The translations under genes and the position numbers were made by a program. A DNA stretch of 64,000 bases, taken from contig NZ_AOIJ01000051.1 of assembly GCF_000337175.1 (NCBI RefSeq), positions 148,777-212,776 on the forward strand, given 5' to 3'. This stretch comes from Natrinema gari JCM 14663. GTDB taxonomy: Archaea > Halobacteriota > Halobacteria > Halobacteriales > Natrialbaceae. Below are positions 1 through 64,000 of the stretch, in pieces (position 1 is the first letter of the stretch; every line of letters begins with the position of its first letter). The notes beneath the pieces were generated by a model. It saw only the letters and a program-made list of their open reading frames with translations. It was not told where the DNA came from and did not search any database.

Positions 1-227
1 AACGCCGCGGTCTCCGTGCGATGGGGGACCGTCCGATGGGAGCCACTGACCGTCGCTGCACACCTGATCGGACGACAGTCCGACGATCGGTGTGAATCGT
101 TTCAGTGGCTACTATATAGTCTCGCCAACCGTCCAGACGGGCCGCGACTCGAGGCGGCGCGGTCTACCGGTCCGCCGCCGATCACGAGTCGAGGGCGACC
201 ACGAGCGAGGCCGCGCGTAAAGGGTGG

Positions 228-235
228 CTTTTTAT
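228..235 (+). promoter_or_regulatory. TATA box of pcn
   Basis: The T-rich element CTTTTTAT is centred about 29 bp before the ATG at 261, the usual spacing for a leaderless haloarchaeal transcript. This supports 261 over the upstream in-frame ATG at 234, which overlaps the TATA box itself. Confidence 0.6.
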
Positions 236-260
236 GTCGACCGTCCGTACGCCGACCTAT

Positions 261-1004
261 ATGTTCAAGGCCATCGTGAGCGCCGAAACGCTCACCAGCG
301 CGCTCGATTCGGTGAGCGTGTTGGTCGACGAGTGCAAGATCCACCTCGAGGAAGACGGGCTGGAGATCCGGGCCGTCGATCCGGCGAACGTCGGGATGGT
401 CGACCTCTCGCTCGATGCGGCTGCGTTCGAGTCCTACGAAGCGGACGGCGGGCTGATCGGCGTCGACCTCTCGCGGCTCGAGGATATCGCTGGCATGGCC
501 GATTCCGGCCAGCTCATCCAGCTCGAACTCGACGAGGAGACCCGCAAGCTCCACATCCAGATCGACGGGCTCGAGTACACGCTCGCGCTCATCGATCCCG
601 ATTCGATCCGCCAGGAGCCGGACATTCCGGACCTCGATCTACCCGCGGAGGTCGTCCTCGAGGGCAACGATGTCAACCGCTCGGTGACCGCCGCCGACAT
701 GGTCTCCGATCACATCGCGCTCGGCGTCGACGAGACCGAGGAGTACTTCTACGTCGACGCGGAGGGCGACACCGACGACGTCCACCTCGAACTCACCCAG
801 GAGGATCTGATCGACCTGCAGGTCGGCCCGGCTCACTCGCTGTTCTCGCTGGACTACCTCAAGGATATGAACAAGGCGATTCCCAAGGACACCGAAGTCA
901 CGCTCGACCTCGGAGAGGAGTTCCCCGTCAAGATTTACTTCGGGTTCGGTGAGGGGAAGGGACAGGTCACGTACATGCTCGCACCGCGGATCCAGAGCGA
1001 CTGA
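261..1004 (+). CDS. pcn: DNA polymerase sliding clamp (PCNA)
   Basis: Homotrimeric ring clamp that tethers DNA polymerases, ligase and Fen1 to DNA during replication and repair. The 247-aa product starts [11 protein letters not shown] and runs through two PCNA folds, with the characteristic [15 protein letters not shown] start and GMVDLSLD segment in the N-terminal half and [16 protein letters not shown] at the C-terminus. Length is typical for haloarchaeal PCNA. The start at 261 is preferred over the in-frame ATG at 234 because a TATA box lies at 228-235 and the family begins at MFK. Nothing upstream in the window looks co-transcribed, so it is probably monocistronic. Confidence 0.97.
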
Positions 1005-1108
1005 CGAACGCGCCACGCGAGCAGTAGCGCCGATTTTCTCGCGAAAGTGTGCCCGTGCCGGACGAAATGCACCAGCGGTATTCTCTACAGTGATTAATAT
1101 ACTCCCAG

Positions 1109-1127
1109 TGACTACTTTAATTAGTCA
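1109..1127. promoter_or_regulatory. Inverted repeat upstream of the subtilase gene
   Basis: TGACTA (1109-1114) and TAGTCA (1122-1127) form perfect 6-bp arms around a 7-bp AT-rich spacer. The element lies 61-79 bp before the protease start in a conspicuously AT-rich stretch (about 1085-1190) that also holds a TATA-like CTTTTATT at 1148-1155. An operator role is inferred from position and symmetry only. Confidence 0.35.
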
Positions 1128-1187
1128 TATACCTTCCGGATTGCATACTTTTATTGCTTTTAGTAATGTCGATTGCTACTCGCAACA

Positions 1188-4100
1188 ATGATGGACGGTT
1201 CCAGCCGACCGACCGTGTTCGTGGTGCTGATGACGCTGTTGCTGGTGACGTCACCAGTCGTCGCGGCAACGGGAAGCCTCACGGATGCGAGTGCCGAGGC
1301 GGACGGAGACGCGCTTACGGTTTCGGACGTACAGACACAGTCAGGAGCGGACGTTCGGATTGCATCCGAGCTCGAGCAGTCAGCGGCCGCGGCGGACACT
1401 GTCGAGGTGTTCGTCCGCATGGATGCCGCGGTCTCGGAGTTCGCAACCGCAACTGACGCTGCGAGCGCGACCGCGCTCAAGCGGGAAGCAGCCGCGACAC
1501 AGCGGCCTCTCGAGACGTACGCCGACGGCGTCGATGGCGTCGAACTCGTCACCGAGTTCTGGCTCACGAACGCGGCCCTCGTCGAGATCGACACGACGCG
1601 GGTCGATCTCGAGGACCTCGCGCGGGTCGACGGAGTGATCGAACTCCACCCGAACTACGAGGTCGAGGTCGGCGAGCCGAACGTGACCGACGGGTCACCC
1701 GCCGACGGCGAGGTCACGTACGGCCTCGAGCAGGTGAACGCGCCCGCGGTGTGGGAGGAGTTCAACGCGACCGGTGAGGGCGTCTCGGTCGCCGTCGTCG
1801 ACACCGGACTCACGGCGTCCCACGAGCAGTTCGCGGACCGGAAGGACGTCGCGGACAACTGGGCGGAGTTCGACTTCGACGGCAGCGAAATCGAGAGCAA
1901 GCCCTACGATCGGAACGGGCACGGTACCCACGTCGCCGGGACGATCCTGGGCGGTGACGCCGACGGCCAGCGGATCGGCGTCGCACCCGACGCGGAGCTG
2001 ATCCCGATCGGCGTCTTCCCGGGGATGCCCGACCGGGAGTCGACAACGCTTGCAGCTATCGTCGCCGGACTGCAGGAAGCGGTCGAGCAGGACGCCGACG
2101 TGGCGAACTTCAGCCTCGGCGGCAGCGGGTTCGCAGGGATCTACGTCGACGCGATCCGAAACGCCCAGAAGGCGGGGACGCTCGTCGTCAGTTCCGCCGG
2201 CAACGACGGGCCGGCGTCCGAAGGAACGCCGGCGAACGTCTACGACGCGCTGGCGATCGGTGCGACGGACGCGAACGAGCAGATCGCCGACTTCTCGACC
2301 GGTGGGACGGTGACCACCGACGAGGACTGGGGCCCGATCGCGCCGGACGACTGGCCCGAGTCGTACGTGACGCCGGACGTCTCCGCGCCCGGCGTGGACG
2401 TCCGGAGTTCCTACACCGGCGGCGACGACGCCTACGCGGAGTTGTCCGGCACCAGTATGGCCGCGCCACACACCAGCGGGGTGGCCGCACTCCTGGCCGC
2501 GCAGGGTGCCGACGATCCGGCTGAGATAAAAGCACTTCTCGAGGAGACGGCGACAAAGCCGGCACCCGACAGGATCAGTAAGCAGGTCGCCGCCGACGCG
2601 AAGGCGGTGAGCGACGCGCAGTACGAGAGTCTGTACACCGACACCGAACGCGACGTCCGGTACGGGTACGGCATCATCGACGCGTACGCGGCGTCCGCAG
2701 CGCTGGCGGACGATAGTCGGATCGAGGGAACCGTTGTCGACGGCGACGGGACCCCGATCACGGATCGCGCGGAGGGCGTGCCCGACGGGAGCGGCCCGTC
2801 AGTCACGGTCGACGACGCGGGTCGGACACAGTACGCCGCCGACGGAACCTTCGCGTTCGACGTGACCGAGGGCCGATACAACGTGACCGCTGCCGGTGCG
2901 TTCGGCTACGAGAATGCGACGGCCACGATCGATGCGAGCGGGTCGGTCGAACGGGATATCGTCCTCGACGAGCAGTTCGCTCTCGAGGTCGTGCAGGGAC
3001 AACCCAGCGAACTCGAAGCGGGACGGACGGCCGACGTTGCGGTCGACGTCGCCCACGCGGAGGCGCTCACCGTCGAACTGAGTAACGAATCGACGGTCGA
3101 CGAAGCGAACGTGACCGTCGATCTCGTCGGCATCGAATCCGACGTGCTGGGCGACACCGTCACGTTCGACGAACCGCTGACCGCGACGCCTGCGACGCTC
3201 GAGGTGACCGTCGACGGCGCGGACACCGCGGGCGAAACGGTCGTACTCGAGCACACGTTCGTCGGGAGCGACGGGACGACCGAAACGGTCACGACTGGGC
3301 CGACGACCGTCGTCACCGAGGTCACGGAGGCTGACCCCCTCCGAATCGTCGAGACGGACATCGTCGATGAGGCGCTGGCCAGTGAGCAGATCGCACCGGG
3401 TGAAGTCGTCGTCAAGAACACGGACGATGACGTCACCCAGAACGGCACCGTGGTCTGGAAGACGCCGATCGGGGACTTCGCGTCCGAGGAGTTCGAACTC
3501 GAGCCGGGCGAAACCACGACGTACAATCGCACCCTCTCGTACGGTGATGGCACGCCGACGCCGTGGTCGTACATCGCCGACACCGGCGAGACCGTCGATC
3601 ACCGGTTCGTGCTCCTCGACGGCACGCTGGCACCGATCCAGAAGGAGGAGTTCACCACCGAAATCGTCGGCGGCGAACTCACGGGGACGGTAACCGACGC
3701 GGACACGGGCAGCCCACTGCCCGGCATCGAGGTCACGGCGACGAACGGCGACGGACGAGTCAGTACCGTCACCGATAGCGACGGGGAGTACGCCATCATC
3801 GTCGACGCGCCCGGCGAGTGGACGGTCACTGCGAACGCGACCAGCTACGGACCGGCGAGCACGACGGCCCGGTTCAACGAGGATCTCGACCCGGTCGAAC
3901 GGAACCTCACGGTCGGCAGCGATCCGACGTTCGAACTCTCGATGGAGGGTGGGAAGGTCTACTCCGTCGGGCTGCCGGGCCCGGTGGAAGGTGGCACTGT
4001 CGGTGACGTCGTTCCGAACGGGACCCACGCCATGGTCTTGATGTACAACGAAACGACGCAGGGCTGGGAGCAGCCGAGCCGGGACGACGAAGTCGAGCCG

Positions 4101-5126
4101 CTCGACGCGCTCCTCGTGAGTCCGGTCGAAGACACGACGATAACCGTCGAAATGGCCGGGACGCCCGGTACCGGTGACGGAGTGACCGAACCGCGCGACA
4201 TCAAGCGGGGCTGGAACTTCGTCGCGCCGCCCGTCTACGACGACCCCGAGGACGCGTTCAGTCACGATTCGGACGCCATCCGGAGCGTGACCCGGGTTCA
4301 GCGGGCCCCTGACTCGAAGATGGTTCCCGAGAGCGAGTTCGACGGCATCGAACTCTTCGACGAGACTACGAACGCAGTCAGTCCCTTCACCGGCTACCTC
4401 GTGTTCGCGACTGAGGACGGCCAACTCGAGCCAACCGTCGCCGAGGGAACGACGCTCGACGCGGCCTACGAGGACCTCGAGATCGACGCCGAGCGACGAA
4501 CGGGAACCGTCCAACGGCGCGCCGACGGTGCGCCCGTCGCAGGGGCAACCGTTCATGTGGAGAACACCACCGTCTCGGCGACGACCGGTGCCGACGGGAC
4601 CTTCACGCTCCCGGCCCTCCCGACCGCTGTCGAACAGGAGGTGACCGTCACGGCCGAGGACTTCGAACCGAAGACCGTTCGGCTGGACGAGACTGACACC
4701 ATCGAACTCGAGTCGGACGCCTTCTTCGAGATCACGGCTGTCACCGTGAACGAGACGGACCTCGACGTCGGCGACGAGTATACGGTCACGTACGAACTCG
4801 AGAACCGGGGCACCGAACGGGCGTCACAGATCGTCGACGTCGAGTTCGGTCCGGGTCTCGAAGACGGGAAGCGAGCACGGCTGACCGACGATATCGTCGC
4901 GATCAATAGTACGGTCGTCGAACTCGAAGCCGGCGAGACGACGACGCTCGAGATCACGGCCGAAGTCCTCGAGGAACAGGCTACCGGACCCAGTCGGATC
5001 GGCGTCTTCACCGCGGACGACCGCGTGATCCGAACCGTCACGGTCACCGACGAGACTGCCGGTGGGAGCGAGCTCGTGGCACCAGCGAGCGACCGATCCA
5101 TCTCGCCGACGCCGAGCGCAGCATAG
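1188..5126 (+). CDS. Secreted subtilisin-like serine protease (S8) with long C-terminal beta-domain array
   Basis: Extracellular serine protease, about 1312 aa, much longer than ordinary halolysins (about 400-550 aa). A hydrophobic Sec-type signal ends near VVAATG. A propeptide-like region follows to about residue 150. The S8 catalytic domain has D205 (VAVVDTG), H245 (NGHGTHVAG) and S423 (SGTSMAAPH), with an AGNDG oxyanion motif between. After about residue 510 come carboxypeptidase-regulatory-like (CnaB/TonB-type) beta-sandwiches (about 510-600, 825-910, 1100-1180), a GWNFVAPP-containing domain also reminiscent of haloarchaeal surface proteins, and a CARDB-like C-terminal domain. No PGF-CTERM anchor is visible, so it is probably released or held non-covalently. 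Two adjacent ATGs (1188, 1191) are possible starts. A TTG at 1173 is less likely. Confidence 0.9.
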   Translation: MMDGSSRPTVFVVLMTLLLVTSPVVAATGSLTDASAEADGDALTVSDVQTQSGADVRIASELEQSAAAADTVEVFVRMDAAVSEFATATDAASATALKREAAATQRPLETYADGVDGVELVTEFWLTNAALVEIDTTRVDLEDLARVDGVIELHPNYEVEVGEPNVTDGSPADGEVTYGLEQVNAPAVWEEFNATGEGVSVAVVDTGLTASHEQFADRKDVADNWAEFDFDGSEIESKPYDRNGHGTHVAGTILGGDADGQRIGVAPDAELIPIGVFPGMPDRESTTLAAIVAGLQEAVEQDADVANFSLGGSGFAGIYVDAIRNAQKAGTLVVSSAGNDGPASEGTPANVYDALAIGATDANEQIADFSTGGTVTTDEDWGPIAPDDWPESYVTPDVSAPGVDVRSSYTGGDDAYAELSGTSMAAPHTSGVAALLAAQGADDPAEIKALLEETATKPAPDRISKQVAADAKAVSDAQYESLYTDTERDVRYGYGIIDAYAASAALADDSRIEGTVVDGDGTPITDRAEGVPDGSGPSVTVDDAGRTQYAADGTFAFDVTEGRYNVTAAGAFGYENATATIDASGSVERDIVLDEQFALEVVQGQPSELEAGRTADVAVDVAHAEALTVELSNESTVDEANVTVDLVGIESDVLGDTVTFDEPLTATPATLEVTVDGADTAGETVVLEHTFVGSDGTTETVTTGPTTVVTEVTEADPLRIVETDIVDEALASEQIAPGEVVVKNTDDDVTQNGTVVWKTPIGDFASEEFELEPGETTTYNRTLSYGDGTPTPWSYIADTGETVDHRFVLLDGTLAPIQKEEFTTEIVGGELTGTVTDADTGSPLPGIEVTATNGDGRVSTVTDSDGEYAIIVDAPGEWTVTANATSYGPASTTARFNEDLDPVERNLTVGSDPTFELSMEGGKVYSVGLPGPVEGGTVGDVVPNGTHAMVLMYNETTQGWEQPSRDDEVEPLDALLVSPVEDTTITVEMAGTPGTGDGVTEPRDIKRGWNFVAPPVYDDPEDAFSHDSDAIRSVTRVQRAPDSKMVPESEFDGIELFDETTNAVSPFTGYLVFATEDGQLEPTVAEGTTLDAAYEDLEIDAERRTGTVQRRADGAPVAGATVHVENTTVSATTGADGTFTLPALPTAVEQEVTVTAEDFEPKTVRLDETDTIELESDAFFEITAVTVNETDLDVGDEYTVTYELENRGTERASQIVDVEFGPGLEDGKRARLTDDIVAINSTVVELEAGETTTLEITAEVLEEQATGPSRIGVFTADDRVIRTVTVTDETAGGSELVAPASDRSISPTPSAA

Positions 5127-5301
5127 TCCGGTCGCCGCTCGAGTCGCGGCCGACGCGGGGAGGGCCCGCGTTCGAGCGGCGGCCGGATTCGAGGCCGATT
5201 CACGGACGCGGACTCGAGTCCGGATGGAACGACGGCGCGGGTCCTTAATAACGTTACATAGAAAGGATCGTGACTACCAGTCGCGCCGTCGTAACCGATC
5301 T

Positions 5302-5595
5302 ATGCCCCCGACCGACGATTCGTCGCGACGCGACGCCGATTTCGTCACGACGTTCGATCCTGCGGACGAGCGGCCGAGTAATGCCGTCGTCACCGCGGTC
5401 GCTGTGGTTCGCGATGTGCCGCCGATCGAGCTTTCTCCCCTCTACGACGCCGTCGATCCGGACGCGCTCGACGCCATCGTCGAGCACGCCCAGCGAGTCG
5501 GCAACGGCGGCACCCACTGGGTGTGGTTCACCTACGAGGGAGTCGATGTCGGCGTCCGGAGCGACGGCGAGATTCGACTCCGAGACGTACCCTGA
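5302..5595 (+). CDS. HalOD1 output domain protein
   Basis: Small 97-aa haloarchaeal protein of the HalOD1 family, seen in the segment VPPIELSPLYDAVDPDALDAI and the C-terminal VDVGVRSDGEIRL strand. HalOD1 is a predicted output domain of haloarchaeal signalling, often encoded alone or fused to receivers; its biochemical role is unknown. The start ATG at 5302 removes a non-acidic upstream extension. A TATA-like CTTAATAAC lies further upstream near 5244-5252. A second member is at 15186. Confidence 0.8.
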   Translation: MPPTDDSSRRDADFVTTFDPADERPSNAVVTAVAVVRDVPPIELSPLYDAVDPDALDAIVEHAQRVGNGGTHWVWFTYEGVDVGVRSDGEIRLRDVP

Positions 5596-5637
5596 CGGCC
5601 GCCCGAGACGACTGCGCCGATCGTTCGAGTCCGCCGC

Positions 5638-6507
5638 TCAGTCCTGCGCGTCGATAAACGACAGTACCGCCTCGGTGACCTCGGCGGCGTCTTCGATGAA
5701 GAACAGGTGTGAGCCGCCCTCGACGAGTTCGAGGCGGCTGTCCGCGATGTTCTCCTCGAGCAGCCGCGCGTTCTCGACGGGGACCACCCGGTCGTTCGTC
5801 CCGTGGAGGAGCAGCGTCGGGACGCGAAGCCCGTCGAGACGGTCGCTGATATCGAAGTTCCGAACGGCGGCGGCCTGGGCCTCGCGAGCCGGGTCGTCAG
5901 CGTCCTGTTCGAGTCGCCACTCGAGGATTCGATCCATCAGATGGGGGTTCCGGTTCGTGAACCGCTCGGTGAACGCGGGACGCATCCGATGGCGGAACGT
6001 CTCCCGCTGGCTGGCTCCGTCGGGCGTGTCGAACATGTGTGCCTGTGTCTCCTCGGGGACCGGCGCGGCATCGGGGCCACCGTGGCTCGTACAGCACAGC
6101 GTCAGCGACTTCGCCCGGGAGTACTCGAGCGCGTAACGCTGGGCGATCATCCCGCCCATGCTCGCGCCGACGACGTGGGCATCGTAGATCCCCACGTCGT
6201 CGAGGACGGCCTCGAGATCGGCCGCCAGCCCGCCGATCGAGTAGCCGGCCAGTTTGAGCAACACGAGCCCTCGAAGCGTCCCGGGGAGGCGGGCAACGAG
6301 CGGCGGGAGGCCGACATCCGAGCGGCCGGTTCCCCGGTTGTCGGGGGCGACCACGTCGTACTCGTCGGCGACGGCCTCGCGCTGCCAGCGCCACATCCAC
6401 CGTCCGAACCCGAGCCCCTGTACGAAGACGACCGGCGACCGGCCCTCGCCGTCGCTTCGCTCGTACTCGTAATAGATCGACACGCCGTCTCTCGTCGCCT
6501 GTGGCAT
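5638..6507 (-). CDS. Alpha/beta-fold hydrolase
   Basis: 289-aa single-domain alpha/beta hydrolase. The nucleophile elbow GASMGGM places Ser116. The acid is the Asp in GTNDRVVPV and the base the His in GGSHLFFIED, completing a Ser-Asp-His triad. The oxyanion-hole region is VVFVQGLGFG. No signal peptide, so it is cytoplasmic. Substrate is not predictable; relatives include esterases, haloalkane-dehalogenase-like enzymes and 3-oxoadipate enol-lactonase-like proteins. The start at MPQATRDGV matches the family N-terminus; upstream in-frame sequence is not acidic and is probably untranslated. It converges with the HalOD1 gene, 42 bp away. Confidence 0.85.
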   Translation of the reverse strand: MPQATRDGVSIYYEYERSDGEGRSPVVFVQGLGFGRWMWRWQREAVADEYDVVAPDNRGTGRSDVGLPPLVARLPGTLRGLVLLKLAGYSIGGLAADLEAVLDDVGIYDAHVVGASMGGMIAQRYALEYSRAKSLTLCCTSHGGPDAAPVPEETQAHMFDTPDGASQRETFRHRMRPAFTERFTNRNPHLMDRILEWRLEQDADDPAREAQAAAVRNFDISDRLDGLRVPTLLLHGTNDRVVPVENARLLEENIADSRLELVEGGSHLFFIEDAAEVTEAVLSFIDAQD

Positions 6508-6681
6508 GCCCGACCCGACGTGTCGAACGCCCTTGAAATCGATCCTCCGACGGTCGGCTCGACGCCACTGGCGGGGGACTCCGATTTTCCCACCGCCGTG
6601 ACGGCCGGCCCCCGACAGTACCGGCGACGGCCGGGACCGGTAGCGAGCCGGCGACCCCGGCGTCATTGATAAAGGGTGATT

Positions 6682-6704
6682 GGGATAATCAGCGCGTTTA
6701 TCCC
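6682..6704. promoter_or_regulatory. Inverted repeat in the priL promoter region
   Basis: GGGATAA (6682-6688) and TTATCCC (6698-6704) are perfect 7-bp arms with a 9-bp spacer, lying 24-46 bp before the priL ATG where TATA/BRE elements would sit. The TTTATCCC arm could itself be the TATA element. A repressor site is inferred. Confidence 0.35.
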
Positions 6705-6727
6705 GCCGGAGTAAAATCGTCTTACCG

Positions 6728-7813
6728 ATGCAGCGACTCCACGCCCGGTACCCGTTTCTTGAGGCGGCCCGCGAGTCCGTCGCGACGGAGGCGGTCGATC
6801 TTGCAACCGTCGTCGAGCAGGACCGGGCGGTCGTCGATCGCGCGCGCCAACGCGTTATTACCGCGCTCGAGGCGGGGTCGACCGGGGAATCACACCGCGA
6901 CGCCCGCATCGAGTTGCTCTCCTACCCGGTCGCACGGGTGCTCGTTTCGATGATCGGCGAACGCGTGCTCGTCCGCAAGTACGCCCGCGCCGAGGCCGCG
7001 ACGGCCTACGAGCGGTTCACCGCCGACATGACCGACACCACCGAACTGAAAAGCGTCGAATCGACGGGGCTCGCGCTCGAGGACCTGCTCGCCGAGTTCG
7101 ACGTGGGCGAGGCCGTCCGCGAGTCGAGCGGCGACGGCTACCGGATCGACGTCGGCACCTATCTGCCGCTGGCGGCGGACCTGTGGGACGACGAGTGGCG
7201 GCTCGTCAACCAGCCGCTGGACGCGGGCGAGGTGCCCGTCGATGAGGACGACCTCCGTACGCTTCTGCGGGAGGCGATCCGGAGCCGCATCGAGGACGGG
7301 CTTCCCTTCGACGTCCCCGAGACGATCGCGGCCGGACTCGAGGACGACGCCGCCGAGATCCGCGAGGTGCTCGCCGACCTCGACCTCACCCAGGACATCG
7401 ACACCGTCGTGCCGGACCTGTTCCCGCCCTGTATGAAGGCACTGCTCGATCAGATCCAGAAGGGCGAACACCTCTCCCATCACTCCCGCTTTGCGATCAC
7501 TGCCTTCCTGACGAGCATCGGCATGACGACCGACGAGATCGTCGACCTCTACCGAGTCAACTCGTCGTTCGGCGAGGAGATGACTCGCTATCAGACCGAC
7601 CACATCCGCGGGGACAGTTCGCCGACGGAGTACTCCGCGCCCTCCTGTGCGACCATGCAGTCCTACGGCGACTGCGTCAACAAGGACGACCTCTGTGAAC
7701 GCATTCCACATCCGATGGCGTACTACGAACAGCGGATCGACGACGCCGACGACGAGGAACTCGAGGACTGGCGGGAAAACGAGACCGACGGCCAGTCCGC
7801 AAGCGGGGACTGA
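6728..7813 (+). CDS. priL: DNA primase large subunit PriL
   Basis: Non-catalytic iron-sulfur subunit of the archaeal/eukaryotic-type primase; it pairs with PriS to make RNA or DNA primers. The 361-aa protein starts MQRLHARYPFLEAARESV, typical of haloarchaeal PriL. Four Cys expected to hold a 4Fe-4S cluster are visible: one in FPPCMKALL (about residue 235) and three in SCATMQSYGDCVNKDDLC (about 307-321). The partner priS is not in this window. The gene is divergent from the hydrolase at 5638. Confidence 0.95.
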   Translation: MQRLHARYPFLEAARESVATEAVDLATVVEQDRAVVDRARQRVITALEAGSTGESHRDARIELLSYPVARVLVSMIGERVLVRKYARAEAATAYERFTADMTDTTELKSVESTGLALEDLLAEFDVGEAVRESSGDGYRIDVGTYLPLAADLWDDEWRLVNQPLDAGEVPVDEDDLRTLLREAIRSRIEDGLPFDVPETIAAGLEDDAAEIREVLADLDLTQDIDTVVPDLFPPCMKALLDQIQKGEHLSHHSRFAITAFLTSIGMTTDEIVDLYRVNSSFGEEMTRYQTDHIRGDSSPTEYSAPSCATMQSYGDCVNKDDLCERIPHPMAYYEQRIDDADDEELEDWRENETDGQSASGD

Positions 7814-7876
7814 GGTCGTTTCGAAGGCGGAGCGTCGATTGGAGGCCGAGCAACGACCGAAAGCGTCGCGACGGGG

Positions 7877-8146
7877 TCAGGCCGTTCCCTGCGCGTCGCC
7901 GTTCTCGTCGTCGTTCGCGTCGAGATCGTCTTCGGGATCGTTCAGCGTGTAGGCCAGTCCGACGCCGACCGCGGTCATCAGGAAGATGAAGCCGACGATC
8001 ACGCCGACGAGCATCTGCCCACCCGTGGGTGAGAGCGTACTGTTCTCGGCTCCGTAGGCGGACCCGATGGTGAGCATGGCTGCCAGCATCACGGCGACCG
8101 CACCGACGGCCACGCCGATTTCGATGACCTGTTCGCGTTCGACCAT
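7877..8146 (-). CDS. Small two-helix membrane protein, haloarchaeal
   Basis: 89-aa protein with two predicted transmembrane helices (about residues 10-30 and 47-66) and a short, very acidic C-terminal tail (DPEDDLDANDDENG). It resembles a conserved but uncharacterised haloarchaeal family found near priL. No catalytic motif. It converges on priL, whose stop is 63 bp away. Confidence 0.7.
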   Translation of the reverse strand: MVEREQVIEIGVAVGAVAVMLAAMLTIGSAYGAENSTLSPTGGQMLVGVIVGFIFLMTAVGVGLAYTLNDPEDDLDANDDENGDAQGTA

Positions 8147-8330
8147 TGGCTACTCGCTTTCTTCGGCCCGGTGAAAAGCGCTTCGAAGGGGGCCTCGAGC
8201 GGCGACCGATCCGGACCGATCGCCGGCATAAACGCCGCCCTTGCGAGCGCAGGCGCGACCGTTAAGATTCCCGAGCCCCTACCTCTATCGAATAGCCAGC
8301 CGACTAGCGAGTTCCACCTTCGACGCATCC

Positions 8331-8963
8331 ATGAAAACAACAGCGTCACCGAAAGCACCGCTGCCAGTGCCGTCTCCGGACCACCTCACGGAGCGATCGC
8401 GCCGCGCGCGCACCGAGCCGATGTCGGTGCGCCCGCTCGGCGACGGCCTCTACGAAGTCGAGTCCGCGAGCGACCACACCTATCTCGTCGATCTCGAGGC
8501 GGGGCGGTGCACCTGTCCGGATCACGTCTTCCGCGGGGTCCGGTGCAAGCACGTGCGCCGGGTCGCGATCGAGATCACGGACGGGCGTACCCCGCCACCG
8601 GGGGAGATCGCCGTCGCGTGTCACGACTGCGACGAGACGATGGTCGTCGACGAGGACGCGACCGGGCCGTTTTACTGCGCCGATCACGCGATCGCCCCGG
8701 GTGACGGCGTCATCGACCGCGAGACGGGCGACCGCCTCACCGTCGTCGACGTCTCGGACCTCCGGGCCGACGCCGTCGAACTCGAGGCGGCCGGCTGTAC
8801 CGTCGCCGAGTACGGGACGAACGAAGGCTACGAGCCGGACGTTCCCGTCGTCGGCGCGGTCTACCACCACGCCACCGTCGCCAGCAACGGCGTCGTCCCC
8901 GCGTCGCTGAAGGTCTACGTCTTCCCGCGGACGCGGCTGCGACGAGCCACCGACTCGGCGTGA
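8331..8963 (+). CDS. SWIM zinc finger protein
   Basis: 210-aa cytoplasmic protein. Around residues 50-80 it has the SWIM signature C-x-C-x(n)-C-x-H (CTCPDHVFRGVRCKH), a zinc-binding module associated with DNA or protein interaction. A second pair of metal-ligand-like motifs, CHDCDE and FYCADH, follows in a mostly beta C-terminal region of unknown function. The start at ATG 8331 (MKTTASPKAP) is chosen because the longer upstream frame is basic and not haloarchaeal in composition. No enzymatic role can be assigned. Confidence 0.8.
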   Translation: MKTTASPKAPLPVPSPDHLTERSRRARTEPMSVRPLGDGLYEVESASDHTYLVDLEAGRCTCPDHVFRGVRCKHVRRVAIEITDGRTPPPGEIAVACHDCDETMVVDEDATGPFYCADHAIAPGDGVIDRETGDRLTVVDVSDLRADAVELEAAGCTVAEYGTNEGYEPDVPVVGAVYHHATVASNGVVPASLKVYVFPRTRLRRATDSA

Positions 8964-9000
8964 AAGTCGGGCCACGGACCGCTCGCGCTCGCCACGTGGC

Positions 9001-9519
9001 TCACTCGAGCAGCCCCGCGGCCTCGTCGACGTCCATGACGCCCTGTTCGACCGCGTTCAGGACGCGGACGATCTCCTCGTCCGGGCCGTCGTCGCCGTCG
9101 CCGACCGCCTCGAGCGTGACCTTCTCCGATCGGCCGGTAAACTCGGGGAAATCGGTGCCCTTCGCCAGCGCCGTCTCCTTCTTGACGCGGTAGTTGCCGC
9201 CGTCGGTGACGTAGAGGTCGCCGGGGTGGAAGAAGTACCAGTCCTCGCGGTCGAAGCGGACCCCGATTCGGGGTTTCGCGCCGAAGTTCCGTGCGAAAAA
9301 CGTCAGCGCCTCGACCTCCTCGCCGGTGAGATAGATCGGGTCGCCTGAACTCGATTTCGCCTCGATCGCGTAGAAGCGCTCGCCGTCGCCGGCGAGCACG
9401 TCGGGGAGTTCGCGGTCGGTCGCGGATCCGCTCGCGGGCGCGCGCATCACCGCGAAGCCGGCCTCGTCGAGTTCGTTGACGAGTTCCCGCTCGCGACGGT
9501 CGCCCTTCGCCTGGGACAT
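9001..9519 (-). CDS. hjc: Holliday junction resolvase Hjc
   Basis: Archaeal four-way junction endonuclease of the PD-(D/E)xK nuclease fold, 172 aa. Visible features are the N-terminal [18 protein letters not shown] helix, [19 protein letters not shown] (containing the catalytic Asp) and the EAK core of [17 protein letters not shown]-terminal extension of about 50 acidic residues follows the nuclease core. A minus-strand TATA (CTTTAATAT) lies about 27 bp upstream of the ATG. Confidence 0.93.
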
Positions 9520-9575
9520 ACCACCCTCTCACTGGCCGGCGATATTAAAGGATCGGACCCGATCCCGGGTGGCGA

Positions 9576-10388
9576 TTACGGGACGGCGGTCGCGACGACC
9601 TCGACGAGCAACGACGTGGCGGCCTCCGGGTCCTCGATGTCGTACTGCAGTGCGATGTAGAGCAGCCCGAACTGGAGGGCGTTGAGCGTGGCGTGGGCGG
9701 CGATCGGAACGAAGAGGTTGTCCGTTTTGGCGTAGAGGAAGCCGAAGATGAGCGCGCCGCCGAAGACGACGACGATGGGGACCACGGTTGCGAGCCGCGA
9801 CTCGGACAGCAGGGCGTACGACAGCAGATGGACGAGCGCGAAAATCGCGCTGGCGATGACGATCGCGTTCCTCCGGCTAAAGGCGTCGTAGAGCCGCTTT
9901 TGCACGACGTTCCGGAAGAGGAACTCCTCGGCCGGCGCGTTGAAAAAGAAGACGATGCCGATCATGATCAGCACCATCTGCGGGTCGTTATCGATGAGCG
10001 ACATGACCTGGTTGTCGGCCGACGGCAGGGAAAGCGACTGGACGACGACGTTGACGAGGACGTAGAACGCGATGATACCGACGATACCGCCGACGACGTA
10101 CAGCCACTCCCGCCTCGTCGGTGCCCGCAGGTCGACGTACGACCAGCCGCGATCGGTCGCGGCGAGATAGAGCCCGCCGGCGAGGGCGAACCCGAGGAAG
10201 TTCAGGCTCATATATACCGTTCGGGCGGTGATCGACGCCTCCGCTGGCGACTCGATCAGCAACGGGTCGAGCGCGATGGCCGGAAGCGTAGCCAGGTTCG
10301 CGGCGAGAAGGCCGAACGCCGTCAGTCCGACGGCGATGAGTGTCGATCGGAGCGGCCCGTCTTGGCGCTGCCGGTCGGATGTTTCCAT
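9576..10388 (-). CDS. CPBP-family intramembrane metalloprotease
   Basis: About 270-aa polytopic membrane protein of the CAAX protease/bacteriocin-processing (CPBP, Abi) family. The glutamate pair and arginine of the first motif are in APAEEFLFRNVVQKRL and the His motif is FALVHLLSY, which together form the predicted intramembrane metal site. About six to eight hydrophobic segments are present. The start at METSDRQRQ (10388) is preferred. Substrate unknown; it lies head-to-tail with hjc, 56 bp upstream of it. Confidence 0.87.
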   Translation of the reverse strand: METSDRQRQDGPLRSTLIAVGLTAFGLLAANLATLPAIALDPLLIESPAEASITARTVYMSLNFLGFALAGGLYLAATDRGWSYVDLRAPTRREWLYVVGGIVGIIAFYVLVNVVVQSLSLPSADNQVMSLIDNDPQMVLIMIGIVFFFNAPAEEFLFRNVVQKRLYDAFSRRNAIVIASAIFALVHLLSYALLSESRLATVVPIVVVFGGALIFGFLYAKTDNLFVPIAAHATLNALQFGLLYIALQYDIEDPEAATSLLVEVVATAVP

Positions 10389-10467
10389 GGACGCGGCTAC
10401 GACCACCGTCCCCTTGGGCGTTCCTCTCTCGGAACCTGGTCGGCCGACGACTCCCGTCCGGACGGGG

Positions 10468-13400
10468 TCACTCCGCCGCCGCCGGCAGTTCGTCCTCGAA
10501 CAACCGTGCCAACACCCGCTGCTGACCGATCCGCAAGTGTCGGTTGACCGTCGGTTGCGTCACGCCGAGCATCGCAGCGATCTCCTCGCCGGTGCTCTCT
10601 CGAGGCCAGTCGAAGAAGCCGGCGAAGTAGGCCGTCCGCAACACCTCGAGTTGCCGGTCCGTGAGGGCGTCGAACAGGGAGGCCACGAGTTCGCTTCCCG
10701 TTCCCGTCGGGCGCTCGACGTGGCTGCGAGCCTGCAGTTCGACGGTCGCGTACTGGTCCCGAAGCGTCTCGACGAACTCGCGAACGTCGGTTCCCGTCGG
10801 GACATCGACGGTCACCTCGATGCCGTCGTCGGTCGCGTGCATCGAGCGCGGACTGGCACCGTGACGGACCAGCCGCGAGGCGACGACATCGCCGGTGATC
10901 GTCGCCTCGAAGCGACAGTTACCGTCGGCCTCAGCGAGCAGCCGATAGTCAGTGACTGAAACGAGATCGTCGAGAATCGACCGCACGTCGTCGGCCGGAA
11001 CGCCGCTCGTTTCGAAGAACAACAGCGTCTCGTCGGTCGAGTGTGAGCCGAGCCCCTCGTACTCGACGTGGGTCCCCGTGGTCGTCGCGATGCGAGAGAG
11101 CAGATCGTCCGCGCCCCCGATCCGGAGCGTGAGTTCGAGCAGCCGCTCGGCGTGGAGCGCCTCCCGCGTTTTCACCGCCGTAATCGCGTTCGCGATCCCC
11201 TCTCCGAGTTCCGTCAGTACCGTCCGCTCGAGGTCCCCGAACGCGTCGGGCTCGGCGGCGTACACCGTGAGAACGCCGTAGGTGTACTCCGCGTAGGACA
11301 GCGGGACGCTGATGACCGACTGGAACCCACAATCCAGAGCGTGTCGCCGCCAGCCCTCACCCTGGAGCCCCTCGACGGCGTTCGAGACGAGCGACGTCGT
11401 TTCCGTTCGGGCGGTCCGGACGGCGGGCTCCATCGACGCGTCGTACTCGAGGGACACGTCGTCCAAATACGTCTGTCGCTGTCCGGCCCAGGCGCGGGGT
11501 TCGAGTCGCGTGCTGCTGGGGTCGAGGGTCCCGATCCACGCGAACGCGATGTTGTCGGCCTCGAGCAGGCGGTCGGGAACGGTTCGCTCGATTTCGGCCC
11601 TGCTGTCGGCCCCGATGAGCAACTGATCGATCCGCCTGATGAGTTCCGTGCTCTCGATCTGGCGGTTGAGCCGCCGGTTTCGTTCCTCGAGTTCCGCTTC
11701 CCGCTCGCGGAGGCTGGCCTCGCTCTCGAGGCGGTCGAACGCGGCCTCGGTCGTGGCGACGAGCGTCTCGATCAGTCGCCGGGCGTCGGCGTCGATCGGG
11801 GTCTCGCCCGACGCGACCGCGAACACGCCGTGATCGCCGATCGGGACGACGGCTCCGCTCTCGACGGTCGAGCCGAAGACTCGTGACTGATCGAACGACA
11901 TCGGATCGTCGACCACGGTTCCAGTTCCCGTCACGTAGGCGTTCCAAAGGACGGAGTCGCCGTCGCCGACGGCGACCGACGGCGGGCCGTCACAGAGCGT
12001 CTCGAACCCGTCCGTGTAGACGACTGGCTCGAGCTGGTTCACGTCGGAATCAAGCCGATAGACGGCCACGCCAGCGGCGTCGAGGATCTCCGCCGCGGTG
12101 TCGACGACCAGCTCCGCGATCTCCGCGTCGGTCTCGGTCCCGAGCAGATCGCGGGCGGCGCTGTGGAGCGACTCGAGTGCCAGTTCGCGTTCCTTGTGCG
12201 CAGTGATGTCCTGAATCGTCCCGCGGACGCCGACGATGTCGTCGGACTGGCGGCCGCCGCCGGACCGGCGTCCGTCCGTGCGGACGGGTTCGCCGATCGA
12301 CCGAACCCACCGTTCGTTCCCCTCGACTGTCTGCATGCGGTGTTCGATCTCGTAGCTCTCGCCGTCCTCGAGCGCCGCGTCGACGGTATCGAGGACGGCG
12401 GGTCGATCCTCCGGATGCGGGAACGAGGACGCCAGGTCTGAATCGAGTGTCACGTCGGCCGGGAGTTCGTACAGGCGACGCAGCCCATCGGTGAAGGTCA
12501 CCTCCCGCGAGTCCCCGCTGACATCGAGTTCCCAGCCGCCGATGCCGGCGAGGCGTTCGGCCTGTTTGAGCAGTTCCGTCGTTCGCTCGAGGTCACGTTC
12601 GCGCTCCTTGCGCTCGGTGATATCACGGACGACGCCTGCAGTCCCGGCGAACTCGCCGTCGGGCATCGGCAACAGCGCCATGTGGTTTTCGATATCGATC
12701 TGTTCGTCATCGGCCGTCTCGAGGACGACCTCGACCGTTCGAGAGGGTTCGTCGAACCGCAGCAGTTCCCGAATCATGTCCCGTGCCCGCTCGATGTCGT
12801 CCGATGGAATGATCGCCGCGGCGTGTTCGCCGATCAGGTCCTCGGGGTCGTAGCCGAGTATCGGCTTGGCGGCGTCGTTCAGGAAGGTGAACCGCCCCTC
12901 CGCGTCGAGCGTGTACACCAGTTCATCCAGCGCCTGAATGATCGTCTCGAAGCGCTCGAGGTCACGTTCGCGCTCCTTGCGCTCGGTAATGTCACGGACG
13001 ACGCCTGCAGTCCCGGCGAACTCGCCGTCGGGCATCGGCAACAGCGCCATGTGGTTCTCCGTATCGATCTCGTCGCCGTCGGCGGTCTCGAGTTTCATCT
13101 CGAACGTCCGAGCGGGGTCGCCGGCGCGCAGCAACTCACGGATCCGGTCGCGAGCCGTCTCGAGGTCGTCCTCGGCCATCACGGTCGAGACGTGCTCGCC
13201 GATCAGGTCCTCAGGATCGTAGCCGGTGATCGACGTGAGAGCGTCGTTCAGGAAGGTAAACCGCCCTTCCGCGTCGAGCGTGTACACCAGTTCGTCCAGC
13301 GCCTGAATGATCGTCTCGGACCGCTCGAGTTCGCGTTCACGCTCCTTGCGCTCGGTGATGTCCTGAAACGAGCCCCGGAGCTTGACGATTTCGCCGTCGT

Positions 13401-14937
13401 CGGACCCCGACCGACAGTCGGCGGGGTGTGGGGTCTCGTCGTCGTCTCGGATGGGTTCACCGATCGTCCGAACCCACCGCTGCTCCCCGTCGTCCGTGAC
13501 CAGACGGACTTCGAGATCGTACGGCTCGCCGTCCTCGATCGCACGCTCGACCGCCCCCTCGATCAACGGCCGGTCCGCCGGGTGATAGAACTCGAAGGCC
13601 CGATCCAGACCGATCTCCGCGTCGGGCGGGAGGCCGTGAATCCGGTTGACCTCGTCGGTCCACCGGGGGTCAGGCGGCTCCTCGGTAACATCGAGTTCCC
13701 AGGCCCCGACGTTGGCCAGCCGCTGGGACTGTTCGAGCATGTGCATGGTCCGCTCGAGGCGCGTTTCGCGCTCGCGGAGTCGCCGCTCCGTTGCCTTGCG
13801 GTCAGTGATGTCCCGGCCGATTCCGACTTCGACCGCGTTGCCGTCGGGATCCTCGAGCACCGAGGCGACGAACTCGTACGGTATCGATTCGCCGGATTTC
13901 GTTTGCAACGCCGCTTCGACGTGTGTATCGCCCGTCTCGAAGGCGTCCTCGATCGAGTCGCGGATCACGGCCCGATTCGCCTCGTCGAAGAAGTCCAGCG
14001 CGTGTCTCTCGCTGATCTCGGCGTCCGAGTAGCCCGAAACCTCGACCAGTGTTTCGTTCCAGCGCCGGAAGTTCCCGTCCTCGTCGAGGATGTAGAACAC
14101 GTCGTCTAACGCGTCGATGATGTCGTTCATGAACGCCTCGTGGCGCTCGAGGCGCTGCTCTTTGGCCGTTCGCTCGCTGATGTCGCGACCGATGCCGGCG
14201 ATGACTTCGGTGCCGTCCGGATCGGCGAGCGGTGAGGCGACGAACTCGTACGGTATCGATTCGCCGGATTTCGTTCGTAACGCCACCTCGACGCGCGCAT
14301 CGCCCGTCTCAAGGACGTCCTCGATCGCGGTTGAGACCAGGTCGTGAGCCGCTTCGTCGAAGAAGTCGAGCGCGTGCATCTCGCCGATTTCGGCGTCTGA
14401 GTAGCCCGAGACCTCGCCCAGCGCCTCGTTCCAGCGCTGTACCCGGCCGTCCTCGTCGAGCAGGTAGACGACATCGGTGACGGCATCGAGCATATCGTCG
14501 GTGAACGCACGGGTCTGCTCGAGGCGGCGGTCGCGGTTGCGGGCCACGGTCGCGAGGTCGTCGACGGCTTCCGAGAGCCGTCCGACCTCGTCGTCCCGGT
14601 CGACGGTAAACTCGATCGGCTCATCGCTGGTCGCGTCCTCAGCATCGGTTTCGTCGCCGGCCGACGCGGCTGCATCGCCGTCGAGACGCGAGACGAATCG
14701 ACGGAGATCGGCGGTCAGTCGTTCGATATCGGTCGATCGATCGGTACCGCTGCGCGCGGCGAGTCCGACGACGACCAGCCCGGGTTCCGGCCCCAATCCC
14801 TGTCCGAAGGTCGTGATGTCGGAGACCGCCATTCCGAGACCGACAGCGCCCAGCACGACGACCGCCCCGAGTAGCGGTGCGATCGGCTTCCGTGTGGCAC
14901 CGTCGAGCGTTCCAGTGTGTACCGCGGCGACGACCAT
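10468..14937 (-). CDS. Multi-PAS/GAF bacterio-opsin-activator-type transcriptional regulator
   Basis: 1489-aa regulator with sensory N-terminus and DNA-binding C-terminus; no histidine kinase domain. Order: one hydrophobic helix (about 19-38); an acidic linker and coiled region; PAS1 (about 145-260), PAS2 (270-385), PAS_3-type PAS3 (400-530), PAS4 (540-655), PAS5 (662-780), PAS_3-type PAS6 (785-915); two GAF-like domains (about 920-1065 and 1100-1250); a bacterioopsin-activator domain (about 1255-1410); and HTH_10 (about 1420-1480, DRQLEVLRTAYFAGFFDWPR and GVTQPTVNRHLR). Six PAS domains is an unusually large input array, partly built by tandem duplication. Targets and ligands unknown. Candidate partners are the HalOD1 and pseudo-receiver genes across the divergent promoter. 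Confidence 0.9.
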   Translation of the reverse strand: MVVAAVHTGTLDGATRKPIAPLLGAVVVLGAVGLGMAVSDITTFGQGLGPEPGLVVVGLAARSGTDRSTDIERLTADLRRFVSRLDGDAAASAGDETDAEDATSDEPIEFTVDRDDEVGRLSEAVDDLATVARNRDRRLEQTRAFTDDMLDAVTDVVYLLDEDGRVQRWNEALGEVSGYSDAEIGEMHALDFFDEAAHDLVSTAIEDVLETGDARVEVALRTKSGESIPYEFVASPLADPDGTEVIAGIGRDISERTAKEQRLERHEAFMNDIIDALDDVFYILDEDGNFRRWNETLVEVSGYSDAEISERHALDFFDEANRAVIRDSIEDAFETGDTHVEAALQTKSGESIPYEFVASVLEDPDGNAVEVGIGRDITDRKATERRLRERETRLERTMHMLEQSQRLANVGAWELDVTEEPPDPRWTDEVNRIHGLPPDAEIGLDRAFEFYHPADRPLIEGAVERAIEDGEPYDLEVRLVTDDGEQRWVRTIGEPIRDDDETPHPADCRSGSDDGEIVKLRGSFQDITERKERERELERSETIIQALDELVYTLDAEGRFTFLNDALTSITGYDPEDLIGEHVSTVMAEDDLETARDRIRELLRAGDPARTFEMKLETADGDEIDTENHMALLPMPDGEFAGTAGVVRDITERKERERDLERFETIIQALDELVYTLDAEGRFTFLNDAAKPILGYDPEDLIGEHAAAIIPSDDIERARDMIRELLRFDEPSRTVEVVLETADDEQIDIENHMALLPMPDGEFAGTAGVVRDITERKERERDLERTTELLKQAERLAGIGGWELDVSGDSREVTFTDGLRRLYELPADVTLDSDLASSFPHPEDRPAVLDTVDAALEDGESYEIEHRMQTVEGNERWVRSIGEPVRTDGRRSGGGRQSDDIVGVRGTIQDITAHKERELALESLHSAARDLLGTETDAEIAELVVDTAAEILDAAGVAVYRLDSDVNQLEPVVYTDGFETLCDGPPSVAVGDGDSVLWNAYVTGTGTVVDDPMSFDQSRVFGSTVESGAVVPIGDHGVFAVASGETPIDADARRLIETLVATTEAAFDRLESEASLREREAELEERNRRLNRQIESTELIRRIDQLLIGADSRAEIERTVPDRLLEADNIAFAWIGTLDPSSTRLEPRAWAGQRQTYLDDVSLEYDASMEPAVRTARTETTSLVSNAVEGLQGEGWRRHALDCGFQSVISVPLSYAEYTYGVLTVYAAEPDAFGDLERTVLTELGEGIANAITAVKTREALHAERLLELTLRIGGADDLLSRIATTTGTHVEYEGLGSHSTDETLLFFETSGVPADDVRSILDDLVSVTDYRLLAEADGNCRFEATITGDVVASRLVRHGASPRSMHATDDGIEVTVDVPTGTDVREFVETLRDQYATVELQARSHVERPTGTGSELVASLFDALTDRQLEVLRTAYFAGFFDWPRESTGEEIAAMLGVTQPTVNRHLRIGQQRVLARLFEDELPAAAE
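12587..13324 (-). repeat. Intragenic tandem duplication encoding PAS4 and PAS5 (369-bp period)
   Basis: Two adjacent units share long near-identical stretches at a constant offset of 369 bp (123 codons). One stretch around 12592-12685 matches 12961-13054 and another around 12892-12945 matches 13261-13314, with few changes. The middle of the unit has diverged. The encoded domains both contain IIQALDELVYTLDAEGRFTF. A second, older pair (PAS1/PAS2) shows matching stretches offset by 372 bp near 13862 and 14234. Confidence 0.8.
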
Positions 14938-15118
14938 GCCCCTTCTATGGGACGACTGACAATGATACGCGCGGTTGATTCCATCCCGCGATACCCGTCT
15001 TTCTAGTACGGTTCATCGCGAGCGGTCGACCGCCGAACCGCGACACCCATCACAACGGTATTTGAGCCGCTCGGCCCGTAAACGACGTGATCTGAGCCGT
15101 TCGATCCCCGTGGCTCGT

Positions 15119-15144
15119 CGCGACACTATACACGTAGTGTCGCG
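15119..15144. promoter_or_regulatory. 10-bp inverted repeat between divergent signalling genes
   Basis: CGCGACACTA (15119-15128) is repeated in inverted orientation as TAGTGTCGCG (15135-15144) around a 6-bp spacer, a perfect 10-bp match. It sits 42-67 bp before the HalOD1 start and just upstream of its TATA-like GTGTATAACG (about 15161-15170), on the side facing the multi-PAS regulator. A regulator binding site is inferred; an RNA hairpin is also possible. Confidence 0.5.
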
Positions 15145-15185
15145 CTCGACGCGAAATAACGTGTATAACGGGCAGGCCGATACCG

Positions 15186-15488
15186 ATGGCTCACGTCCCT
15201 TCAATCGAGATGACCGGTACGACACTTGATTACCACAGCGATTCGATCAGCCTGCGCGTCGTCGAGGCGCTCGCGGACACGACCAACACCGATGCACACG
15301 AACTCGAGCCGCTGTACAACGTCGTCGACCCCGAGGCGCTCGATCAACTCTTCCGGTCCGGTTCGGCCGCGGATATCAACGTCGAGTTCGAATACTACGG
15401 CGTGCTCGTCGAGGTTCGAAGTGACGGGACCGTCACGGTCGATGAGCGGAGCCACGACAGTGGCGGCGACACCGGCCCGTCACGATGA
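15186..15488 (+). CDS. HalOD1 output domain protein
   Basis: 100-aa protein with the HalOD1 pattern: ISLRVVEALADTTNTDAHEL, then EPLYNVVDPEALDQLF, then the terminal VLVEVRSDGTVTVDE strand. Function within haloarchaeal two-component-like signalling is predicted but not known. It starts about 20 bp after a TATA-like GTGTATAACG, consistent with leaderless expression, and is 94 bp upstream of the pseudo-receiver/PAS gene on the same strand, suggesting co-transcription. The inverted repeat at 15119-15144 lies just upstream. Confidence 0.8.
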   Translation: MAHVPSIEMTGTTLDYHSDSISLRVVEALADTTNTDAHELEPLYNVVDPEALDQLFRSGSAADINVEFEYYGVLVEVRSDGTVTVDERSHDSGGDTGPSR

Positions 15489-15582
15489 CCACTGGGAGCA
15501 ACGAGCGACGACCGTCCGTCCGCACACGTCGTTACGAGCGGGGACGGGACACCCGATCGGAGACCAATCGGCGGTGTTTTCC

Positions 15583-16383
15583 ATGGTAGCGCCAACAACA
15601 GTCCCCACGGAGCCAACCGTTCGAACGCGACCGACGCGGGTGACCGTCCTGGTCGTCGGCGAGGAAACGGTCCAGGACCGCGTCAAGCGTGCGTTCACCG
15701 ACGAGGGAACCGAAACCACCGTCGAAACAGCCGCCACGCTCGCGGACGCCGTCACGGAACTCGAGACCGACGGCATCGACTTCCTCGTCGTCCCACTGCC
15801 ACGAACGGCGGCGAGTGCGGACACAGCAGGGGAGGCCGAAACAGCCATCGAAACGCTGGATACCCACCTCGAGACGGTCAGGTCCGCCACGCCGGACCTG
15901 CCGATCATGGTTCTCGCAGCCGAACGGACGCCCGCCCTCGCGGAGACGGTCCGGTCATACGACTGGACCGCCGTGATCGAACGGGACGAGACGCGCACGC
16001 GACTCGCCGACCGCGTCCACGACCTCCTCGAGCGCCACCGGCTGACGGCTCTCTCGCGGCGGTCGCTGGCGAGCATCGAGTTCGCCGGGGACGCCATCGC
16101 CATCGTCGACTCCGGCGAGATCCAGTTCGCGAGCCGCGCCTTCGCGATGCAGTTTGGCTACGAGCACGACGCCATCGCTGGCACGCCCTGGCAGGAGCTG
16201 TTCACCGACGACGCCGTCTGCCATCTCGAATCGGCCGCGATTCCGACCGTTACGGAGGGATGGCGGTGGACCGGCAGCTGTACCGGCCGGCGAAAAACAG
16301 GACCGACGTTCGCGGCACGGGTTCGCCTCGGCGGACTCGAGGACGGAAGCTTGGTGTTTGTCGTCAAGCCGATCGACGAGTGA
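15583..16383 (+). CDS. Pseudo-receiver plus PAS domain protein
   Basis: 266-aa protein. Residues about 18-145 have the receiver-domain beta/alpha pattern (VTVLVVGEE, GIDFLVVPLP, LPIMVLAAE), but the acidic pocket is changed and the expected phospho-acceptor Asp position is Pro71, so phosphorylation is unlikely. Residues about 155-260 form a PAS domain (FAGDAIAIVDSGEIQFASR, FGYEHDAIAGTPWQELF). There is no kinase or HTH. It probably acts as a sensor or scaffold with the HalOD1 protein encoded just upstream. The start ATG 15583 is chosen because in-frame sequence before it lacks acidic composition. Confidence 0.75.
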   Translation: MVAPTTVPTEPTVRTRPTRVTVLVVGEETVQDRVKRAFTDEGTETTVETAATLADAVTELETDGIDFLVVPLPRTAASADTAGEAETAIETLDTHLETVRSATPDLPIMVLAAERTPALAETVRSYDWTAVIERDETRTRLADRVHDLLERHRLTALSRRSLASIEFAGDAIAIVDSGEIQFASRAFAMQFGYEHDAIAGTPWQELFTDDAVCHLESAAIPTVTEGWRWTGSCTGRRKTGPTFAARVRLGGLEDGSLVFVVKPIDE

Positions 16384-16645
16384 GGACCAGCGAACGACAA
16401 GTCCCGAAAAGAAGACACCGGCGTGACCGATTTCTACCCCGATAACGGTCCACAATAGCGGAGATTGAAACCCACAACTTTGTGAATAGAGCAGCGGGAA
16501 ATTACAATTCAGATTACAGTTTATGAATACAACGTTGATCTCGCCGATCGATAGTGCGGCTTTCGCGTTCTATTCCGAGAGGAAATATCGACCTAAATAG
16601 TTAGCGCAAAGAAATAAAAAATAGTTACTATTATTAGTGGACGCA

Positions 16646-17125
16646 ATGTCAAACAGCAATCGTCGAACGGTCCTGAAGAACATAGCTGCAGGTGCCACAA
16701 TGACTACCCTCGCAGCCGGGTCAGTGTCAGCAGGCAAAACAATTACCGCGAACGTCGAAACGGAGGGCAGAAACGAGCAGCCCGACCGCTACGACTCGTT
16801 CGATATCGACGTGGTAACGTCGGCCGTTGATCTCCACGATGTGGGAGCGGCCAATACGCACAGCGGCAAAGTCAGACCAAACGAACAGAACAAACACGGC
16901 ACGTACGACGTCGCAGTCGGAGATCAACTTTCCGTGCAGACGTTCTACAATCCCTCGAAAGAGGACCTTCGGATCGAAATGGGCAATACTGGAACGTTTG
17001 TCGACGACGGTGATACTGTCACGTTCACTGTTGAGAGCGGGAGCGGTACCGTGCCCGTAACAGTCGTTGCTCCGTCTACCAACGATCAGGTCGTCAGTTA
17101 CGACATTGCGGTCGATTCCCCATAA
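16646..17125 (+). CDS. Orphan secreted protein with Tat signal
   Basis: 159-aa protein with a twin-arginine signal (NRRTVLKNIAAGATMTTLAAG, cleavage after SVSAG). The mature part is about 125 residues of predicted beta structure with no cysteines and no family I recognise. Composition is less acidic and the DNA visibly lower in GC than its neighbours, and the 200 bp upstream are strongly AT-rich, suggesting acquisition from elsewhere. ATG 16646 is chosen over GTG 16637 because it directly starts the Tat signal. An A/T-rich promoter (AAATAAAAAATAG) begins about 35 bp upstream. Confidence 0.7.
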   Translation: MSNSNRRTVLKNIAAGATMTTLAAGSVSAGKTITANVETEGRNEQPDRYDSFDIDVVTSAVDLHDVGAANTHSGKVRPNEQNKHGTYDVAVGDQLSVQTFYNPSKEDLRIEMGNTGTFVDDGDTVTFTVESGSGTVPVTVVAPSTNDQVVSYDIAVDSP

Positions 17126-17188
17126 ATACGGTTGTTCCGCTGGGAATCGTGTCGACGGGTACGATCCCAACCGTATCTTCTGATTGGT

Positions 17189-17195
17189 TTTTTTC
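17189..17195 (+). terminator. Poly-T terminator tract
   Basis: Seven consecutive T residues, about 64 bp after the stop of the Tat protein gene and in the convergent gap with ahcY. Archaeal transcription commonly terminates at such T-tracts. No strong hairpin precedes it. Confidence 0.45.
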
Positions 17196-17264
17196 TGGTT
17201 CGATGTTGGCGGGACGTAAACCGTTACTACTCGACCACCCGATTCGGACGGCTAGCTATCGTTT

Positions 17265-18554
17265 CTACGTCCCGTGATCCCAGGCGCTCATGTACTCGCG
17301 TTGGGTTTCGGTCAGCGAATCGAAGTCGACGCCCTCGGCCTCGAGTTTGATCTCGGCGATCTCCTTGTCGAGTTCGTCGGGGACATCGTAGACGCCGGCA
17401 TCGTACTCGTCGCCGTTCTCGAGCATCTCGCGCACACAGACGGCCTGAATACCGAACGACTGGTCCATGACCTCGACCGGGTGGCCCAGCGAGACGGGCG
17501 CGGCGAGGTTGACCAGACGACCCTCGGCGATCACGTTCAGCGTGCGACCGTCGTCCAGTTCGTAGGCCTCGACGCCGTCGCGGGCCTCGTAGCGGTCGAC
17601 CGCAAGATCGTCTAACGCCTCGAGGTCGATCTCGATGTCGAAGTGGCCGGCGTTGGCCAGCAGGACGCCGTCTCCCATCTTCTCGAAGTGCTCCTCGACG
17701 ATGACGTCTCGGTTGCCCGTCGTCGTCAGGAAGACGTCGCCGACCGCGGCGGCCTCGGCCATCGGCATGACCTCGTAGCCCTCCATGTGGGCCTCGAGGG
17801 CGCGACGGGGCTCGACCTCGGTGACGATGACGTTGGCGTTCTGTCCGGCGGCTTTCTTCGCGACACCTTTGCCACAGTAGCCGTAGCCCGAGACGACGAC
17901 GTTCTTGCCGGCCCACGAGAGGTTCGTGGTCATGGCGATCGACGCCAGCGAGGACTCGCCGGTGCCGTGGACGTTATCGAACAGCCGCTTCATCGGCGTG
18001 TCGTTGACCGCGAAGACGGGGTACTCGAGCGCGCCGTCGTCGTCCATCGCGCGCAGGCGGTGGACGCCCGTAGTGGTCTCCTCCGCGCCGCCGATGATGC
18101 CGTCGATCAGTTCGGGGTAGTCCTCGTGGATCGCGGCGACGAGATCCATCCCGTCGTCGACGGTGATCGTCGGCTCGTGGGCGATAACGGCCTCGATCGC
18201 AGCGTAGTACTCGTCGTCGTCGACGCCGCGTTTGGCGTAGCTGGTGATGTTCTCGTGGGTGTCGAGCGCCGCCGACACGTCGTCGTGGGTCGAGAGCGGG
18301 TTACAGCCGGTGACGGCGACCTCCGCACCGCCCTCCGCGAGCGTCTCGACGAGCATCGCCGTCTTGGCCTCGACGTGCATCGCCATGCCGATCCGCTCGC
18401 CCGCGAAGGGCTGATTCGCGACGAACTCCTCGCGAACGCGCTCGAGGATCGGCATGTGTTGGGCGGCCCAGTCCATCTTCCGGCGTCCCTCCTCGCGAGC
18501 GGACTCGAGGTCGTCCAGTTGCTCGCTGATCGGTGGATACTCGGTCTCGGTCAT
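17265..18554 (-). CDS. ahcY: Adenosylhomocysteinase
   Basis: NAD-dependent S-adenosyl-L-homocysteine hydrolase producing adenosine and homocysteine, which removes the inhibitory product of methyltransferases. The 429-aa protein has the substrate-binding GCNPLSTHDDVSAAL region, the NAD-binding Rossmann segment VVSGYGYCGKGVAKKA and the C-terminal IKLEAEGVDFDSLTETQREY typical of archaeal AhcY. Cytoplasmic tetramer in characterised relatives. A gene for a deaminase that may act on SAH or related nucleosides lies about 1.2 kb downstream on the plus-strand coordinate (19721-21019), on the same strand. Confidence 0.96.
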   Translation of the reverse strand: MTETEYPPISEQLDDLESAREEGRRKMDWAAQHMPILERVREEFVANQPFAGERIGMAMHVEAKTAMLVETLAEGGAEVAVTGCNPLSTHDDVSAALDTHENITSYAKRGVDDDEYYAAIEAVIAHEPTITVDDGMDLVAAIHEDYPELIDGIIGGAEETTTGVHRLRAMDDDGALEYPVFAVNDTPMKRLFDNVHGTGESSLASIAMTTNLSWAGKNVVVSGYGYCGKGVAKKAAGQNANVIVTEVEPRRALEAHMEGYEVMPMAEAAAVGDVFLTTTGNRDVIVEEHFEKMGDGVLLANAGHFDIEIDLEALDDLAVDRYEARDGVEAYELDDGRTLNVIAEGRLVNLAAPVSLGHPVEVMDQSFGIQAVCVREMLENGDEYDAGVYDVPDELDKEIAEIKLEAEGVDFDSLTETQREYMSAWDHGT

Positions 18555-18803
18555 GGGTTGACTGAGTGCGAGCGGGGCAAAAACGCTACCGAAGCGCTCG
18601 CGTCACGGCGAGAGCGAAACTGGGCAAGAAGCAGAATCGAATCCGCGCCGGTCGCTGGCGCGGGCGTCGGCCGGCTGCCGATCGCCGCGCGCGACCGTGT
18701 CCCGACGCCGTCGAAGACCGTGCCTCTGACAACCCGGTGTCGTCGAACGGCGTCTCTCGGACGCGGATCGAATCCGGTCGGACCGGATCAGGTGCGGTCG
18801 CCG

Positions 18804-19565
18804 TTACTTCGGTCCGGCGTGAGACGGCGGACCGCCGCCGCCGTTTCCGTTAGTGTCGTCGCTGTCGTCGGTATCGTCCGCATCGTCGTCGCTGTCGTCG
18901 GCATCATCCGCGTCCTCGTCGCTGTCGTCAGCATCGTCCGCGTCCTCATCGCCGGACTGTCCAGCATGCTCGGGCGGACCCCGTTCGTCATCGCTCGACG
19001 GGCCGGCGTGTTCGGGCGGTCCTCGTTCGTCATCGTCGTCCTCGGCCTCGTCGTCGCCGTCAGCATCGCTTGGCGGACCGGCATGGGTCGGCGGACCAGC
19101 GTGGTCGGGCGCGTTACCCGGGTTGTTCGCAACGACGAAGCTCGCGACGGAGAGACCGGTCGGGCCGTCGGACTCGTTGTCGGCGTTCTCGGCGAACTCC
19201 GAAACGAGCGAGCCGAAGTTCGATACCTCGGTCTCGTTGTCCTCAGTCTCGTTGTCCTCAAGGTCGTCTTCGGTCTCGTTGTCCTCAAGGTCGTCTTCGG
19301 TCTCGTTGTCCTCAAGGTCGTCTTCGGTCTCGTTGTCCTCAAGATCGTCTTCGGTCTCGTTGTCCTCAAGGTCGTCCTCGGTCTCGTTGTCGTCGAGAGT
19401 ATCGTCGGTTTCGTTCGCGTCGGCCGTGACGAGAAGGTGCTCGCCATCGCCGTCCATCTCGGGGACGCCATCGCCCGTCTGCGCTGCCGCCGTTCCCAGC
19501 GGTGCGATCACGGACAGGGCCATCATGGCGATCAATGCCATCGTGAGTAGTCGGTGGTGCTTCAT
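18804..19565 (-). CDS. Secreted acidic repeat protein with clustered N-glycosylation sequons
   Basis: 253-aa protein with a Sec signal (hydrophobic LLTMALIAMMALSVIAPL, cleavage after AAAQ). The mature region starts with N-E-T sequons arranged in five perfect nine-residue DDLEDNETE repeats plus flanking partial copies, giving at least eight N-x-T sites within about 70 residues. A short conserved stretch (FGSLVSEFAENADNESDGPTG) and ASFVVANNPG follow. The C-terminal third is Asp/Ser/Gly/Pro-rich with repeated PPxHAGP motifs and DDADDSDD runs. No transmembrane anchor. Function unknown; a heavily glycosylated surface or matrix protein is an inference. The start at MKHHRL follows a TATA-like GTTTATTC about 27 bp upstream. 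Confidence 0.75.
   Translation of the reverse strand: MKHHRLLTMALIAMMALSVIAPLGTAAAQTGDGVPEMDGDGEHLLVTADANETDDTLDDNETEDDLEDNETEDDLEDNETEDDLEDNETEDDLEDNETEDDLEDNETEDNETEVSNFGSLVSEFAENADNESDGPTGLSVASFVVANNPGNAPDHAGPPTHAGPPSDADGDDEAEDDDDERGPPEHAGPSSDDERGPPEHAGQSGDEDADDADDSDEDADDADDSDDDADDTDDSDDTNGNGGGGPPSHAGPK
19246..19380 (-). repeat. 27-bp tandem repeat, five units
   Basis: Five consecutive 27-bp units begin at 19246, 19273, 19300, 19327 and 19354, with a partial unit from 19381. They differ by only one or two substitutions. On the minus strand each encodes DDLEDNETE. Near-perfect identity at synonymous positions indicates recent expansion by slippage or unequal recombination. Confidence 0.92.
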
Positions 19566-19650
19566 CCGAGCGGAACATTCCCGGATTCCTGAATAAACCC
19601 CCACGGACGTTCTCGTCGTTTCCGCACCGAGATAACGCTTCGAGAATTGT

Positions 19651-19683
19651 TTTGAGTGTTTATAAACTGCTTTGAGCGTTTAT
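19651..19683. promoter_or_regulatory. 13-bp direct repeat at 20-bp spacing
   Basis: TTTGAGTGTTTAT (19651-19663) recurs as TTTGAGCGTTTAT (19671-19683), start-to-start 20 bp, about two helical turns. The first copy includes the palindrome GTTTATAAAC (19658-19667). The element is 86-118 bp upstream of the acidic repeat protein gene and just past the end of the amidohydrolase gene. An activator or repressor site is inferred. Confidence 0.4.
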
Positions 19684-19720
19684 CTCAGCGTCGTTTCGCT
19701 CGTCGAATCGGCCGGGTCGA

Positions 19721-21019
19721 CTACGCGTCGGCCCGCTCTGCCACCGCTTCCGCCGCCTCGAGCGCCCGCTCTCGGACCGCCGCCGCCTCGAGCGTCAGGA
19801 CCTCGCGGTCACGCATGAGCACGCGGCCGTCGCAAACGGTGTGGCGAACGTCGGCCGCCGCGGCCGCATAGGCGAGGTGACTCACGAGGTCGTGTGGCGG
19901 CGTCAGGTGGGGTTGCTCGAGGTCGATCACCGCCAGATCGGCCGGCGCACCCTCCTCGAGCCGCCCGGACTCGAAGCCGACGGCATCGGCGCTGCCCCGC
20001 GTCATCATCTCGACAACCGCCTCCGCGGGCACTGCGCTGGCGTCGTCGGCGGCGAGTTTGCCCAGCATGGCCGCGTCGCGAGCCTCGTCGAGCATGGAGA
20101 GATCGTTGTTCGAGGCCGCGCCGTCGGTGCCGAGTCCGACGGTGACACCCGCCTCGCGCAGCCGCTCGACCGGCGCCATCCCGCTGGCGAGTTTCATGTT
20201 CGAGGCGGGACAGTGAATCACGCCGGTGCCGACCTCGGCGAGGAGGTCGATCTCGGTCTCGTCGACGTGCACGCCGTGTGCGACGAAGTCCTCTGGCTCG
20301 AGGAGGCCGCGGTCGGCGGCGTACTCGAGCGGCCGGACGCCGTGCTCGTCGACGATCGGCGCGACCTCGTCGGCGGTCTCGTTGGCGTGGTAGTGGATCG
20401 GAACGCCCGCCTCCCGCGCTTTGGGAACGAATTCGTCCAGGTACTCGCTGCCGACGGTCGTCAGCGAGTGGGGCATAAACGCCGTCGAGATCCGCCCGTC
20501 GGCCGCGCCGTCGTACTCGCGGGCGATCTCGAGACCCGTAGCCGCGTCCTCGCGAGCGGTCTCGCCGTCCTTGCCGATGGTGACGATACCGTGCCCGAGC
20601 CGGGCCCGGAGCCCGGCGGTTTCGACCGCGGCGGCGACTTCGGGGACCTGGAAGTACATGTCGGCGAACGCAGTGACGCCCGATCTGATCAGTTCGAGCA
20701 GGCCCAGCTCGGCACCGGCGCGGATATCCGCGGCCGTCAGTTCCCCCTCGGCGGGCCAGATGTCCTCACGGAGCCACGTCTCGAGGGGCTTGTCGTCGGC
20801 GTACCCGCGCAGGAGCGTCATGGCGACGTGACAGTGGCCATTGACGAACCCCGGTGTGACGAGCGAGTCCGCGGCGTCGAGCGTGTCGTCGGCCTCGCCT
20901 GCGAGATCGGGGCCGATCTCGCGGATGTCGCCGCTGTCCTGATCGATCAGTACGTCCGCGGCCGTCACCGTCAGGTCGGGCCGGAGCACCCGCCCGTCGG
21001 CGATCGCAAGCGTCGTCAT
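19721..21019 (-). CDS. dadD: Amidohydrolase, 5'-deoxyadenosine/SAH/MTA deaminase type
   Basis: 432-aa metal-dependent amidohydrolase of the cytosine/adenosine deaminase branch. Metal ligands are visible in NGHCHVAMTLLRG, in the later IHYHANET, in VAHGVHVDETE and in GLGTDGAASNNDLSMLDEAR. Related archaeal enzymes (DadD/MtaD) deaminate 5'-deoxyadenosine, methylthioadenosine or S-adenosylhomocysteine to the inosine forms. The exact substrate cannot be read from sequence, so the symbol is tentative. Same strand as ahcY, with one unrelated gene between. It suggests salvage of SAM-derived nucleosides in this region. Confidence 0.85.
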   Translation of the reverse strand: MTTLAIADGRVLRPDLTVTAADVLIDQDSGDIREIGPDLAGEADDTLDAADSLVTPGFVNGHCHVAMTLLRGYADDKPLETWLREDIWPAEGELTAADIRAGAELGLLELIRSGVTAFADMYFQVPEVAAAVETAGLRARLGHGIVTIGKDGETAREDAATGLEIAREYDGAADGRISTAFMPHSLTTVGSEYLDEFVPKAREAGVPIHYHANETADEVAPIVDEHGVRPLEYAADRGLLEPEDFVAHGVHVDETEIDLLAEVGTGVIHCPASNMKLASGMAPVERLREAGVTVGLGTDGAASNNDLSMLDEARDAAMLGKLAADDASAVPAEAVVEMMTRGSADAVGFESGRLEEGAPADLAVIDLEQPHLTPPHDLVSHLAYAAAAADVRHTVCDGRVLMRDREVLTLEAAAVRERALEAAEAVAERADA

Positions 21020-21120
21020 TAGCTCGGAGTTCTCCTCGGGCCGCCTTATACTGTCGATCCGCCGACGGGCGTCCCGAGACGAGTCGCCGGGTTTATGCGT
21101 TCTTTCGAAGACGTGTCGAT

Positions 21121-21792
21121 ATGGAATCAGGATCGCAGCGTGACGGCACGCGCCCCACCGGCGGCTACCCGCCGGGCGAGGCGCTCGCGGACGCGTGGAA
21201 CGAGCACCGCCGATACGTCGGGTTCGCCGCCGGCCTGTTCGCAGTCGGGACCGTCGTCGGCGTCCTCCTCATGCTCGCGGGTTACAACCTGCTCGAGATC
21301 ATTCAGGAACTGGTCGGGGAGCCGTTGTTTCCGGACGTCGACGGCGGCGGGGTCGATCTGGCGCGCTTTTTGCTCGTGAACAACAGCCGCGCGTTCCTGC
21401 TATCGATCGTCGGCGCGTTGAGCCTCGGCCTTTTGACGGCCTGGGCGATGCTGTTCAACGGAATCATCATCGGGAACGTCGGTGCGTACGTCACCAGGGA
21501 CGTCGGTCTCGATTACATCCTCGTGGGATTGCTCCCGCACGGAATCTTCGAGCTTCCGGCGCTGTTTATCGCCGCCGGCATCGGCTTCCGACTCCTCTAT
21601 CGGATCGGCCAGCGGGTCCGTGGCACCCGGGACGCGATCTTTCCGAAACCCTACCTCTACCGGACGGGACTCCTCGTCCTCGCCGGCTGGCTGCTACTGG
21701 TCGTGGCCGCCCTCGTCGAGGCCTTCGTCACGCCCACCCTCCTTGAGACCCTGTTCGCCGAGCGACTCGAGGGGATGGCGGCGACCGTCTGA
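21121..21792 (+). CDS. SpoIIM-like integral membrane protein (DUF95)
   Basis: 223-aa polytopic protein of the stage II sporulation M family. Five hydrophobic segments are visible; the family motif is GLLPHGIFELPALFIAAGIG, with LLVNNSRAFLLSIVGALSLG in the middle. Archaea do not sporulate; the family function here is unknown, possibly envelope remodelling. A TATA-like GGTTTATG lies about 30 bp before ATG 21121. Divergent from the amidohydrolase. Confidence 0.88.
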   Translation: MESGSQRDGTRPTGGYPPGEALADAWNEHRRYVGFAAGLFAVGTVVGVLLMLAGYNLLEIIQELVGEPLFPDVDGGGVDLARFLLVNNSRAFLLSIVGALSLGLLTAWAMLFNGIIIGNVGAYVTRDVGLDYILVGLLPHGIFELPALFIAAGIGFRLLYRIGQRVRGTRDAIFPKPYLYRTGLLVLAGWLLLVVAALVEAFVTPTLLETLFAERLEGMAATV

Positions 21793-21906
21793 CCGACGCT
21801 CCGCCGGCGCGAGCATACCGTTTCGGACGGTTCAGCCGCGGATGAACGATCGTAAACGGACCCAAGCGTCGGGTCCCTTTTTCCTCACGGATGACTGTCG
21901 GCGGAT

Positions 21907-22734
21907 ATGAACAGACGGGCAGTCCAACTGGTACTCGTGGCGGCCCTCGTCGCCGTCGCCGGCTGTGCCGGTGGGATGGGTGGGGAGCCACAGAACAACC
22001 CGACCGACGAGTCGTCCACGATCGACGCCGACGGGAGCACGGGAACGGCCGCGTTCTACGTCAGCGACGAACCGAACGCGATCGACGAGTTCGAACACCT
22101 CAACGTAACGATCACGAAGGTCGGCTTCAAGAAGACCGGCGACGGAAGCGACGGCGACTCGAACGGGACTGACGGTGACGCCGGGAACGAGTCGCCGAAC
22201 GAAACGGCCGACGGGGACGAGACGGACGAGAAGAGCGAAGCGGACGGGAAAACCGATGACGGCGCGGCCGACGAACGCTGGATCGAATACGATGTCGACA
22301 ACCGGACGGTCGATCTCACGGAACTGCAAGGCGCGAACGCGTCGATGATCGATGAGTTCGAGCTGCCGGCGGGCGACTACGAGACGGTCTTCATCTACGT
22401 CAGCGACACCGAGGGCGTCTTGACGGACGGGAGCACGACGCGGGTGAAACTGCCGAGCAACAAACTCCAGTTGCACACGGATTTCACCGTCGGCACCGAC
22501 GAGCGGGTCGACTTCGTCTACGACATCGCACCCCACAAGGCCGGCAAGAGCGGCAAGTACATCCTCAAACCGGTGCTCAGCGAGAGTGGAACGGGTGACG
22601 ACGTCGAGATTCGCGACATCGACGCGGACGAGGACGAGCCCCGCGGCAACGGCGGCAACGGCGGCAACGGCGACGACGGTGGAAACGGCGGGGCCGAAAC
22701 CGGTGCGTCCGACGCGAACGCCGCGGACGACTGA
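21907..22734 (+). CDS. DUF4382 lipoprotein
   Basis: 275-aa exported lipoprotein: hydrophobic signal with lipobox VAGC at about residues 17-20. The DUF4382 domain begins at TAAFYVSDEPNAIDEFEHLNVTITKVGF and resumes after an acidic insertion (about residues 80-120, rich in Asp, Glu, Gly) at WIEYDVDNRTVDLTELQGANA. The C-terminus is a low-complexity Gly/Asn/Asp tract (22644-22695). It is probably attached to the outer membrane face. Role unknown. Confidence 0.85.
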   Translation: MNRRAVQLVLVAALVAVAGCAGGMGGEPQNNPTDESSTIDADGSTGTAAFYVSDEPNAIDEFEHLNVTITKVGFKKTGDGSDGDSNGTDGDAGNESPNETADGDETDEKSEADGKTDDGAADERWIEYDVDNRTVDLTELQGANASMIDEFELPAGDYETVFIYVSDTEGVLTDGSTTRVKLPSNKLQLHTDFTVGTDERVDFVYDIAPHKAGKSGKYILKPVLSESGTGDDVEIRDIDADEDEPRGNGGNGGNGDDGGNGGAETGASDANAADD

Positions 22735-22835
22735 TCATCGACGCCTCAAGCGCGCCGTCGTCCCGGGCTCGAGGGTCGCGACGAGTCAGGATCGTTTTCG
22801 AACGAAGCGCCGCGCTGACAGCGCTCGAGCGCCGA

Positions 22836-25436
22836 TCAGCGCCGGAGTCGGCCGAGCAGTTCGTAGTCCCGATCCGGCGTGTACCGCCGGAATAGCAGGC
22901 TATTCGAGAGGACCGACACCGACGACAGCGCCATCGCACCGGCCGCGAGGACGGGCTGGAGCAGGCCGAGCGAGGCAAGCGGGATCATCGCGGTGTTGTA
23001 GCCCAGCGCCCAGACGAGGTTCTGTTTGATCTTCGCCAGCGTAGCCTCCGAAATTCGAATCGCCTTGACCACGTCGAGCGGGTCGTCGCGCATCAGAGTC
23101 ACGTCCGCGGCTTCGATCGCCACGTCCGTTCCGGAGCCGATGGCGGTGCCGACGTGGGCGACCGCCAGCGCGGGCGCGTCGTTGACCCCGTCACCGACCA
23201 TCATCGCCTTGCGGCCCGTCGACTGAATGTCCTCGACGGCGTCGGCCTTGTCTTCCGGCAGAACGCCGGCGCGGACGTTGTCGGGGTCGATCCCGACCCG
23301 CTCGGCGACGGCCCGGGCCGTCCGCTCGTTGTCGCCGGTGAGCAGCATGACATCGAGGTCGCGCTCGCGCAGGGCCGCGACCGCGTCGGCGGCACTGTCC
23401 TTGACGGTGTCGGCGTCCGCGACCACGCCCGCGACCGCGCCGTCGACGGCGACCAGCATCGCCGTCTTGCCCTCGCGCTCGAGCCGTTCCATCTCGTCGG
23501 CGGCGGGCTCGGGATCGACGCCCGCGCCCTCGAGCAGCCGTCGGTTGCCGACCAGCACGTCGCGGCCCTCGACGGTCGTCCGGACGCCCTGGCCGGGGAC
23601 GTTCTCGAAGTCCTCGGGGTCGGCTAGCTCGAGGCCGCGGTCCGCGGCACCGTCGACGATCGCTTGCGCGAGCGGGTGCTCGCTGTTGCGCTCGGCGCTG
23701 GCGGCGAGGCGGAGCACTGCGTCCTCGTCGAGGCCGGGACGCGTAGCCAGTGTCCCGCCGTCGGCCGTCGGTTCGCCGCCGTCGGCCGCCACCGCGTCGG
23801 TGTCCCGCCCCTCAAGCGCGACCACGTCGGTCAGCGTCATCTCGCCGGTGGTCAGCGTCCCGGTCTTGTCGAAGACGACGGTGTCGACGTCGCGGGCGCG
23901 CTCCAAGATGTCACCACCCTTGAACAGGACGCCGTTTTGCGCGCCCAGCGTGGAGCCGACCATCGTCGCCGCGGGGGTCGCCAGCCCGAGCGCGCAGGGA
24001 CAGGCGATCAGCACCGCGGAGGCGAAGACGACGATCGCGAACTCGAACGTCGAGAGCGCGTCCGGGCCGCCGCCGACCAGGTCCAGCACCGGCACCGCGT
24101 CGACGACGCCAGCGAGCGTCGTCGGGAAGAAAAACCAGATCAACCCCCAAAACATCGCGTTGAGGATGACCGCGGGGACGAAGTATGCCGAGATGCGGTC
24201 AGCGAGGTTCTGGATCTCCGGCTGGCGCGACTGGGCCTCCTTGACGGTCTGGACGATCCCCTGAAGGGCCGTGTCCGAACCAACCTTGGTCGCCTCGACG
24301 ACCAGCACGCCGTTCTCGTTGATCGTCGAGCCGATCACCTCGTCGCCCTCGCCCTTTTCGACCGGCACGGACTCGCCGGTTACCATCGACTCGTCGACCG
24401 CCGACTGCCCGTCCACGACGACGCCGTCGGTTGGTACCTTCTCGCCGGGCCGGACCTTCATCCGGTCGCCGACCGCGACGTCCTCGAGCGGCACTTCCGC
24501 CTCGGTCCCCTCGTCGTCGACCAGCGTTGCCGTCTCGGCCTCCATCTCGAGCAGCTTTCGGAGGGCGTCGCCGGCCTGGCCCTTCGAACGGGCCTCGAGG
24601 TAGTTGCCCAGCGTGATGAACACGAGGATCATCGCGGCGGTGTCGAAGTAGAGGTTGCCCGCCAGCAGGTCCAGCAGGACGACGAGGCTGTAGACGTACG
24701 CCGTCGAGGAACCGAGCGCGATCAGCACGTCCATGTTGGCGGTCCGGTTGCGTACCAGCGCTGTATAGGAGTTCGCGAGGAACTCCCGACCCAGCAGGAC
24801 GTAGACCGGCGTCGCGAGCAGGAACTCGACCCAGCCGAACTCCACGCCGAAGACCGCCTCCGGGACGTACGTTCCGCCGAACAGGAACGTATCGGCGAGG
24901 AAGAACAGGAACGGGGCCGACAGCACCGCGCCGAGGATCGTCAGCCGGAGCTGTTTGCGTGTCTCCGCCTGTCGGGCCGCGTCGCGCCGCTCCTGGTCGG
25001 ACTCCGCGCCACCATCGTCACGGACGGGCGTGTAGCCGGCCTCCTCGATCGCCTCGTAGAGCGACTCGAGGGACACGTCGGCCGGGTTGTACGTGACGGT
25101 CGCCTCGTCGGTCGCGTAGTTGACCTCCGCGTCGATGACGCCGGGAACGGACTCGAGGGCCGTCTCGTTGGTCTCGGCGCAGTTCGCACAGCTCATGTCC
25201 GTGATCCCGATCGACCGACTCGTGCGGTCGGCCTCGTAGCCGGCTTCGTCGATCGTCTCGTAGATCTCGGCCAGCGTGATCGTCTCGGGATCGTACGCGA
25301 CGGTGCCGTCGTCGGTCGCGAAGTTGGCGTTCGCTTCCGCCACGCCGTCTCGGGACTCCAGGGCATCGGTAATCGTCTGTGAGCAGTTCGCACAGCTCAT
25401 GCCCCGGATATCCAGATGTGCGGTCTCAGTACTCAT
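22836..25436 (-). CDS. copA: Copper-translocating P1B-type ATPase CopA
   Basis: 866-aa heavy-metal ATPase, expected to export Cu(I) across the membrane. Two N-terminal HMA domains carry CxxC at C15/C18 and C83/C86 (MSCANC in both). About eight transmembrane helices follow, with the CPC metal-path motif at C479-P-C481, the phosphorylated D523 in DKTGTL, an HP motif in SEHPLAQ and hinge GDGVNDAP. The C-terminal helices include [13 protein letters not shown] and [12 protein letters not shown], typical of Cu(I) pumps. Together with the TRASH regulator and CopZ-like chaperone upstream this forms a copper-resistance island. Two palindromes lie between its start and the regulator gene. Confidence 0.96.
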
Positions 25437-25437
25437 T

Positions 25438-25449
25438 ACTAGCTAGTAG
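25438..25449. promoter_or_regulatory. 12-bp CTAG palindrome abutting copA start
   Basis: TACTAGCTAGTA is a perfect palindrome that begins one base upstream of the copA start codon (minus strand) and contains two overlapping-adjacent CTAG tetranucleotides, a word rare in haloarchaeal DNA. Operator or methylation-sensitive site is inferred. Confidence 0.4.
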
Positions 25450-25504
25450 GGGGCCCCGTCTTACTCCCTTTACTGGTCGCAATCCAAAGGACGGCGGGTG
25501 AGAT

Positions 25505-25521
25505 ACTTTCGAGTCGAAAGT
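25505..25521. promoter_or_regulatory. 17-bp palindrome between the TRASH regulator and copA
   Basis: ACTTTCGA-G-TCGAAAGT, perfect 8-bp arms around one central base. Its last base overlaps the stop codon of the regulator gene, and it lies 69-85 bp upstream of copA on the minus strand. It may be the operator for copA or a short hairpin between the two genes. AsnC/Lrp-type regulators bind such dyads, so the adjacent regulator is the natural candidate. Confidence 0.5.
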
Positions 25522-26111
25522 CAGACCCCCTCCTCGAGCCGGTCGTATCGCTCCTCGAACCGGCCCTGACAGGACGAACAGCAGAAGTGGTAGACGTCGC
25601 CGTCGATCCGGCTCGATTCACCTTCGCTGTCGACGGTGTTCCCACACTCCGCGCAGGTGAGCGCGAACTGCGTCCCCTCGAGCGAGGGCGTCCACTCGGC
25701 ATCGTCCATCAGCGTCACGTCGTAGGCGATGCCCGCAGCGTCGGGGAGCAGTCCCGCGAGCCACTCGCGGACCTGCTGGACCTGCGCGCGGGCGTAGAAC
25801 CAGACCCCGCCGTCGGCGGTGACGAACACGTGTTCGACGGCGTCGGCCTCGGCGGCCGCCAGCCGGCAGTCCTCGACCGTCCCTGGGGGTGCCGTGACCT
25901 GCACGAACACCGGCACTCCCGCCCGGAGCTGTGACTGATCGACATCGACCGTGAATCGGTTGATGATCCCGGCCTCCTCGAGGCGGTCGACGCGGTCGGA
26001 AACCGCGGGCCCGGAGAGGTCGACTTCGTCGGCGATCTCGCTGAACGGCCGCCGGGCGTCGTCGCCCAGCAGCCGCAGGATTTCCATGTCGGTCTCGTCG
26101 AGGTCACGCAT
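25521..26111 (-). CDS. AsnC/Lrp-type HTH regulator with C-terminal TRASH metal-sensing domain
   Basis: 196-aa regulator. Residues 1-60 form the AsnC HTH (LDETDMEILRLLGDDARRPF, then SGPAVSDRVDRLEEAGII). The middle resembles an Lrp ligand-binding fold. Residues about 150-190 form a TRASH domain with cysteines in LTCAECG and FCCSSCQ, a Cu/metal-binding module. Related archaeal TRASH regulators control copper ATPases, so it probably senses copper and controls copA. Same strand as copA with an 84-bp gap. It is divergent from the CopZ-like gene, so one intergenic region can serve both. Confidence 0.9.
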   Translation of the reverse strand: MRDLDETDMEILRLLGDDARRPFSEIADEVDLSGPAVSDRVDRLEEAGIINRFTVDVDQSQLRAGVPVFVQVTAPPGTVEDCRLAAAEADAVEHVFVTADGGVWFYARAQVQQVREWLAGLLPDAAGIAYDVTLMDDAEWTPSLEGTQFALTCAECGNTVDSEGESSRIDGDVYHFCCSSCQGRFEERYDRLEEGV

Positions 26112-26237
26112 ACCGTTCGTTCGGTCCGACTACCAAAGAGAGTGGCGACGATAGGTTTGGAATTCGAAGTCAGATTCAACCGATCGTTAGCATCGAAAGC
26201 AGTAACGCACAAAGAAGGGGCGTCCCTACGTTCTCGT

Positions 26238-26435
26238 ATGAGTCAGACGCTCACCGTCGAAGGAATGTCGTGTGAACACTGCGAACAGACCGTCGAGGAC
26301 GCGCTCGAGGGAGTCGACGGCGTCGAGTCGGTAGCCGTCGATCGGGAGACCGAACAGGCCACCGTCGAGGGAGATGCGGACCCGCAAGCGCTCGTCAGCG
26401 CGGTCGACGAGGCCGGCTACGACGCGTCGGCATAA
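26238..26435 (+). CDS. CopZ-like heavy-metal chaperone
   Basis: 65-aa single HMA domain protein with the metal-binding GMSCEHC motif (residues about 9-15) and the usual beta-alpha-beta-beta-alpha-beta pattern. It is predicted to deliver Cu(I) to CopA's N-terminal HMA domains. ATG 26238 gives the standard family length; the upstream frame is an artefact. Divergent from the TRASH regulator with a 126-bp gap, containing an AATTC-centred near-palindrome around 26155-26170. Confidence 0.9.
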   Translation: MSQTLTVEGMSCEHCEQTVEDALEGVDGVESVAVDRETEQATVEGDADPQALVSAVDEAGYDASA

Positions 26436-26549
26436 CTCGAGCGCGGGCCGCGGACGGCTGAACTGCGATGACCGCTCGCAACCGCCCGTCGCCCAGTACC
26501 GACGCCGGGTCCCGACGGGGAACCCGTTTTTCGGTGACTGACAGCGACA

Positions 26550-27947
26550 TCAGTGATGGTCGTGTGACGACCCGTCATCCGCAACCCGCGGCGGGTGCGC
26601 CGCGAAGTCGGCCGGCGAGTCCTCGAACGCCCGCTTGCAGGCGATTGAACAGAAATAGTAGGTTTCGCCGTCGTGTGCGGCGCTCGGAACGTCGTCGTCG
26701 GTACGCATCCCACAGACCGGATCGCGGTACTGCCCGGGGGCACCAAGCCCGCGACGGTACACGAACAGGAGGAACCCGGAGAGGGCGAACGCGACGAGGT
26801 TGAGAGCGAAGGTGTAGTTCAGTTCGAAGTACCGCTGCTCGGTCGCCGTCTCGCCGCCGGCCAGGTTCGGGACGATGCCGAGCGCGTCGAACAGCAGTTC
26901 CATGAGAAAGCCGGTCAACGCCATCGTCACGAAGAAGACGCCGAGGATGTACAGCATGACCGCCCAGCCGTAGTACTTCCGGTAGACGTTCAACACCGGA
27001 ACCGTAATGAGATCGGCATAGACGAACGCGATGACGCCGGCGAAGCTGATCCCGCCACCCCAGAGGGCGACCGCGAACGGGACGTTGCCCATGCTCCCGA
27101 CGAAGCTGATGACGGCGATCGCGACGCCCACCACTGCGTTCTCGGCGGTCACGAGTAGGCCGTCACCCTCGAGAAACAGCGCGTTCCAGACCGACTGGGG
27201 GACGAACACGATGACAAAGCCCGAGATGAGAAATCCCGCGACGACGTCCGTCCAGATCATCGACCACTCCTTCCGGTACTGGTTTGCGATCCTGTACCAG
27301 CCGCCCCACGAGCGGAGGTCGTCGGACCACGCGCCGCTGCTGGCCGTCTGCTGTCGATAGGTTTCCAGACAGCCCTCGGAGCAGAACCGCAGCGTCTCGC
27401 CGCCGTCGGTCACGATCATGTGCTCGTCCGACCCCTCCATGCCACAGGTCGGATCCGTCATCCCGCCGCTCTCGCGATCCTCGCGCTCGAGTTCCGCGCG
27501 GACCTCGTCGAACAGCGTCTCCGGAAGGGTCAGGTGGACGATGACGGCCATAACCGCAATAAGGACGAGGCCGCCGAGGAGTTCCGCGACGAGGAACTCC
27601 CAGCCAAGCAGGAGCAGGATCATCAATCCGAGTTCGACGATGAGGTTCGTCGAAGCGAACATGAACGCGAGGAAATTGACCACATGTGCACCCTTCGCGA
27701 ACAGTCCCTTCCCGATTGCGACGGCACCGAAGCTACAGCCGCTGCTTGCCGCACCGAACGCCGTCGCCTTCGTCAGACTCGAGAGGTCGCTCTCCCCGAG
27801 CACGCGCGCCATTCGCTCCTTCGAGACGTAGACCTGTACGAGGCTGGTGATCGTCAGTCCCATGATGATCGCCCACGCCGCCGTCCAGAGGAACCCGACG
27901 CCGATCCGGAGCGACTCGAGTATCCCGTCGATGAGTGTCGCCTCCAT
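26550..27947 (-). CDS. ArsP-type permease with two YHS metal-binding modules
   Basis: 465-aa membrane protein. The N-terminal half has the DUF318/ArsP permease signature (SSGCSFGAVAIGKGLFAKGA, FMFASTNLIVELG) with about four helices, then a cytosolic YHS-type domain (DPTCGMEG, LRFCSEGCLETY). The second permease half follows, then a C-terminal YHS domain (RDPVCGMRTDD, FCSIACKRAF) and a His-containing tail (SSHDHH). YHS/TRASH modules bind soft metals, so transport or handling of copper, another metal or a metalloid is likely. The start at MEATLIDGILE is chosen; the longer frame upstream is not coding-like. A dyad at 28027-28050 lies upstream. Confidence 0.88.
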   Translation of the reverse strand: MEATLIDGILESLRIGVGFLWTAAWAIIMGLTITSLVQVYVSKERMARVLGESDLSSLTKATAFGAASSGCSFGAVAIGKGLFAKGAHVVNFLAFMFASTNLIVELGLMILLLLGWEFLVAELLGGLVLIAVMAVIVHLTLPETLFDEVRAELEREDRESGGMTDPTCGMEGSDEHMIVTDGGETLRFCSEGCLETYRQQTASSGAWSDDLRSWGGWYRIANQYRKEWSMIWTDVVAGFLISGFVIVFVPQSVWNALFLEGDGLLVTAENAVVGVAIAVISFVGSMGNVPFAVALWGGGISFAGVIAFVYADLITVPVLNVYRKYYGWAVMLYILGVFFVTMALTGFLMELLFDALGIVPNLAGGETATEQRYFELNYTFALNLVAFALSGFLLFVYRRGLGAPGQYRDPVCGMRTDDDVPSAAHDGETYYFCSIACKRAFEDSPADFAAHPPRVADDGSSHDHH

Positions 27948-28026
27948 ACGTCCTCCATCGGACGGATCGGCTATTGCAGTTGCTCTTCGGAAAGTCGTGC
28001 TTTGTCCGTACTGAAGAACGGATTCA

Positions 28027-28050
28027 AAAGTTACTGGGGAAGATAACTTT
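28027..28050. promoter_or_regulatory. Inverted repeat upstream of the YHS permease
   Basis: AAAGTTA (28027-28033) and TAACTTT (28044-28050), perfect 7-bp arms with a 10-bp spacer, 80-103 bp upstream of the permease start. The arms share AACTTT with the ACTTTC arm of the copA-side palindrome, hinting at the same regulator; this is weak evidence. Confidence 0.4.
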
Positions 28051-28360
28051 GACCATCGTGGCCGCTGACACTCACTGCACCCCTGATCGCACGAGATCAT
28101 GTAGTCAGCGTGTAATCGATTCAGTGGGACGGACGCCGGCCACTGGTCTCTCTCACGGGAGTTCTCGAAGAGGCCGCCGCCCATTGGAACAGTGGTGCAA
28201 GCGACCGCGGCATCCCCTCGAGACTGCCATTCTCAGCGTTGGTCGCAAAAACGTGGATTCGATGACCGACACTCGAGCGATATCGGACTGTGGATATCAA
28301 ACTCGAGCTAGTACGGACATTGGATTCGAAGGGAGAATCGCATTGAGTAGGGAGGCCGTT

Positions 28361-28388
28361 TCTAGAACTAGAGACGGATCGATCCGTC
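28361..28388. promoter_or_regulatory. Two abutting palindromes in the SHOCT gene promoter
   Basis: TCTAGAACTAGA (28361-28372, 5-bp arms, two CTAG words) is immediately followed by GACGGATCGATCCGTC (28373-28388, a perfect 16-bp palindrome). Together they occupy positions -42 to -15 relative to ATG 28403, exactly where basal promoter elements are expected. A repressor site is inferred. Confidence 0.5.
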
Positions 28389-28402
28389 ACTGGTGAACGC
28401 AC

Positions 28403-28771
28403 ATGGCAACGAACACACGCGATACGCGACTCGTCACGATCGTCCTCGTTACCCTCGGCGCCCTCGTAGTGCTGCCGATGCTCTTCATGGGCGTTGGAAT
28501 GCTGGGCTTTGGTCCGATGATGGGTCGGATGTGGGGCCACGGAACGTGGGGTAGCGGAACGGGTGCCGGCTGGATGCCCCTCGTCGGCATCCTGATGCAA
28601 TTCCTGTTCGTCGCCGTCGTCGTCGGTGGCGGATACCTCCTCTATCGTGCGATCACGGGGGCGGCCGACACCGATCGAGCGCTCGAGGAACTTCGCCTCG
28701 CGTACGCCCGCGGCGACCTGAGCGACGAGGAGTACGAACAGCGACGCGACGCGCTCGAACGAGACAGGTAA
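28403..28771 (+). CDS. SHOCT domain membrane protein
   Basis: 122-aa protein with two transmembrane helices (about 10-35 and 55-78). Between them is a Met/His/Gly-rich loop (GMLGFGPMMGRMWGHGTW) that could bind copper. The C-terminus is a SHOCT domain (LEELRLAYARGDLSDEEYEQR), a short helical module of oligomerised or membrane-associated proteins. Proximity to the copper island suggests a role in metal stress, but this is inference. Regulation probably acts through the palindromes just upstream. Confidence 0.8.
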   Translation: MATNTRDTRLVTIVLVTLGALVVLPMLFMGVGMLGFGPMMGRMWGHGTWGSGTGAGWMPLVGILMQFLFVAVVVGGGYLLYRAITGAADTDRALEELRLAYARGDLSDEEYEQRRDALERDR

Positions 28772-29050
28772 GCGACGACCCCGAAGGACTCGAGCACGCA
28801 CACAGCAGAACGGGTGTTCCAGAGCCGTCGGTCCCAGGACGCCGGCACGGAACCATGGGACCGAGTTCGTGGCAGGAGCAGTGACGTGACGACGGCGTTC
28901 ACGACTTTTCCCGCGGACGGAACAGCCGACACGGCGCTGTGCCGCCGCCGAGTATCCGCCGCAGCCGTCCGAGACATCGAATCCGAACGGCGGGGAGCCG
29001 AATCCGCTGGATGAAAAGACAGTTGCCCGCCGCCCCCCAAGGGGAGTTAC

Positions 29051-29911
29051 ATGCGAATCGCCGTTCCCAACAAGGGCCGCCTGCACGAGCCGACGATCGA
29101 TCTCCTAGAGCGGGCGGGGCTCCACCTCGAGAACGGGGCGGACCGCAAACTCTACGCCGATACCGTCGATCCGGACGTGACCGTACTGTTCGCTCGCGCG
29201 GCCGACATTCCGGAGTACGTCTCCGACGGCGCGGCCGAACTCGGGATCACGGGCTTCGACCAGGTTCGGGAGGCTCGCGTCGACGATGTGTCCGAGCTGC
29301 TCGACCTCGAGTTCGGTCGCTGCCGACTCGTGCTGGCAGCCCCGGAAGACGGCGACACCGACGCCGTCGCGGATCTAGCTGGGAAAACCGTCGCCACGGA
29401 GTTCCCGAACATCACCGCGGACTTCTTCGCCACCACCGGCGTCGACCCCGACATCGTCGAGGTCTCGGGCGCGACGGAGCTGACGCCCCACGTGGAGATG
29501 GCCGACGCGATCGTGGACATCACGAGTACCGGCACGACGCTGAAGATGAACCGACTGGCTGTCATCGACGAGGTCCTCTCGAGTTCCGTCCGACTGTTCG
29601 GGCGGGAGGACGTCCTCGACGATCCCAAGGTCGGCGAGGTCAGGACCGCGCTTTCCTCGGTGAAACACGCCGAAGGCAAGCGGTACCTGATGATGAACGT
29701 CCCGGAGGACCGCCTCGAGGACGTTCGCGATGTCATTCCGGGACTGGGCGGGCCGACGGTCATGGATATCGCCGACGATGACAACGGTGACGCGACGGTT
29801 GCCGTCCACGCAGTCGTCAACGAACGGGACGTCTTCGAAACGATTACCGAGGTCAAAACGGCCGGCGCAAGCGATATCTTAGTGACCGAGATCGAGCGAC
29901 TCGTCGAGTGA
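29051..29911 (+). CDS. hisG: ATP phosphoribosyltransferase, long form HisG
   Basis: First enzyme of histidine biosynthesis: ATP + PRPP to phosphoribosyl-ATP. The 286-aa protein is the long form, with the catalytic periplasmic-binding-like domain ([40 protein letters not shown]) and a C-terminal HisG regulatory domain (about 205-286, [20 protein letters not shown]), where histidine feedback inhibition acts in the family. Unlike many genes here it has a Shine-Dalgarno-like GGGGAG at 29041-29046. It stands alone rather than in a his operon; hisI is at 54109. Confidence 0.95.
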
Positions 29912-29972
29912 GCGGGTCGGTGACGAGCCGCCGACGGGCGGGAACGACGGCTCCGTCTCGACCGCGTCGGCA

Positions 29973-30392
29973 CTACTCGAGCCGGCTGGCGATCGGCCGG
30001 TCGAGCGAGTCGAACTCGAGACAGGATTCGAACGCGGCGCAGTTCGCGGCCGGGGCGACGAGGTTTCGGTCCCGGTCGTACCGGACGATCTCGTGTTTTT
30101 CGAGCAGCGGGAGATGGGTTTCACACAGGGACGTGTGAATCCGCTGGCGTAGTTGATGGATCGTCGTCGCGACCGTCGGATCCTGTTCGGCGTCGGCGAG
30201 TCGGCCGACCAACGTTCTGACCGCGATCGGGTCGCCGGCGGCGAGCACGCACCGAACGACCTCGCGCCGACGGTCACTATCGAGGACGTGACGGATCGTC
30301 TCCCGCGGGAGGGGGCGACGGCTGATCGCGCCGTCGGTACCGGGGTGAAACCGACCCGAGGCCGGCGGCGTTCGATCTGGGTGGATCGTCAT
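29973..30392 (-). CDS. Haloarchaeal winged-HTH protein (DUF7344-like)
   Basis: 139-aa protein resembling the haloarchaeal HTH-containing DUF7344 group: LDSDRRREVVRCVLAAGDPI, then a recognition region (VATTIHQLRQRIHTSLCETHLPLLEKHEIVRYDRDRNLV). These proteins are predicted transcription factors with unknown ligands. ATG 30392 fits a TATA-like GTTTATCC about 30 bp upstream; a GTG at 30398 is the alternative. It converges with hisG. Confidence 0.75.
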   Translation of the reverse strand: MTIHPDRTPPASGRFHPGTDGAISRRPLPRETIRHVLDSDRRREVVRCVLAAGDPIAVRTLVGRLADAEQDPTVATTIHQLRQRIHTSLCETHLPLLEKHEIVRYDRDRNLVAPAANCAAFESCLEFDSLDRPIASRLE

Positions 30393-30743
30393 GGGCACGT
30401 GAGAGTCAGGGACGGAGACCCGGATAAACGCGAACGGTCGTTTCGGCGAATCAGCACCGGTTCAGACGAATCAGGTTCGCTGGGCCGGGATTGAAGGATC
30501 GAAAACTCGGTGAAAGCGATCGAAACGCGATCGACGGTCGGCGACTCGAGCTGTAACTCGTGACGGACGCGGATCGACGGACGGGTAAGGAGTTATTACT
30601 GCGGGGAGTCGGAACCCCGAGTTCCGACTCCGGGCGAGACGCATCGATCGGCCGACCACCGACGACGCGTCCGGCCACGGACACGGGTCAGTTGGTGGCG
30701 TCGGCACCGCTCGAGTCGATCGAACGACCGAAAAGGGTCGGCG
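30393..30743. other. Gene-free interval 3' of tbp
   Basis: 350 bp between the HTH gene start and the tbp stop codon, both on the minus strand. It carries the promoter of the HTH gene (TATA at about 30420-30427) and the strong hairpin at 30605-30631. No convincing coding frame. Confidence 0.6.
30605..30631. other. Strong 11-bp stem hairpin, possible terminator or small RNA element
   Basis: GGAGTCGGAAC (30605-30615), loop CCCGA, then GTTCCGACTCC (30621-30631): a perfect 11-bp stem with a 5-nt loop. It lies 113 bp beyond the tbp stop codon. No T-run follows on either strand, which argues against a simple terminator. A short structured RNA or processing element is possible; on the plus strand a TATA-like TTATTAC sits just before it (about 30592-30598). 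Confidence 0.45.
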
Positions 30744-31304
30744 TTACTCGAGGAGCCCGAGGTCCTCGAGTCGGGAGACGATCTTGTCGACGGCGTGCTC
30801 GGCGTCGACCGGCTTTTTGCCGCCGGTGATGACGAGTTTCCCGGAGCCAAACAGCAGTGCAACGACCTCCGGCTCGTCGAGTCGATAGACGAGGCCGGGG
30901 AACTGCTCGGGCTCGTACTCGATGTTCTCGAGACCAAGGCCGATCGCGATCGCGTTCAGGTTGAGGTTCCGGCCGAGGTCGGCCGAGGTGACGATGTTCT
31001 GGACGACGATCTCGGGGTCCTCGTTGACCTGAATCTGGAGTTCACGGAGCTTGTCGAAGACGATGCGCAGGCTCTCGTGGACGTCGTCGGTGCTTTTCGC
31101 GCCGGTACAGACGATCTTCCCCGACCGGAAGATCAGTGCGGCGGACTTGGGATTCTGGGTACGGTAGACGAGACCGGGGAACTGCTCGGGGTCGTAGTCG
31201 GCCCCCTCGAGGTCCATCGCGACGCTCTGGAGGTCGAGTTCCTGTCCGATGCCGGTCGACGCCACCACGTTTTCGATGTTGATGGTGTCCTTCGGATCCG
31301 TCAT
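30744..31304 (-). CDS. tbp: TATA-box binding protein
   Basis: General transcription factor that recognises archaeal TATA boxes and recruits TFB and RNA polymerase. The 186-aa protein has the two direct TBP repeats: first about 5-95 (NIENVVASTGIGQELDLQSV, FPGLVYRTQNPKSAALIF) and second about 96-186 (VQNIVTSADLGRNLNLNAI, FPGLVYRLDEPEVVALLF). Haloarchaea often carry several TBPs; this full-length, well-conserved copy looks like the core TbpE type. Its own promoter has TTTATAAA at 31332-31339 and an inverted repeat CTTAAA/TTTAAG (31311-31330), so autoregulation is conceivable. Confidence 0.96.
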   Translation of the reverse strand: MTDPKDTINIENVVASTGIGQELDLQSVAMDLEGADYDPEQFPGLVYRTQNPKSAALIFRSGKIVCTGAKSTDDVHESLRIVFDKLRELQIQVNEDPEIVVQNIVTSADLGRNLNLNAIAIGLGLENIEYEPEQFPGLVYRLDEPEVVALLFGSGKLVITGGKKPVDAEHAVDKIVSRLEDLGLLE

Positions 31305-31331
31305 TAGTCGCTTAAAAAGACGTATTTAAGG

Positions 31332-31339
31332 TTTATAAA
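31332..31339 (-). promoter_or_regulatory. TATA box of tbp
   Basis: TTTATAAA, centred about 31 bp upstream of the tbp start on the minus strand. The word is itself palindromic. Confidence 0.6.
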
Positions 31340-31366
31340 GGTTGGTGCCGCCACCTGATATATCCG

Positions 31367-31376
31367 GTATATACCC
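31367..31376 (+). promoter_or_regulatory. TATA box for the tRNA methyltransferase gene
   Basis: GGTATATACC palindrome, 21 bp before the in-frame ATG at 31397 and about 100 bp before the preferred ATG at 31475. Its position supports a transcript beginning near 31397. Confidence 0.45.
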
Positions 31377-31474
31377 TCCGCACCGACGCGGCCGAGATGC
31401 CGATTCCGGGCTACTTGCGGTTTCAGGCCGTGGTATTCGATCACAGGACCCGGTTCGTCGAAAGCGGTAGGCTC

Positions 31475-32596
31475 ATGGCCGCGCCGCCGCGACCATCGAG
31501 CGTGTATCTGCTCGAGTTGGGCGGCGAGGACGACGCCTTCGCGGCCCGCGAGGCCGAGACCGCCGCGGTCGGCGTCGATCGGATCGCACCCGGCCTGGCC
31601 GTCGCCGACACGGTCGTTCCCGAGCGGGTCCGCGGCCTCGCCTACACCCACCGCGCAAGCGAGCTGGTCGGCCGAGGCGAGGCCGACCTCGCGAGCGCCC
31701 GTGCGATCCTCGAGGCCGCCGCGATCGACCGCGAGGGATCGGTCGCGGTCCGAGCGACTGACGTCCACGGCTCGACGGGCGTGAGCACCGAACGGGCCGA
31801 ACGCGAACTGGGCGCGGTGTTGGTCGACCGGGGGTTTTCCGTCGATCTCGAGGACCCCGATCACTGCCTGCGGGTCGTCTTTGCCGAGGGAGCGTTCGCG
31901 GGCAGCGGGGATGTCCTCGAGCCGGTCGCCAACGAGACGAGTGCCGGGACCGGCACCGACGGCGACCGGGGCTCGGTCTGTGCGCTGGGCTGGCTCACGG
32001 CCGAGAGCGTCCGCGATTTCGGCGACCGGGCACCGACGGACAAACCGTTCTTCCAGCCCGGGAGCATGGATCCCCTGCTCGCGCGCGCCGTGGCGAACAT
32101 CGCGGGCGCTCGGACGGGGGCGACGATCCTCGATCCGATGTGTGGGACCGGCGGCGGCCTCGTCGAGGCCGGGCTGGTCGGCGCGGACGTGATCGGCACC
32201 GACGCGCAGGCGAAGATGGCCCGGGGCGCGCGCGAGAACCTGGCTCACTTCCTCGAGCCCGAGCGCCCGTCCCCGACCGGCGTCGAGCGCGGTGACTGGC
32301 ACGTCGCCCGCAGCGACGGCACCCGACTCCCGCTCGCCGACGACGCGGTCGATGGCGTCGTCTTCGACGCGCCCTACGGCCGGCAGTCGAAGATCGACAC
32401 CCACCGACTCGAGGACCTCGTCGCGGGCGCGCTCGCGGAGGCCCACCGAGTCGCGCCGCGGGCCGTCGTGATCGCCGATCGGTCATGGGCCACCGAGGCG
32501 CGGGCCGCGGGCTGGGAGCTCGAGTCGGCCTTCGAGCGCCGGGTCCATCGATCGTTGACCCGGTACGTGCTGGTCCTCGAGCGGCAAACGACGTGA
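31475..32596 (+). CDS. tRNA (guanine(10)-N2)-dimethyltransferase
   Basis: SAM-dependent methyltransferase of the archaeal Trm-G10 type (TIGR01177-like), modifying G10 of tRNAs. The 373-aa protein has an N-terminal THUMP-like RNA-binding region and a Rossmann methyltransferase core with LDPMCGTGGGLVEAGLVGAD (SAM binding), then the catalytic DAPYGRQ (D-P-P-Y-like NPPY motif variant). ATG 31475 is chosen because family members start close to the VYLLELGGEDDAF segment. ATG 31397 lies just after a TATA box and is a possible longer start. Divergent from tbp. Confidence 0.88.
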   Translation: MAAPPRPSSVYLLELGGEDDAFAAREAETAAVGVDRIAPGLAVADTVVPERVRGLAYTHRASELVGRGEADLASARAILEAAAIDREGSVAVRATDVHGSTGVSTERAERELGAVLVDRGFSVDLEDPDHCLRVVFAEGAFAGSGDVLEPVANETSAGTGTDGDRGSVCALGWLTAESVRDFGDRAPTDKPFFQPGSMDPLLARAVANIAGARTGATILDPMCGTGGGLVEAGLVGADVIGTDAQAKMARGARENLAHFLEPERPSPTGVERGDWHVARSDGTRLPLADDAVDGVVFDAPYGRQSKIDTHRLEDLVAGALAEAHRVAPRAVVIADRSWATEARAAGWELESAFERRVHRSLTRYVLVLERQTT

Positions 32597-32815
32597 GGAC
32601 AGTACAGTATCGTCTCCGAACCTGCGCCAGAATTCCCACTGCAGCGGGAACGCTACTCTCGTGGCAACGGGGAATCACTACGCCTTCCGCGGTCGGTTCA
32701 CTTACGATCCGACGCCCGATTATCAAGTCAGGTCGATAGCCGTTCAGTGGTGATTGGTATGGGAGGCGCGTATCGGCCCCCATATCTTATGGTGACCGAT
32801 TGCGTTTGACGAGAT

Positions 32816-32822
32816 AGGGGTG
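32816..32822 (+). promoter_or_regulatory. Shine-Dalgarno site of the vapB-like gene
   Basis: GGGGTGA ends 5 bp before ATG 32828, a good match to the anti-SD of archaeal 16S rRNA. Most neighbours are leaderless, so this gene is leadered; a TATA-like CATATCTTA lies near 32780-32788. Confidence 0.5.
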
Positions 32823-32827
32823 ATAGA

Positions 32828-33082
32828 ATGAGTGGGACAAGCGATACTACCAGCGAGGAGTATGGGACAGCACAACTAAATCATCGCGGCCGGTTGACGA
32901 TTCCAAAGGAACTCCGTGACGAACTCAATCTCGAGGACGGGACCGAGTTCCGAGTCGTTCGCGACGGCAGCGACATCCGTCTTGTCAGGGAGCTTCCCGA
33001 TCTCGAGACGCTTACACGGGGAGAAAAGTGGGGTGACGAAGCGTTCCGGGACGCGGGTGACGCGACGTTCGGTGGTCGGTAA
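32828..33082 (+). CDS. vapB: AbrB/SpoVT-type antitoxin
   Basis: 84-aa DNA-binding antitoxin with the swapped-hairpin AbrB fold (AQLNHRGRLTIPKELRDELN, then LEDGTEFRVVRDGSDIRLVR). The C-terminal tail (about 60-84) is the likely toxin-neutralising part. Its stop codon is one base from the next start, the hallmark of a toxin-antitoxin operon, and the protein probably represses its own promoter. It has a Shine-Dalgarno site. Confidence 0.88.
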   Translation: MSGTSDTTSEEYGTAQLNHRGRLTIPKELRDELNLEDGTEFRVVRDGSDIRLVRELPDLETLTRGEKWGDEAFRDAGDATFGGR

Positions 33083-33083
33083 G

Positions 33084-33548
33084 ATGGGGCCGAAACGCGT
33101 CTTGCCCGACCTCAACGCACTGTCGATTCAGTTAGTGGACGACCATCCCGGCCATCCATACGTCGCTGAGGAACTGGTTCCAGCGCTCACCGGGAGCGAT
33201 TCACTGATCGTCTTCGGCTATCTTCCGCTCCGGATTCAGTGGGTACTCGAAGATCTCGGCTTCGACACATACGAAGCCCGAAACGCCGTTTCGTCGCTCC
33301 TTCAGTACCCGCTCGAGTTCGTCGACGTGGATGACAAGACCGTTCTCGACGCCTACGAAATCAGTGCAGCAAAGAACCACGATGTCTACGACTGCTTTTA
33401 TGTCGCGCTCGCCCGACAGACCGATGCCGACGTACTGGTGACTACCGATCGCGACTTCGATCGTCTCTGTGACGATGAATCGTTTGAGTACGTTAATCCA
33501 GTTCCGGAAGAAATACTCGAGCGCTTTCACACCGTCAACGAATCGTAA
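33084..33548 (+). CDS. vapC: PIN domain ribonuclease toxin (VapC-type)
   Basis: 154-aa PIN nuclease. Acidic active-site residues are visible at the N-terminus (D9 in LPDLNAL), in the middle (YDCFYVALA) and near the C-terminus (TTDRDFDRL). VapC toxins cleave specific tRNAs or rRNA, restrained by VapB. The translation start ATG 33084 follows the vapB stop after one base. Probably a stress-response or addiction module. Confidence 0.88.
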   Translation: MGPKRVLPDLNALSIQLVDDHPGHPYVAEELVPALTGSDSLIVFGYLPLRIQWVLEDLGFDTYEARNAVSSLLQYPLEFVDVDDKTVLDAYEISAAKNHDVYDCFYVALARQTDADVLVTTDRDFDRLCDDESFEYVNPVPEEILERFHTVNES

Positions 33549-33576
33549 CGAGAAACGAACGGTCTCCTGAGTGGCA

Positions 33577-34014
33577 TCACGCCTCGATCTCGTGGACGCG
33601 ATCCCGAAGCCGTTCCCCTTTCTCGGTCTCGACGGAGAGGTCGGGAACGGGGACCGTCTCCCCGTTCTCGTCGATCGCGACGAAGGTAAACGTCGACTCG
33701 GTGGTCTTCTCGGTCTCGCCGCTGCGTGGTTCCTCGCGCCACGCACGCAGTGCGACGTGGACGCTCGTCCGGCCTGAATCATAGACGTAGGCCTCGACGA
33801 GGGCCGTGTCGCCGATCCGGATCGGCCGCTCGAAGTCGAGTTCGTTCACGCGGGCGGTGACGCAGGTCTCGCCGGCAAAGCGCATCGCCGACATCGCACC
33901 CACCTCGTCGAGCCACTTCATGAGGTTGCCGCCGTGGAGCGTGTCGTTGTTGTTCGCGTGGTTCGGCTGGACGCGAAATCGGTTCTCGATCCGTGTCTCG
34001 AGAAGCGTCGGCAT
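33577..34014 (-). CDS. Acyl-CoA thioesterase (hotdog fold)
   Basis: 145-aa hotdog-fold enzyme related to YciA/BFIT-type acyl-CoA hydrolases: MPTLLETRIENRFRVQPNHAN, then the active-site segment NNNDTLHGGNLMKWLDEVGAM, then the central beta strands. Hydrolyses acyl-CoA thioesters in the cytoplasm; chain length preference cannot be inferred. Converges with vapC, 28 bp away. Confidence 0.85.
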   Translation of the reverse strand: MPTLLETRIENRFRVQPNHANNNDTLHGGNLMKWLDEVGAMSAMRFAGETCVTARVNELDFERPIRIGDTALVEAYVYDSGRTSVHVALRAWREEPRSGETEKTTESTFTFVAIDENGETVPVPDLSVETEKGERLRDRVHEIEA

Positions 34015-34138
34015 ACTCGCCCTTCGGCTGGCGGACGGATAACGGTCCGTGCCGGCCACGGATTGGCCGGTGAATGCAGCGCCATGGTGACCGGCGGCCC
34101 GGAGTGGAGCCAGGATCGGTCTCACGCTCCCGGCGGCG

Positions 34139-34600
34139 TCAGCCGCTGTCCGGCCGCTCGAGTCGGCGGGCGGTGACGACGGCGCTGACGACGAGGAATC
34201 CGGGCCCGATCACCGAATCGGGAGGCGACGAGCCGGTCACGATTGTGACCGCGATCAACGCGCCGAGAGTGCACAGAAGTGCAGCGAAAAGGCCCTTCCA
34301 GAGCGCCGACGCGATAGCTGGTCCAACCCCTCGAAGCAAGCACTCAGCACCGATGACGCCGCCGACCAGCGACGCAAGGAGTGTCGAGCGCCCCGTAGGC
34401 GACAGACCGACGACAGGCGTAACAACGAGCAGAATCCGAACATGCGGAACGAGAACGGACACGGCCAAGAGACGCGTCGGCAACCCGATCGGGTCCGGGC
34501 CGTCGCTCGACTCACCCGATTCTTCGAGTGACGACTGCGAGGACGCCGCTTCCCGCGACTCGAACTCGGCAAGTCGTTCCTCGAGCGAGTCGTCCGTCAT
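34139..34600 (-). CDS. Small membrane protein, haloarchaeal
   Basis: 153-aa protein: an acidic cytosolic N-terminus (MTDDSLEERLAEFESRE and an SSDGPDP linker) followed by about four hydrophobic segments (residues 40-145). No recognisable catalytic motif. It starts 19 bp after the rfc gene stop on the same strand, so it is probably co-transcribed as a downstream passenger of that gene. Function unknown. Confidence 0.65.
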   Translation of the reverse strand: MTDDSLEERLAEFESREAASSQSSLEESGESSDGPDPIGLPTRLLAVSVLVPHVRILLVVTPVVGLSPTGRSTLLASLVGGVIGAECLLRGVGPAIASALWKGLFAALLCTLGALIAVTIVTGSSPPDSVIGPGFLVVSAVVTARRLERPDSG

Positions 34601-34619
34601 CGGTCGGTTCTGAGAGGTA

Positions 34620-35624
34620 TCAGGAGTCTCGACCGAGTTCCGCAAGCAGGTGCGAGACGTGAATCCGATCGCTCGTCCCTTCGTGCATCTCGAAGTCGAT
34701 ATCGGCCGCGAGCCGGTGAATGCGGGCGAGGCGCTCGCCCTGATAGCGTTTGCGGGCGATTCGGAGGATCGCCTCGAGCACCTCGTTGCCGTCCAGTCCG
34801 TCGTCGACGAGCAGGTCGTCCAGCGTCGACCGGGCGTCCGTAAACTCGCCGGCTTCGGCGTCGTCGAGCATCGATTCGATCTCGTCGTCGAGGCCGACCT
34901 CGCCGAGCGTTTCGTAGGCCGCGCTCATCGTGAGTTCGCCCGCGTCTTCGACGGTCGTCTGGGCCGCCAGGATCGCCTGTCGGAGGTTGCCGTTGGCGTA
35001 TCCCGCGACGAACTCGAGGCCGTCGTCGTCGTAGTCGACGCCCTCGCGCTCGACAATGCGCTCTAAGACGGTGACGATCTCCTCGCTGGTCGGCGCGGGC
35101 AGGGAAACGGGGAAACACCGCGAACGGATCGGCGGGATGAGCTTGGTCGGCTGGCGCGTCGCGACGATGAACTGCGTCGTCCGGTGGTGTTGCTCCATGA
35201 TCCGGCGCAGGGCCTGCTGGAAGTCTTCGCGGACGTCCTCGGCGTTGTCGAGTAAGATCGTGGTGTAACCGCCCGAGACGGGCGCGTAGCTCGCGGACTC
35301 CTTGAGGACGTGGTTGATCATGTCCCGCTTGGACAGCGACGAGCGGCCGACGAGGAAGTGTTCGAACCGGGGATCGTTCTTGATCTCGGTTTTGGTCCGG
35401 CTGAAGAAGTCGGCGACGTTGATCTCGACGAAATCGTTGTCGGGATCGTCGTGTGCCTCGCGGGCCAGTGCGCGCGCCGCGGCCGTCTTCCCGCTCCCGG
35501 GCGGTCCCTGTAGGAGGAGGTTGATCGGCTCCTCGACGGCTCGCTCCAGATACTCGCGAGCGTCGTCCTGGGGCAACTCGGCCAGCTCCGGGGCGTGGGT
35601 CTCGGTCCACAGCGGCGCGTCCAT
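34620..35624 (-). CDS. rfcC: Replication factor C small subunit (paralogue with atypical Walker B)
   Basis: 334-aa AAA+ clamp-loader subunit that helps load PCNA. Walker A is GPPGSGKTAAAR (about 40-51), the arginine-finger SRC motif is in PPIRSRCFP (about 165), and the C-terminal RFC collar domain follows. Walker B reads ILLDNAED instead of the usual DEAD box, so ATP hydrolysis by this subunit may be reduced. Haloarchaea have a second diverged small subunit (RfcC) alongside RfcA, and this fits it. Two overlapping possible start regions exist; ATG 35624 gives a full-length protein. Confidence 0.88.
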   Translation of the reverse strand: MDAPLWTETHAPELAELPQDDAREYLERAVEEPINLLLQGPPGSGKTAAARALAREAHDDPDNDFVEINVADFFSRTKTEIKNDPRFEHFLVGRSSLSKRDMINHVLKESASYAPVSGGYTTILLDNAEDVREDFQQALRRIMEQHHRTTQFIVATRQPTKLIPPIRSRCFPVSLPAPTSEEIVTVLERIVEREGVDYDDDGLEFVAGYANGNLRQAILAAQTTVEDAGELTMSAAYETLGEVGLDDEIESMLDDAEAGEFTDARSTLDDLLVDDGLDGNEVLEAILRIARKRYQGERLARIHRLAADIDFEMHEGTSDRIHVSHLLAELGRDS

Positions 35625-35663
35625 CGCCAGCGAGTACGAACGGGCCGGGTAAGAATCGGTCGG

Positions 35664-36797
35664 TTACTCGGCGGCCGAATCGGATCCCGAATCGTCGCCA
35701 CTGGAGTCGTCGTCGCTCGACTCGCGGACGGCGTCCCTGACGGTGACCGTCGTCCGAACCGGTTGGTCGTCGACTTCGATCGGCGACGCCGAATCGACGT
35801 CACCCGGATCGCCCGCGTAGAGGGCCGCCGTCAGTTCGTCACTCTCGTTGATCGCGGCGTCTTCCGGGAGGTCGACGGTGACGTTCTCGTGGTCGCCGGG
35901 CTCGAGTCGAGCGCTCGTTCCGATCGCCGAGCCGTTCCGTTCGAGGGCGACGAATCCACGCTCGGGAATCGCGGCCTCGACGGTCACGCGCTCCGCGCTC
36001 GCGTCGGTCACCGAGACGCTCGGGTCCGTGTGGAACGCGAGTTCGATCCCCGCGACCGCACCGTCGCCGTCGGTGTAGACGCCGATCGTCCGGTTCCCGG
36101 GAGGTGCACCGCTCGTCTCCGTCTCGAAGGTCACGCGGCGTGATTCGCCGCCCTCGAGTTCGAGCACCCGTTGTTCGAAGACGGCACCGTCGATGCGGAC
36201 CGTGACGGATTGTTGGGTCTGGAACGCGGTGGGATTGCGGAGCGTCGCGTTCACCCGGATCGTCTCGTTGGTCGTCGCGGCCGCGGGCGCGTCGATCGAT
36301 TCGACGACGAACGAGTCGCCGAGCGCGTCCGTCCCGTTCGTCGTCACTGTCGCGGTGTCGCTGACCGGGAACCCGGCCTCGAGATAGGGATGGTCCTCCT
36401 CGCCGTCGGTCTCGTAGTAGGCGAACGGGTCGTCGCCGGTGTCCTGATGGACCGTCGCCGTCACCTCCCCGACCAGTTCGTGGGTCGCGTCGTCCTCGCG
36501 CTCGATGGTCACGTTCTCGTGGGTGCCGGCCGCGAGGTGGTCGGAGACGGCGAGCGGTCCCTCACCGCCGTCGGTGAGCACGACGTAGCCGCCGTCGGAG
36601 AGGGAGACCTCGCGAACCGTGACGGCGGTGCCGTCGCCCTGCTGGTCCGCGAACGTGATCGAGGCGTCGGAGTCCTCTTCGACGCCGAAAATAGCCGGGG
36701 CCTGTCCGACAACGATACCGGCGGCGAGCACGATCGCGATCGCGATCAGGATCGCGACGATGCGCTTGAGCGTGCCAAACGTCAGTCTCGAACTCAT
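35664..36797 (-). CDS. Secreted or membrane-anchored DUF7282 protein
   Basis: 377-aa protein with one N-terminal transmembrane helix (about 10-32) acting as signal anchor. Two copies of a DUF7282-like beta domain follow (about 45-145, ITFADQQGDGTAVTVREVSL; and about 250-345, VTVEAAIPERGFVALERNGS), with a CARDB-like domain between them. The C-terminus is a Ser/Asp-rich tail (SSDDDSSGDDSGSD). Many N-x-S/T sequons suggest surface glycosylation. Extracellular; role unknown. Confidence 0.75.
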   Translation of the reverse strand: MSSRLTFGTLKRIVAILIAIAIVLAAGIVVGQAPAIFGVEEDSDASITFADQQGDGTAVTVREVSLSDGGYVVLTDGGEGPLAVSDHLAAGTHENVTIEREDDATHELVGEVTATVHQDTGDDPFAYYETDGEEDHPYLEAGFPVSDTATVTTNGTDALGDSFVVESIDAPAAATTNETIRVNATLRNPTAFQTQQSVTVRIDGAVFEQRVLELEGGESRRVTFETETSGAPPGNRTIGVYTDGDGAVAGIELAFHTDPSVSVTDASAERVTVEAAIPERGFVALERNGSAIGTSARLEPGDHENVTVDLPEDAAINESDELTAALYAGDPGDVDSASPIEVDDQPVRTTVTVRDAVRESSDDDSSGDDSGSDSAAE

Positions 36798-37143
36798 TGG
36801 GGGTGTCGTCGTCGTCCCTTTGGCACTCGACGGACGTAAAACGCGCAGTCCGTTTGCAGGACGGCGAATCGTTCCGAGACGATTTATGGGAATAGTACCC
36901 AATTACCATGGATTACGAACCGTGTTCGTCGGAGGGACGAGTGCCACATCGGCTTCGTCCCCCGAGACCGGGTTCCGAGCAGCCGGTCCGCATTCTCCGT
37001 GCCGATCGACCGCAGGCCCCTCGAGCGCCCGCGGTGAGCTCCGGCGAGCACCAGCGCGGAGGGGTGCCGCGTGCCGGGCTCGAGGCCCGGCGGTCCCGGA
37101 CGATCCGAAGCCGGTTTAGTCGCGGCCCGCCGAGGGGCTACCG
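36798..37143. other. Non-coding divergent interval before rnz
   Basis: 346 bp between the DUF7282 gene (minus) and rnz (plus). It carries a TATA-like GGTTTAGT about 33 bp before rnz. No credible coding frame; short open frames are basic and proline/arginine-rich, unlike real haloarchaeal proteins. Confidence 0.55.
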
Positions 37144-38088
37144 ATGCCACTGCGCGTGACGTTTCTGGGGACGGCCGGGGCGATTCCGACGACCGAGCGG
37201 AATCCGAGCAGCGTCTTCGTCGCCCGCGAGGGCGACGGGTTGCTGTTCGACGCCGGCGAGGGGACCCAGCGCCAGATGATGCGGTTCGGGACGGGGTTTG
37301 CCGTCTCGCACCTGTTCGTCACGCACCTCCACGGCGACCACGTCCTGGGGATTCCGGGCCTGCTGCAGACGATGGCGTTCAACGACCGCGAGGAGCCGCT
37401 GGCGATTCACACGCCCCACGGCACGCGCCGGCAGCTCAAGGGGCTGGTCAACGCCCTCGACAACCGCCCCTCGTTTCCCGTCCGGATCAGCGAGGTCGGC
37501 GACGGCGACATCGCCTACCGCGCCGCGGACTACGAAATCCGCGCGTTCGAAACCGACCACGACACCCGCTCGGTCGGCTACGCGCTCGTCGAAGACGAGC
37601 GTAAGGGCCGGTTCGATCGCGAGCGCGCCGAAGAACTCGGCGTCCCCGTCGGCCCCAAGTTCTCGAAACTCCACGCGGGCGAATCCGTCGAGCTTGAGGA
37701 CGGAACCGTCGTCGATCCCGAGCAGGTCGTCGGCGATCCGCGTCCCGGTCGGACGATCGTCTACACCGGCGACACCCGCCCGGCCGAGGCGACGATCGAG
37801 GTCGCCGACGAACCAGACCTGCTGATCCACGACGCCACGTTCGCCGACGATCGGGCCGAGCGCGCCGCCGACACCGCCCACTCGACGGCCCGCCAGGCCG
37901 CCGAAATCGCGAACCGAGCCGGGGCGGCCCGGCTTGCACTGTTGCACATCTCCTCGCGTTACGCCGGGCGGACGGACGCTCACCTCGAGCAGGCCCGCGA
38001 GGTCTTCGCGGGTGATCCCGCGGCGGTGTTCGTCCCCGACGACGGGCACGGGGTCGACATCCGGTATCCCGACGACGGAGAGGACTGA
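37144..38088 (+). CDS. rnz: tRNase Z (3'-tRNA processing endonuclease)
   Basis: Metallo-beta-lactamase-fold endonuclease that removes the 3' trailer of tRNA precursors. The 314-aa protein has the LRVTFLGTAGAIPTTERNPS start and zinc motif LFVTHLHGDHVLGIPG (HxHxDH), then the late ligands in VYTGDTRP and HDATFA-type and HISSRY-type segments. Cytoplasmic homodimer in the family. Length normal for the short tRNase Z. Confidence 0.95.
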   Translation: MPLRVTFLGTAGAIPTTERNPSSVFVAREGDGLLFDAGEGTQRQMMRFGTGFAVSHLFVTHLHGDHVLGIPGLLQTMAFNDREEPLAIHTPHGTRRQLKGLVNALDNRPSFPVRISEVGDGDIAYRAADYEIRAFETDHDTRSVGYALVEDERKGRFDRERAEELGVPVGPKFSKLHAGESVELEDGTVVDPEQVVGDPRPGRTIVYTGDTRPAEATIEVADEPDLLIHDATFADDRAERAADTAHSTARQAAEIANRAGAARLALLHISSRYAGRTDAHLEQAREVFAGDPAAVFVPDDGHGVDIRYPDDGED

Positions 38089-38158
38089 GCGCCGGAAGGT
38101 CGCTGCTGCCGAAGCCGCGCTCGAGACCGTATTGAAGCGAGTGCGAACTCGCGTCGGA

Positions 38159-38165
38159 TTTATAG
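38159..38165 (+). promoter_or_regulatory. TATA box of the DUF460 gene
   Basis: TTTATAG, centred 27 bp upstream of GTG 38189. This supports a leaderless GTG start. Confidence 0.5.
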
Positions 38166-38188
38166 CTCTCTCGTGCCTAGCAGTCGCT

Positions 38189-40162
38189 GTGAGTACGCGA
38201 ACGAGTGCGCTCGATGCAGTCGTCTTCGGTGTCGATATCCAGAGCGGTGACGTGCGCGGCGATGCACCGTCGTACGCACTGGCCGTCTACGACGGCGACG
38301 ACGTCAGTCGGGACGTCGTCTCTCACCGGAAACTCAGACGACTGATCGACGACGAGGAGCCGGCGATCGTCGCAACCGACAACATGTACGAGTTGGCCGC
38401 CGACAAGGACCAGCTCATCCACTTCCTGGGCTCGCTGCCTGCCGGGACCCGACTCGTCCAGGTGACGGGTGCCGAACAGCCCGAGCCACTCTCTCGCGTC
38501 GCGAACCGCCACAACGTTCCCTACGGCAAGGACCCGATGCAGGAGGCCGAGGCCGCAGCCCGGCTGGCCGCCCACAACGTCGGCCACGAGGTCTCGGCGT
38601 TTACCGACACGACCGAAGTCAAGGTCGCACGCGGTCGCTCGACCGGCAGCGGCGGCTGGAGCGAGGACCGCTACACCCGCCGCATCCACGGGTCGGTCAG
38701 GAAACGCGCCCGCGAGGTCGAGTCCGACCTCGAGGACGCGAACCTCGAGTACGAACGGGAGGTCCGGGAGGCCTACGGCGGCTTCGCCAACGCCGTCTTT
38801 ACCGTCGCGGCCCGGCCCGGCGACATCCCCGTTTCGCGCACTCGGTCGGGCGACGTTCGTGTCGAGATCGAGCGCCAGCGCCGCGACGGCATCGAGTTCG
38901 AGCCGCTGGTCAAGCGCCGCGATCACGTCATCGTCGGGATCGATCCCGGGACGACGACCGCCGTCGCCATCGTCGGGCTCGAGGGAGAGGTCCTCGATGT
39001 CTGGAGTTCGCGAACCAGCGACACCGCCGGGGTGATCGAGTGGATCGTCGAGCGCGGGCGGCCGATCGTCGTCGCGGCGGACGTGACGCCAATGCCCGAA
39101 ACGGTCGAGAAGTTCCGGCGGAGCTTCGACGCCGCGGGGTGGGCACCCCAGCATGATCTGCCGGTCGACGAGAAACAACACCGTACGCGCGACCATCCCT
39201 ACGACGACGACCACCAGCGCGATGCGATGGCCGCCGCGCTGTACGCCCTCGACGCCCACGAAGACCAGTTCGAGCGGATCGCCAACAAACTCCCGCCGGG
39301 TATCGACCGCGGCGAGGTCACCGCCCGCGTCGTCGCCGGCGAGGAGAGCGTCGAGGCCGTCCTGACGGACCTGAGCGACGACGAGGAATCCGAGGAAGAG
39401 TCGACCGAACACGAGCCACGCGAACTCACCGAGGAAGAACGGCGGATCAAGGACTTAGAGCGCCAGGTCGAGCGCCTCCAGTCACACGTCGAGACCCTCG
39501 AGGGCCGCATCGAGGACCGCGACGAGCGCATCGACGAACTCGAATCCAAACTCTCCCTCGCTCGGCGCGAGGAACGCACACAGGTGCGCAAAGACCGCGA
39601 GGTAAACCGGCTGGAGCGAAAGGCCACCCGTCTGGAACGCGAACGTGACGAGGCCCGGGAGGCAGTCGAGGACCTCGAGCAAAAGGTCGAGCGGATGAAG
39701 GCCCTCTGGAAACTCGATCACTCGAACTTCAGCGATGTCTCCGCTGAAAAAGAGGGGCTGGTCCCGGTCAAGGTCGTCGAGAAGTTCACCAAGGGGGCGA
39801 TCCGCGAGGCCAACGAGCAGTACGGCATCGCGAGCGGCGACGTCGTCTACATCCGGGACGCAAGCGGCGCGGGCCGATCGACGGCCGAATTGCTCGCGGG
39901 ATTCGATCCCCGCGTCGTGCTCAAGGACGGCGGACTCTCCGAAATCGCCGACGAACTCCTCTTCGAGAACGAGATTCCGGTCGGTCCGGCCGACGACGTC
40001 GCCATGCAGGAAGTCGACGAACTCGCCGTCGCTCGCGAGGACGATGTCGAGGCGGCCATTGACGACTGGCACGACCGCGCCGCGGATCGGCGGCGGGATC
40101 GCAAGGCCGCGATGGTCGACCAACTCATCAGCGAACACCGGGCGGGCGATAACGAAGTGTAA
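38189..40162 (+). CDS. DUF460 protein, RNase H-like fold with coiled coil
   Basis: 657-aa archaeal protein of the DUF460 family. An N-terminal domain (about 1-130) precedes a RNase H/actin-like core containing HVIVGIDPGTTTAVAIVG (about 240-260). A very acidic, charged coiled coil spans about 385-520. The C-terminal domain (VPVKVVEKFTKGAIREANEQYG) ends the protein. Function unknown; the family has been linked by context to nucleic acid metabolism. GTG at 38189 is chosen because it lies 27 bp after a TATA box; the longer in-frame extension upstream is basic. Confidence 0.85.
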   Translation: MSTRTSALDAVVFGVDIQSGDVRGDAPSYALAVYDGDDVSRDVVSHRKLRRLIDDEEPAIVATDNMYELAADKDQLIHFLGSLPAGTRLVQVTGAEQPEPLSRVANRHNVPYGKDPMQEAEAAARLAAHNVGHEVSAFTDTTEVKVARGRSTGSGGWSEDRYTRRIHGSVRKRAREVESDLEDANLEYEREVREAYGGFANAVFTVAARPGDIPVSRTRSGDVRVEIERQRRDGIEFEPLVKRRDHVIVGIDPGTTTAVAIVGLEGEVLDVWSSRTSDTAGVIEWIVERGRPIVVAADVTPMPETVEKFRRSFDAAGWAPQHDLPVDEKQHRTRDHPYDDDHQRDAMAAALYALDAHEDQFERIANKLPPGIDRGEVTARVVAGEESVEAVLTDLSDDEESEEESTEHEPRELTEEERRIKDLERQVERLQSHVETLEGRIEDRDERIDELESKLSLARREERTQVRKDREVNRLERKATRLERERDEAREAVEDLEQKVERMKALWKLDHSNFSDVSAEKEGLVPVKVVEKFTKGAIREANEQYGIASGDVVYIRDASGAGRSTAELLAGFDPRVVLKDGGLSEIADELLFENEIPVGPADDVAMQEVDELAVAREDDVEAAIDDWHDRAADRRRDRKAAMVDQLISEHRAGDNEV

Positions 40163-40171
40163 CGCGGGCGC

Positions 40172-40432
40172 TTACGGTTTGGGACCGGGCTCCAGCGGCG
40201 ACAGAACGGCGGGCACCTCCTCGAGGTCGATCTCCGCGCTCAGGTCGGCGGTATCGTCGACCGGGCCGTTGACGAACAGCGCGTGGCCGATGAAAGCGAT
40301 CGAGACGAGTCCGAGGACGACCACCGCAACCGGGAACGGGACGGGCGTCGCGTAGCCGACGACGGCACCGGTCCCGAGACTCGCCGCGATACAGATCAAT
40401 ACGAGGTCGTAGTAGTGGATCGCATATCCCAT
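40172..40432 (-). CDS. Small membrane protein
   Basis: 86-aa protein with two transmembrane helices (about 8-27 and 35-55) and a Pro-rich soluble tail (VPAVLSPLEPGPKP). No recognised function. It converges with the DUF460 gene, 9 bp apart. ATG 40432 (MGYAIHYYDL) is preferred over the upstream ATG, which would add a basic stretch. Confidence 0.7.
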   Translation of the reverse strand: MGYAIHYYDLVLICIAASLGTGAVVGYATPVPFPVAVVVLGLVSIAFIGHALFVNGPVDDTADLSAEIDLEEVPAVLSPLEPGPKP

Positions 40433-40497
40433 AGGGATATAACGTGACCGAAGAGCAAAACGCTTGAGGGTCATCACAGAGGGTCTCCCGGCGGAAA

Positions 40498-40677
40498 TCA
40501 GAACATTCCGAAATTCTGTAACAGTCCCGAAATCATGGACTTGACCACCAGCCCGAGTCCGGCGAGGACGAGCGCGAGACCGGCAGCGACCAGGAGGTTA
40601 GCGTACGCGATGAGGGCGATGCCGGCGAGCAAAAGCACGATGCCGACGAGACCGAGTGCGCCGAGGTTTCGCAACAT
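40498..40677 (-). CDS. Very small membrane protein (DUF7470-like)
   Basis: 59-aa protein consisting of two hydrophobic helices (LGALGLVGIVLLLAGIALIA and LLVAAGLALVLAGLGLVV) and a short C-terminal tail. Resembles a haloarchaeal DUF7470-type family with unknown function. A GTG two codons upstream (40683) is the alternative start. Confidence 0.65.
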   Translation of the reverse strand: MLRNLGALGLVGIVLLLAGIALIAYANLLVAAGLALVLAGLGLVVKSMISGLLQNFGMF

Positions 40678-40810
40678 ACGCACGGCTGCAGAGCCAAGAG
40701 AGATAAACGGCGTGGTTTCCCCGCTTCCGGGGCGGCGTCAGACGATCGGGGCCGGGACGCTCTCGGACGGACGATAAAGGATTAAACCGTTCGAACGCAA
40801 ATCCGCGGCC

Positions 40811-41101
40811 ATGAGCGACGACGGAGACGGCGGTCGGAAGAACCTCCGGATGCCCGAGAACGACGAGGTCTTCGCGACCGTCACGGACATGCTCGGGGCG
40901 AATCGGGTCAAAGTACGCTGTGCCGACGGGACCGAGCGCACCGCGCGCATTCCCGGCAAGATGCAGAAACGCATCTGGATCCGCGAAGACGACGTCGTGC
41001 TCGTCGAACCCTGGGACTGGCAGGACGAGAAAGCGGACATCACCTGGCGCTACGAGAAGAGCGAGGCCGATCAGCTCCGCGAAGAAGGCCACATTCAGTA
41101 A
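40811..41101 (+). CDS. eif1A: Translation initiation factor aIF-1A
   Basis: 96-aa S1/OB-fold initiation factor, binding the small ribosomal subunit A site during start-codon selection. Strong family motifs: [39 protein letters not shown] and [24 protein letters not shown]. Leaderless, with a TATA-like element near 40779-40789. Confidence 0.96.
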
Positions 41102-41203
41102 CCCGAGCGTTTGCTCTGCGGTCCATGACGGCAAACGGCAGCGACGCTATCCTCTGGCGTTCTTCGGCAAAACACCGCTCGAGTAGCGCCCGTGAGCAGG
41201 ACC

Positions 41204-42316
41204 TCAGAGATCGGCGACGTCCTCGATGGCGTCGGTTAGCTCCTTAATCGACTCGAGGTCGTGTTCGCCCATGTGGCCGATCCGGAAGGTTTTCTCACCG
41301 AGTTGCGAGCCGTAGCCGTTCGAGAAGACGAAGTCGTACTCCTCGGAGACGGCTTCGATCGTCGCGGCGACATCGATGTCCTGTGTGTTCTCGATGCAAC
41401 TCACGGTCTGGGACTCGTACCCCGCCTCGGGGAACATATCGAAGTGGTCACGCGCCCACTCGCGGGTGTATTCGGCCATCTCGCGGTGGCGCTCGTCGCG
41501 GGCGTCGTGGCCCTCCTCGAGCATGTGCTTCATCTGCTTGCGGTAGGCCAGCATGATCGGGATCGCGGGCGTGGAGTGGGTCTGGCCCTTCCGCTCGTAG
41601 TAGTCGATCGTCCGCTGGAAGCCGCCGTACCATGAGGCCGAATCTGTCTCGAGTTCGCGCTCGTAGGCGTCGTCGCTGACGACGCAGATCGCCAGCCCCG
41701 GCGGCATCGCGAACGCCTTCTGGCTCGAGGCAAAAATGACATCGATGTTATGGTCGTCGATGTCGACGGCGTCCCCGCCCAGCGAGGAGACGGCATCGAC
41801 GACGAAGTAGGTGTCCGGATACTCGGCGACGACGTCGCCGATCTCCTCGATGGGGTTGCGTACGCCCGTCGAAGATTCGTTCATCACGGTCGCGACGACG
41901 TCGTAGTGGGTGTCGCTTTGCTCGAGCGTTTCGCGGATGTCCTCAGGCTTGATCGCCTGCCCCCAGTCGTACTCGAGTCGATCGACGTCCTTGCCCAGTC
42001 GCTCGGCCACGTTGGCGTGGCGCTCGCTGAAACTGCCACAGGTCGGGACGAGGATGTTCTCATCGACGAGGTTGAGCGTCGAGGCCTCCCAGAACTCGGT
42101 GCCAGAACCCGTCAGGATGACCACCTCGTTGTCGGTGTCGAGGAACTCCTTGGTGTCCTCGACGATGGTCGTATAGAGGTCCGTCATCCGATCCATGCGG
42201 TGCCCGAACATCGGTTCGGCCATCGCGTCGATGACGTCCTCGCGTACTTCAGTCGGACCCGGGATATACAGCGTCTTGTCGGGATAGTCGTCCTCGTATT
42301 CGCGTTTCTTGGTCAC
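41204..42316 (-). CDS. Class V aminotransferase (alanine-glyoxylate/serine-pyruvate type)
   Basis: 370-aa pyridoxal-phosphate enzyme of the class V family (serine-pyruvate / alanine-glyoxylate aminotransferase group). The Schiff-base Lys is K200 in ASSQKAFAMPPG; FVVDAVSSLGGDAVDID contains the conserved PLP-binding Asp. N-terminus KTLYIPGPTEVREDVIDAM is family-like. Substrate pair is not decided by sequence; haloarchaeal homologues are annotated as alanine-glyoxylate aminotransferases. The start is GTG at 42316; other in-frame GTGs lie just upstream and no ATG is nearby. Confidence 0.88.
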   Translation of the reverse strand: MTKKREYEDDYPDKTLYIPGPTEVREDVIDAMAEPMFGHRMDRMTDLYTTIVEDTKEFLDTDNEVVILTGSGTEFWEASTLNLVDENILVPTCGSFSERHANVAERLGKDVDRLEYDWGQAIKPEDIRETLEQSDTHYDVVATVMNESSTGVRNPIEEIGDVVAEYPDTYFVVDAVSSLGGDAVDIDDHNIDVIFASSQKAFAMPPGLAICVVSDDAYERELETDSASWYGGFQRTIDYYERKGQTHSTPAIPIMLAYRKQMKHMLEEGHDARDERHREMAEYTREWARDHFDMFPEAGYESQTVSCIENTQDIDVAATIEAVSEEYDFVFSNGYGSQLGEKTFRIGHMGEHDLESIKELTDAIEDVADL

Positions 42317-42725
42317 GGATACCACCTGATACGGCTCACTGAGTCGCGAGACGGTATGGTACTTTTGATGCCCACCGCAGCGTGGCTCGAGGCCACCGCC
42401 GTCGACGCCGCTATCGCCGCCGAAGCAATCGAACTCCGCTCGAGGGTCGAGACGAATCACTGCTCGCACAGACCGGCTGCAACCGAGCCGCCGCGCAGCG
42501 ACCGGCGGAACCGAAACGGAGAGAAACCACGAGACCGGCGTTATCGGACTTCGATATCGCACTGATTTGCGACAGCGTGAGGTCGACGCGTCGATAGATC
42601 CCGCTGAACAGGACGGCAGTCCTCGGTTCGATTGCATACTCGCGAGCGGTTCGGACACCGGACCCCGCTCAGTCTTCGACGACGCATCAGTATCGAAAAG
42701 GCGAGAACCGAAAAACCGCGCCGAA
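42317..42725. other. Gene-free interval between aminotransferase and halocyanin
   Basis: 409 bp with no coding frame of haloarchaeal composition. It holds the upstream region of the aminotransferase and the 3' end region of the halocyanin gene (both minus strand). No strong dyad except a GACGGCAGTC near-palindrome around 42608-42622. Confidence 0.5.
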
Positions 42726-43199
42726 TTACTGCAGTTCGATGCTGCCTTTCATCCCGACCTTATAGTGGGGCTGACAGACGTATTCGACCGTATCGCTCGA
42801 GGCTTTGAACTCAACGGACAGGCCGGGTTTGCTGTCGTTGGTCTTTTTCGTCGGTCCTGCGACGGACTTCTGGCTGTCGTCGTAGACCGCAAGGTTGTGT
42901 GTGCCCCCCGCGTTCTCTACCCACTCGATCGTGTATTTCTCGCCCTCGGCGAGGCTGAGGTCGGGATTCTCCACACCTTCGATCTGGGACGGCGCGACGC
43001 CTTCCCAGGACTGAGCCTTCGATTTGAGTTTGATGGTCTTTCCGGACTTGATTTCGTACGGGCCCTCACTGCCACCGTTGCCGTCACCATTACCGTTACC
43101 GTTGCCGCCGCTGCTACAACCGGCGACGAGCGCCGTCGATGCTGCCGCACCAGTAAGCTTCAGCGCTGTCCGCCGCGAAACCGGGTTATCTCGTGCCAT
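42726..43199 (-). CDS. Halocyanin-type blue copper lipoprotein
   Basis: 157-aa exported type-1 copper protein. The signal is a Tat lipoprotein type: SRRTALKLTGAAASTALVAGC, with lipid-modified Cys at about residue 28. A Gly/Asn linker precedes the plastocyanin-like domain. Copper ligands are His in GGTHNLAVY and Cys-His-Met in YVCQPHYKVGM. It carries electrons at the membrane face, as halocyanins do. A TATA-like TTTTTATG lies about 27 bp upstream. Not obviously co-transcribed with neighbours. Confidence 0.93.
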   Translation of the reverse strand: MARDNPVSRRTALKLTGAAASTALVAGCSSGGNGNGNGDGNGGSEGPYEIKSGKTIKLKSKAQSWEGVAPSQIEGVENPDLSLAEGEKYTIEWVENAGGTHNLAVYDDSQKSVAGPTKKTNDSKPGLSVEFKASSDTVEYVCQPHYKVGMKGSIELQ

Positions 43200-43310
43200 C
43201 ACCGGGGGTTGGGCCTGACAACATAAAAATTGATACCTTCTCCCCATACAACGTTATGCGACTACGTAGCACAATGTAGAACTATCGGACAGGATCGAGC
43301 GGGTCTGCGA

Positions 43311-44612
43311 TCAGGCGTTTTCGCGATCGCTCGATCGAAACCGGTCGGTGGGCTCGAGCGAGAGCCGCAGGAACACGGGCACGGTGACGACGGCGATCGC
43401 GATCTCGAGGCCGCCAACGACGAGGAAGGCGAGATCGTAGCCGTAGCTGCTGGCAACGGTGCCGCCGACGAGGAAGCCGCCGAGGAAGCCGAGGCTGCCG
43501 GCCAGGTTGAACCCGGCCATGGCGACGCCGCGCTCGCTCTCGTCGGCGAGGTCGGTGACCAGCGCCATCGTCGCGGGGGCGACGAGCGCCCCGAGGACGC
43601 CGACGCCGGCCATCGCGATCGCCGCGGTCGGGACCGACGGCGAAGCCCCGACGAGGAGGATACCGCCGCCGTAACACACCGAGCCGACGACGATCGGCAC
43701 CGTCCGGCCGATCCGGTCCGAGAGGGCTCCCATCGGATACTGCAGGATGGCAAAGGGTGCGAAAAAGCACGCCAACAGGAGTCCGGTCGTTCCCGCGCCG
43801 AGGCCGAACGTCTCCTGAAAGTAGAGGGTGCCCACGAGGGCGAAAAACCCCGCGGTGAGCCGGTCGACAAAGCCGAAGGCGTACGGGATCGACAGCGTCG
43901 GCCGGCGGCGGATGCCGTCGACGAGGGCTCGAACGCGTCGGTGCTCGTCGGGAGCGCGATCACCGACGAGCGAGACGAGGCCGCCGACGCAAACCAGCAA
44001 ACCGGCGGCGACGAGCAACGGCGCGACTGGATCGACCGCCGTGAGCTGGCCGCCGACCGGAGCGCCGAGGGCGGCCCCGAGCCCGATGGCGATCCCCGCC
44101 GCACCCATGTTCCGACCGTGACCGCCCTCCAAGTCCATCAGCATGGTCATCGTCAGGGAGAACGCGCCGATGGTCATCGCTCCCTGGACGATTCGCAGGA
44201 GGAGTACTCCCTCGAAAGGGATCGAGCCGACGGTTGGGACGGCGGCGAGGGCGGCATACCCGACCGCGCCGGCGATCGAACCGGCGACGATAAACGGCGT
44301 ACGCCGACCGGTCGCATCACTCATGACGCCCCAGACGCCGACGAACGAGACGTAGGCGGCGAACTCGGCGACCAGAAACCACATGCTCGCGTCCAGCGGG
44401 GTCGCCGCGAACGCCGACGCCGTCGCGTCGGCACCCAGCGTCTCGACGAGCGTCGCGACACCCGGATAGAGCAGCACTTGCGAGAACAACACCGCGAAGA
44501 CCAGGGCGGCGAGCACGATCCGATCGCGGTCACTCGAGTGCACGGCGTGCTCTTCGTGCTCGGGAACTATCAAGTCGTTCGTCTCGGACCGAACCGGTTC
44601 GGGCAGTACCAT
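43311..44612 (-). CDS. MFS transporter
   Basis: 433-aa major facilitator with about 12 transmembrane helices. The conserved loop 2-3 motif is recognisable as GVWGVMSDATGRRTPF, and its second-half repeat as GALSDRIGRTVPIVVG. N-terminal acidic region is cytosolic. Drug or metabolite export is typical for the subfamily but the substrate cannot be inferred. Start ATG 44612 (MVLPEPV) is chosen; the frame upstream is basic. Confidence 0.85.
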   Translation of the reverse strand: MVLPEPVRSETNDLIVPEHEEHAVHSSDRDRIVLAALVFAVLFSQVLLYPGVATLVETLGADATASAFAATPLDASMWFLVAEFAAYVSFVGVWGVMSDATGRRTPFIVAGSIAGAVGYAALAAVPTVGSIPFEGVLLLRIVQGAMTIGAFSLTMTMLMDLEGGHGRNMGAAGIAIGLGAALGAPVGGQLTAVDPVAPLLVAAGLLVCVGGLVSLVGDRAPDEHRRVRALVDGIRRRPTLSIPYAFGFVDRLTAGFFALVGTLYFQETFGLGAGTTGLLLACFFAPFAILQYPMGALSDRIGRTVPIVVGSVCYGGGILLVGASPSVPTAAIAMAGVGVLGALVAPATMALVTDLADESERGVAMAGFNLAGSLGFLGGFLVGGTVASSYGYDLAFLVVGGLEIAIAVVTVPVFLRLSLEPTDRFRSSDRENA

Positions 44613-45140
44613 ACACGGCGAGACGGGCGGAACCGATACGCGTTCGGTCGTCGTCGCCGTCTCACGTTCGATGACGGCGACCCGTCGGCAACTCCTCGCC
44701 ACAGGTGTCCGTCCTCGGCAAAACGTTCACTTCCGTCGACGAGGACCCGGGTTCGATCCTGGGTACCGAAACGACGCCCGTTCGGGATGAGGGGCGTGCA
44801 CGGCTGGTTTCGGCCGGTGCTACGCTCGATGGCTATTGGACGTTCGCTCCCATTCAACACGGCGACGAGTTCGTGAGTTGCGTCGCGGTCTACCCGAAAG
44901 TGGGGGTCTCGAGGCCGAGTCCGGGTCCGTTCGGACGAGGCTCGCGGGACTCAAACACGAGGCCGAGACAGGGGGACTGATGAGTCGGGTGAGAGACGGC
45001 AGCGACCGAATGCAACCGTCATGCTGGCTGCACGAGCGGGTGGACACGCCACCGGCAGCGAAGACGGCGACTCGAGACTCGAGTAGTTCTCTCGTGCACG
45101 CGTGACACGCATAGCCTGCGGTTTTTGCCGTTACTACGAC

Positions 45141-45150
45141 GCATATATGC
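45141..45150 (+). promoter_or_regulatory. Palindromic TATA box of metY
   Basis: GCATATATGC, a perfect 10-bp palindrome, centred 29 bp upstream of the ATG at 45174. It marks that ATG as the leaderless start. Confidence 0.6.
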
Positions 45151-45157
45151 CCATAGG

Positions 45158-45169
45158 AGTATGCATACT
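45158..45169 (+). promoter_or_regulatory. 12-bp palindrome between the metY TATA box and start
   Basis: AGTATGCATACT is a perfect palindrome in the initiator region, 5 bp before the start codon. A protein bound here would block transcription initiation, so it is a good operator candidate for methionine or sulfur regulation. Inference from position. Confidence 0.5.
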
Positions 45170-45173
45170 AAAC

Positions 45174-46583
45174 ATGAGTGACGACGTGAGCGACGGGCAC
45201 GACGCCGACGGCGAGACCGAACCGTCGGCGGCACCGCCGGCGGACGGCAGCGCGGAACGGGGTCGTTCGAGGGACGACGAAGCCGCCGACGGCGAGCGCG
45301 GCCTCGGCACGCGGAGCGTCCATGCGGGCCAGTCCCCGGACCCGGAAACCGGTGCGATGGCACCGCCGATCTACCAGACGACCTCCTACGTCTTCGACGA
45401 CGCCGACACCGCCGCCGCTCGGTACGCCCTCGAAGACGACGGCTACATCTACTCGCGGATGGCCAACCCCACGGTCACCACGCTCGAGGAGCGTCTCGCC
45501 GATCTCGAGGGCGGTGCCGGGGCGGTCGCGACGGGCAGCGGTATGGCGGCACTGGACGCCGCGGTATTGCTCCTCGCGGAAGCCGGCGATACCGTCGTCT
45601 GTTCGACCGATACCTACGGCGGGACTACGGCCTACTTCTCGAAGACCGCGACCCGACGGGACATCGAGCCGAAATTCGTCCCCACCCTCGAGTACGACGC
45701 CTACGAGGCGGCCATCGACGAGGACACCGCCTTCGTCCACGTCGAGACGATCGGCAACCCGTCGCTGGTGACGCCAGACTTCGAACGCCTTGCCGAGATC
45801 GCCCACGAGAACGGGGTCCCCCTCGTCGTGGACAACACGTTCGCGACGCCGGCGCTCTGTCGGCCGCTCGAGCACGGAGCCGACATCGTCTGGGAGTCGA
45901 CGACCAAGTGGCTCCACGGCTCCGGCACGACCGTCGGCGGCGTGCTGGTCGACGGCGGCTCCTTTCCCTGGGGCGACCACGGCTACGACGAGATCGCGGG
46001 TCAGAACCACGCCTACCACGACGTCGACTTCTCGCGGGACTTCCCTGACGCTCCCTTCGCCGCCGCGGCCAGGTTCCGCTCGCTGCGCAGTCTGGGCAAC
46101 CAGCAGTCCCCGTTCGACGCTTGGCAAACGTTACAGGGACTCGAGTCCATGCCGCTTCGCGTCGAGAAACACTGCGAGAACGCGGCCATCGTCGCGGCGT
46201 ACCTTGACGACCACGAGGACGTCGCCTGGGTCACGTACCCCGGGCTCGAGGACCATCCAACCCACGACAACGCACGGCGGTATCTCGAGGACGACGGCGG
46301 CATGGTCGCGTTCGGGCTGGAGGATGGCTTCGAGGCGGGCAAGGCCTTCTGCGAGAACGTCGAGTTGGCCTCGTTCCTCGCGAACATCGGGGATGCCAAG
46401 ACGCTGGTGATCCATCCCGCCAGTACCACCCACGGCCAGCTTACGCCCGAGGAACGCGCGGAAGCGGGCGTCACGGCCGATCTGATTCGGATGTCCGTCG
46501 GGATCGAGGACCCCGAGGACATCCTGGCGGATCTCGAAGGAGCGATCGCGGCGGCGACGCGGGCGGCGGGTGAGACAGCGTGA
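45174..46583 (+). CDS. metY: Cystathionine gamma-synthase / O-acetylhomoserine sulfhydrylase family enzyme
   Basis: 469-aa PLP-dependent enzyme of the Cys/Met metabolism family. An acidic N-terminal extension (about 50 residues) precedes the core ([20 protein letters not shown]). PLP-Lys is K245 in ESTTKWLHG. Active-site motifs [17 protein letters not shown] and [14 protein letters not shown] are present. Immediately followed and overlapped by metX, which makes O-acetylhomoserine, so this protein most likely converts it with sulfide or cysteine to homocysteine or cystathionine. The symbol metY is a functional inference; a cystathionine gamma-synthase or lyase is possible. Confidence 0.9.
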
Positions 46584-47785
46584 CGACGAAGGAGACGGCC
46601 AGCCTCGGGGCGTTCGAGTTCCTCTCGGGGGAATCGATTCCGAACTTCGAGATCGCGTACGAGACCTACGGCGACTTTACCGGCGACAACGCGGTCGTAA
46701 TCTGTCACGCGCTGACCGGCAGCGCCCACGTCGCTCGCCGGCCCGATTCGGGAGGCGAAACCGCTGGCCAGGCGCGCGCCTGGTGGGGCGATGTCGTCGG
46801 TCCCGGGAAAGCGATCGATACGACGGAGTACTACGTCATCTGTGCGAACGTTCCGGGATCGTGTTACGGGACGACCGGCCCGGCGAGCGAGAACCCGGAG
46901 ACGGGCGAGCCCTACGGGACCGACTATCCGCCGGTCACGGTCGGCGACTGGACCCGCGCCCAGCGGCTGCTGCTGGACGAACTCGGGGTCGGCCGACTCC
47001 ACGCCGTCGTCGGCGGCAGCGTCGGCGGGATGAACGTCCTCGACTGGTTGCGCCGGTTCCCCGACGATGTCGAACGCGCCGGCGTGGTCGCCAGCGCCGC
47101 CCGTCTCGACGCCCAGTGTCTCGCACTCGATACCGTCGCCCGGCGGGCGATCACGGGCGATCCCAACTGGAACGGCGGCCACTACTACGACGGGCCGGGA
47201 CCAGAGGAGGGGCTGGCTCGAGCGCGCCAGATCGGCCACATCATGTACCTCTCGAAGGCATCGATGGGCCGGAAGTTCGGTCGCCGATCGGCGGGCCGGG
47301 AAGCGGTCCGCGAGGAGCCGCCGGACCCCGCCGCGGCCTTCTTCCCGTATCGCGAGGTCGAGTCCTATCTGGACTATCAAGCCGACAAGTTCACCGATCG
47401 GTTCGACGCCAACAGCTACCTCTATCTGACCCGCGCGATGGACGACTTCGATCTGGCGGCCGGGTACGAGTCCGACGCCGACGCGCTGGCGGCGTTCGAG
47501 GGCGAACTCCTCGTGCTCTCGTTTACCGGTGACTGGCACTTCACCGTCGACCAAGCCGAATCGCTGGCGGGGGCCTGTCGCGAGGCCGCCGTCGACGTCG
47601 CACACCACGTGGTCGAATCCGACCACGGCCACGATGCCTTCCTCGTCGAACCGGAAAAAGTCGGCCCACCGCTGTCGAATCTGCTCGAGGAGGGACTCGC
47701 CGGGCGCGCGATCACGGATACGGCCCCGGAGTCCGACGAGTCCACCGAGTTCGCGCCTGTGCACACGAGCCTCTTCTCCGAGTGA
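46580..47785 (+). CDS. metX: Homoserine O-acetyltransferase
   Basis: 401-aa alpha/beta hydrolase-fold enzyme transferring acetyl from acetyl-CoA to homoserine in methionine biosynthesis. Triad: S147 (GGSVGGM), D318 (FTGDWHF) and H351 (DHGHDAFL). MetX signatures [25 protein letters not shown] and [13 protein letters not shown] are present. The start is GTG at 46580, overlapping the preceding stop by 4 bp (GTGA), indicating translational coupling with metY. Confidence 0.95.
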
Positions 47786-47982
47786 GATCGTGCCAGCTCG
47801 AAACCAAGACGGTGATGGCGAAAGTCGAGTAACGATCGGTTCGCGTCGACGCATGGGAGTCGAGTCGCTCACTAGACCGAACAATCGGTTTCATACCTGG
47901 GTCGAGACGAACGCACACGGGCAGTCACGACCGTGGAACGGTAGCATGGCGGGTTCAGCACGGAACCGTGGGCGACGCGGAA

Positions 47983-48363
47983 TCAGTACTGTTGGTCGCG
48001 ACCCTGCTCGAGCGCAACGTACTGTTCCACGTGAGAGCCGGGCGAGCGCCGATGGGCGAGCCAGTACTGGAGATCGGAGACGAACAGCGCGAGGTTCTCC
48101 CGGGCGAACAGGTTCATCGAGACCCCCTGCGGGGACCGGAACAGGGCGATCAGCGACCACATCGAGCCGGCGGCGAACGCGCCGGCCGCCGAGAAGGTCA
48201 TGCCCAGCGTAAAGAAGGTCAGGCTGTAGACGAACCCGATCCCCATCGAGGGGAGACTCGTGCCGAGGGGGACCCGTGCGTTCGGGTCGCGCAACGTCGG
48301 CGCGAGAAAGACGATCGAAAAGCCGCTTCCGAACATGAAGACGAAGTCCTGCCACATCATCAA
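47983..48363 (-). CDS. Small membrane protein, unrecognised
   Basis: 126-aa protein with about three hydrophobic segments (about 5-22, 38-60, 63-75) and a soluble C-terminus. Begins MMMWQDFVFMFGSGFSIVFLAP; the three leading Mets leave the exact start uncertain. Resembles a small conserved haloarchaeal protein but I assign no function. A TATA-like GTTTTAAC lies about 27 bp upstream. Convergent with metX. Confidence 0.65.
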   Translation of the reverse strand: MMMWQDFVFMFGSGFSIVFLAPTLRDPNARVPLGTSLPSMGIGFVYSLTFFTLGMTFSAAGAFAAGSMWSLIALFRSPQGVSMNLFARENLALFVSDLQYWLAHRRSPGSHVEQYVALEQGRDQQY

Positions 48364-48559
48364 AAACGCTTACTCGAGTTCGAGTTAAAACTTTCTCGGT
48401 CGAGAAATAGGCAATTAGAGCGGATATTCACGAATCGACGAGCGTTCGATCGAGACCCGCGGGCAGCGATGCGAAGCGCCGCTCAGCCGCGACTCGAGCG
48501 TCGGGTGCGAGCACATAACAACGGGTTACGATCGACAAGTCGGGAGTAGTCCGGTCGGA

Positions 48560-49204
48560 TTAGTGGTCGGCGAGTACGCCGTCTTCGACGAGCGTCTCGC
48601 GGGCCTCGGCCATCGACGTGACGACGACGTCGCAGTGGGGTTCGACCGCCGGCTTGGGTTCGAAGCCGATCGCGAGACCGGCGACCTCGAGCATCGGCAG
48701 GTCATTGGCCCCGTCGCCGACCGCGACGGTGTCCGCGAGGTCGACGCCCACATCGTCGGCGAGGTCGGCGAGCGCGTCGTCTTTGGTGCCCTCGATCAGC
48801 GGCCCGTCGACCGCACCCGTGAGTTCGCCCGCCCGCATCGGGAGCCGATTCGAGACGATGTGATCGACGGAGACCCCCTCGCGCTCCAAGGCGGCCGCGA
48901 CGCCGCGTTCGAATCCGCCCGTGAGGATGGCGGTCGTAACGCCCGCGTCGTTCAGTTCCTCGATGAGGTCGGCAGCGCCCGCCCGGAGGACGACCTCGTC
49001 GAAGGCAGCGTCGGCCTCGGCCTCGGGGAGCCCCTCGAGCAGGGCCGCGCGCCTGCGGAGGCTCTCGGCGTAGCCGATCTCGTCGTTCATCGCGCGGTCG
49101 GTGATGTCGGCCATGTCCTCGGCGACGCTGCGGCGGTCGCCAAGCAGCACGGTCATCTCGGAGTCGGAAAGCGTCCCGTCGAAGTCGAAAGCGACGACTG
49201 TCAT
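48560..49204 (-). CDS. serB: Phosphoserine phosphatase SerB
   Basis: 214-aa HAD-superfamily phosphatase, last step of L-serine synthesis. Motif I DFDGTLSDSE, motif II TGGFERG and motif IV GDGANDLPML are all present, with the cap domain between I and II. The start at MTVVAFDFDG (49204) gives family length. serA, the first enzyme, is at 52314. Confidence 0.92.
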   Translation of the reverse strand: MTVVAFDFDGTLSDSEMTVLLGDRRSVAEDMADITDRAMNDEIGYAESLRRRAALLEGLPEAEADAAFDEVVLRAGAADLIEELNDAGVTTAILTGGFERGVAAALEREGVSVDHIVSNRLPMRAGELTGAVDGPLIEGTKDDALADLADDVGVDLADTVAVGDGANDLPMLEVAGLAIGFEPKPAVEPHCDVVVTSMAEARETLVEDGVLADH

Positions 49205-49322
49205 GGTGGCCCGGTTGTCGGCCCCCGAATAAACCAGTTCAGGTTTCCAGCCGCCACGACACGCTCGTTCCACGTGTCGATCGACCGAAACGTATTATCC
49301 CCCCGGCTTCGTTGCCGTACAC

Positions 49323-50012
49323 ATGTCGCAGAATCGACGGTTCGAGTACGACAAGGGACCGCGTCTCGAGGACGAAGCGACACCCCCTGAGAGCGACGCT
49401 GACGCGGCTGAAGACGAACGACCCGCGCCCGACGCCGGCGACCGGCGCGTCACGGTCGCCCCCTGGACGGCCGGGTCCGTCGCGGGCGTGAGCGCGTTCG
49501 CGATCGTGTTCGCCGTGTTCTACCAGTTGAGCACGGCGTACGCCGCAATGGGTTCGTACGGACAGGGCGACTCCGACCCGAGTAACTGGATCATCGCGGG
49601 ACTCACGACACTGGCAAACCACGGCGTGACGATTCAACAGGGCGGCGAACCGATCGACGGGTTCGGAATGTATCCCGTCGTCCTCGTCTCGCCCGTCTCG
49701 GCGCTGCTTCCGGCGGTGGTCCTGCTCGCCGCCGGCTACGTCCTCATCCGGTACGTCGCCCTCGAGACGCGCCGGGAGGGCGGACTCGCGGTCGGTGCGT
49801 GCTGCGCGAGTTACGTCGTCTTAGCCAGCGGACTCTCGGTCCTCGCCCGGTGGACGCCCGAGACGGGGACCGAAGGCATGGAGGAGGGCGCGATCACTGT
49901 CGCGACGGATCTCTCCCTGATCGTCACCGTCGGCGGAACCGTTCTCACGTTCGCCCTGATCGGTGCCGGAGTCGCCGCTCTTCCGCGGCTGCGACCGGCG
50001 GGCGACGAGTAA
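49323..50012 (+). CDS. Polytopic membrane protein, haloarchaeal
   Basis: 229-aa protein: 45 acidic soluble residues, then about four transmembrane helices (near 48-70, 118-140, 152-172, 195-218). No catalytic motif. Similar to a widespread uncharacterised haloarchaeal membrane family (DUF7978-like). Divergent from serB with a 118-bp gap. Function unknown. Confidence 0.65.
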   Translation: MSQNRRFEYDKGPRLEDEATPPESDADAAEDERPAPDAGDRRVTVAPWTAGSVAGVSAFAIVFAVFYQLSTAYAAMGSYGQGDSDPSNWIIAGLTTLANHGVTIQQGGEPIDGFGMYPVVLVSPVSALLPAVVLLAAGYVLIRYVALETRREGGLAVGACCASYVVLASGLSVLARWTPETGTEGMEEGAITVATDLSLIVTVGGTVLTFALIGAGVAALPRLRPAGDE

Positions 50013-50098
50013 TCGTCCGATCAAGCCGGCTTGGGGCCGCATGCACCACCGTCGACATCCGCGTCGTCGGGCGATACGGGCACCCCTCGATGTCCGGT

Positions 50099-50107
50099 GT
50101 TTATATA
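50099..50107 (+). promoter_or_regulatory. TATA box of the PAS histidine kinase
   Basis: GTTTATATA centred about 29 bp upstream of the in-frame GTG at 50132. It overlaps the upstream in-frame ATG at 50108, so that ATG and the one at 50090 cannot be start codons of a transcript from this box. Confidence 0.55.
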
Positions 50108-50131
50108 ATGCGCCCGGCACGTTACCGTCGC

Positions 50132-51601
50132 GTGGCCAGCGACGACCGAGCGGGCGACGGACCGACCGCGAGCGAGTCCCTCGAGTCCCCGCTCTGTTCG
50201 TTCGACGAAAGCGGCTTTTTCCAGCAGTTAGTGGCGAACACGTCCGAGGGGCTGCTGACGGTCGACGAGGAGAGCACGATCGTGTTCGCAAACCCCGCGA
50301 TCGAGGACATCCTCGGCTACAGTCCCGCGGCACTGATCGGCTCCTCGAAGATGACGGTCATCCCCGAGCGGCTCGAGTCGGCCCACGCTGACGGCCTCGA
50401 GACGTACCTCCGGACGGGCGAGCGACAGATCGACTGGGACGGGATCGAACTCCCCGCGGTACACGAGGACGGCCACGAGGTTCCCGTCCTGGTGAGCATT
50501 CGGGAACATACACACGAGGGACAGCGCCTGTTTACGGGGCTGTTCCGCGACATTTCCGATCGGAAGGCGCGAGAGCGCCGCTTCGAGGCCGTCTTCGACA
50601 ACACCTACCAGTTCACCGGGCTTCTCGAGCCCGACGGGACGATCCTCGAAGTAAACGAGACGGCGCTGTCGTTCGGCGACCTCGAACTCGACGACGTCGT
50701 CGGTGAACCGGTCTGGGAGACGGCGTGGTTTCAGTTGCGCGACGCCGCACGCGAAACGGCAATCGAAGGAGTCGAGCGCGCCAGACAAGGGGAACTGTTC
50801 CGGGACGAACTCCGAGTCCAAGGGGCCGATCGAACCGCGCTTATCGATTTCTCGATCCGCCCGATCACCGACCGGAACGGAGAGATACAGCTGCTCGTTT
50901 CCGAAGGGAGGGACGTCACCGCCCTCAAACTGCGTGAACGACACCTTCGGGTCCTCCATCGACTGCTCCGACACAACCTTCGAAACGACCTCAACATCAT
51001 CAACGGATTCGCCGAAACCCTCCGCTCGGCGGTCGAGAACGACACCCACCGCGAGTACGCGGCCGAAATCGCGGCCACGTCGAGCGCGCTGATCGACACG
51101 ACCGAAACCGCGAAACAGCTCGCCGATGCCACCCTCGACGAGGAAAGGACCCGGACGGCGATCGATGTCCGAGACATCCTCGAAACGGTCGTCGCGGACC
51201 TCCGGACGCAGTATCCCGCGAGTTCGATCACGGTCTCCGAGTCGGTCGATGCCACGATCGCCGCCGATTCCCGCCTGAACACCGTCCTGGAAGAAGTGAT
51301 CCAGAACGCGATCGTCCACGCCGAGGACTCCGATCCGACGGTGGAGATCAGCGTCAGCAACGTCGACGCCGACACGGTCGGCGTTCGCGTCTTCGATACC
51401 GGCCCCGGGATTCCCGCGTCCGATCGGACGGGTATCTTCAACGACGAGCAGATCACACAGGTCAGACACGGCAACGGACTCGGACTCTGGCTCGCCAGCC
51501 TGATCGTCGACGACTACGGCGGGGATCTGGACTACGAACCGCGGTCCGACGGCACCGGAAGCTGTGTCACCGTCTGCCTCCCGAGAGCACAGTTCCCGTG
51601 A
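50132..51601 (+). CDS. PAS-PAS sensor histidine kinase
   Basis: About 489-aa soluble kinase. PAS1 about 30-150 (LVANTSEGLLTVDEESTIVF, ISDRKARER); PAS2 about 155-265 (FDNTYQFTGLLEPDGTILEV). The DHp region has the phospho-acceptor H in RLLRHNLRNDLNIINGFAE (about 285). The HATPase_c domain has the N-box EEVIQNAIVHAE, G1 VFDTGPGIP and G2 HGNGLGLWLAS. GTG 50132 is preferred from the TATA box at 50099-50107; alternatives 50090 and 50108 are in frame. No response regulator adjacent, so its partner is elsewhere, as is common in haloarchaea. Confidence 0.88.
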   Translation: MASDDRAGDGPTASESLESPLCSFDESGFFQQLVANTSEGLLTVDEESTIVFANPAIEDILGYSPAALIGSSKMTVIPERLESAHADGLETYLRTGERQIDWDGIELPAVHEDGHEVPVLVSIREHTHEGQRLFTGLFRDISDRKARERRFEAVFDNTYQFTGLLEPDGTILEVNETALSFGDLELDDVVGEPVWETAWFQLRDAARETAIEGVERARQGELFRDELRVQGADRTALIDFSIRPITDRNGEIQLLVSEGRDVTALKLRERHLRVLHRLLRHNLRNDLNIINGFAETLRSAVENDTHREYAAEIAATSSALIDTTETAKQLADATLDEERTRTAIDVRDILETVVADLRTQYPASSITVSESVDATIAADSRLNTVLEEVIQNAIVHAEDSDPTVEISVSNVDADTVGVRVFDTGPGIPASDRTGIFNDEQITQVRHGNGLGLWLASLIVDDYGGDLDYEPRSDGTGSCVTVCLPRAQFP

Positions 51602-51633
51602 GCCGCCCTGCGAATCGATCGGCCCGGCCGACC

Positions 51634-52089
51634 TCAGTCGTCGTCCTCGACCGGCGTCTTGACGATCGTCACCGGCCGGCTAGCCAGCCGTGCGACGCGA
51701 TCGGTGACGCTCCCGAGCAGTTGGCGGTACTCGCCCGACCGTTCCTTCGATCCCATAACGAGCAGATCGACGGCGGCCTCGTCGGCATACGAGAGGATCT
51801 GTTCGTGGGGCCGACCGTGTCTGACGACCGTCGTCGGCTCGAGTCCCGCCTCCCGTGCCGCGTCGGCCGCCGACTCGAGGGCCTCCTCGCCGACGTGCTC
51901 GAGTGCGGCCTCGAGGCTTTCGAACTCGTGGACGTATTCGTCGCCGCTGTACGTGTTGTAGACGTCGCTGTCGACGACGTACAGCAGGTGGAGCTCCGCA
52001 TCGGTGTGTTCGGCGAGGGCGATCGCGTGTTCGGTCGCCAGTTCCGTGCCCTCCGCAGCGTCGGTCGGCAGCAAGACCCGATCGTACAT
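51634..52089 (-). CDS. Universal stress protein (UspA family)
   Basis: 151-aa single UspA domain. N-terminus MYDRVLLPTDAAEGTE; ATP-binding-type motif VMGSKERSGEYRQLLGSVTDRVARLASRPVTIVK (G-x2-G-x9-G-S/T). Probably nucleotide-binding and stress-related. Divergent from serA. A separate broken Usp gene lies at 55745. Confidence 0.92.
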   Translation of the reverse strand: MYDRVLLPTDAAEGTELATEHAIALAEHTDAELHLLYVVDSDVYNTYSGDEYVHEFESLEAALEHVGEEALESAADAAREAGLEPTTVVRHGRPHEQILSYADEAAVDLLVMGSKERSGEYRQLLGSVTDRVARLASRPVTIVKTPVEDDD

Positions 52090-52313
52090 ACGGGATAGGA
52101 CACGCGCTCGACAGATAGGTATGCCCCACAATTCCTGCGTCGTGGGAGTTCCGCGTCGGATCGGTCGGCCCACGCCGAACGGCGGAGCGCCGACGACGAC
52201 CGGGCCGTGGGACCGGCCGCAGTCGCGGAGTGTGAGTGTGACGGACAGCGGTATTTTTTGCCGCCCCCGACCACAACGGAAGGGTTTACGTGCTCCGCAC
52301 GATTGTCTCGCGC

Positions 52314-53900
52314 ATGAAGGTACTCGTCACGGACCCGATCGCGGACGCGGGTCTGGACGTACTCAGAGAGGCCGGCCACGAAGTCGAAACGGGGTACGAA
52401 CTCGAAGGCGACGACCTCCTCGAGGCGGTAGCCGACGCGAACGGACTGATCGTTCGCTCCGGAACCGAGGTCACCGCGGCGGTTCTCGAGGCCGCCGAGG
52501 ACCTCGTGATCGTCGGCCGCGCCGGGATCGGTGTCGATAACATCGATATCGACGCCGCGAAGGACCACGGCGTTATCGTCGCCAACGCGCCCGAAGGGAA
52601 CGTTCGCGCGGCCGCCGAGCACACCGTCGCGATGACGTTCGCGACCGCCCGCTCGATCCCCCAGGCCCACATCCGCCTGAAAAACGGCGAGTGGGCGAAA
52701 AGCGACTACCTCGGGACCGAACTCAACGGCAAGACGCTGGGCGTCGTCGGACTCGGTCGCGTCGGCCAGGAGGTCGCCAAGAAACTCGACTCGCTTGGCA
52801 TGGACGTCGTCGCCTACGATCCCTATATCAGCGAGGAGCGCGCCGAGCGCATCGGTGCCGAACTCGTCGAGTTCGAGCCGTGTCTCGAGGCCGCCGACTT
52901 CGTGACCGTCCACACGCCGCTGACCCCCGAAACGGAGGGGCTGATCGGCGAGGACGAACTCGATCTGCTGGGCGACGGCTACCTGGTCAACTGCGCCCGC
53001 GGCGGCGTCGTCGACGAGGACGCCCTCGCCGCCAAGGTCGAGGACGGCACCCTCGCCGGCGCGGCGATCGACGTCTTCGCCGAGGAGCCCCTGGCGGCGG
53101 AGTCGCCGCTGCTCGAGCACGACGGGATCATCGTGACGCCCCATCTGGGCGCGTCGACGGAGGCCGCCCAGGAGAACGTCGCCACCTCGACGGCGGCCCA
53201 GGTCAACGCCGCACTGGTCGGAGAGCCCGTCGCGAACGCACTGAACGCCCCCTCGATCGACGAGAGCGCGTTCCCCCGCGTCGAGCCCTACATCGACCTC
53301 GCGGAGACCGCCGGCAAGGTCGCCGCCCAACTGCTCGAGGGCCGCATCGAAGACATCGAAGTCGTCTACGAAGGCGACATCGCCGACGAAGATGTCGAGT
53401 TCGTCACCGCGAGCGCGCTCAAGGGTGTCTTCCAGCCCCTCGAGTGGCAGGTCAACGCGGTCAACGCGCCCCAGATCGCGGAGGATCGGGGTGTCGACGT
53501 CACCGAATCCAAGACCCGCCAGGCCGAGGACTTCCAGAGTCTCGTCTCCGTGACCGTCAGCAACGACGACAGCGAGGTTTCGGTCGACGGGACCCTCTTT
53601 GCCGGCGACGATCCGCGGATCGTCCGCATCGATGGCTACCGCGTCGACGCCATTCCCCACGGCCGGATGGTCGTTGCGCGCAACACGGACGAACCCGGCG
53701 TCATCGGTCTCATCGGCTCCGTGATGGGCGACTATGACGTCAACATCGCCGGCATGTTCAACGCCCGCGAGACCATCGGCGGCGAGGCCCTGACCGTCTA
53801 CAACGTCGACAGCGAGGTCCCCGACGCGGCCAAGGCGGAACTCGAGGAAGACGACCGGGTCATCGGCGTCAGCGACATCACGCTGAACGGGCAGAGCTGA
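52314..53900 (+). CDS. serA: D-3-phosphoglycerate dehydrogenase
   Basis: First enzyme of the phosphorylated serine pathway, oxidising 3-phosphoglycerate with NAD. The 528-aa long form has the catalytic/NAD domain (LGVVGLGRVGQEVAKKL; active-site region ending HLGASTEAAQENVA), an allosteric substrate-binding domain (about 320-450) and a C-terminal ACT domain (about 455-528, ARNTDEPGVIGLIGSVMGDY) for serine feedback. Start ATG 52314 (MKVLVTDPIADAG). serB lies about 3 kb upstream, not in an operon. Confidence 0.95.
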   Translation: MKVLVTDPIADAGLDVLREAGHEVETGYELEGDDLLEAVADANGLIVRSGTEVTAAVLEAAEDLVIVGRAGIGVDNIDIDAAKDHGVIVANAPEGNVRAAAEHTVAMTFATARSIPQAHIRLKNGEWAKSDYLGTELNGKTLGVVGLGRVGQEVAKKLDSLGMDVVAYDPYISEERAERIGAELVEFEPCLEAADFVTVHTPLTPETEGLIGEDELDLLGDGYLVNCARGGVVDEDALAAKVEDGTLAGAAIDVFAEEPLAAESPLLEHDGIIVTPHLGASTEAAQENVATSTAAQVNAALVGEPVANALNAPSIDESAFPRVEPYIDLAETAGKVAAQLLEGRIEDIEVVYEGDIADEDVEFVTASALKGVFQPLEWQVNAVNAPQIAEDRGVDVTESKTRQAEDFQSLVSVTVSNDDSEVSVDGTLFAGDDPRIVRIDGYRVDAIPHGRMVVARNTDEPGVIGLIGSVMGDYDVNIAGMFNARETIGGEALTVYNVDSEVPDAAKAELEEDDRVIGVSDITLNGQS

Positions 53901-54108
53901 GGGCCCGCGGACGGAATCGAGTGGGGTAGTTCTCCCTTGACTGCTCGCCTCGACGAGCCGCGACGCGGCGCAACGGCCGGCTTACGCGCCGCGACCGCGG
54001 ATCCGGCACACGAACCGCAGGGGAGTTCGGACCCCGATCGGTCGGTCAGTCCATCCGAGAGCCGATCGCGGCAAAAGACCTATCGCTCGGACGAACAACG
54101 TCTCGAGT

Positions 54109-54477
54109 ATGGACGACGACGTTTCGGTCGATTTCGGCGAGGACGGCCTCGTCCCCGCCGTGGCACAGGACGCCGACACCGGCGAGGTGCTGATGCTCGC
54201 GTACGTCTCGCCGGCGGCCTTGGAGCGGACCCGCGAGACGGGGCGGGCCCACTACTACTCGCGGAGTCGGGACGAGTTATGGGAGAAGGGTGGGACGAGC
54301 GGCCACGTGCAGACCGTCGCGGAGATCCGGGTCGACTGCGACGCCGACACCCTCCTCTATCTGGTCGACCAGGAAGGTGGCGCGTGTCACACCGGCCACC
54401 GCTCGTGTTTTCACCGGACGATCGAGGGCGAGAACGTCGGCGAACAAGTGTTTGACCCCGACGCGGTCTACGAGTGA
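54109..54477 (+). CDS. hisI: Phosphoribosyl-AMP cyclohydrolase
   Basis: 122-aa enzyme of histidine biosynthesis opening the adenine ring of phosphoribosyl-AMP. The conserved motifs [40 protein letters not shown] and [27 protein letters not shown] hold the Zn Cys/His ligands and the Asp metal site. Stand-alone protein, not fused with HisE. Its stop at 54477 is one base before the next start. Confidence 0.95.
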
Positions 54478-54478
54478 A

Positions 54479-55660
54479 ATGAGCGACCGCGCCCCTCTTG
54501 CCGACGCCGACGCGAGCGCTCCCGACCGGCGTGCCGACGGCGAGCCGACGCCCCTCGAGTCACTCGAAGCCGCCCGGAAGCGATTCGCGACGGCGGACGA
54601 ACGGATCGAAGACCACGGCGAGGAGACCGTCGAGGCAGTGACCGCGGCCTACCGCAACGCGACGACGCTCCTCGAGGACTACGTCGACCGGGCGACCGGC
54701 ACCGGCAAGGAGAACTTCCAGGCGTACATCGAACTCGAGGGCAAGTTCGACGGACTCGTCTCCGGCCTCGCCGAGGACCTCCCCGAGTACGAGGTCTTCG
54801 AGGACGCCCTCGAGGCGATCGACAAGCGCCGGCTCAGCGAGTCCGACTTCGAGCGCGCCCACGACTGTCTCGAGCCGGCCGCCGAGTACGCCGACCTGGT
54901 AGACGAACGCGAGGCCGCCCGCGAGGAGTTAGCGGAGGCCCGAAAAGCGGCCGCCAAACGGCTGCGGGGACTTGACGACGAAATCGACGAGCGCGAACGG
55001 CTGCTCGAATTGGCGAACGCGGACCTCGACGCTCCGGTCGAGCGGCTCCGAGACCCGATCGAGACGTACAACGAGGCGATCCGCGAGGCCTTTCAGGAGT
55101 ATCGGCTCACGGCGAGCGCACGCGAGGTGTTCGCCCTGCTCGAGCGGAGCCGGTGGTATCCGTTCGTGAGTTACGAGCAACCGCCCGCCGATCTGGCGGG
55201 ATACGTCCACGACGACCCGGCCGGCGAGTATACGATTCCCGAACTGCTCGAGTACGCCGATTACTCCCGGTCGAAACTCTCCCACTACGTCGACAGCGCG
55301 GACGAACTCAAGCGGTCGGTTGCGACACAGCAAACGTATCTCGACGGGATCGACGCCGAGCCGCTGACGATCGACTGGCCGCCGGAGCCGGCCGGCGCAC
55401 TGCGCCGCCGGGCGCGGGAGTATCGCCCGTTCGTCGCCCGGATCGCCGACGAAGACACCGTCGCGGCCCTGCGCGAGGTCCGCCTACTCGCGACCGACCC
55501 CGACTACGATCGCCTGCAGACCGCCGCACAGGCGGTTACACAGCTCACGCCCGCCGAACGCGAGCGGCTGCGCGACGGCCGCGTCGCGGACGAACTCGAG
55601 GCCCTGCGCACCGAACGGGACCGGCTCGAGGACGCGCTCGAGATCGAGGACCCGATTTAG
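54479..55660 (+). CDS. Coiled-coil protein of unknown function (DUF7118-like)
   Basis: 393-aa acidic soluble protein rich in predicted helix, with a coiled-coil region at about 130-200 (EREAAREELAEARKAAAKRL and DDEIDERERLLELANADL). Resembles an uncharacterised haloarchaeal family. The ATG at 54479 is one base after the hisI stop, suggesting co-transcription with hisI, but no link to histidine biosynthesis is known. Confidence 0.75.
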   Translation: MSDRAPLADADASAPDRRADGEPTPLESLEAARKRFATADERIEDHGEETVEAVTAAYRNATTLLEDYVDRATGTGKENFQAYIELEGKFDGLVSGLAEDLPEYEVFEDALEAIDKRRLSESDFERAHDCLEPAAEYADLVDEREAAREELAEARKAAAKRLRGLDDEIDERERLLELANADLDAPVERLRDPIETYNEAIREAFQEYRLTASAREVFALLERSRWYPFVSYEQPPADLAGYVHDDPAGEYTIPELLEYADYSRSKLSHYVDSADELKRSVATQQTYLDGIDAEPLTIDWPPEPAGALRRRAREYRPFVARIADEDTVAALREVRLLATDPDYDRLQTAAQAVTQLTPAERERLRDGRVADELEALRTERDRLEDALEIEDPI

Positions 55661-55744
55661 AGCGGCGATCGCCGCCGGCCGCTGCATGCCGCGGACGGAC
55701 GCCGGTAGCCCCGCTCTGTAGCTGCTGCCGACCGAAGAACACGG

Positions 55745-55989
55745 ATGAGCAGACACGTTCTCGTCCCGATGGACGACTCCGGGCCGGCGCGGGCTGCTTC
55801 GAGTACGCCCTCGAGTGGGTCCCCGCCGATCGAGTGCCCGTCGTCTTCGCGGTTGCCGATCTCGAGACGAACTACGGCAGCGTCGTCGAGGGCAACGAGG
55901 GAAAAGCCGGCGTTTCGCGGCTGTTGCTGGGGAGCGTCGTGGAAGCGGTCACGCGGCGCGTGGAGGGTCCGATGACGATCGTGCCGTGA
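55745..55989 (+). pseudogene. Universal stress protein remnant: frameshift plus internal deletion
   Basis: Begins with a good UspA N-terminus (MSRHVLVPMDDSGPARA). Near 55795 the coding frame is lost: sequence after a one-base shift continues as FEYALEWVPADRVPVVFAVADL and then jumps directly to GVSRLLLGSVVEAVTRR, GPMTIVP. A normal Usp is about 140-150 aa; this gives about 80, so roughly 60-70 residues of the middle are missing as well as the frame. The C-terminal GVSRLLLGSV motif is the Usp nucleotide-binding end. A defunct gene; a sequencing error could explain the shift but not the deletion. Confidence 0.75.
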
Positions 55990-56012
55990 GTGGGCGTAGC
56001 GGTCGAACGGAT

Positions 56013-57389
56013 TCAGACGTCGGCCTTCGCAGCGGCCAGCGCATCGTACATGTCGCCGGCGAGTTCCTCGGCGCGGTCACCGTCGCGGGCCTCGGCGTAG
56101 ATCCGGACGAGCGGTTCGGTTCCGGACGGGCGGGCAAGCACCCACGCGTCGCCGTAATCCAGCCGGTAGCCGTCACGCGTGTTGAGGTCCGCGTCGGCGG
56201 CCTGGGCCTGATTGGCCGCCGCATCGAGCATCGCGTCGCGCTCGGCCGTCGACTCGTACTCGACGTTGTGGCGGACGTTGACGTAGCCGCCGTAGGGCGC
56301 GACGATCTCGCTGACAGGTCGCTCGGCAACCAACTCGAGGAAGCGCGCGGCCGTGAAGGCACCGTCTCGCGAGAGCCGGTAATCGGGGAAGAAGATCCCG
56401 CCGTTGCCCTCGCCCGCGACGGGCACCCGCTCGCCGTTTTCCTCGAGTTCCTCGATCCGGGTGATGATGTTCGTCGAGCCGATCGGGGTCAACTCGAGGT
56501 CGGCCCCGACCTCGGTGACGACATCGACGAGTCGCTGGGAGACGTTGACCGCCGAGACGGTGGTGTCGCCGGCCTCGAGTTCGGCGGCTGCGAGCGCGGC
56601 GAGCGTGGCATCGCCCTCGACGTACGCGCCGGTCTCGTCGAAGAAGATGGCGCGATCGGCGTCGCCGTCGTGAGCGATGCCGATGTCGGCGTCGGTCGCA
56701 CGGACGAGGCGGCCGAGATCGGTGAGGTTGTCGGGGACCGGCTCGGGGTCCCGACCCGGGAAGTGGCCGTCGGGCTGGGCGTTGACCGTGACCACTCGAC
56801 AACCGAGTTTCCGGAAGAACTCGGGGCTGGTCAGCGATCCCGCGCCGTGACCCGGATCGAGCGCGACGGTGAGGTCGGCGTCGGCGATCCGGTCGCGATC
56901 GGCGGCCGCAAGCAGGTTGTCGACGTACGCCTGCGTCACGCCGTCGATCTCGCGAACGCGGCCGGTCTCGTCCCAGGGGGCGACGGTGAACGATTCGGCG
57001 AGCAGTGTCTCCTCGATGGACTCGAGGTCGGCGATCGAGAGCTCCACGCCATCGGCACCGACGAGTTTGACGCCGTTATACGGCGGCGGGTTGTGCGAGG
57101 CCGTGATGACGATTACTGGGACGCCTTCCCGTTCGGCGTAGGCCTGTGCGCCTGGCGTCGGGACGATTCCGAGGCGGTCGACATCGGTACCGGTACTCGC
57201 CATCCCGCTCGCGGCCGCGTCGGCCAGCATCCGCCCGGTATGGCGAGTGTCGCGGGCGATGGCCACTCGGTCCCCACCGTGCCCGTCTCCCCAAGTCGTC
57301 CCCGCCGCTTTCGCGACGCGCAAGACGAACGCGGGCGTCAACTCCTCGTTGGCGACGCCCCGCGTCCCACTCGATCCGAAGACTTGCAT
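56013..57389 (-). CDS. glmM: Phosphohexomutase (phosphoglucosamine mutase/phosphomannomutase family)
   Basis: 458-aa alpha-D-phosphohexomutase. Active-site phosphoserine loop TASHNPPPYNG (about 100), metal-binding DGDADR and sugar-binding GEGNGG loop, then the phosphate-binding RPSGTEPLVRIY near the C-terminus. N-terminus MQVFGSSGTRG. It interconverts hexose 1- and 6-phosphates; glmM is the likeliest but mannose or glucose phosphate specificity is not decided by sequence, so the symbol is tentative. Start ATG 57389; a GTG one codon earlier exists. Confidence 0.9.
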   Translation of the reverse strand: MQVFGSSGTRGVANEELTPAFVLRVAKAAGTTWGDGHGGDRVAIARDTRHTGRMLADAAASGMASTGTDVDRLGIVPTPGAQAYAEREGVPVIVITASHNPPPYNGVKLVGADGVELSIADLESIEETLLAESFTVAPWDETGRVREIDGVTQAYVDNLLAAADRDRIADADLTVALDPGHGAGSLTSPEFFRKLGCRVVTVNAQPDGHFPGRDPEPVPDNLTDLGRLVRATDADIGIAHDGDADRAIFFDETGAYVEGDATLAALAAAELEAGDTTVSAVNVSQRLVDVVTEVGADLELTPIGSTNIITRIEELEENGERVPVAGEGNGGIFFPDYRLSRDGAFTAARFLELVAERPVSEIVAPYGGYVNVRHNVEYESTAERDAMLDAAANQAQAADADLNTRDGYRLDYGDAWVLARPSGTEPLVRIYAEARDGDRAEELAGDMYDALAAAKADV

Positions 57390-57491
57390 CACGCCCTAGT
57401 CCGACCGGACTCCTGAAAGGGATTCCGCAAACCGGCCGACGGTGGCCGTCCGTGACGGAACGTTTTCGGCCCGTCCCCGCCACGGGTTCGT

Positions 57492-58346
57492 ATGGACTCG
57501 ATCGACGAAAAACGCGTCTACGGCGACCGCGAGGGTGCGATTACGGCCTACGTCACGAGCGGGATCGGCGTCGTCCGCGTCCGCGTCGCCGGCGACACCG
57601 TCGGCGAATTCGGACTTTGCGAGCGCTGTCACGCCCGCGACGTTACAGCGACCCGTGACGCCGTCGCCATCGCGACCGACGACGACGTTCGCGTCCACGC
57701 GCTCGAGGGCGGGAACGGGACCGACGACGAGACGTTCGTCGAAACGGGATTCGGCCCGGCGGTCGCCGTCGGCTACGACGACCGCGAGCTGATCGCCGCC
57801 GATCCGGACGGCCGCGTCGCGCGTCGAGCGGCCGGGACCGACGAGTGGACCACGCTCGAGGACGGGAGCGGTGCCACGGTGCGGGCGATCGACGGCGACC
57901 TCGTCGGTACCGATGACGGCGTCTACCGCGTCCACGGGAGCGGGCTCGATCACGCCGGACTGACCGACGTCCGGGACGTCTCGGCTGCCGGCGTGCCGCT
58001 GGCCGCCACCGCCGATGGCCTCTACAAACTCGGCAACGGCTGGATGGAACTCCTCGGAGGAGCCTTCGAGACCGTCGCGGCGGACCCGCGCTCGGAACCC
58101 GGACGACTCGAGCGCGCACACGCGGTCGCGGACGACACGTGCTATGAGTATCCGATCGACGGCGAGTGGGCACAGAGCGATCGCTCGAGCGACGCCATCG
58201 TCGGATTCGGGTACGGTGACACGGTCTACGCCGTCACGGCCGACGGAACGTTTCTCTCGGCGAGCGAGGGAGAATGGCGGACGCGGCTGCTCGGCGTCAC
58301 CGATATTACAGGGCTCGCCGTCCCGCCGCGAGGGCCGGAGCGCTGA
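57492..58346 (+). CDS. HVO_0234-like beta-propeller protein
   Basis: 284-aa protein made of short repeated beta segments (VRAIDGDLVGTDDGVYRV, AAGVPLAATADGLYKLGNGW), consistent with a beta-propeller. Corresponds to a conserved haloarchaeal family of unknown function (HVO_0234-like). Two Cys in LCERCHARD could bind a metal. Divergent from the hexomutase. Role unknown. Confidence 0.75.
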   Translation: MDSIDEKRVYGDREGAITAYVTSGIGVVRVRVAGDTVGEFGLCERCHARDVTATRDAVAIATDDDVRVHALEGGNGTDDETFVETGFGPAVAVGYDDRELIAADPDGRVARRAAGTDEWTTLEDGSGATVRAIDGDLVGTDDGVYRVHGSGLDHAGLTDVRDVSAAGVPLAATADGLYKLGNGWMELLGGAFETVAADPRSEPGRLERAHAVADDTCYEYPIDGEWAQSDRSSDAIVGFGYGDTVYAVTADGTFLSASEGEWRTRLLGVTDITGLAVPPRGPER

Positions 58347-58802
58347 GTCCGTGAACGCGGCCGCTGTCTGACGTATAGTTACCTACGCCGGATCACTCAC
58401 GGTCGAGACACGAGGGACTACCCACGGCGGCGGCTCCTGGCCGCAACCGGCACCGCCCTTCCCGGCGCGGTCGCCGGCTGTACGGGCAGCGATGGGAACG
58501 GGGACGACGGGACGCACACCATCGACGCGACGGTCGACGACGCCACGGGGTGATCGACCCGTCGTGGTGGGGTCACCGGCCGGGCCCGACACGTCTCGAG
58601 CCGGTGGGGGTTTAAGCGCTTCTCGTCACAAGGCAAAGCTATGAAGGGCTTTTTCGCGGCGAACCAGCACTCGAAACGGTGAGCAACGGCTCTCGGTCCG
58701 CCCGATATCGCGGGCCGATCGAGCGCTGTACCGAGTCTGCCGACCGAATACGGGCCGGTCGAGAACGAAAACTGGTTTAGCCCCCGGGCTGTCCCACCGA
58801 CT
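58347..58802. other. Interval with gene remnant before prs
   Basis: 456 bp without an intact gene. It holds the Tat lipoprotein remnant (58392-58553) and the prs upstream region, where a TATA-like GGTTTAGC lies about 31 bp before ATG 58803. Confidence 0.55.
58392..58553 (+). pseudogene. Remnant of a Tat lipoprotein gene
   Basis: Translation in the frame starting at ATC 58392 gives THGRDTRDYPRRRLLAATG, then ALPGAVAGC: a twin-arginine lipoprotein signal ending in a lipobox. There is no ATG, GTG or TTG before it after the upstream stop, and ATC 58392 is where an ATG would be expected. A run of five G at 58500-58504 shifts the frame; with four G it would continue as an acidic mature sequence ending at TGA 58551. 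The rest of the protein is missing. This reads as a decayed exported protein gene; the start-codon mutation is my inference. Confidence 0.45.
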
Positions 58803-59660
58803 ATGATCATCAGCGGATCCGCGTCGCAGTCTCTGGCCGCGGCGCTCGCACGCGACCTCGAGGAACCGCTCGCTGCCGTCGAGTACGACCGCTTTCCCGA
58901 CGGCGAACTGCTCGCCGCCGTCCCCGGCGTCGCCGAGGCCGAGCCGGAGCGGGCGGTGATCGTCGCCTCGACGGTCTCGAGCGACGCACACCTCGAGGTG
59001 CTCCAGTTGCAGGACGCCGTCCGCGAGGCCGGCGTCGAGGAGGTCGTCACCGTCCTGCCTTACATGGGCTACGGCCGGCAGGACGCGGCCTTCGAACCGG
59101 GCCATCCCGTCTCCGCGCGGGCAGTCGCGCGTGCGATTTCGACCGGGACGGACCGCGTACTGACCGTCAACCCGCACGAGCGAGCGGTCTGTGACTTCTT
59201 CGAGCCGACGGCGACGGCGGTCGACGCGGCCGGGCGACTCGCCGCTCCCCTGCCCGATGACCTCGCGGAGCCGGTTTTCCTGTCGCCCGACGCGGGCGCT
59301 ATCGAACTCGCCGAAACGGTGCGGGAGACCTACGGGGCGGGCGAGACCGACTACTTCGAGAAGACCCGCCGCTCCGGGACCGAAGTCGACATCTCGCCGA
59401 GCGACGTCGAGGTCGCCGGCCGCGACGTCGTCGTCGTTGACGACATCATCGCGACGGGATCGACGATGAGCGAAGCCGTTGCCGTCCTTCAGGAGCGAGA
59501 CGTCGGCCGGGTCTTCGTCACCTGCGTTCATCCCCTGCTGGCTCGCACCGCCGTCACGAAACTCTCGCGGGCCGGCGTCGAAGCAATCTACGGCACCGAT
59601 ACCATCGAGCGGGGCGTCGACACCGTCTCCGTCGCACCGACGCTCGGGGCACACCTGTAA
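58803..59660 (+). CDS. prs: Ribose-phosphate diphosphokinase (PRPP synthetase)
   Basis: 285-aa enzyme making PRPP from ribose 5-phosphate and ATP, needed for histidine, nucleotides and NAD. Visible motifs: N-terminal MIISGSASQSLAAALAR, the YMGYGRQDAAFEPGHPVS catalytic flexible loop, and the PRPP-binding VVVDDIIATGSTMSEA. Shorter than bacterial enzymes, as in archaea. Its product feeds HisG at 29051. Confidence 0.95.
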   Translation: MIISGSASQSLAAALARDLEEPLAAVEYDRFPDGELLAAVPGVAEAEPERAVIVASTVSSDAHLEVLQLQDAVREAGVEEVVTVLPYMGYGRQDAAFEPGHPVSARAVARAISTGTDRVLTVNPHERAVCDFFEPTATAVDAAGRLAAPLPDDLAEPVFLSPDAGAIELAETVRETYGAGETDYFEKTRRSGTEVDISPSDVEVAGRDVVVVDDIIATGSTMSEAVAVLQERDVGRVFVTCVHPLLARTAVTKLSRAGVEAIYGTDTIERGVDTVSVAPTLGAHL

Positions 59661-59681
59661 GTAAACGATTAAGTAGCCCCC

Positions 59682-59693
59682 AGACGCGCGTCT
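59682..59693 (+). promoter_or_regulatory. 12-bp palindrome upstream of the H-NOX-like gene
   Basis: AGACGCGCGTCT, perfect, followed directly by a CTAG word. It is 70-82 bp before ATG 59764 and about 20 bp after a TATA-like ATTAAGT (59669-59675), so it would fall in the initiator region of a leadered transcript. Operator role inferred. Confidence 0.35.
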
Positions 59694-59763
59694 AGTTGTT
59701 AGCGCGTGGCACGAGCGCGGCTCGGCCACACGAACCGTCGCGGAGAACGACCGGAACTCTCAG

Positions 59764-60303
59764 ATGCACGGAATCGTCCACAAGACCCTCAAGGAGTACG
59801 TCGTCGAACGGACCGACGACGGCACCTGGGACACGATCGTCGAGCAGTCCGGCTTCGAGCCGAAGCTCTATCTCCCCGTTTCGCACTACGACGACAGGGA
59901 AATCGACGCTATCCTCGAGACGCTCTCGACGATGGCGACGCAGGACCGTCGGGCGATCGAGCGCGACTTCGGGACGACACTCGCCCCGAAGCTGCTCTCG
60001 ACGTTCAGCGCCCACATCAAACGTGACTGGGACCTGCCCGAACTGCTCGCCGGACTCGAGGACGTCTACGACGACATCGAGGCCGCCACGGAGGACACCG
60101 CCCTTCCCGAACTCTCCTGTACGTCCGAGGCCGATCACGCGATCGTCAGCTACGATACCCACCGCGACCAGCAGTACTGCGGGCTCGCCCACGGCATTCT
60201 CGAGGGCGTCGTCGCCGCGTTCGGCGCGGACGCAGCGGTGACGGAAACGGCCTGCGTCGACGACGGAGCCGACGCGTGTCGGTTCCGCGTCGACCTCGAG
60301 TGA
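59764..60303 (+). CDS. H-NOX (haem NO-binding) family protein with altered proximal ligand
   Basis: 179-aa stand-alone H-NOX fold protein. N-terminus MHGIVHKTLKEYVVERTDDG and the FSAHIKRDWDLPELLAGLEDVY helix align with bacterial H-NOX. The residue aligned with the proximal haem His (H102 in Thermoanaerobacter) is Tyr102 (EDVYDDI). The haem-propionate YxSxR motif is kept as Y130-D-T-H-R134. The C-terminus has Cys164 and Cys172 (CVDDGADACRF), resembling V4R/H-NOX-like small-molecule domains. No kinase or cyclase is adjacent. It could bind haem through Tyr, another ligand, or no haem. Alignment is by eye. Confidence 0.78.
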   Translation: MHGIVHKTLKEYVVERTDDGTWDTIVEQSGFEPKLYLPVSHYDDREIDAILETLSTMATQDRRAIERDFGTTLAPKLLSTFSAHIKRDWDLPELLAGLEDVYDDIEAATEDTALPELSCTSEADHAIVSYDTHRDQQYCGLAHGILEGVVAAFGADAAVTETACVDDGADACRFRVDLE

Positions 60304-60410
60304 TTGCGAGGGGCCGTTCGCCGCCACCGTCGGAACGCGATCGGTCGTTCCGGAGTTCTCGAACGCCGGTTCGGGCAGCTTTCACGTCGAACGGAGCGGG
60401 ACGGGTTCGG

Positions 60411-62507
60411 CTAGCTGCGCCGACGGCCCGCTCTCGCCCCGACGAACACGAGTGCGATCGCTATCAGCGCCGCCAACACGCCGAAGCCGGGCAGTTTCTC
60501 GCTCACTGTCGTCGGAGCGTCGCCGCCGACATCGACCGTTGTCGTTCGATCGCCAACGGCGACCTCGTACTGACCGTCCGCGTCGAACCAGAGGGTGGTG
60601 TCGACCGTCGTCGTCTCGCCGGGTCGAAGCGCCACCGGGCGTTCAGCGGCGACGCCGTCGACCGTCCGGAACGCGATGGGAGCCGCGGCTGGCCGATCGC
60701 CGGCAGCCGCGACCGTCGCGGTCGCCGTCACCGACTCGCCGGGTTCGATGCTGTCGGGCGCGACCTGCAGCCCCCGCACGGTCACGCTCGAGGGCGACCG
60801 GACGACTGCCGTCAGCCGCTCCGAGCCGACGCGGATATCGTATTCGCCTGGCTCGGGCGGCGTCCACGAGAGGGCGTGGGTCGCATCCTCGCCGGGCGCG
60901 AGCGTCCCCCGGCGGTGATCGACGACGCGGCCGTCGACCTGTAACGTCGCGTCGTAGGTCCCCTCGCGCTCGCCGACGTTGGCGACCGCGCTCGGAACCG
61001 TCACGGGTTCGCCGGCCGGCACCGCGATGAGCGTGCGGTCGTCGCCGTCGGTGCCGCCGGTTGCCGACGCCGACCAGCGCGGCCATTCTCGCTCGGCTAC
61101 GTCGATCGGCCCGGACCCCAGTCCGTACTCGAAGACCGCAACCGACTGCCCGAAGGCGGCCTCGTGTTCGCTCTGCGTCCACATGTCGGGCGTCTCCGCC
61201 GTCCGCGTGTACCGCTCCGCGGCCGCCCGGACCGCCGGTCCGCCTTCGTCCTCGAGCGCGTCCATGAACTCCGCCTCGGTCACGGGGTCCTCCTGGGCGT
61301 TCAGCGTCCGGAACACGTCCGCGAGCGTCCGATCACCCTCCGTCGCGAGCCGCAGCCGGCGGTCGAGCTCGCCGTAGACGAGTGCGCCCTTCGCGTAGTG
61401 GGTTTCCGGGTGGTCCCACGTCGACCGGTCGGCGAGGACGCCACCGGCGTACGGCTCGCGCTCGCCGCGCTCGAGGAGCGATCGGAAATCGTCGAAGTCA
61501 GTCGCGTCGCGCTCGAGGGCGAGCAGACCGGCGTAGTAGTCCGCCTGGCCCTCGGAAACCCACGCCACCGCGGGGTCGACCTCGGTCCCGTCGGCGAAGT
61601 CCTGGCGGATGTGGACGTACTCGTGGAGCCAGACCGGGTTCCGCTCGTCGAGCGCGGCGTCGTCGACGACCCACGCGTCCGACTCGCCGTACTGGAGTCC
61701 GCGCTTCGAGCCCCAGTCGATCTCGTTCGGCACCGCGACCACGAATACCTCGTCGTGCCGTGCGCCGACGGAGAGACGGTCGCGTGCGTCCGCGAGTGCG
61801 GTCAGTACCGCCTCGGGCGACGCTTCGAGCGTCGCGGCGTCGGGGACGGCCAGCCTGATCGTCCCGCCGTCGACGGGTCGCTCGTGGACCGTTACCGGGC
61901 CGAAGAAAGCGATATCGCCGCCGGTCGCGCCCGGGCCGTCGACGCGGACCGTCCGCTCGAGTCCGACGGGCGCGGTTCGCCGGTAGGAAAGCGACACGTC
62001 CGGAACCGCCACCACGCCCCAGTCGCCGGTATCGACGAACGTGTACCCCTCTCCGGAACCGTCCCCCTCCTGTTGGCTCCCCCGCCGCTCGGTCGGCATC
62101 GCGTACCGAATCGTCGCCTCGTCGGCGTCGCCGGTCCACTCGAACGTCCGTTCGTCCGTCCGCTCGACCCCCGCAGTCTCCGCGACGGTCGCGCCCGGCT
62201 CGAGTTCGATCTCGAGTCCCGTCACGGCCTCGGGGATGTGAACCGTCGTCTCCACCTCGAAGGTGTCGGGGTCGTCCTGCCGGTGGCGGAGGACGGTCGT
62301 CCGGGAGAGGATGTCATCGGAGTCGCTGCTCGCCGTCGACCCGGCACTCGTCCCAACCGAGGCGGGCGACTCGCCGACGGGCCCGATATCGATGCCGGCT
62401 GCCGACGGCGAGTCGTCCGCTCGAGACGGCTCCCCGGCACCGACACCGGCCGGCAGACTTCCGACAAGCAAGACGACGACCGCGAGGACGACGACACGGG
62501 AGTTCAC
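60411..62507 (-). CDS. Secreted PGF-CTERM metalloprotease-like protein
   Basis: 698-aa surface protein. Sec signal (VVVLAVVVLLVGSLPAGVGA). A beta N-terminal domain (about 65-190) precedes a metallopeptidase domain with H295-E-Y-V-H299 and a downstream E319 (SEGQADYYAG), a gluzincin (M1-like) arrangement with 19 residues between H299 and E319. CARDB-like and Ig-like beta domains follow (about 480-660). The C-terminus LPGFGVLAALIAIALVFVG then basic residues is a PGF-CTERM sorting signal, for archaeosortase ArtA, which replaces it with a lipid anchor. Substrate unknown. Confidence 0.83.
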   Translation of the reverse strand: MNSRVVVLAVVVLLVGSLPAGVGAGEPSRADDSPSAAGIDIGPVGESPASVGTSAGSTASSDSDDILSRTTVLRHRQDDPDTFEVETTVHIPEAVTGLEIELEPGATVAETAGVERTDERTFEWTGDADEATIRYAMPTERRGSQQEGDGSGEGYTFVDTGDWGVVAVPDVSLSYRRTAPVGLERTVRVDGPGATGGDIAFFGPVTVHERPVDGGTIRLAVPDAATLEASPEAVLTALADARDRLSVGARHDEVFVVAVPNEIDWGSKRGLQYGESDAWVVDDAALDERNPVWLHEYVHIRQDFADGTEVDPAVAWVSEGQADYYAGLLALERDATDFDDFRSLLERGEREPYAGGVLADRSTWDHPETHYAKGALVYGELDRRLRLATEGDRTLADVFRTLNAQEDPVTEAEFMDALEDEGGPAVRAAAERYTRTAETPDMWTQSEHEAAFGQSVAVFEYGLGSGPIDVAEREWPRWSASATGGTDGDDRTLIAVPAGEPVTVPSAVANVGEREGTYDATLQVDGRVVDHRRGTLAPGEDATHALSWTPPEPGEYDIRVGSERLTAVVRSPSSVTVRGLQVAPDSIEPGESVTATATVAAAGDRPAAAPIAFRTVDGVAAERPVALRPGETTTVDTTLWFDADGQYEVAVGDRTTTVDVGGDAPTTVSEKLPGFGVLAALIAIALVFVGARAGRRRS

Positions 62508-62783
62508 TACTCGGTTCTGGTGAGTCAGCGATCAAGACGTTTGTGGCAGCGACACTGTCACGTTCGGGTGACTCCCTTCGGGCGGTACTGGTTACACACA
62601 TATCCAGCTCAAAACCAACCGGCTCACCGCCCACGGGCCACTCCGTTCCCTGCTCAGGGCCGAGGGCCTCGCGTCCGCGTCGCTCTCGCGACGTTCGGCG
62701 GCCGCGATACTACCGACTGCGACGGTCGATACACGATCACACAGCCTCGTCGAACGGGTGTGCGGTGACGATCGGTAGCTTCG

Positions 62784-64000
62784 CTAGTCCGACGCCTCCG
62801 CCGCTGCCAACGGTTCGATCGCGATCTCCATCGACACGTCCTCGACGTCCCACTCCTTCCGATGGCCGTCCTCGACGGGCCGACGTTCGTCGGCACGGAC
62901 CTCCTCGCGGATCACGTCTTCCCGTTCGTCGACGAGGTCGGCGATACGGTCGTCGTCGATCGCGAACTCGAGTGCGATCCGCTCTTCGACGTCGAGTTCG
63001 AGGTCCTTGCGCATCTCCTGGACGCGACGGATGACCTCGCGGGCGTAGCCCTCGCTCTCGATGTCGTCGGTCAGCGAGGCGTCGACGTAGGCCACGCCCC
63101 GGTCGTCGCCGTCGGTGCTAAACGCGGTGCCGGCGACGCTGTCCGGCGTCTGGGTCACGAAGGAAACCATCTCGTCGGTGATCTCCTCGCCGTCCTCGAG
63201 CACGTCCCCGACGGCGTCCTCGATCGCCGCGAGGCGCGGCTCGTCGATCCGGGCCTCGTTTAACGCGTTCATGACCCGACCGGCGCGGTCGCCGAACGCC
63301 GGGCCGAGTTCACTCATATCGGCCTCGGCGCTGTACTGGAGTTCGCCCCAGCGCTCCTCGGGCGAAACGAGTTCGACCGCCCGGGCGTTGAGCCGGTCCT
63401 CGAGCAGTTCGGTGTGGCGGGAAACGGCGTCGACGACCCGCTGGTCGTCGGCGGCCACGACGACGCGCGGAACGGGCCAGCGAAGCTTGCGGCCGGCCTG
63501 CTGACGGGCGTTCGCGCCGGCTTCCTCGATCGCACGCAGGAGAGCCACGTCGGTCTCGAGTTGAGTGTCCTCCCAGTACTCGTCGACGGCGGGCCAGTCC
63601 TCCATGTGGACGGTGTCGAACCCGTCGTTGCCGGTAAGCGTGCCGTAGATTTCCTCGCTGATAAAGGGCGCATAGGGCGCGAGCAGGGCAACGCTCTCCC
63701 GGAGCACGCGGTAGATCGTCGCGTAGGCGGCCGTCTTCGAGCCGCTGTCTTCTTCGGCCCACATGCGCTCGCGGACCGCCTGCACGTAGAACCGCGAGAC
63801 GTCTTCGACGATGAACTCGATCAGCGCGTCGATCGCCTTGTCCTGGCGGAACTCCTCGAAGTGCTCGGTCATCTCCGCCTTCGTGGACTGGAGGCGGGCG
63901 AGCACCCACTCGTCGATCAGTTCGAGGTCCGAATCGACATCCTCCAGCGCCGTCTCCTGGGGATCGAACTCGTCCAACCGCATGTACGGCAGCGGGAACC
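62784..64000 (-). CDS. ileS: Isoleucyl-tRNA synthetase, C-terminal part (partial)
   Basis: 3' portion of ileS; the frame is open to the window edge (FPLPYMRLDEFDPQ continues upstream), so the start and the catalytic domain with HIGH and KMSKS lie outside. Present are the anticodon-binding domain (LELIDEWVLARLQSTKAEMT, YAPFISEEIYGTL) and the C-terminal domain ending IAIEPLAAAEASD. It charges tRNA-Ile. Confidence 0.95.
   Translation of the reverse strand, partial: FPLPYMRLDEFDPQETALEDVDSDLELIDEWVLARLQSTKAEMTEHFEEFRQDKAIDALIEFIVEDVSRFYVQAVRERMWAEEDSGSKTAAYATIYRVLRESVALLAPYAPFISEEIYGTLTGNDGFDTVHMEDWPAVDEYWEDTQLETDVALLRAIEEAGANARQQAGRKLRWPVPRVVVAADDQRVVDAVSRHTELLEDRLNARAVELVSPEERWGELQYSAEADMSELGPAFGDRAGRVMNALNEARIDEPRLAAIEDAVGDVLEDGEEITDEMVSFVTQTPDSVAGTAFSTDGDDRGVAYVDASLTDDIESEGYAREVIRRVQEMRKDLELDVEERIALEFAIDDDRIADLVDEREDVIREEVRADERRPVEDGHRKEWDVEDVSMEIAIEPLAAAEASD

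Follow-up and report, generated by a model that had tools for sequence, protein, structure and literature searches.

A tandem array of N-E-T sequons as a candidate N-glycan-bearing linker in a conserved exported protein of haloarchaea

Repeats that multiply glycan sites are known in principle. In mucin-type glycoproteins the number of repeats sets the number of glycan acceptors, and the O-glycans are carried on repeats rich in Ser, Thr and Pro. In haloarchaea, halomucin of Haloquadratum walsbyi is a giant protein of about 9,000 residues, which has been proposed to surround the cell with a hydrated layer. For H. volcanii, 39 N-glycoproteins were reported in the main dataset of PMC8241124, in which AglB acts on exported proteins and deletion of aglB left no N-glycopeptide. 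Most of these N-glycoproteins are uncharacterised (two-thirds of them) and conserved within Halobacteria, according to the authors of that paper. Among them, HVO_2160 is described as the largest protein of H. volcanii; 19 of its sites are confirmed, and processing by ArtA is predicted (PMC8241124).

We analysed a window of 64,000 nucleotides from Natrinema gari JCM 14663, which encodes a 253-aa exported acidic protein (P0001, hereafter the window protein). Like HVO_2160 and other AglB N-glycoproteins of H. volcanii described in PMC8241124, most of which have no known function, it has a Sec signal for export, many N-X-S/T sites and conservation within Halobacteria; it differs from HVO_2160 in its size, in having no such C-terminal signal and in that its sites lie in a short tandem array. 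With mucins it shares that repeats set the number of predicted sites, although its repeats are Asp/Glu-rich and contain N-X-T. Compared by description, it resembles halomucin as an exported haloarchaeal protein and differs in being small with one short array. A literature search, at the level of the papers listed, found no earlier report of the protein family described here, of sequon-bearing tandem repeats in archaea, of the apparent recurrent replacement of a domain by a sequon array, or of the promoter, and papers containing one of the core or tail motif strings looked unrelated by title. We propose, with a probability of about 0.6, that the window protein is an exported acidic protein with an array of AglB acceptors, which would form a selected, N-glycan-bearing, acidic disordered segment.

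Gene layout and the sequon array

The gene was found by translation at 18804-19565 (stop codon included) on the minus strand, to which the coordinates below also refer unless stated otherwise, and it was the sole match of its kind in a search of its own genome. The product starts with a Sec-type signal peptide without lipobox at about residues 1-29 (MKHHRLLTMALIAMMALSVIAPLGTAAAQ; 19479-19565), with the cleavage site placed by eye and a hydrophobic stretch of mean 2.59 over 12 residues. Residues 30-53 (19407-19478) are the mature start, ending in GEHLLVTADANET, and in pairwise alignments they aligned with the first beta-domain strands of two relatives, L010 and L011. Read in the sense strand, a lone NET (19407-19415) is followed by a divergent first 27-bp unit, DDTLDDNET (19380-19406), which the unit comparison showed to be common to all three sister genomes, and then by five near-identical 27-bp units, EDDLEDNET (19245-19379), at 19353-19379, 19326-19352, 19299-19325, 19272-19298 and 19245-19271. 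A partial unit, EDNET (19230-19244), holds the eighth sequon. Tandem Repeats Finder reported the array at 19239-19391 with period 27, 5.7 copies, 96% matches and a score of 278; the interval 19246-19380 named in the preliminary description spans 135 bp, or 5 x 27 bp. The five units showed three base differences from their consensus, all synonymous.

The array is followed by a conserved 43-aa core, FGSLVSEFA..GLSVASFVVANNPGNAPDHAGPP (19089-19217), delimited by the core HMM match and the family alignment A1 and containing a ninth sequon, NES (residues 130-132; 19170-19178). The first GPPxHAG-type motif, GPPTHAGPP (19071-19097), overlaps the core end, and the motif count placed further GPPxHAG motifs at 18999-19022, 18957-18980 and 18810-18833 in the acidic tail (18810-19088). 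Within the tail, Tandem Repeats Finder and pattern reading revealed a second variable array of 30 bp period, DADDADDSDE / DADDADDSD / DADDTDDSDD (18855-18944). The mature protein has 91 Asp+Glu vs 3 Lys+Arg in 225 residues (40% Asp+Glu).

Eight N-X-T sequons lie in residues 51-112 (62 residues), whereas the shuffled linker, that is the segment from signal to core, had 1.1 sequons on average. A pattern of two neighbouring D-N-E-T-E had 6 overlapping matches in the 4.02-Mb genome, all in this gene, and the reversed-pattern control had 0. These two results together indicated that the array did not arise by chance. The preliminary description had spoken of a secreted, polyanionic protein with one N-E-T per unit, at least eight sequons in about 70 residues and a DD-rich tail, and all of these observations were confirmed, the export by sequence and the tail as an array of variable number with ~10-aa DADDADDSDD-like units. 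Its interpretation as a whole was right in direction and is supported in part, with the glycosylated matrix or surface component as a conjecture that is taken up in the last section.

Scans of the window protein against Pfam (at E<=1) and NCBIfam gave no match, and an Rfam scan of 18500-19800 found none. The AlphaFold2 model, built with 3 sequences, had a mean pLDDT of 52.3, a pTM of 0.12 and no confident fold; such a low-confidence model fits disorder and fits a shallow alignment equally. Two antisense plus-strand frames over the array, of 635 aa and 247 aa, were considered as genes and dismissed, since it is the minus-strand frame that carries the conservation across relatives; they are taken as by-products of GC-rich codons.

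A conserved family with sequon-rich linkers

With the window protein as query, matches were found in 44 of 61 genomes. A profile of alignment A1, which consists of 21 diverse cores with the window sequence as one of the rows, matched 276 of 392 genomes of the host order (258 of 345 among good genomes). Among the matches listed, each genome had a single one, except for genome G109 with two. The match in the window's own genome (2.8e-24, at 19089-19217) arises partly by construction, since the window sequence is in A1, and the search with the window protein alone gives independent support for family membership. When 294 sampled genomes of the phylum were searched, the 40 genomes matched were all from the host order, so that the family looks specific to that haloarchaeal order. 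It is an undescribed family, present in neither Pfam nor NCBIfam.

From loci fetched among the 276 matching genomes, 83 distinct family proteins were gathered. A start and a hydrophobic stretch before the core were found in 80 of them, with start codons and signal cleavage sites chosen by script. L020, L023 and L033, in which no start was found and the frames were broken, cut or had unread bases, were dropped, and the counts on the remaining 80 are of loci that the core pattern reached, so that others (such as L098, L100, L104, L105, L108, L111, L120, L121 and L123-L125) are omitted. The gene is flanked by an mtaD-like gene and ahcY, all on one strand, in 60 of the 80. The window shows this setting, with ahcY (adenosylhomocysteinase) downstream at 17265-18554 and an Amidohydro_1 family gene upstream at 19721-21019, both on the minus strand and named by Pfam and NCBIfam scans; the latter is called mtaD here (MTA/SAH-deaminase-like), its exact substrate being putative because all NCBIfam equivalogs shown were under their cut-offs. 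The setting was found in 0 of 9 members from a genus that we take, partly from sequence, to be Haloferax-like; without this genus, 60 of 71 members had both neighbours and 69 of 71 had one or both.

The core consensus was FGxxVSxFV..GxxVAxFVxxNNPGNAPxHAGPP, with 11 of 43 positions invariant across the 21 rows of A1, and by eye the core consists of two alike halves, G-x-x-V-[SA]-x-F-[VA]. Motifs of the form GPPx[HDNQ]A[GN] occurred in 75 of the 80 members, with a mean of 2.9 per protein. Two distant members, L092 and L099, had by eye an extra beta domain that separates NPGNAPxHAGPP at the core end from the tail, and in L029, L086 and L090 a short hydrophobic C-terminal end (such as SILAALPFF) replaces the GPPxHAGP end.

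The frequency of these motifs, together with a core that is far more conserved than the linker, would fit an alternative in which core and GPPxHAG tail are the functional part, for example by binding a metal or polymer through His and acidic residues, while a glycosylated linker only protects and varies freely. We consider this alternative possible but rather unlikely: the core has no solved or named relative in Pfam, NCBIfam or PDB that would indicate a binding activity (the core profile, run against PDB sequences, gave one match, at chance level with E 0.5), and the density of sequons in the linker itself seems to be under selection, on the evidence that follows.

Sequons were counted as N-X-S/T with X not Pro. 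In the 80 linkers, 849 of 957 Asn were in sequons, compared with 208 expected by shuffling each linker, and the excess was individually significant at p<0.05 in 78 of the 80. The tails of the same proteins, which are as acidic and repetitive as the linkers, had 108 of 439 Asn in sequons vs 43 expected, and 20 of 80 were significant. When only 8-residue contexts unique within each protein were counted, the numbers were 768 of 872 in linkers vs 104 of 425 in tails, and with contexts unique over all proteins they were 524 of 607 vs 93 of 316. Conservation was compared across related linkers, grouped into 27 disjoint pairs, whose alignments are uncertain within repeats. Of the aligned positions, 243 of 266 retained the sequon Asn and 255 of 273 the sequon Ser/Thr (with S and T counted as one), vs 26 of 38 for other Asn, 681 of 861 for other Asp/Glu, 509 of 578 for other Ser/Thr and 1259 of 1475 for the rest. 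The non-sequon Ser/Thr were thus not much less kept than those in sequons. These results indicate that the sequon density of the linkers is under selection.

They also bear on a simpler explanation, that the array is merely an acidic disordered spacer for high salt, in which N-E-T arose from codon proximity (AAC and ACC are one or two mutations from GAC and GAG) and was copied by slippage. The Asp+Glu content of the mature protein, the similar but sequon-free repeats that expand the tail, and codons that are GC-rich and alike would all be expected from such a spacer. Yet the tail serves as a built-in control, and the contrast between linker and tail survived the removal of repeated contexts, which counts against repeat copying alone; furthermore, sequon positions were kept better than other acidic positions, and arrays built from different units converge on the sequon. 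We regard the acidic-spacer explanation as improbable and favour selection for glycan acceptors.

Among 42 acidic open frames of the window, the gene had the top sequon density, 3.56 per 100 residues. The 41 others had 60 sequons in 325 Asn where 39.6 were expected, and frames that by eye looked exported accounted for most of the excess. Two such exported-looking frames were at 1188-5123 on the plus strand (16 sequons vs 5.1 expected) and at 35667-36797 on the minus strand (8 sequons, of 9 Asn, vs 1.5 expected). A DUF4382 lipoprotein-like gene at 21907-22734 on the plus strand, whose frame (21907-22731) also looked exported, had 6 sequons vs 2.3 expected; the DUF4382 protein HVO_1030 of H. volcanii is listed as N-glycosylated in Table 1 of PMC8241124.

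Apparent linker replacement and array turnover

Many relatives have at least one sequon-rich beta domain in the linker, and Pfam named some of these as DUF6795, macroglobulin MG4 or carboxypeptidase-regulatory-like. At the linker position of L109, L092 and L022, Pfam found domains of the PF13620 / PF20598 type, which is the likeness of the family to carboxypeptidase-regulatory-like and DUF6795 proteins; among other beta-domain linkers, L007 had no match and L009 a weak one below cut-off. The window protein differs in that it has no Pfam match and only the first strands seem left: a complete carboxypeptidase-regulatory-like beta domain was not found in its linker (Pfam, E<=1), and in the alignment of the window clade the first strands seemed to be retained (GEHLLVTADANE vs GDDLVVTIDANE in L010) and were followed by the array. 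These alignments indicate that the array is a lineage-specific linker of a conserved family, at the position of the beta domain of relatives.

A tree of ahcY and mtaD from the genus and outgroups, in which domain presence was assigned by eye and several nodes were poorly supported, placed members with an array only in four places within the genus (L001-L003; L004-L005; L008/L013; L006), interspersed among domain-bearing members. From the four placements and the leftover strands, the domain appears to have been lost and an array gained several times with sequon richness kept. Across relatives the arrays had units of 6, 7, 9, 10, 12, 14, 15 and 20 residues, all of which keep the sequon. If a beta domain was indeed replaced by de novo arrays several times, selection would act on the density of glycan acceptors and not on the fold.

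The preliminary description had also expected copy-number change, and this was borne out between species. The window genome has 5 internal 27-bp units, and its sisters, N. pallidum DSM 3751 (L002/L032) and N. altunense AJ2 (L003/L031), have 4 and 6, with one genome per species; these three are draft assemblies in which repeats may be miscounted, so that exact unit counts need long reads. The linkers contain 8 sequons in the window genome and 7 and 9 in the sisters, and tail units of ~10 aa, counted by pattern, numbered about 3 in the window protein and 5 and 8 in the sisters.

All five window units have CTT-GAG, vs CTC-GAC or CTC-GAT in 10 of 10 sister units, and the divergent first unit has CTC-GAC in the window and both sisters. 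Most simply, one variant unit would have spread through the array in the window lineage. The mean differences per 27 bp were 1.10 within vs 2.68 between genomes, a contrast reached by 6 of 10,000 label shuffles. The two sisters differed by 1.0 from each other vs 1.0 and 1.07 within themselves; as they are no more different between than within, the evidence for homogenisation is confined to the window lineage. In another pair, L007 and L015, the flanks are nearly identical and the units differ: L007 has six DNA-identical 27-mers, DDELDGNET, which indicate a very recent expansion, and L015 has a 45-bp unit, DDVLDGNETDDGNET. These comparisons indicate that units are gained, lost and homogenised, which amounts to turnover at the species level.

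Such turnover raises the question of whether repeat number is a rapidly changing dial for surface glycan density within populations, like a contingency locus. The two in-frame arrays in one gene, both differing in number between sisters, and the very recent expansion in L007 would suit this idea. However, all steps are in frame and give no on/off state, and the comparison is between species, with draft assemblies that can miscount repeats. We consider such a dial very unlikely. Under the preferred reading of selected glycan acceptors, in-frame duplication would gain, lose and homogenise units, and each 27-bp step would add or remove six acidic residues and one potential glycan. The family is conserved and single-copy, and the number of its sequons follows from the DNA repeats and is comparable among close species, which makes the importance and selection of N-glycan number on an exported protein directly testable.

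Predicted glycosylation and the promoter

The genome encodes an AglB-type oligosaccharyltransferase (PF02516, 3.1e-21, with WWDYG). An export signal, sequons and AglB in the same genome are the sequence features of an AglB-type N-glycoprotein. From the AglB-type gene and the AglB results in H. volcanii, we infer that glycans are probably added to the array in the course of export. With sequons so closely spaced, some may stay unused. We further infer site occupancy, the charge or bulk of the glycans, and an envelope location as a hydrated spacer or matrix component.

No lipobox was found, as there is no Cys past residue 28 in any of the 80 members, and the window protein has no C-terminal anchor helix (its C-terminus is GGGGPPSHAGPK), so any attachment to the cell would have to be indirect. 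An ArtA/PGF-type C-terminal motif was likewise absent from the window protein by Pfam, NCBIfam and its C-terminus. In the proposed mechanism, the N-terminal linker array would present many N-X-T acceptors to AglB at the outer membrane face, and would form a short, negatively charged, glycan-studded spacer before the conserved core and the GPPxHAG-rich acidic tail. Glycosylated during export, it would become a hydrated spacer, in which each step of 27 bp alters both the length and the number of glycans.

Upstream of the gene, the promoter alignment showed a TATA-like TTTAT (19593-19597), which begins 32 nt upstream of the ATG, in a conserved GGGTTTAT. Of the 80 genes, 76 had a TTTA[TC] box at a distance of 17-38 nt before the chosen ATG, mostly 32 or 33 nt, and its context across the family was GAAC-N2-CCG-N2-GGGGTTTAT. 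By box count and pattern searches, phased RAAC boxes lie at -15, -24, -55, -64 and -84 from the TATA box (19609-19681). In 71 promoters, the nine Haloferax-like members being left out, RAAC occurred 5.37 times per 95 nt vs 0.94 in shuffles, with fixed positions at -84 in 50, at -64 in 51, at -55 in 33, at -24 in 43 and at -15 in 65, and the prominent spacings were 9, 11, 20, 29, 31 and 40. The boxes were absent in a few distant members (L092, L099).

When the window's own genome was searched, two patterns had a single occurrence each, at this promoter: GAAC/TATA, with two mismatches at most, and the exact RAAC-N5-RAAC-N11-TTTA. The doubled ATAAACRCTCAAARCARTT element had one further match, with three mismatches, and its reversed control had one match. 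The three-box pattern without the TATA box had seven matches including this promoter, vs one for the control, so the three-box part alone is not specific. The RAAC boxes are conserved across families, in most of the loci L001-L103, and, together with the TATA box, unique in the window genome. Their phasing suggests a candidate protein that would bind along a single face of the DNA helix for several turns; we know of no regulator that binds such phased RAAC boxes.

Taken more broadly, the family may be an unrecognised common 'glyco-spacer' of the haloarchaeal envelope, near-universal and single-copy. Its core and promoter would be conserved across families and its linker repeatedly rebuilt from sequon-rich beta domains or de novo N-E-T arrays, with the predicted glycan load kept high and with expression under the control of a RAAC operator array that is helically phased and specific to the gene. 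We offer this wider picture tentatively and think it unlikely.

Elsewhere in the window, Tandem Repeats Finder also reported two tandem arrays with units of about 370 bp at 12584-14508, in a 1489-aa frame. They probably encode sensor domains repeated within a large signalling protein.

Follow-up and report, generated by a model that had tools for sequence, protein, structure and literature searches.

Our analysis of a 64,000-nucleotide stretch of the Natrinema gari genome (hereafter, the window) revealed a gene from a conserved haloarchaeal branch of H-NOX proteins that have lost the proximal histidine; this branch very probably neither relies on tyrosine ligation nor comprises canonical NO/O2 sensors. 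Canonical H-NOX proteins respond to NO by rupture of the Fe-His bond, which is followed by a shift of helix F and a rotation of the subdomains around a glycine hinge (PMC8196705, PMC7108781); a survey of 598 relatives of Vibrio H-NOX found the proximal His to be absolutely conserved (PMC7108781). In the open-licence literature, neither a description of a prokaryotic H-NOX family lacking the His nor any paper on haloarchaeal H-NOX was found. The His-less clade is a natural experiment that can show which H-NOX functions need no Fe-His chemistry, and annotations such as “heme NO-binding domain-containing protein” may be misleading for dozens of haloarchaeal genes.

Family Assignment and Predicted Structure

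The His-less H-NOX (HNOB) gene occupies 59764..60303 on the forward strand, with ATG at 59764 and the stop codon ending at 60303, and encodes 179 residues. The Pfam search matched the protein to HNOB (PF07700) with E 3.3e-23 and a score of 82.8 bits (cut-off 25.5), over profile positions 1-162 of 163. All low-E PDB matches obtained by phmmer were H-NOX proteins, the best being that of Shewanella oneidensis (E 3e-10). A match to V4R (PF02830; 32.6 bits, cut-off 31) covers residues 135-176 only; it represents a C-terminal superfamily module in common, H-NOX being the better and full-length match.

The AlphaFold2 model, based on an alignment of 81 sequences, has a mean pLDDT of 92.2 and a pTM of 0.88. 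Its best PDB matches (Foldseek, VIA-align) are all H-NOX structures: S. oneidensis entries 4u9b (Z 23.1, the highest) and 4u99 (Z 23.0) superpose over 177 aligned residues with rmsd 1.9-2.0, and Nostoc H-NOX 2o09 scores Z 22.4. The weaker fold matches, the N-terminal domain of VirS (8rcw, Z 12.6) and TRAPP Bet3 (Z 9.8), are related folds with non-heme ligands and provide precedent only. An earlier note on this DNA, made from the letters by eye, had called the protein an H-NOX and proposed structure prediction and superposition as a check; both the Pfam match and the superposition confirm the identity, and Tyr102 matches the heme-ligating His, the register at this residue being based on sequence alignment together with the end-to-end superposition.

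Within the genus the median dN/dS of the H-NOX gene is 0.27, with values of about 0.2 in comparisons with the nearest species and in the closest pairs; therefore, the gene is maintained. A pseudogene is ruled out by these values of about 0.2-0.3 and by near-invariant sites. No second HNOB gene was found in the N. gari genome, which rules out that the protein merely accompanies a canonical H-NOX in this organism.

Loss of the Proximal Histidine

Tyr102 (codon TAC, 60067..60069, forward strand) lies opposite the proximal His of S. oneidensis H-NOX in the phmmer alignment and also in an alignment of 134 domains, where the register is anchored by the hydrophobic pattern of helix F; the by-eye placement of Tyr102 at the iron-ligating position was thus borne out. 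Homologs were searched for in a named genome collection and in three further sets, namely 61 relatives, 391 genomes from the class and 393 from the phylum (relatives of the window's genome include N. altunense, 94%, and N. pallidum, 93%). The searches yielded 133 distinct haloarchaeal domains, 129 of them near-full-length. Among the latter, 46 have His102 and 83 do not. The earlier note had left it to homologs to tell whether Tyr is conserved at this position, and it is not: the 83 His-less domains carry Tyr (46), Ala (11), Val (9), Thr (9), Ser (3), Arg (2), Ile (1), Leu (1) and Phe (1).

In the maximum-likelihood tree (LG+C20, 130 domains, rooted by midpoint) the His-less and His102 sets are split by one branch with support 100/96, and a single change of the His102 label suffices in all bootstrap trees examined. 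Judged from the tree, His102 was lost once, in the common ancestor of the haloarchaeal His-less branch. Loss is the natural direction, since S. oneidensis H-NOX and the other archaeal H-NOX proteins (L177-L184) have His. Tyr102 is common in the early-branching His-less lineages and was swapped for other residues several times later; within Natrinema the position is also occupied by Ser, Thr or Ile. Outside the haloarchaea, no His-less H-NOX was found among the best eight phylum matches (L177-L184), all of which have His102 and lack the Cys site described below.

The earlier note had allowed for a lone mutation. This, as well as a sequencing error, is ruled out by the 83 family members without His102, and the homologs with His are paralogs that make up a clade of their own and have other gene neighbors. 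It had also been conceivable that another His takes the proximal place, but none is conserved between residues 92 and 111 of the His-less clade, which excludes a replacement in helix F. The iron-ligating His, a hallmark of heme-based gas-sensing H-NOX, is absent from 83/83 clade members, and the suggestion of an unusual archaeal signaling protein deprived of its heme ligand holds at the level of the clade.

Conservation of Helix F, Clamp and Pocket

Conservation was compared after redundancy removal, the two clades being nearly equal in mean identity (0.46 and 0.44). The biggest drop in the His-less clade relative to the His102 clade falls on helix F (residues 96-108), the minimum of all 13-residue windows. 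The distal subdomain, in contrast, is better conserved in the His-less clade (0.90 vs. 0.59 for residues 35-39, and 0.69 vs. 0.46 for residues 69-84).

The YxSxR propionate motif survives as YxTxR, as the earlier note had seen, in the form Y130-D-T132-H-R134 (Tyr130-Arg134, 60151..60165, forward strand). Together with His2 (59767..59769, forward strand), which is invariant in both the His-less (83/83) and the His102 (46/46) clade, it forms a carboxylate clamp, His2/Tyr130/Ser-Thr132/Arg134, which is complete in 76/83 His-less domains. In Nostoc and human H-NOX, where residue 2 is Tyr, this residue and the Y-S-R motif hold the carboxylates of heme mimics (PMC6225106). Two further histidines on the same strand are frequent: His6 (59779..59781), the hallmark of the His-less clade (79/83 vs. 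0/46 His102 domains), and His84 (60013..60015; 78/83 His-less and 33/46 His102 domains). Ten pocket positions were tested in the His-less domains; eight (5, 9, 73, 77, 105, 117, 141, and 145) are hydrophobic in 83/83 and the remaining two in 98%. Gly70 (83/83), Gly144 (82/83), and Pro115 (79/83) are kept as well. An O2-sensing type of H-NOX was rejected, as neither clade has Tyr at the Tyr140 position. The His-less H-NOX of Natrinema hispanicum CDM_6 (L030 / L103) matches residues 1-20 and 43-179 only, the gap in its N-terminal half being either a deletion or an assembly fault.

Putative Three-Cysteine Zinc/Redox Site

Three cysteines encoded on the forward strand, Cys139 (60178..60180), Cys164 (60253..60255), and Cys172 (60277..60279), have the same numbers as the zinc ligands of S. 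oneidensis H-NOX, where the set is completed by His161 (PMC7108781). All three are present in 72/83 His-less and 46/46 His102 domains. Instead of the His or Gln of a fourth zinc ligand, the N. gari protein has Glu161; this residue is Lys in 17/29 Natrinema-clade copies, and Lys or Arg in about half of the His-less clade (by weight). DmpR does bind zinc through a Glu, though at another spacing (PMC7264223). The V4R cysteines of MsvR (C206/C232/C240; PMC3729527) and DmpR (C151/C177/C185; PMC7264223) are spaced by 26 and 8 residues, vs. 25 and 8 in the N. gari protein.

Signaling through such cysteines is known: heme-free H-NOX of Vibrio cholerae is activated by Cys oxidation (PMC7108781), and in Caulobacter the NO form of H-NOX is inactive, Cys oxidation being the signal (PMC12329717). 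By analogy, redox control through the cysteines of the haloarchaeal protein is plausible. The earlier note had proposed it for Cys164 and Cys172, both of which do belong to the known redox/zinc site, although the third member, Cys139, was overlooked.

Clamp and three cysteines are both complete in 65/83 His-less domains, and no domain lacks both. Seven sequences are without a full clamp, and all of them keep the Cys site. Conversely, one or more of Cys139/164/172 are lost, with the clamp kept, in L032, L035, L107, L108, L115, L131, L139, L149, L151, L160, and L162, which represent several separate lineages. In view of these losses on both sides, neither the clamp nor the Cys input is universal.

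Proposed Function and Alternative Explanations

In the reading that we prefer, which is tentative and somewhat less probable than an even chance, the His-less H-NOX would take a pocket ligand and the Cys site as its inputs. The Fe-His102 lever on helix F was dismantled once, in the common ancestor, and with the Fe-His bond unable to form, helix F is free to vary; the fold itself would have been preserved to serve a different input. The pocket could still hold a carboxylate-bearing hydrophobic ligand without a proximal iron bond, the candidates being heme or another tetrapyrrole in the first place, and another lipid-like or aromatic acid in the second. The rotation of the subdomains about the glycine hinge may then be driven by the bound ligand, by oxidation of the zinc site at Cys139/164/172, or by both. 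Alternatively, the clamp might owe its conservation to a structural role, an Asp44-Arg134 contact between the subdomains, with the pocket empty.

A heme-free redox sensor, in which Cys139/164/172 bind zinc, oxidation rearranges the site and the heme pocket is vestigial, seems rather unlikely. The exact coincidence with the S. oneidensis ligand positions, the parallels in V. cholerae and Caulobacter, the nearly identical Cys spacing in MsvR and DmpR, the V4R match and a weak match to the MsvR model argue for it. However, 11/83 His-less members have lost at least one Cys while keeping clamp and pocket, the fourth ligand position is so often basic, and the presence of all three cysteines in every His102 domain leaves the loss of His unexplained by this site. 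The scaffold alternative, a non-heme, ligand-free, partner-binding protein, has its precedent in animal guanylate cyclase, where the H-NOX domain of the human alpha subunit lacks the His and binds no heme (PMC8196705), and an interface might account for the distal half (35-39, 69-84) being more conserved than its His102 counterpart. We consider it improbable, as several families maintain YxSxR, His2, Pro115, and a hydrophobic pocket, none of which is needed if the pocket is empty.

Retention of heme has been considered in two forms. The tyrosinate-ligated heme of the earlier note hardly seems credible: Tyr102 is found here and in 46/83 members, most early-branching lineages included, but it has given way to the other residues listed above many times, with no other signs of decay, and because of this variation Tyr ligation cannot be the mechanism of the family, although an individual protein might still use it. 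Transfer of the axial ligand to His6 on helix A or to His84, which would give a ligand-swapped H-NOX, agrees with the clade-specific distribution of His6, the frequency of His84 and the retained propionate clamp, and a site-swapped globin is known (PMC4476040). It is nevertheless doubtful, since residue 6 would point, by helical wheel, about 80 degrees off the pocket-lining 5/9 face, and the earliest-branching member, L037, has Phe6, so that His6 was probably gained after the loss of His102.

Comparison with Known Proteins

The N. gari protein shares fold, length, YxSxR, Pro115, the Gly hinge, an apolar distal pocket without Tyr140, and Cys139/164/172 with the canonical NO sensor SO2144 of S. 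oneidensis (PDB 4u99, 4u9b). Unlike SO2144, it has no proximal His, helix F is relaxed, His2 and His6 are located on helix A, and the gene has prs as its neighbor, with no histidine kinase or chemoreceptor beside it. The His102 haloarchaeal paralogs (e.g., L040 and L084), which occur in the same genomes in many Natrinema, have His2, the clamp and the Cys site too, but they differ in the invariant His102, the conserved helix F, the absence of His6 and the neighborhood, with MCP at 29/46 loci and never prs. H-NOX proteins of V. cholerae and Caulobacter (PMC7108781, PMC12329717) have three cysteines at the same positions and signal without the need for Fe-NO chemistry; however, they keep the proximal His, can bind heme and act on HnoK.

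Animal soluble guanylate cyclase provides, in its alpha subunit, another natural H-NOX without the proximal His (PMC8196705). This H-NOX is a domain of a large heterodimer, its pocket being filled by an N-terminal extension, whereas the N. gari protein is stand-alone and keeps both pocket and clamp. V4R domains (MsvR, DmpR/PoxR), whose input is redox or a small molecule, resemble its C-terminal half with the same three-Cys site, but the N. gari protein has no DNA-binding or AAA+ domain and is similar to H-NOX over the full length.

Gene Neighborhood

The upstream neighbor of the H-NOX gene is prs (58803..59660, forward strand; TIGR01251, E 2.7e-76), encoding ribose-phosphate diphosphokinase (PRPP synthetase). 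It is found directly upstream, on the same strand, in 83/87 His-less loci, including those from other families of the order, and in 0/46 His102 loci; the gap is mostly 80-240 bp in the His-less loci, and about 100 bp in N. gari. A same-strand chemoreceptor (MCP) gene accompanies 29/46 His102 loci vs. 1/87 His-less loci, the MCP counts being lower bounds, as some loci span only 1.5 kb on each side. This contrast suggests that the His-less and His102 proteins work in different systems. No adjacent kinase, cyclase/phosphodiesterase or MCP gene, the usual partner of a gas sensor, was found at the N. gari locus.

The steady link to PRPP synthetase is a concrete lead to the output of the His-less H-NOX, which might, with less certainty than the proposed inputs, concern the supply of the nucleotide precursor PRPP rather than chemotaxis. 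A fuller version, in which a tetrapyrrole or heme sits in the old clamp, is coordinated by His6 and/or His84, has the cysteines as a second input and reports the heme/redox state to PRPP synthesis, is very unlikely. By-eye comparison of upstream regions identified two conserved elements in the interval that separates the H-NOX gene from prs: a TATA-like element, AAACGATTAAGTAG (59663..59676, forward strand; conserved in Natrinema), and, downstream of it, CTAGTTGTTAGCGCGTGGCACGAG (59692..59715, forward strand; most Natrinema species), which may be an operator or belong to the leader. Given these two elements, the H-NOX gene may have a promoter of its own. With some 100 bp between the two genes and a seemingly separate promoter for H-NOX, the prs adjacency may represent an inherited gene order without functional coupling, and it need not mean that the genes are co-transcribed. 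Fusion of H-NOX to prs was rejected: the long upstream open frames (e.g., in L019) are overlapping frames, and prs is a separate ORF.

The conserved gene order comprises genes for a phosphoglucomutase-like protein, a propeller and often a small lipoprotein, followed by prs, H-NOX, a peptidase-like gene and ileS. In the window, the propeller is an HVO_0234-like beta-propeller (57492-58343; PF23366, E 7e-108), conserved upstream, and the peptidase-like gene (60414-62507, reverse strand) encodes a putative secreted protein of 698 residues with a CARDB domain, a weak PGF-CTERM-like tail and an HEYVH (HExxH) motif; it converges on the H-NOX gene in most relatives. In L036 and L168, which belong to one genus of family f7, the His-less H-NOX follows an SPFH/band-7-like gene and not prs, with a glycosidase-like gene behind. 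Tandem His102 H-NOX pairs followed by a same-strand MCP gene were observed in L060, L062, and L085, from some other families of the order.
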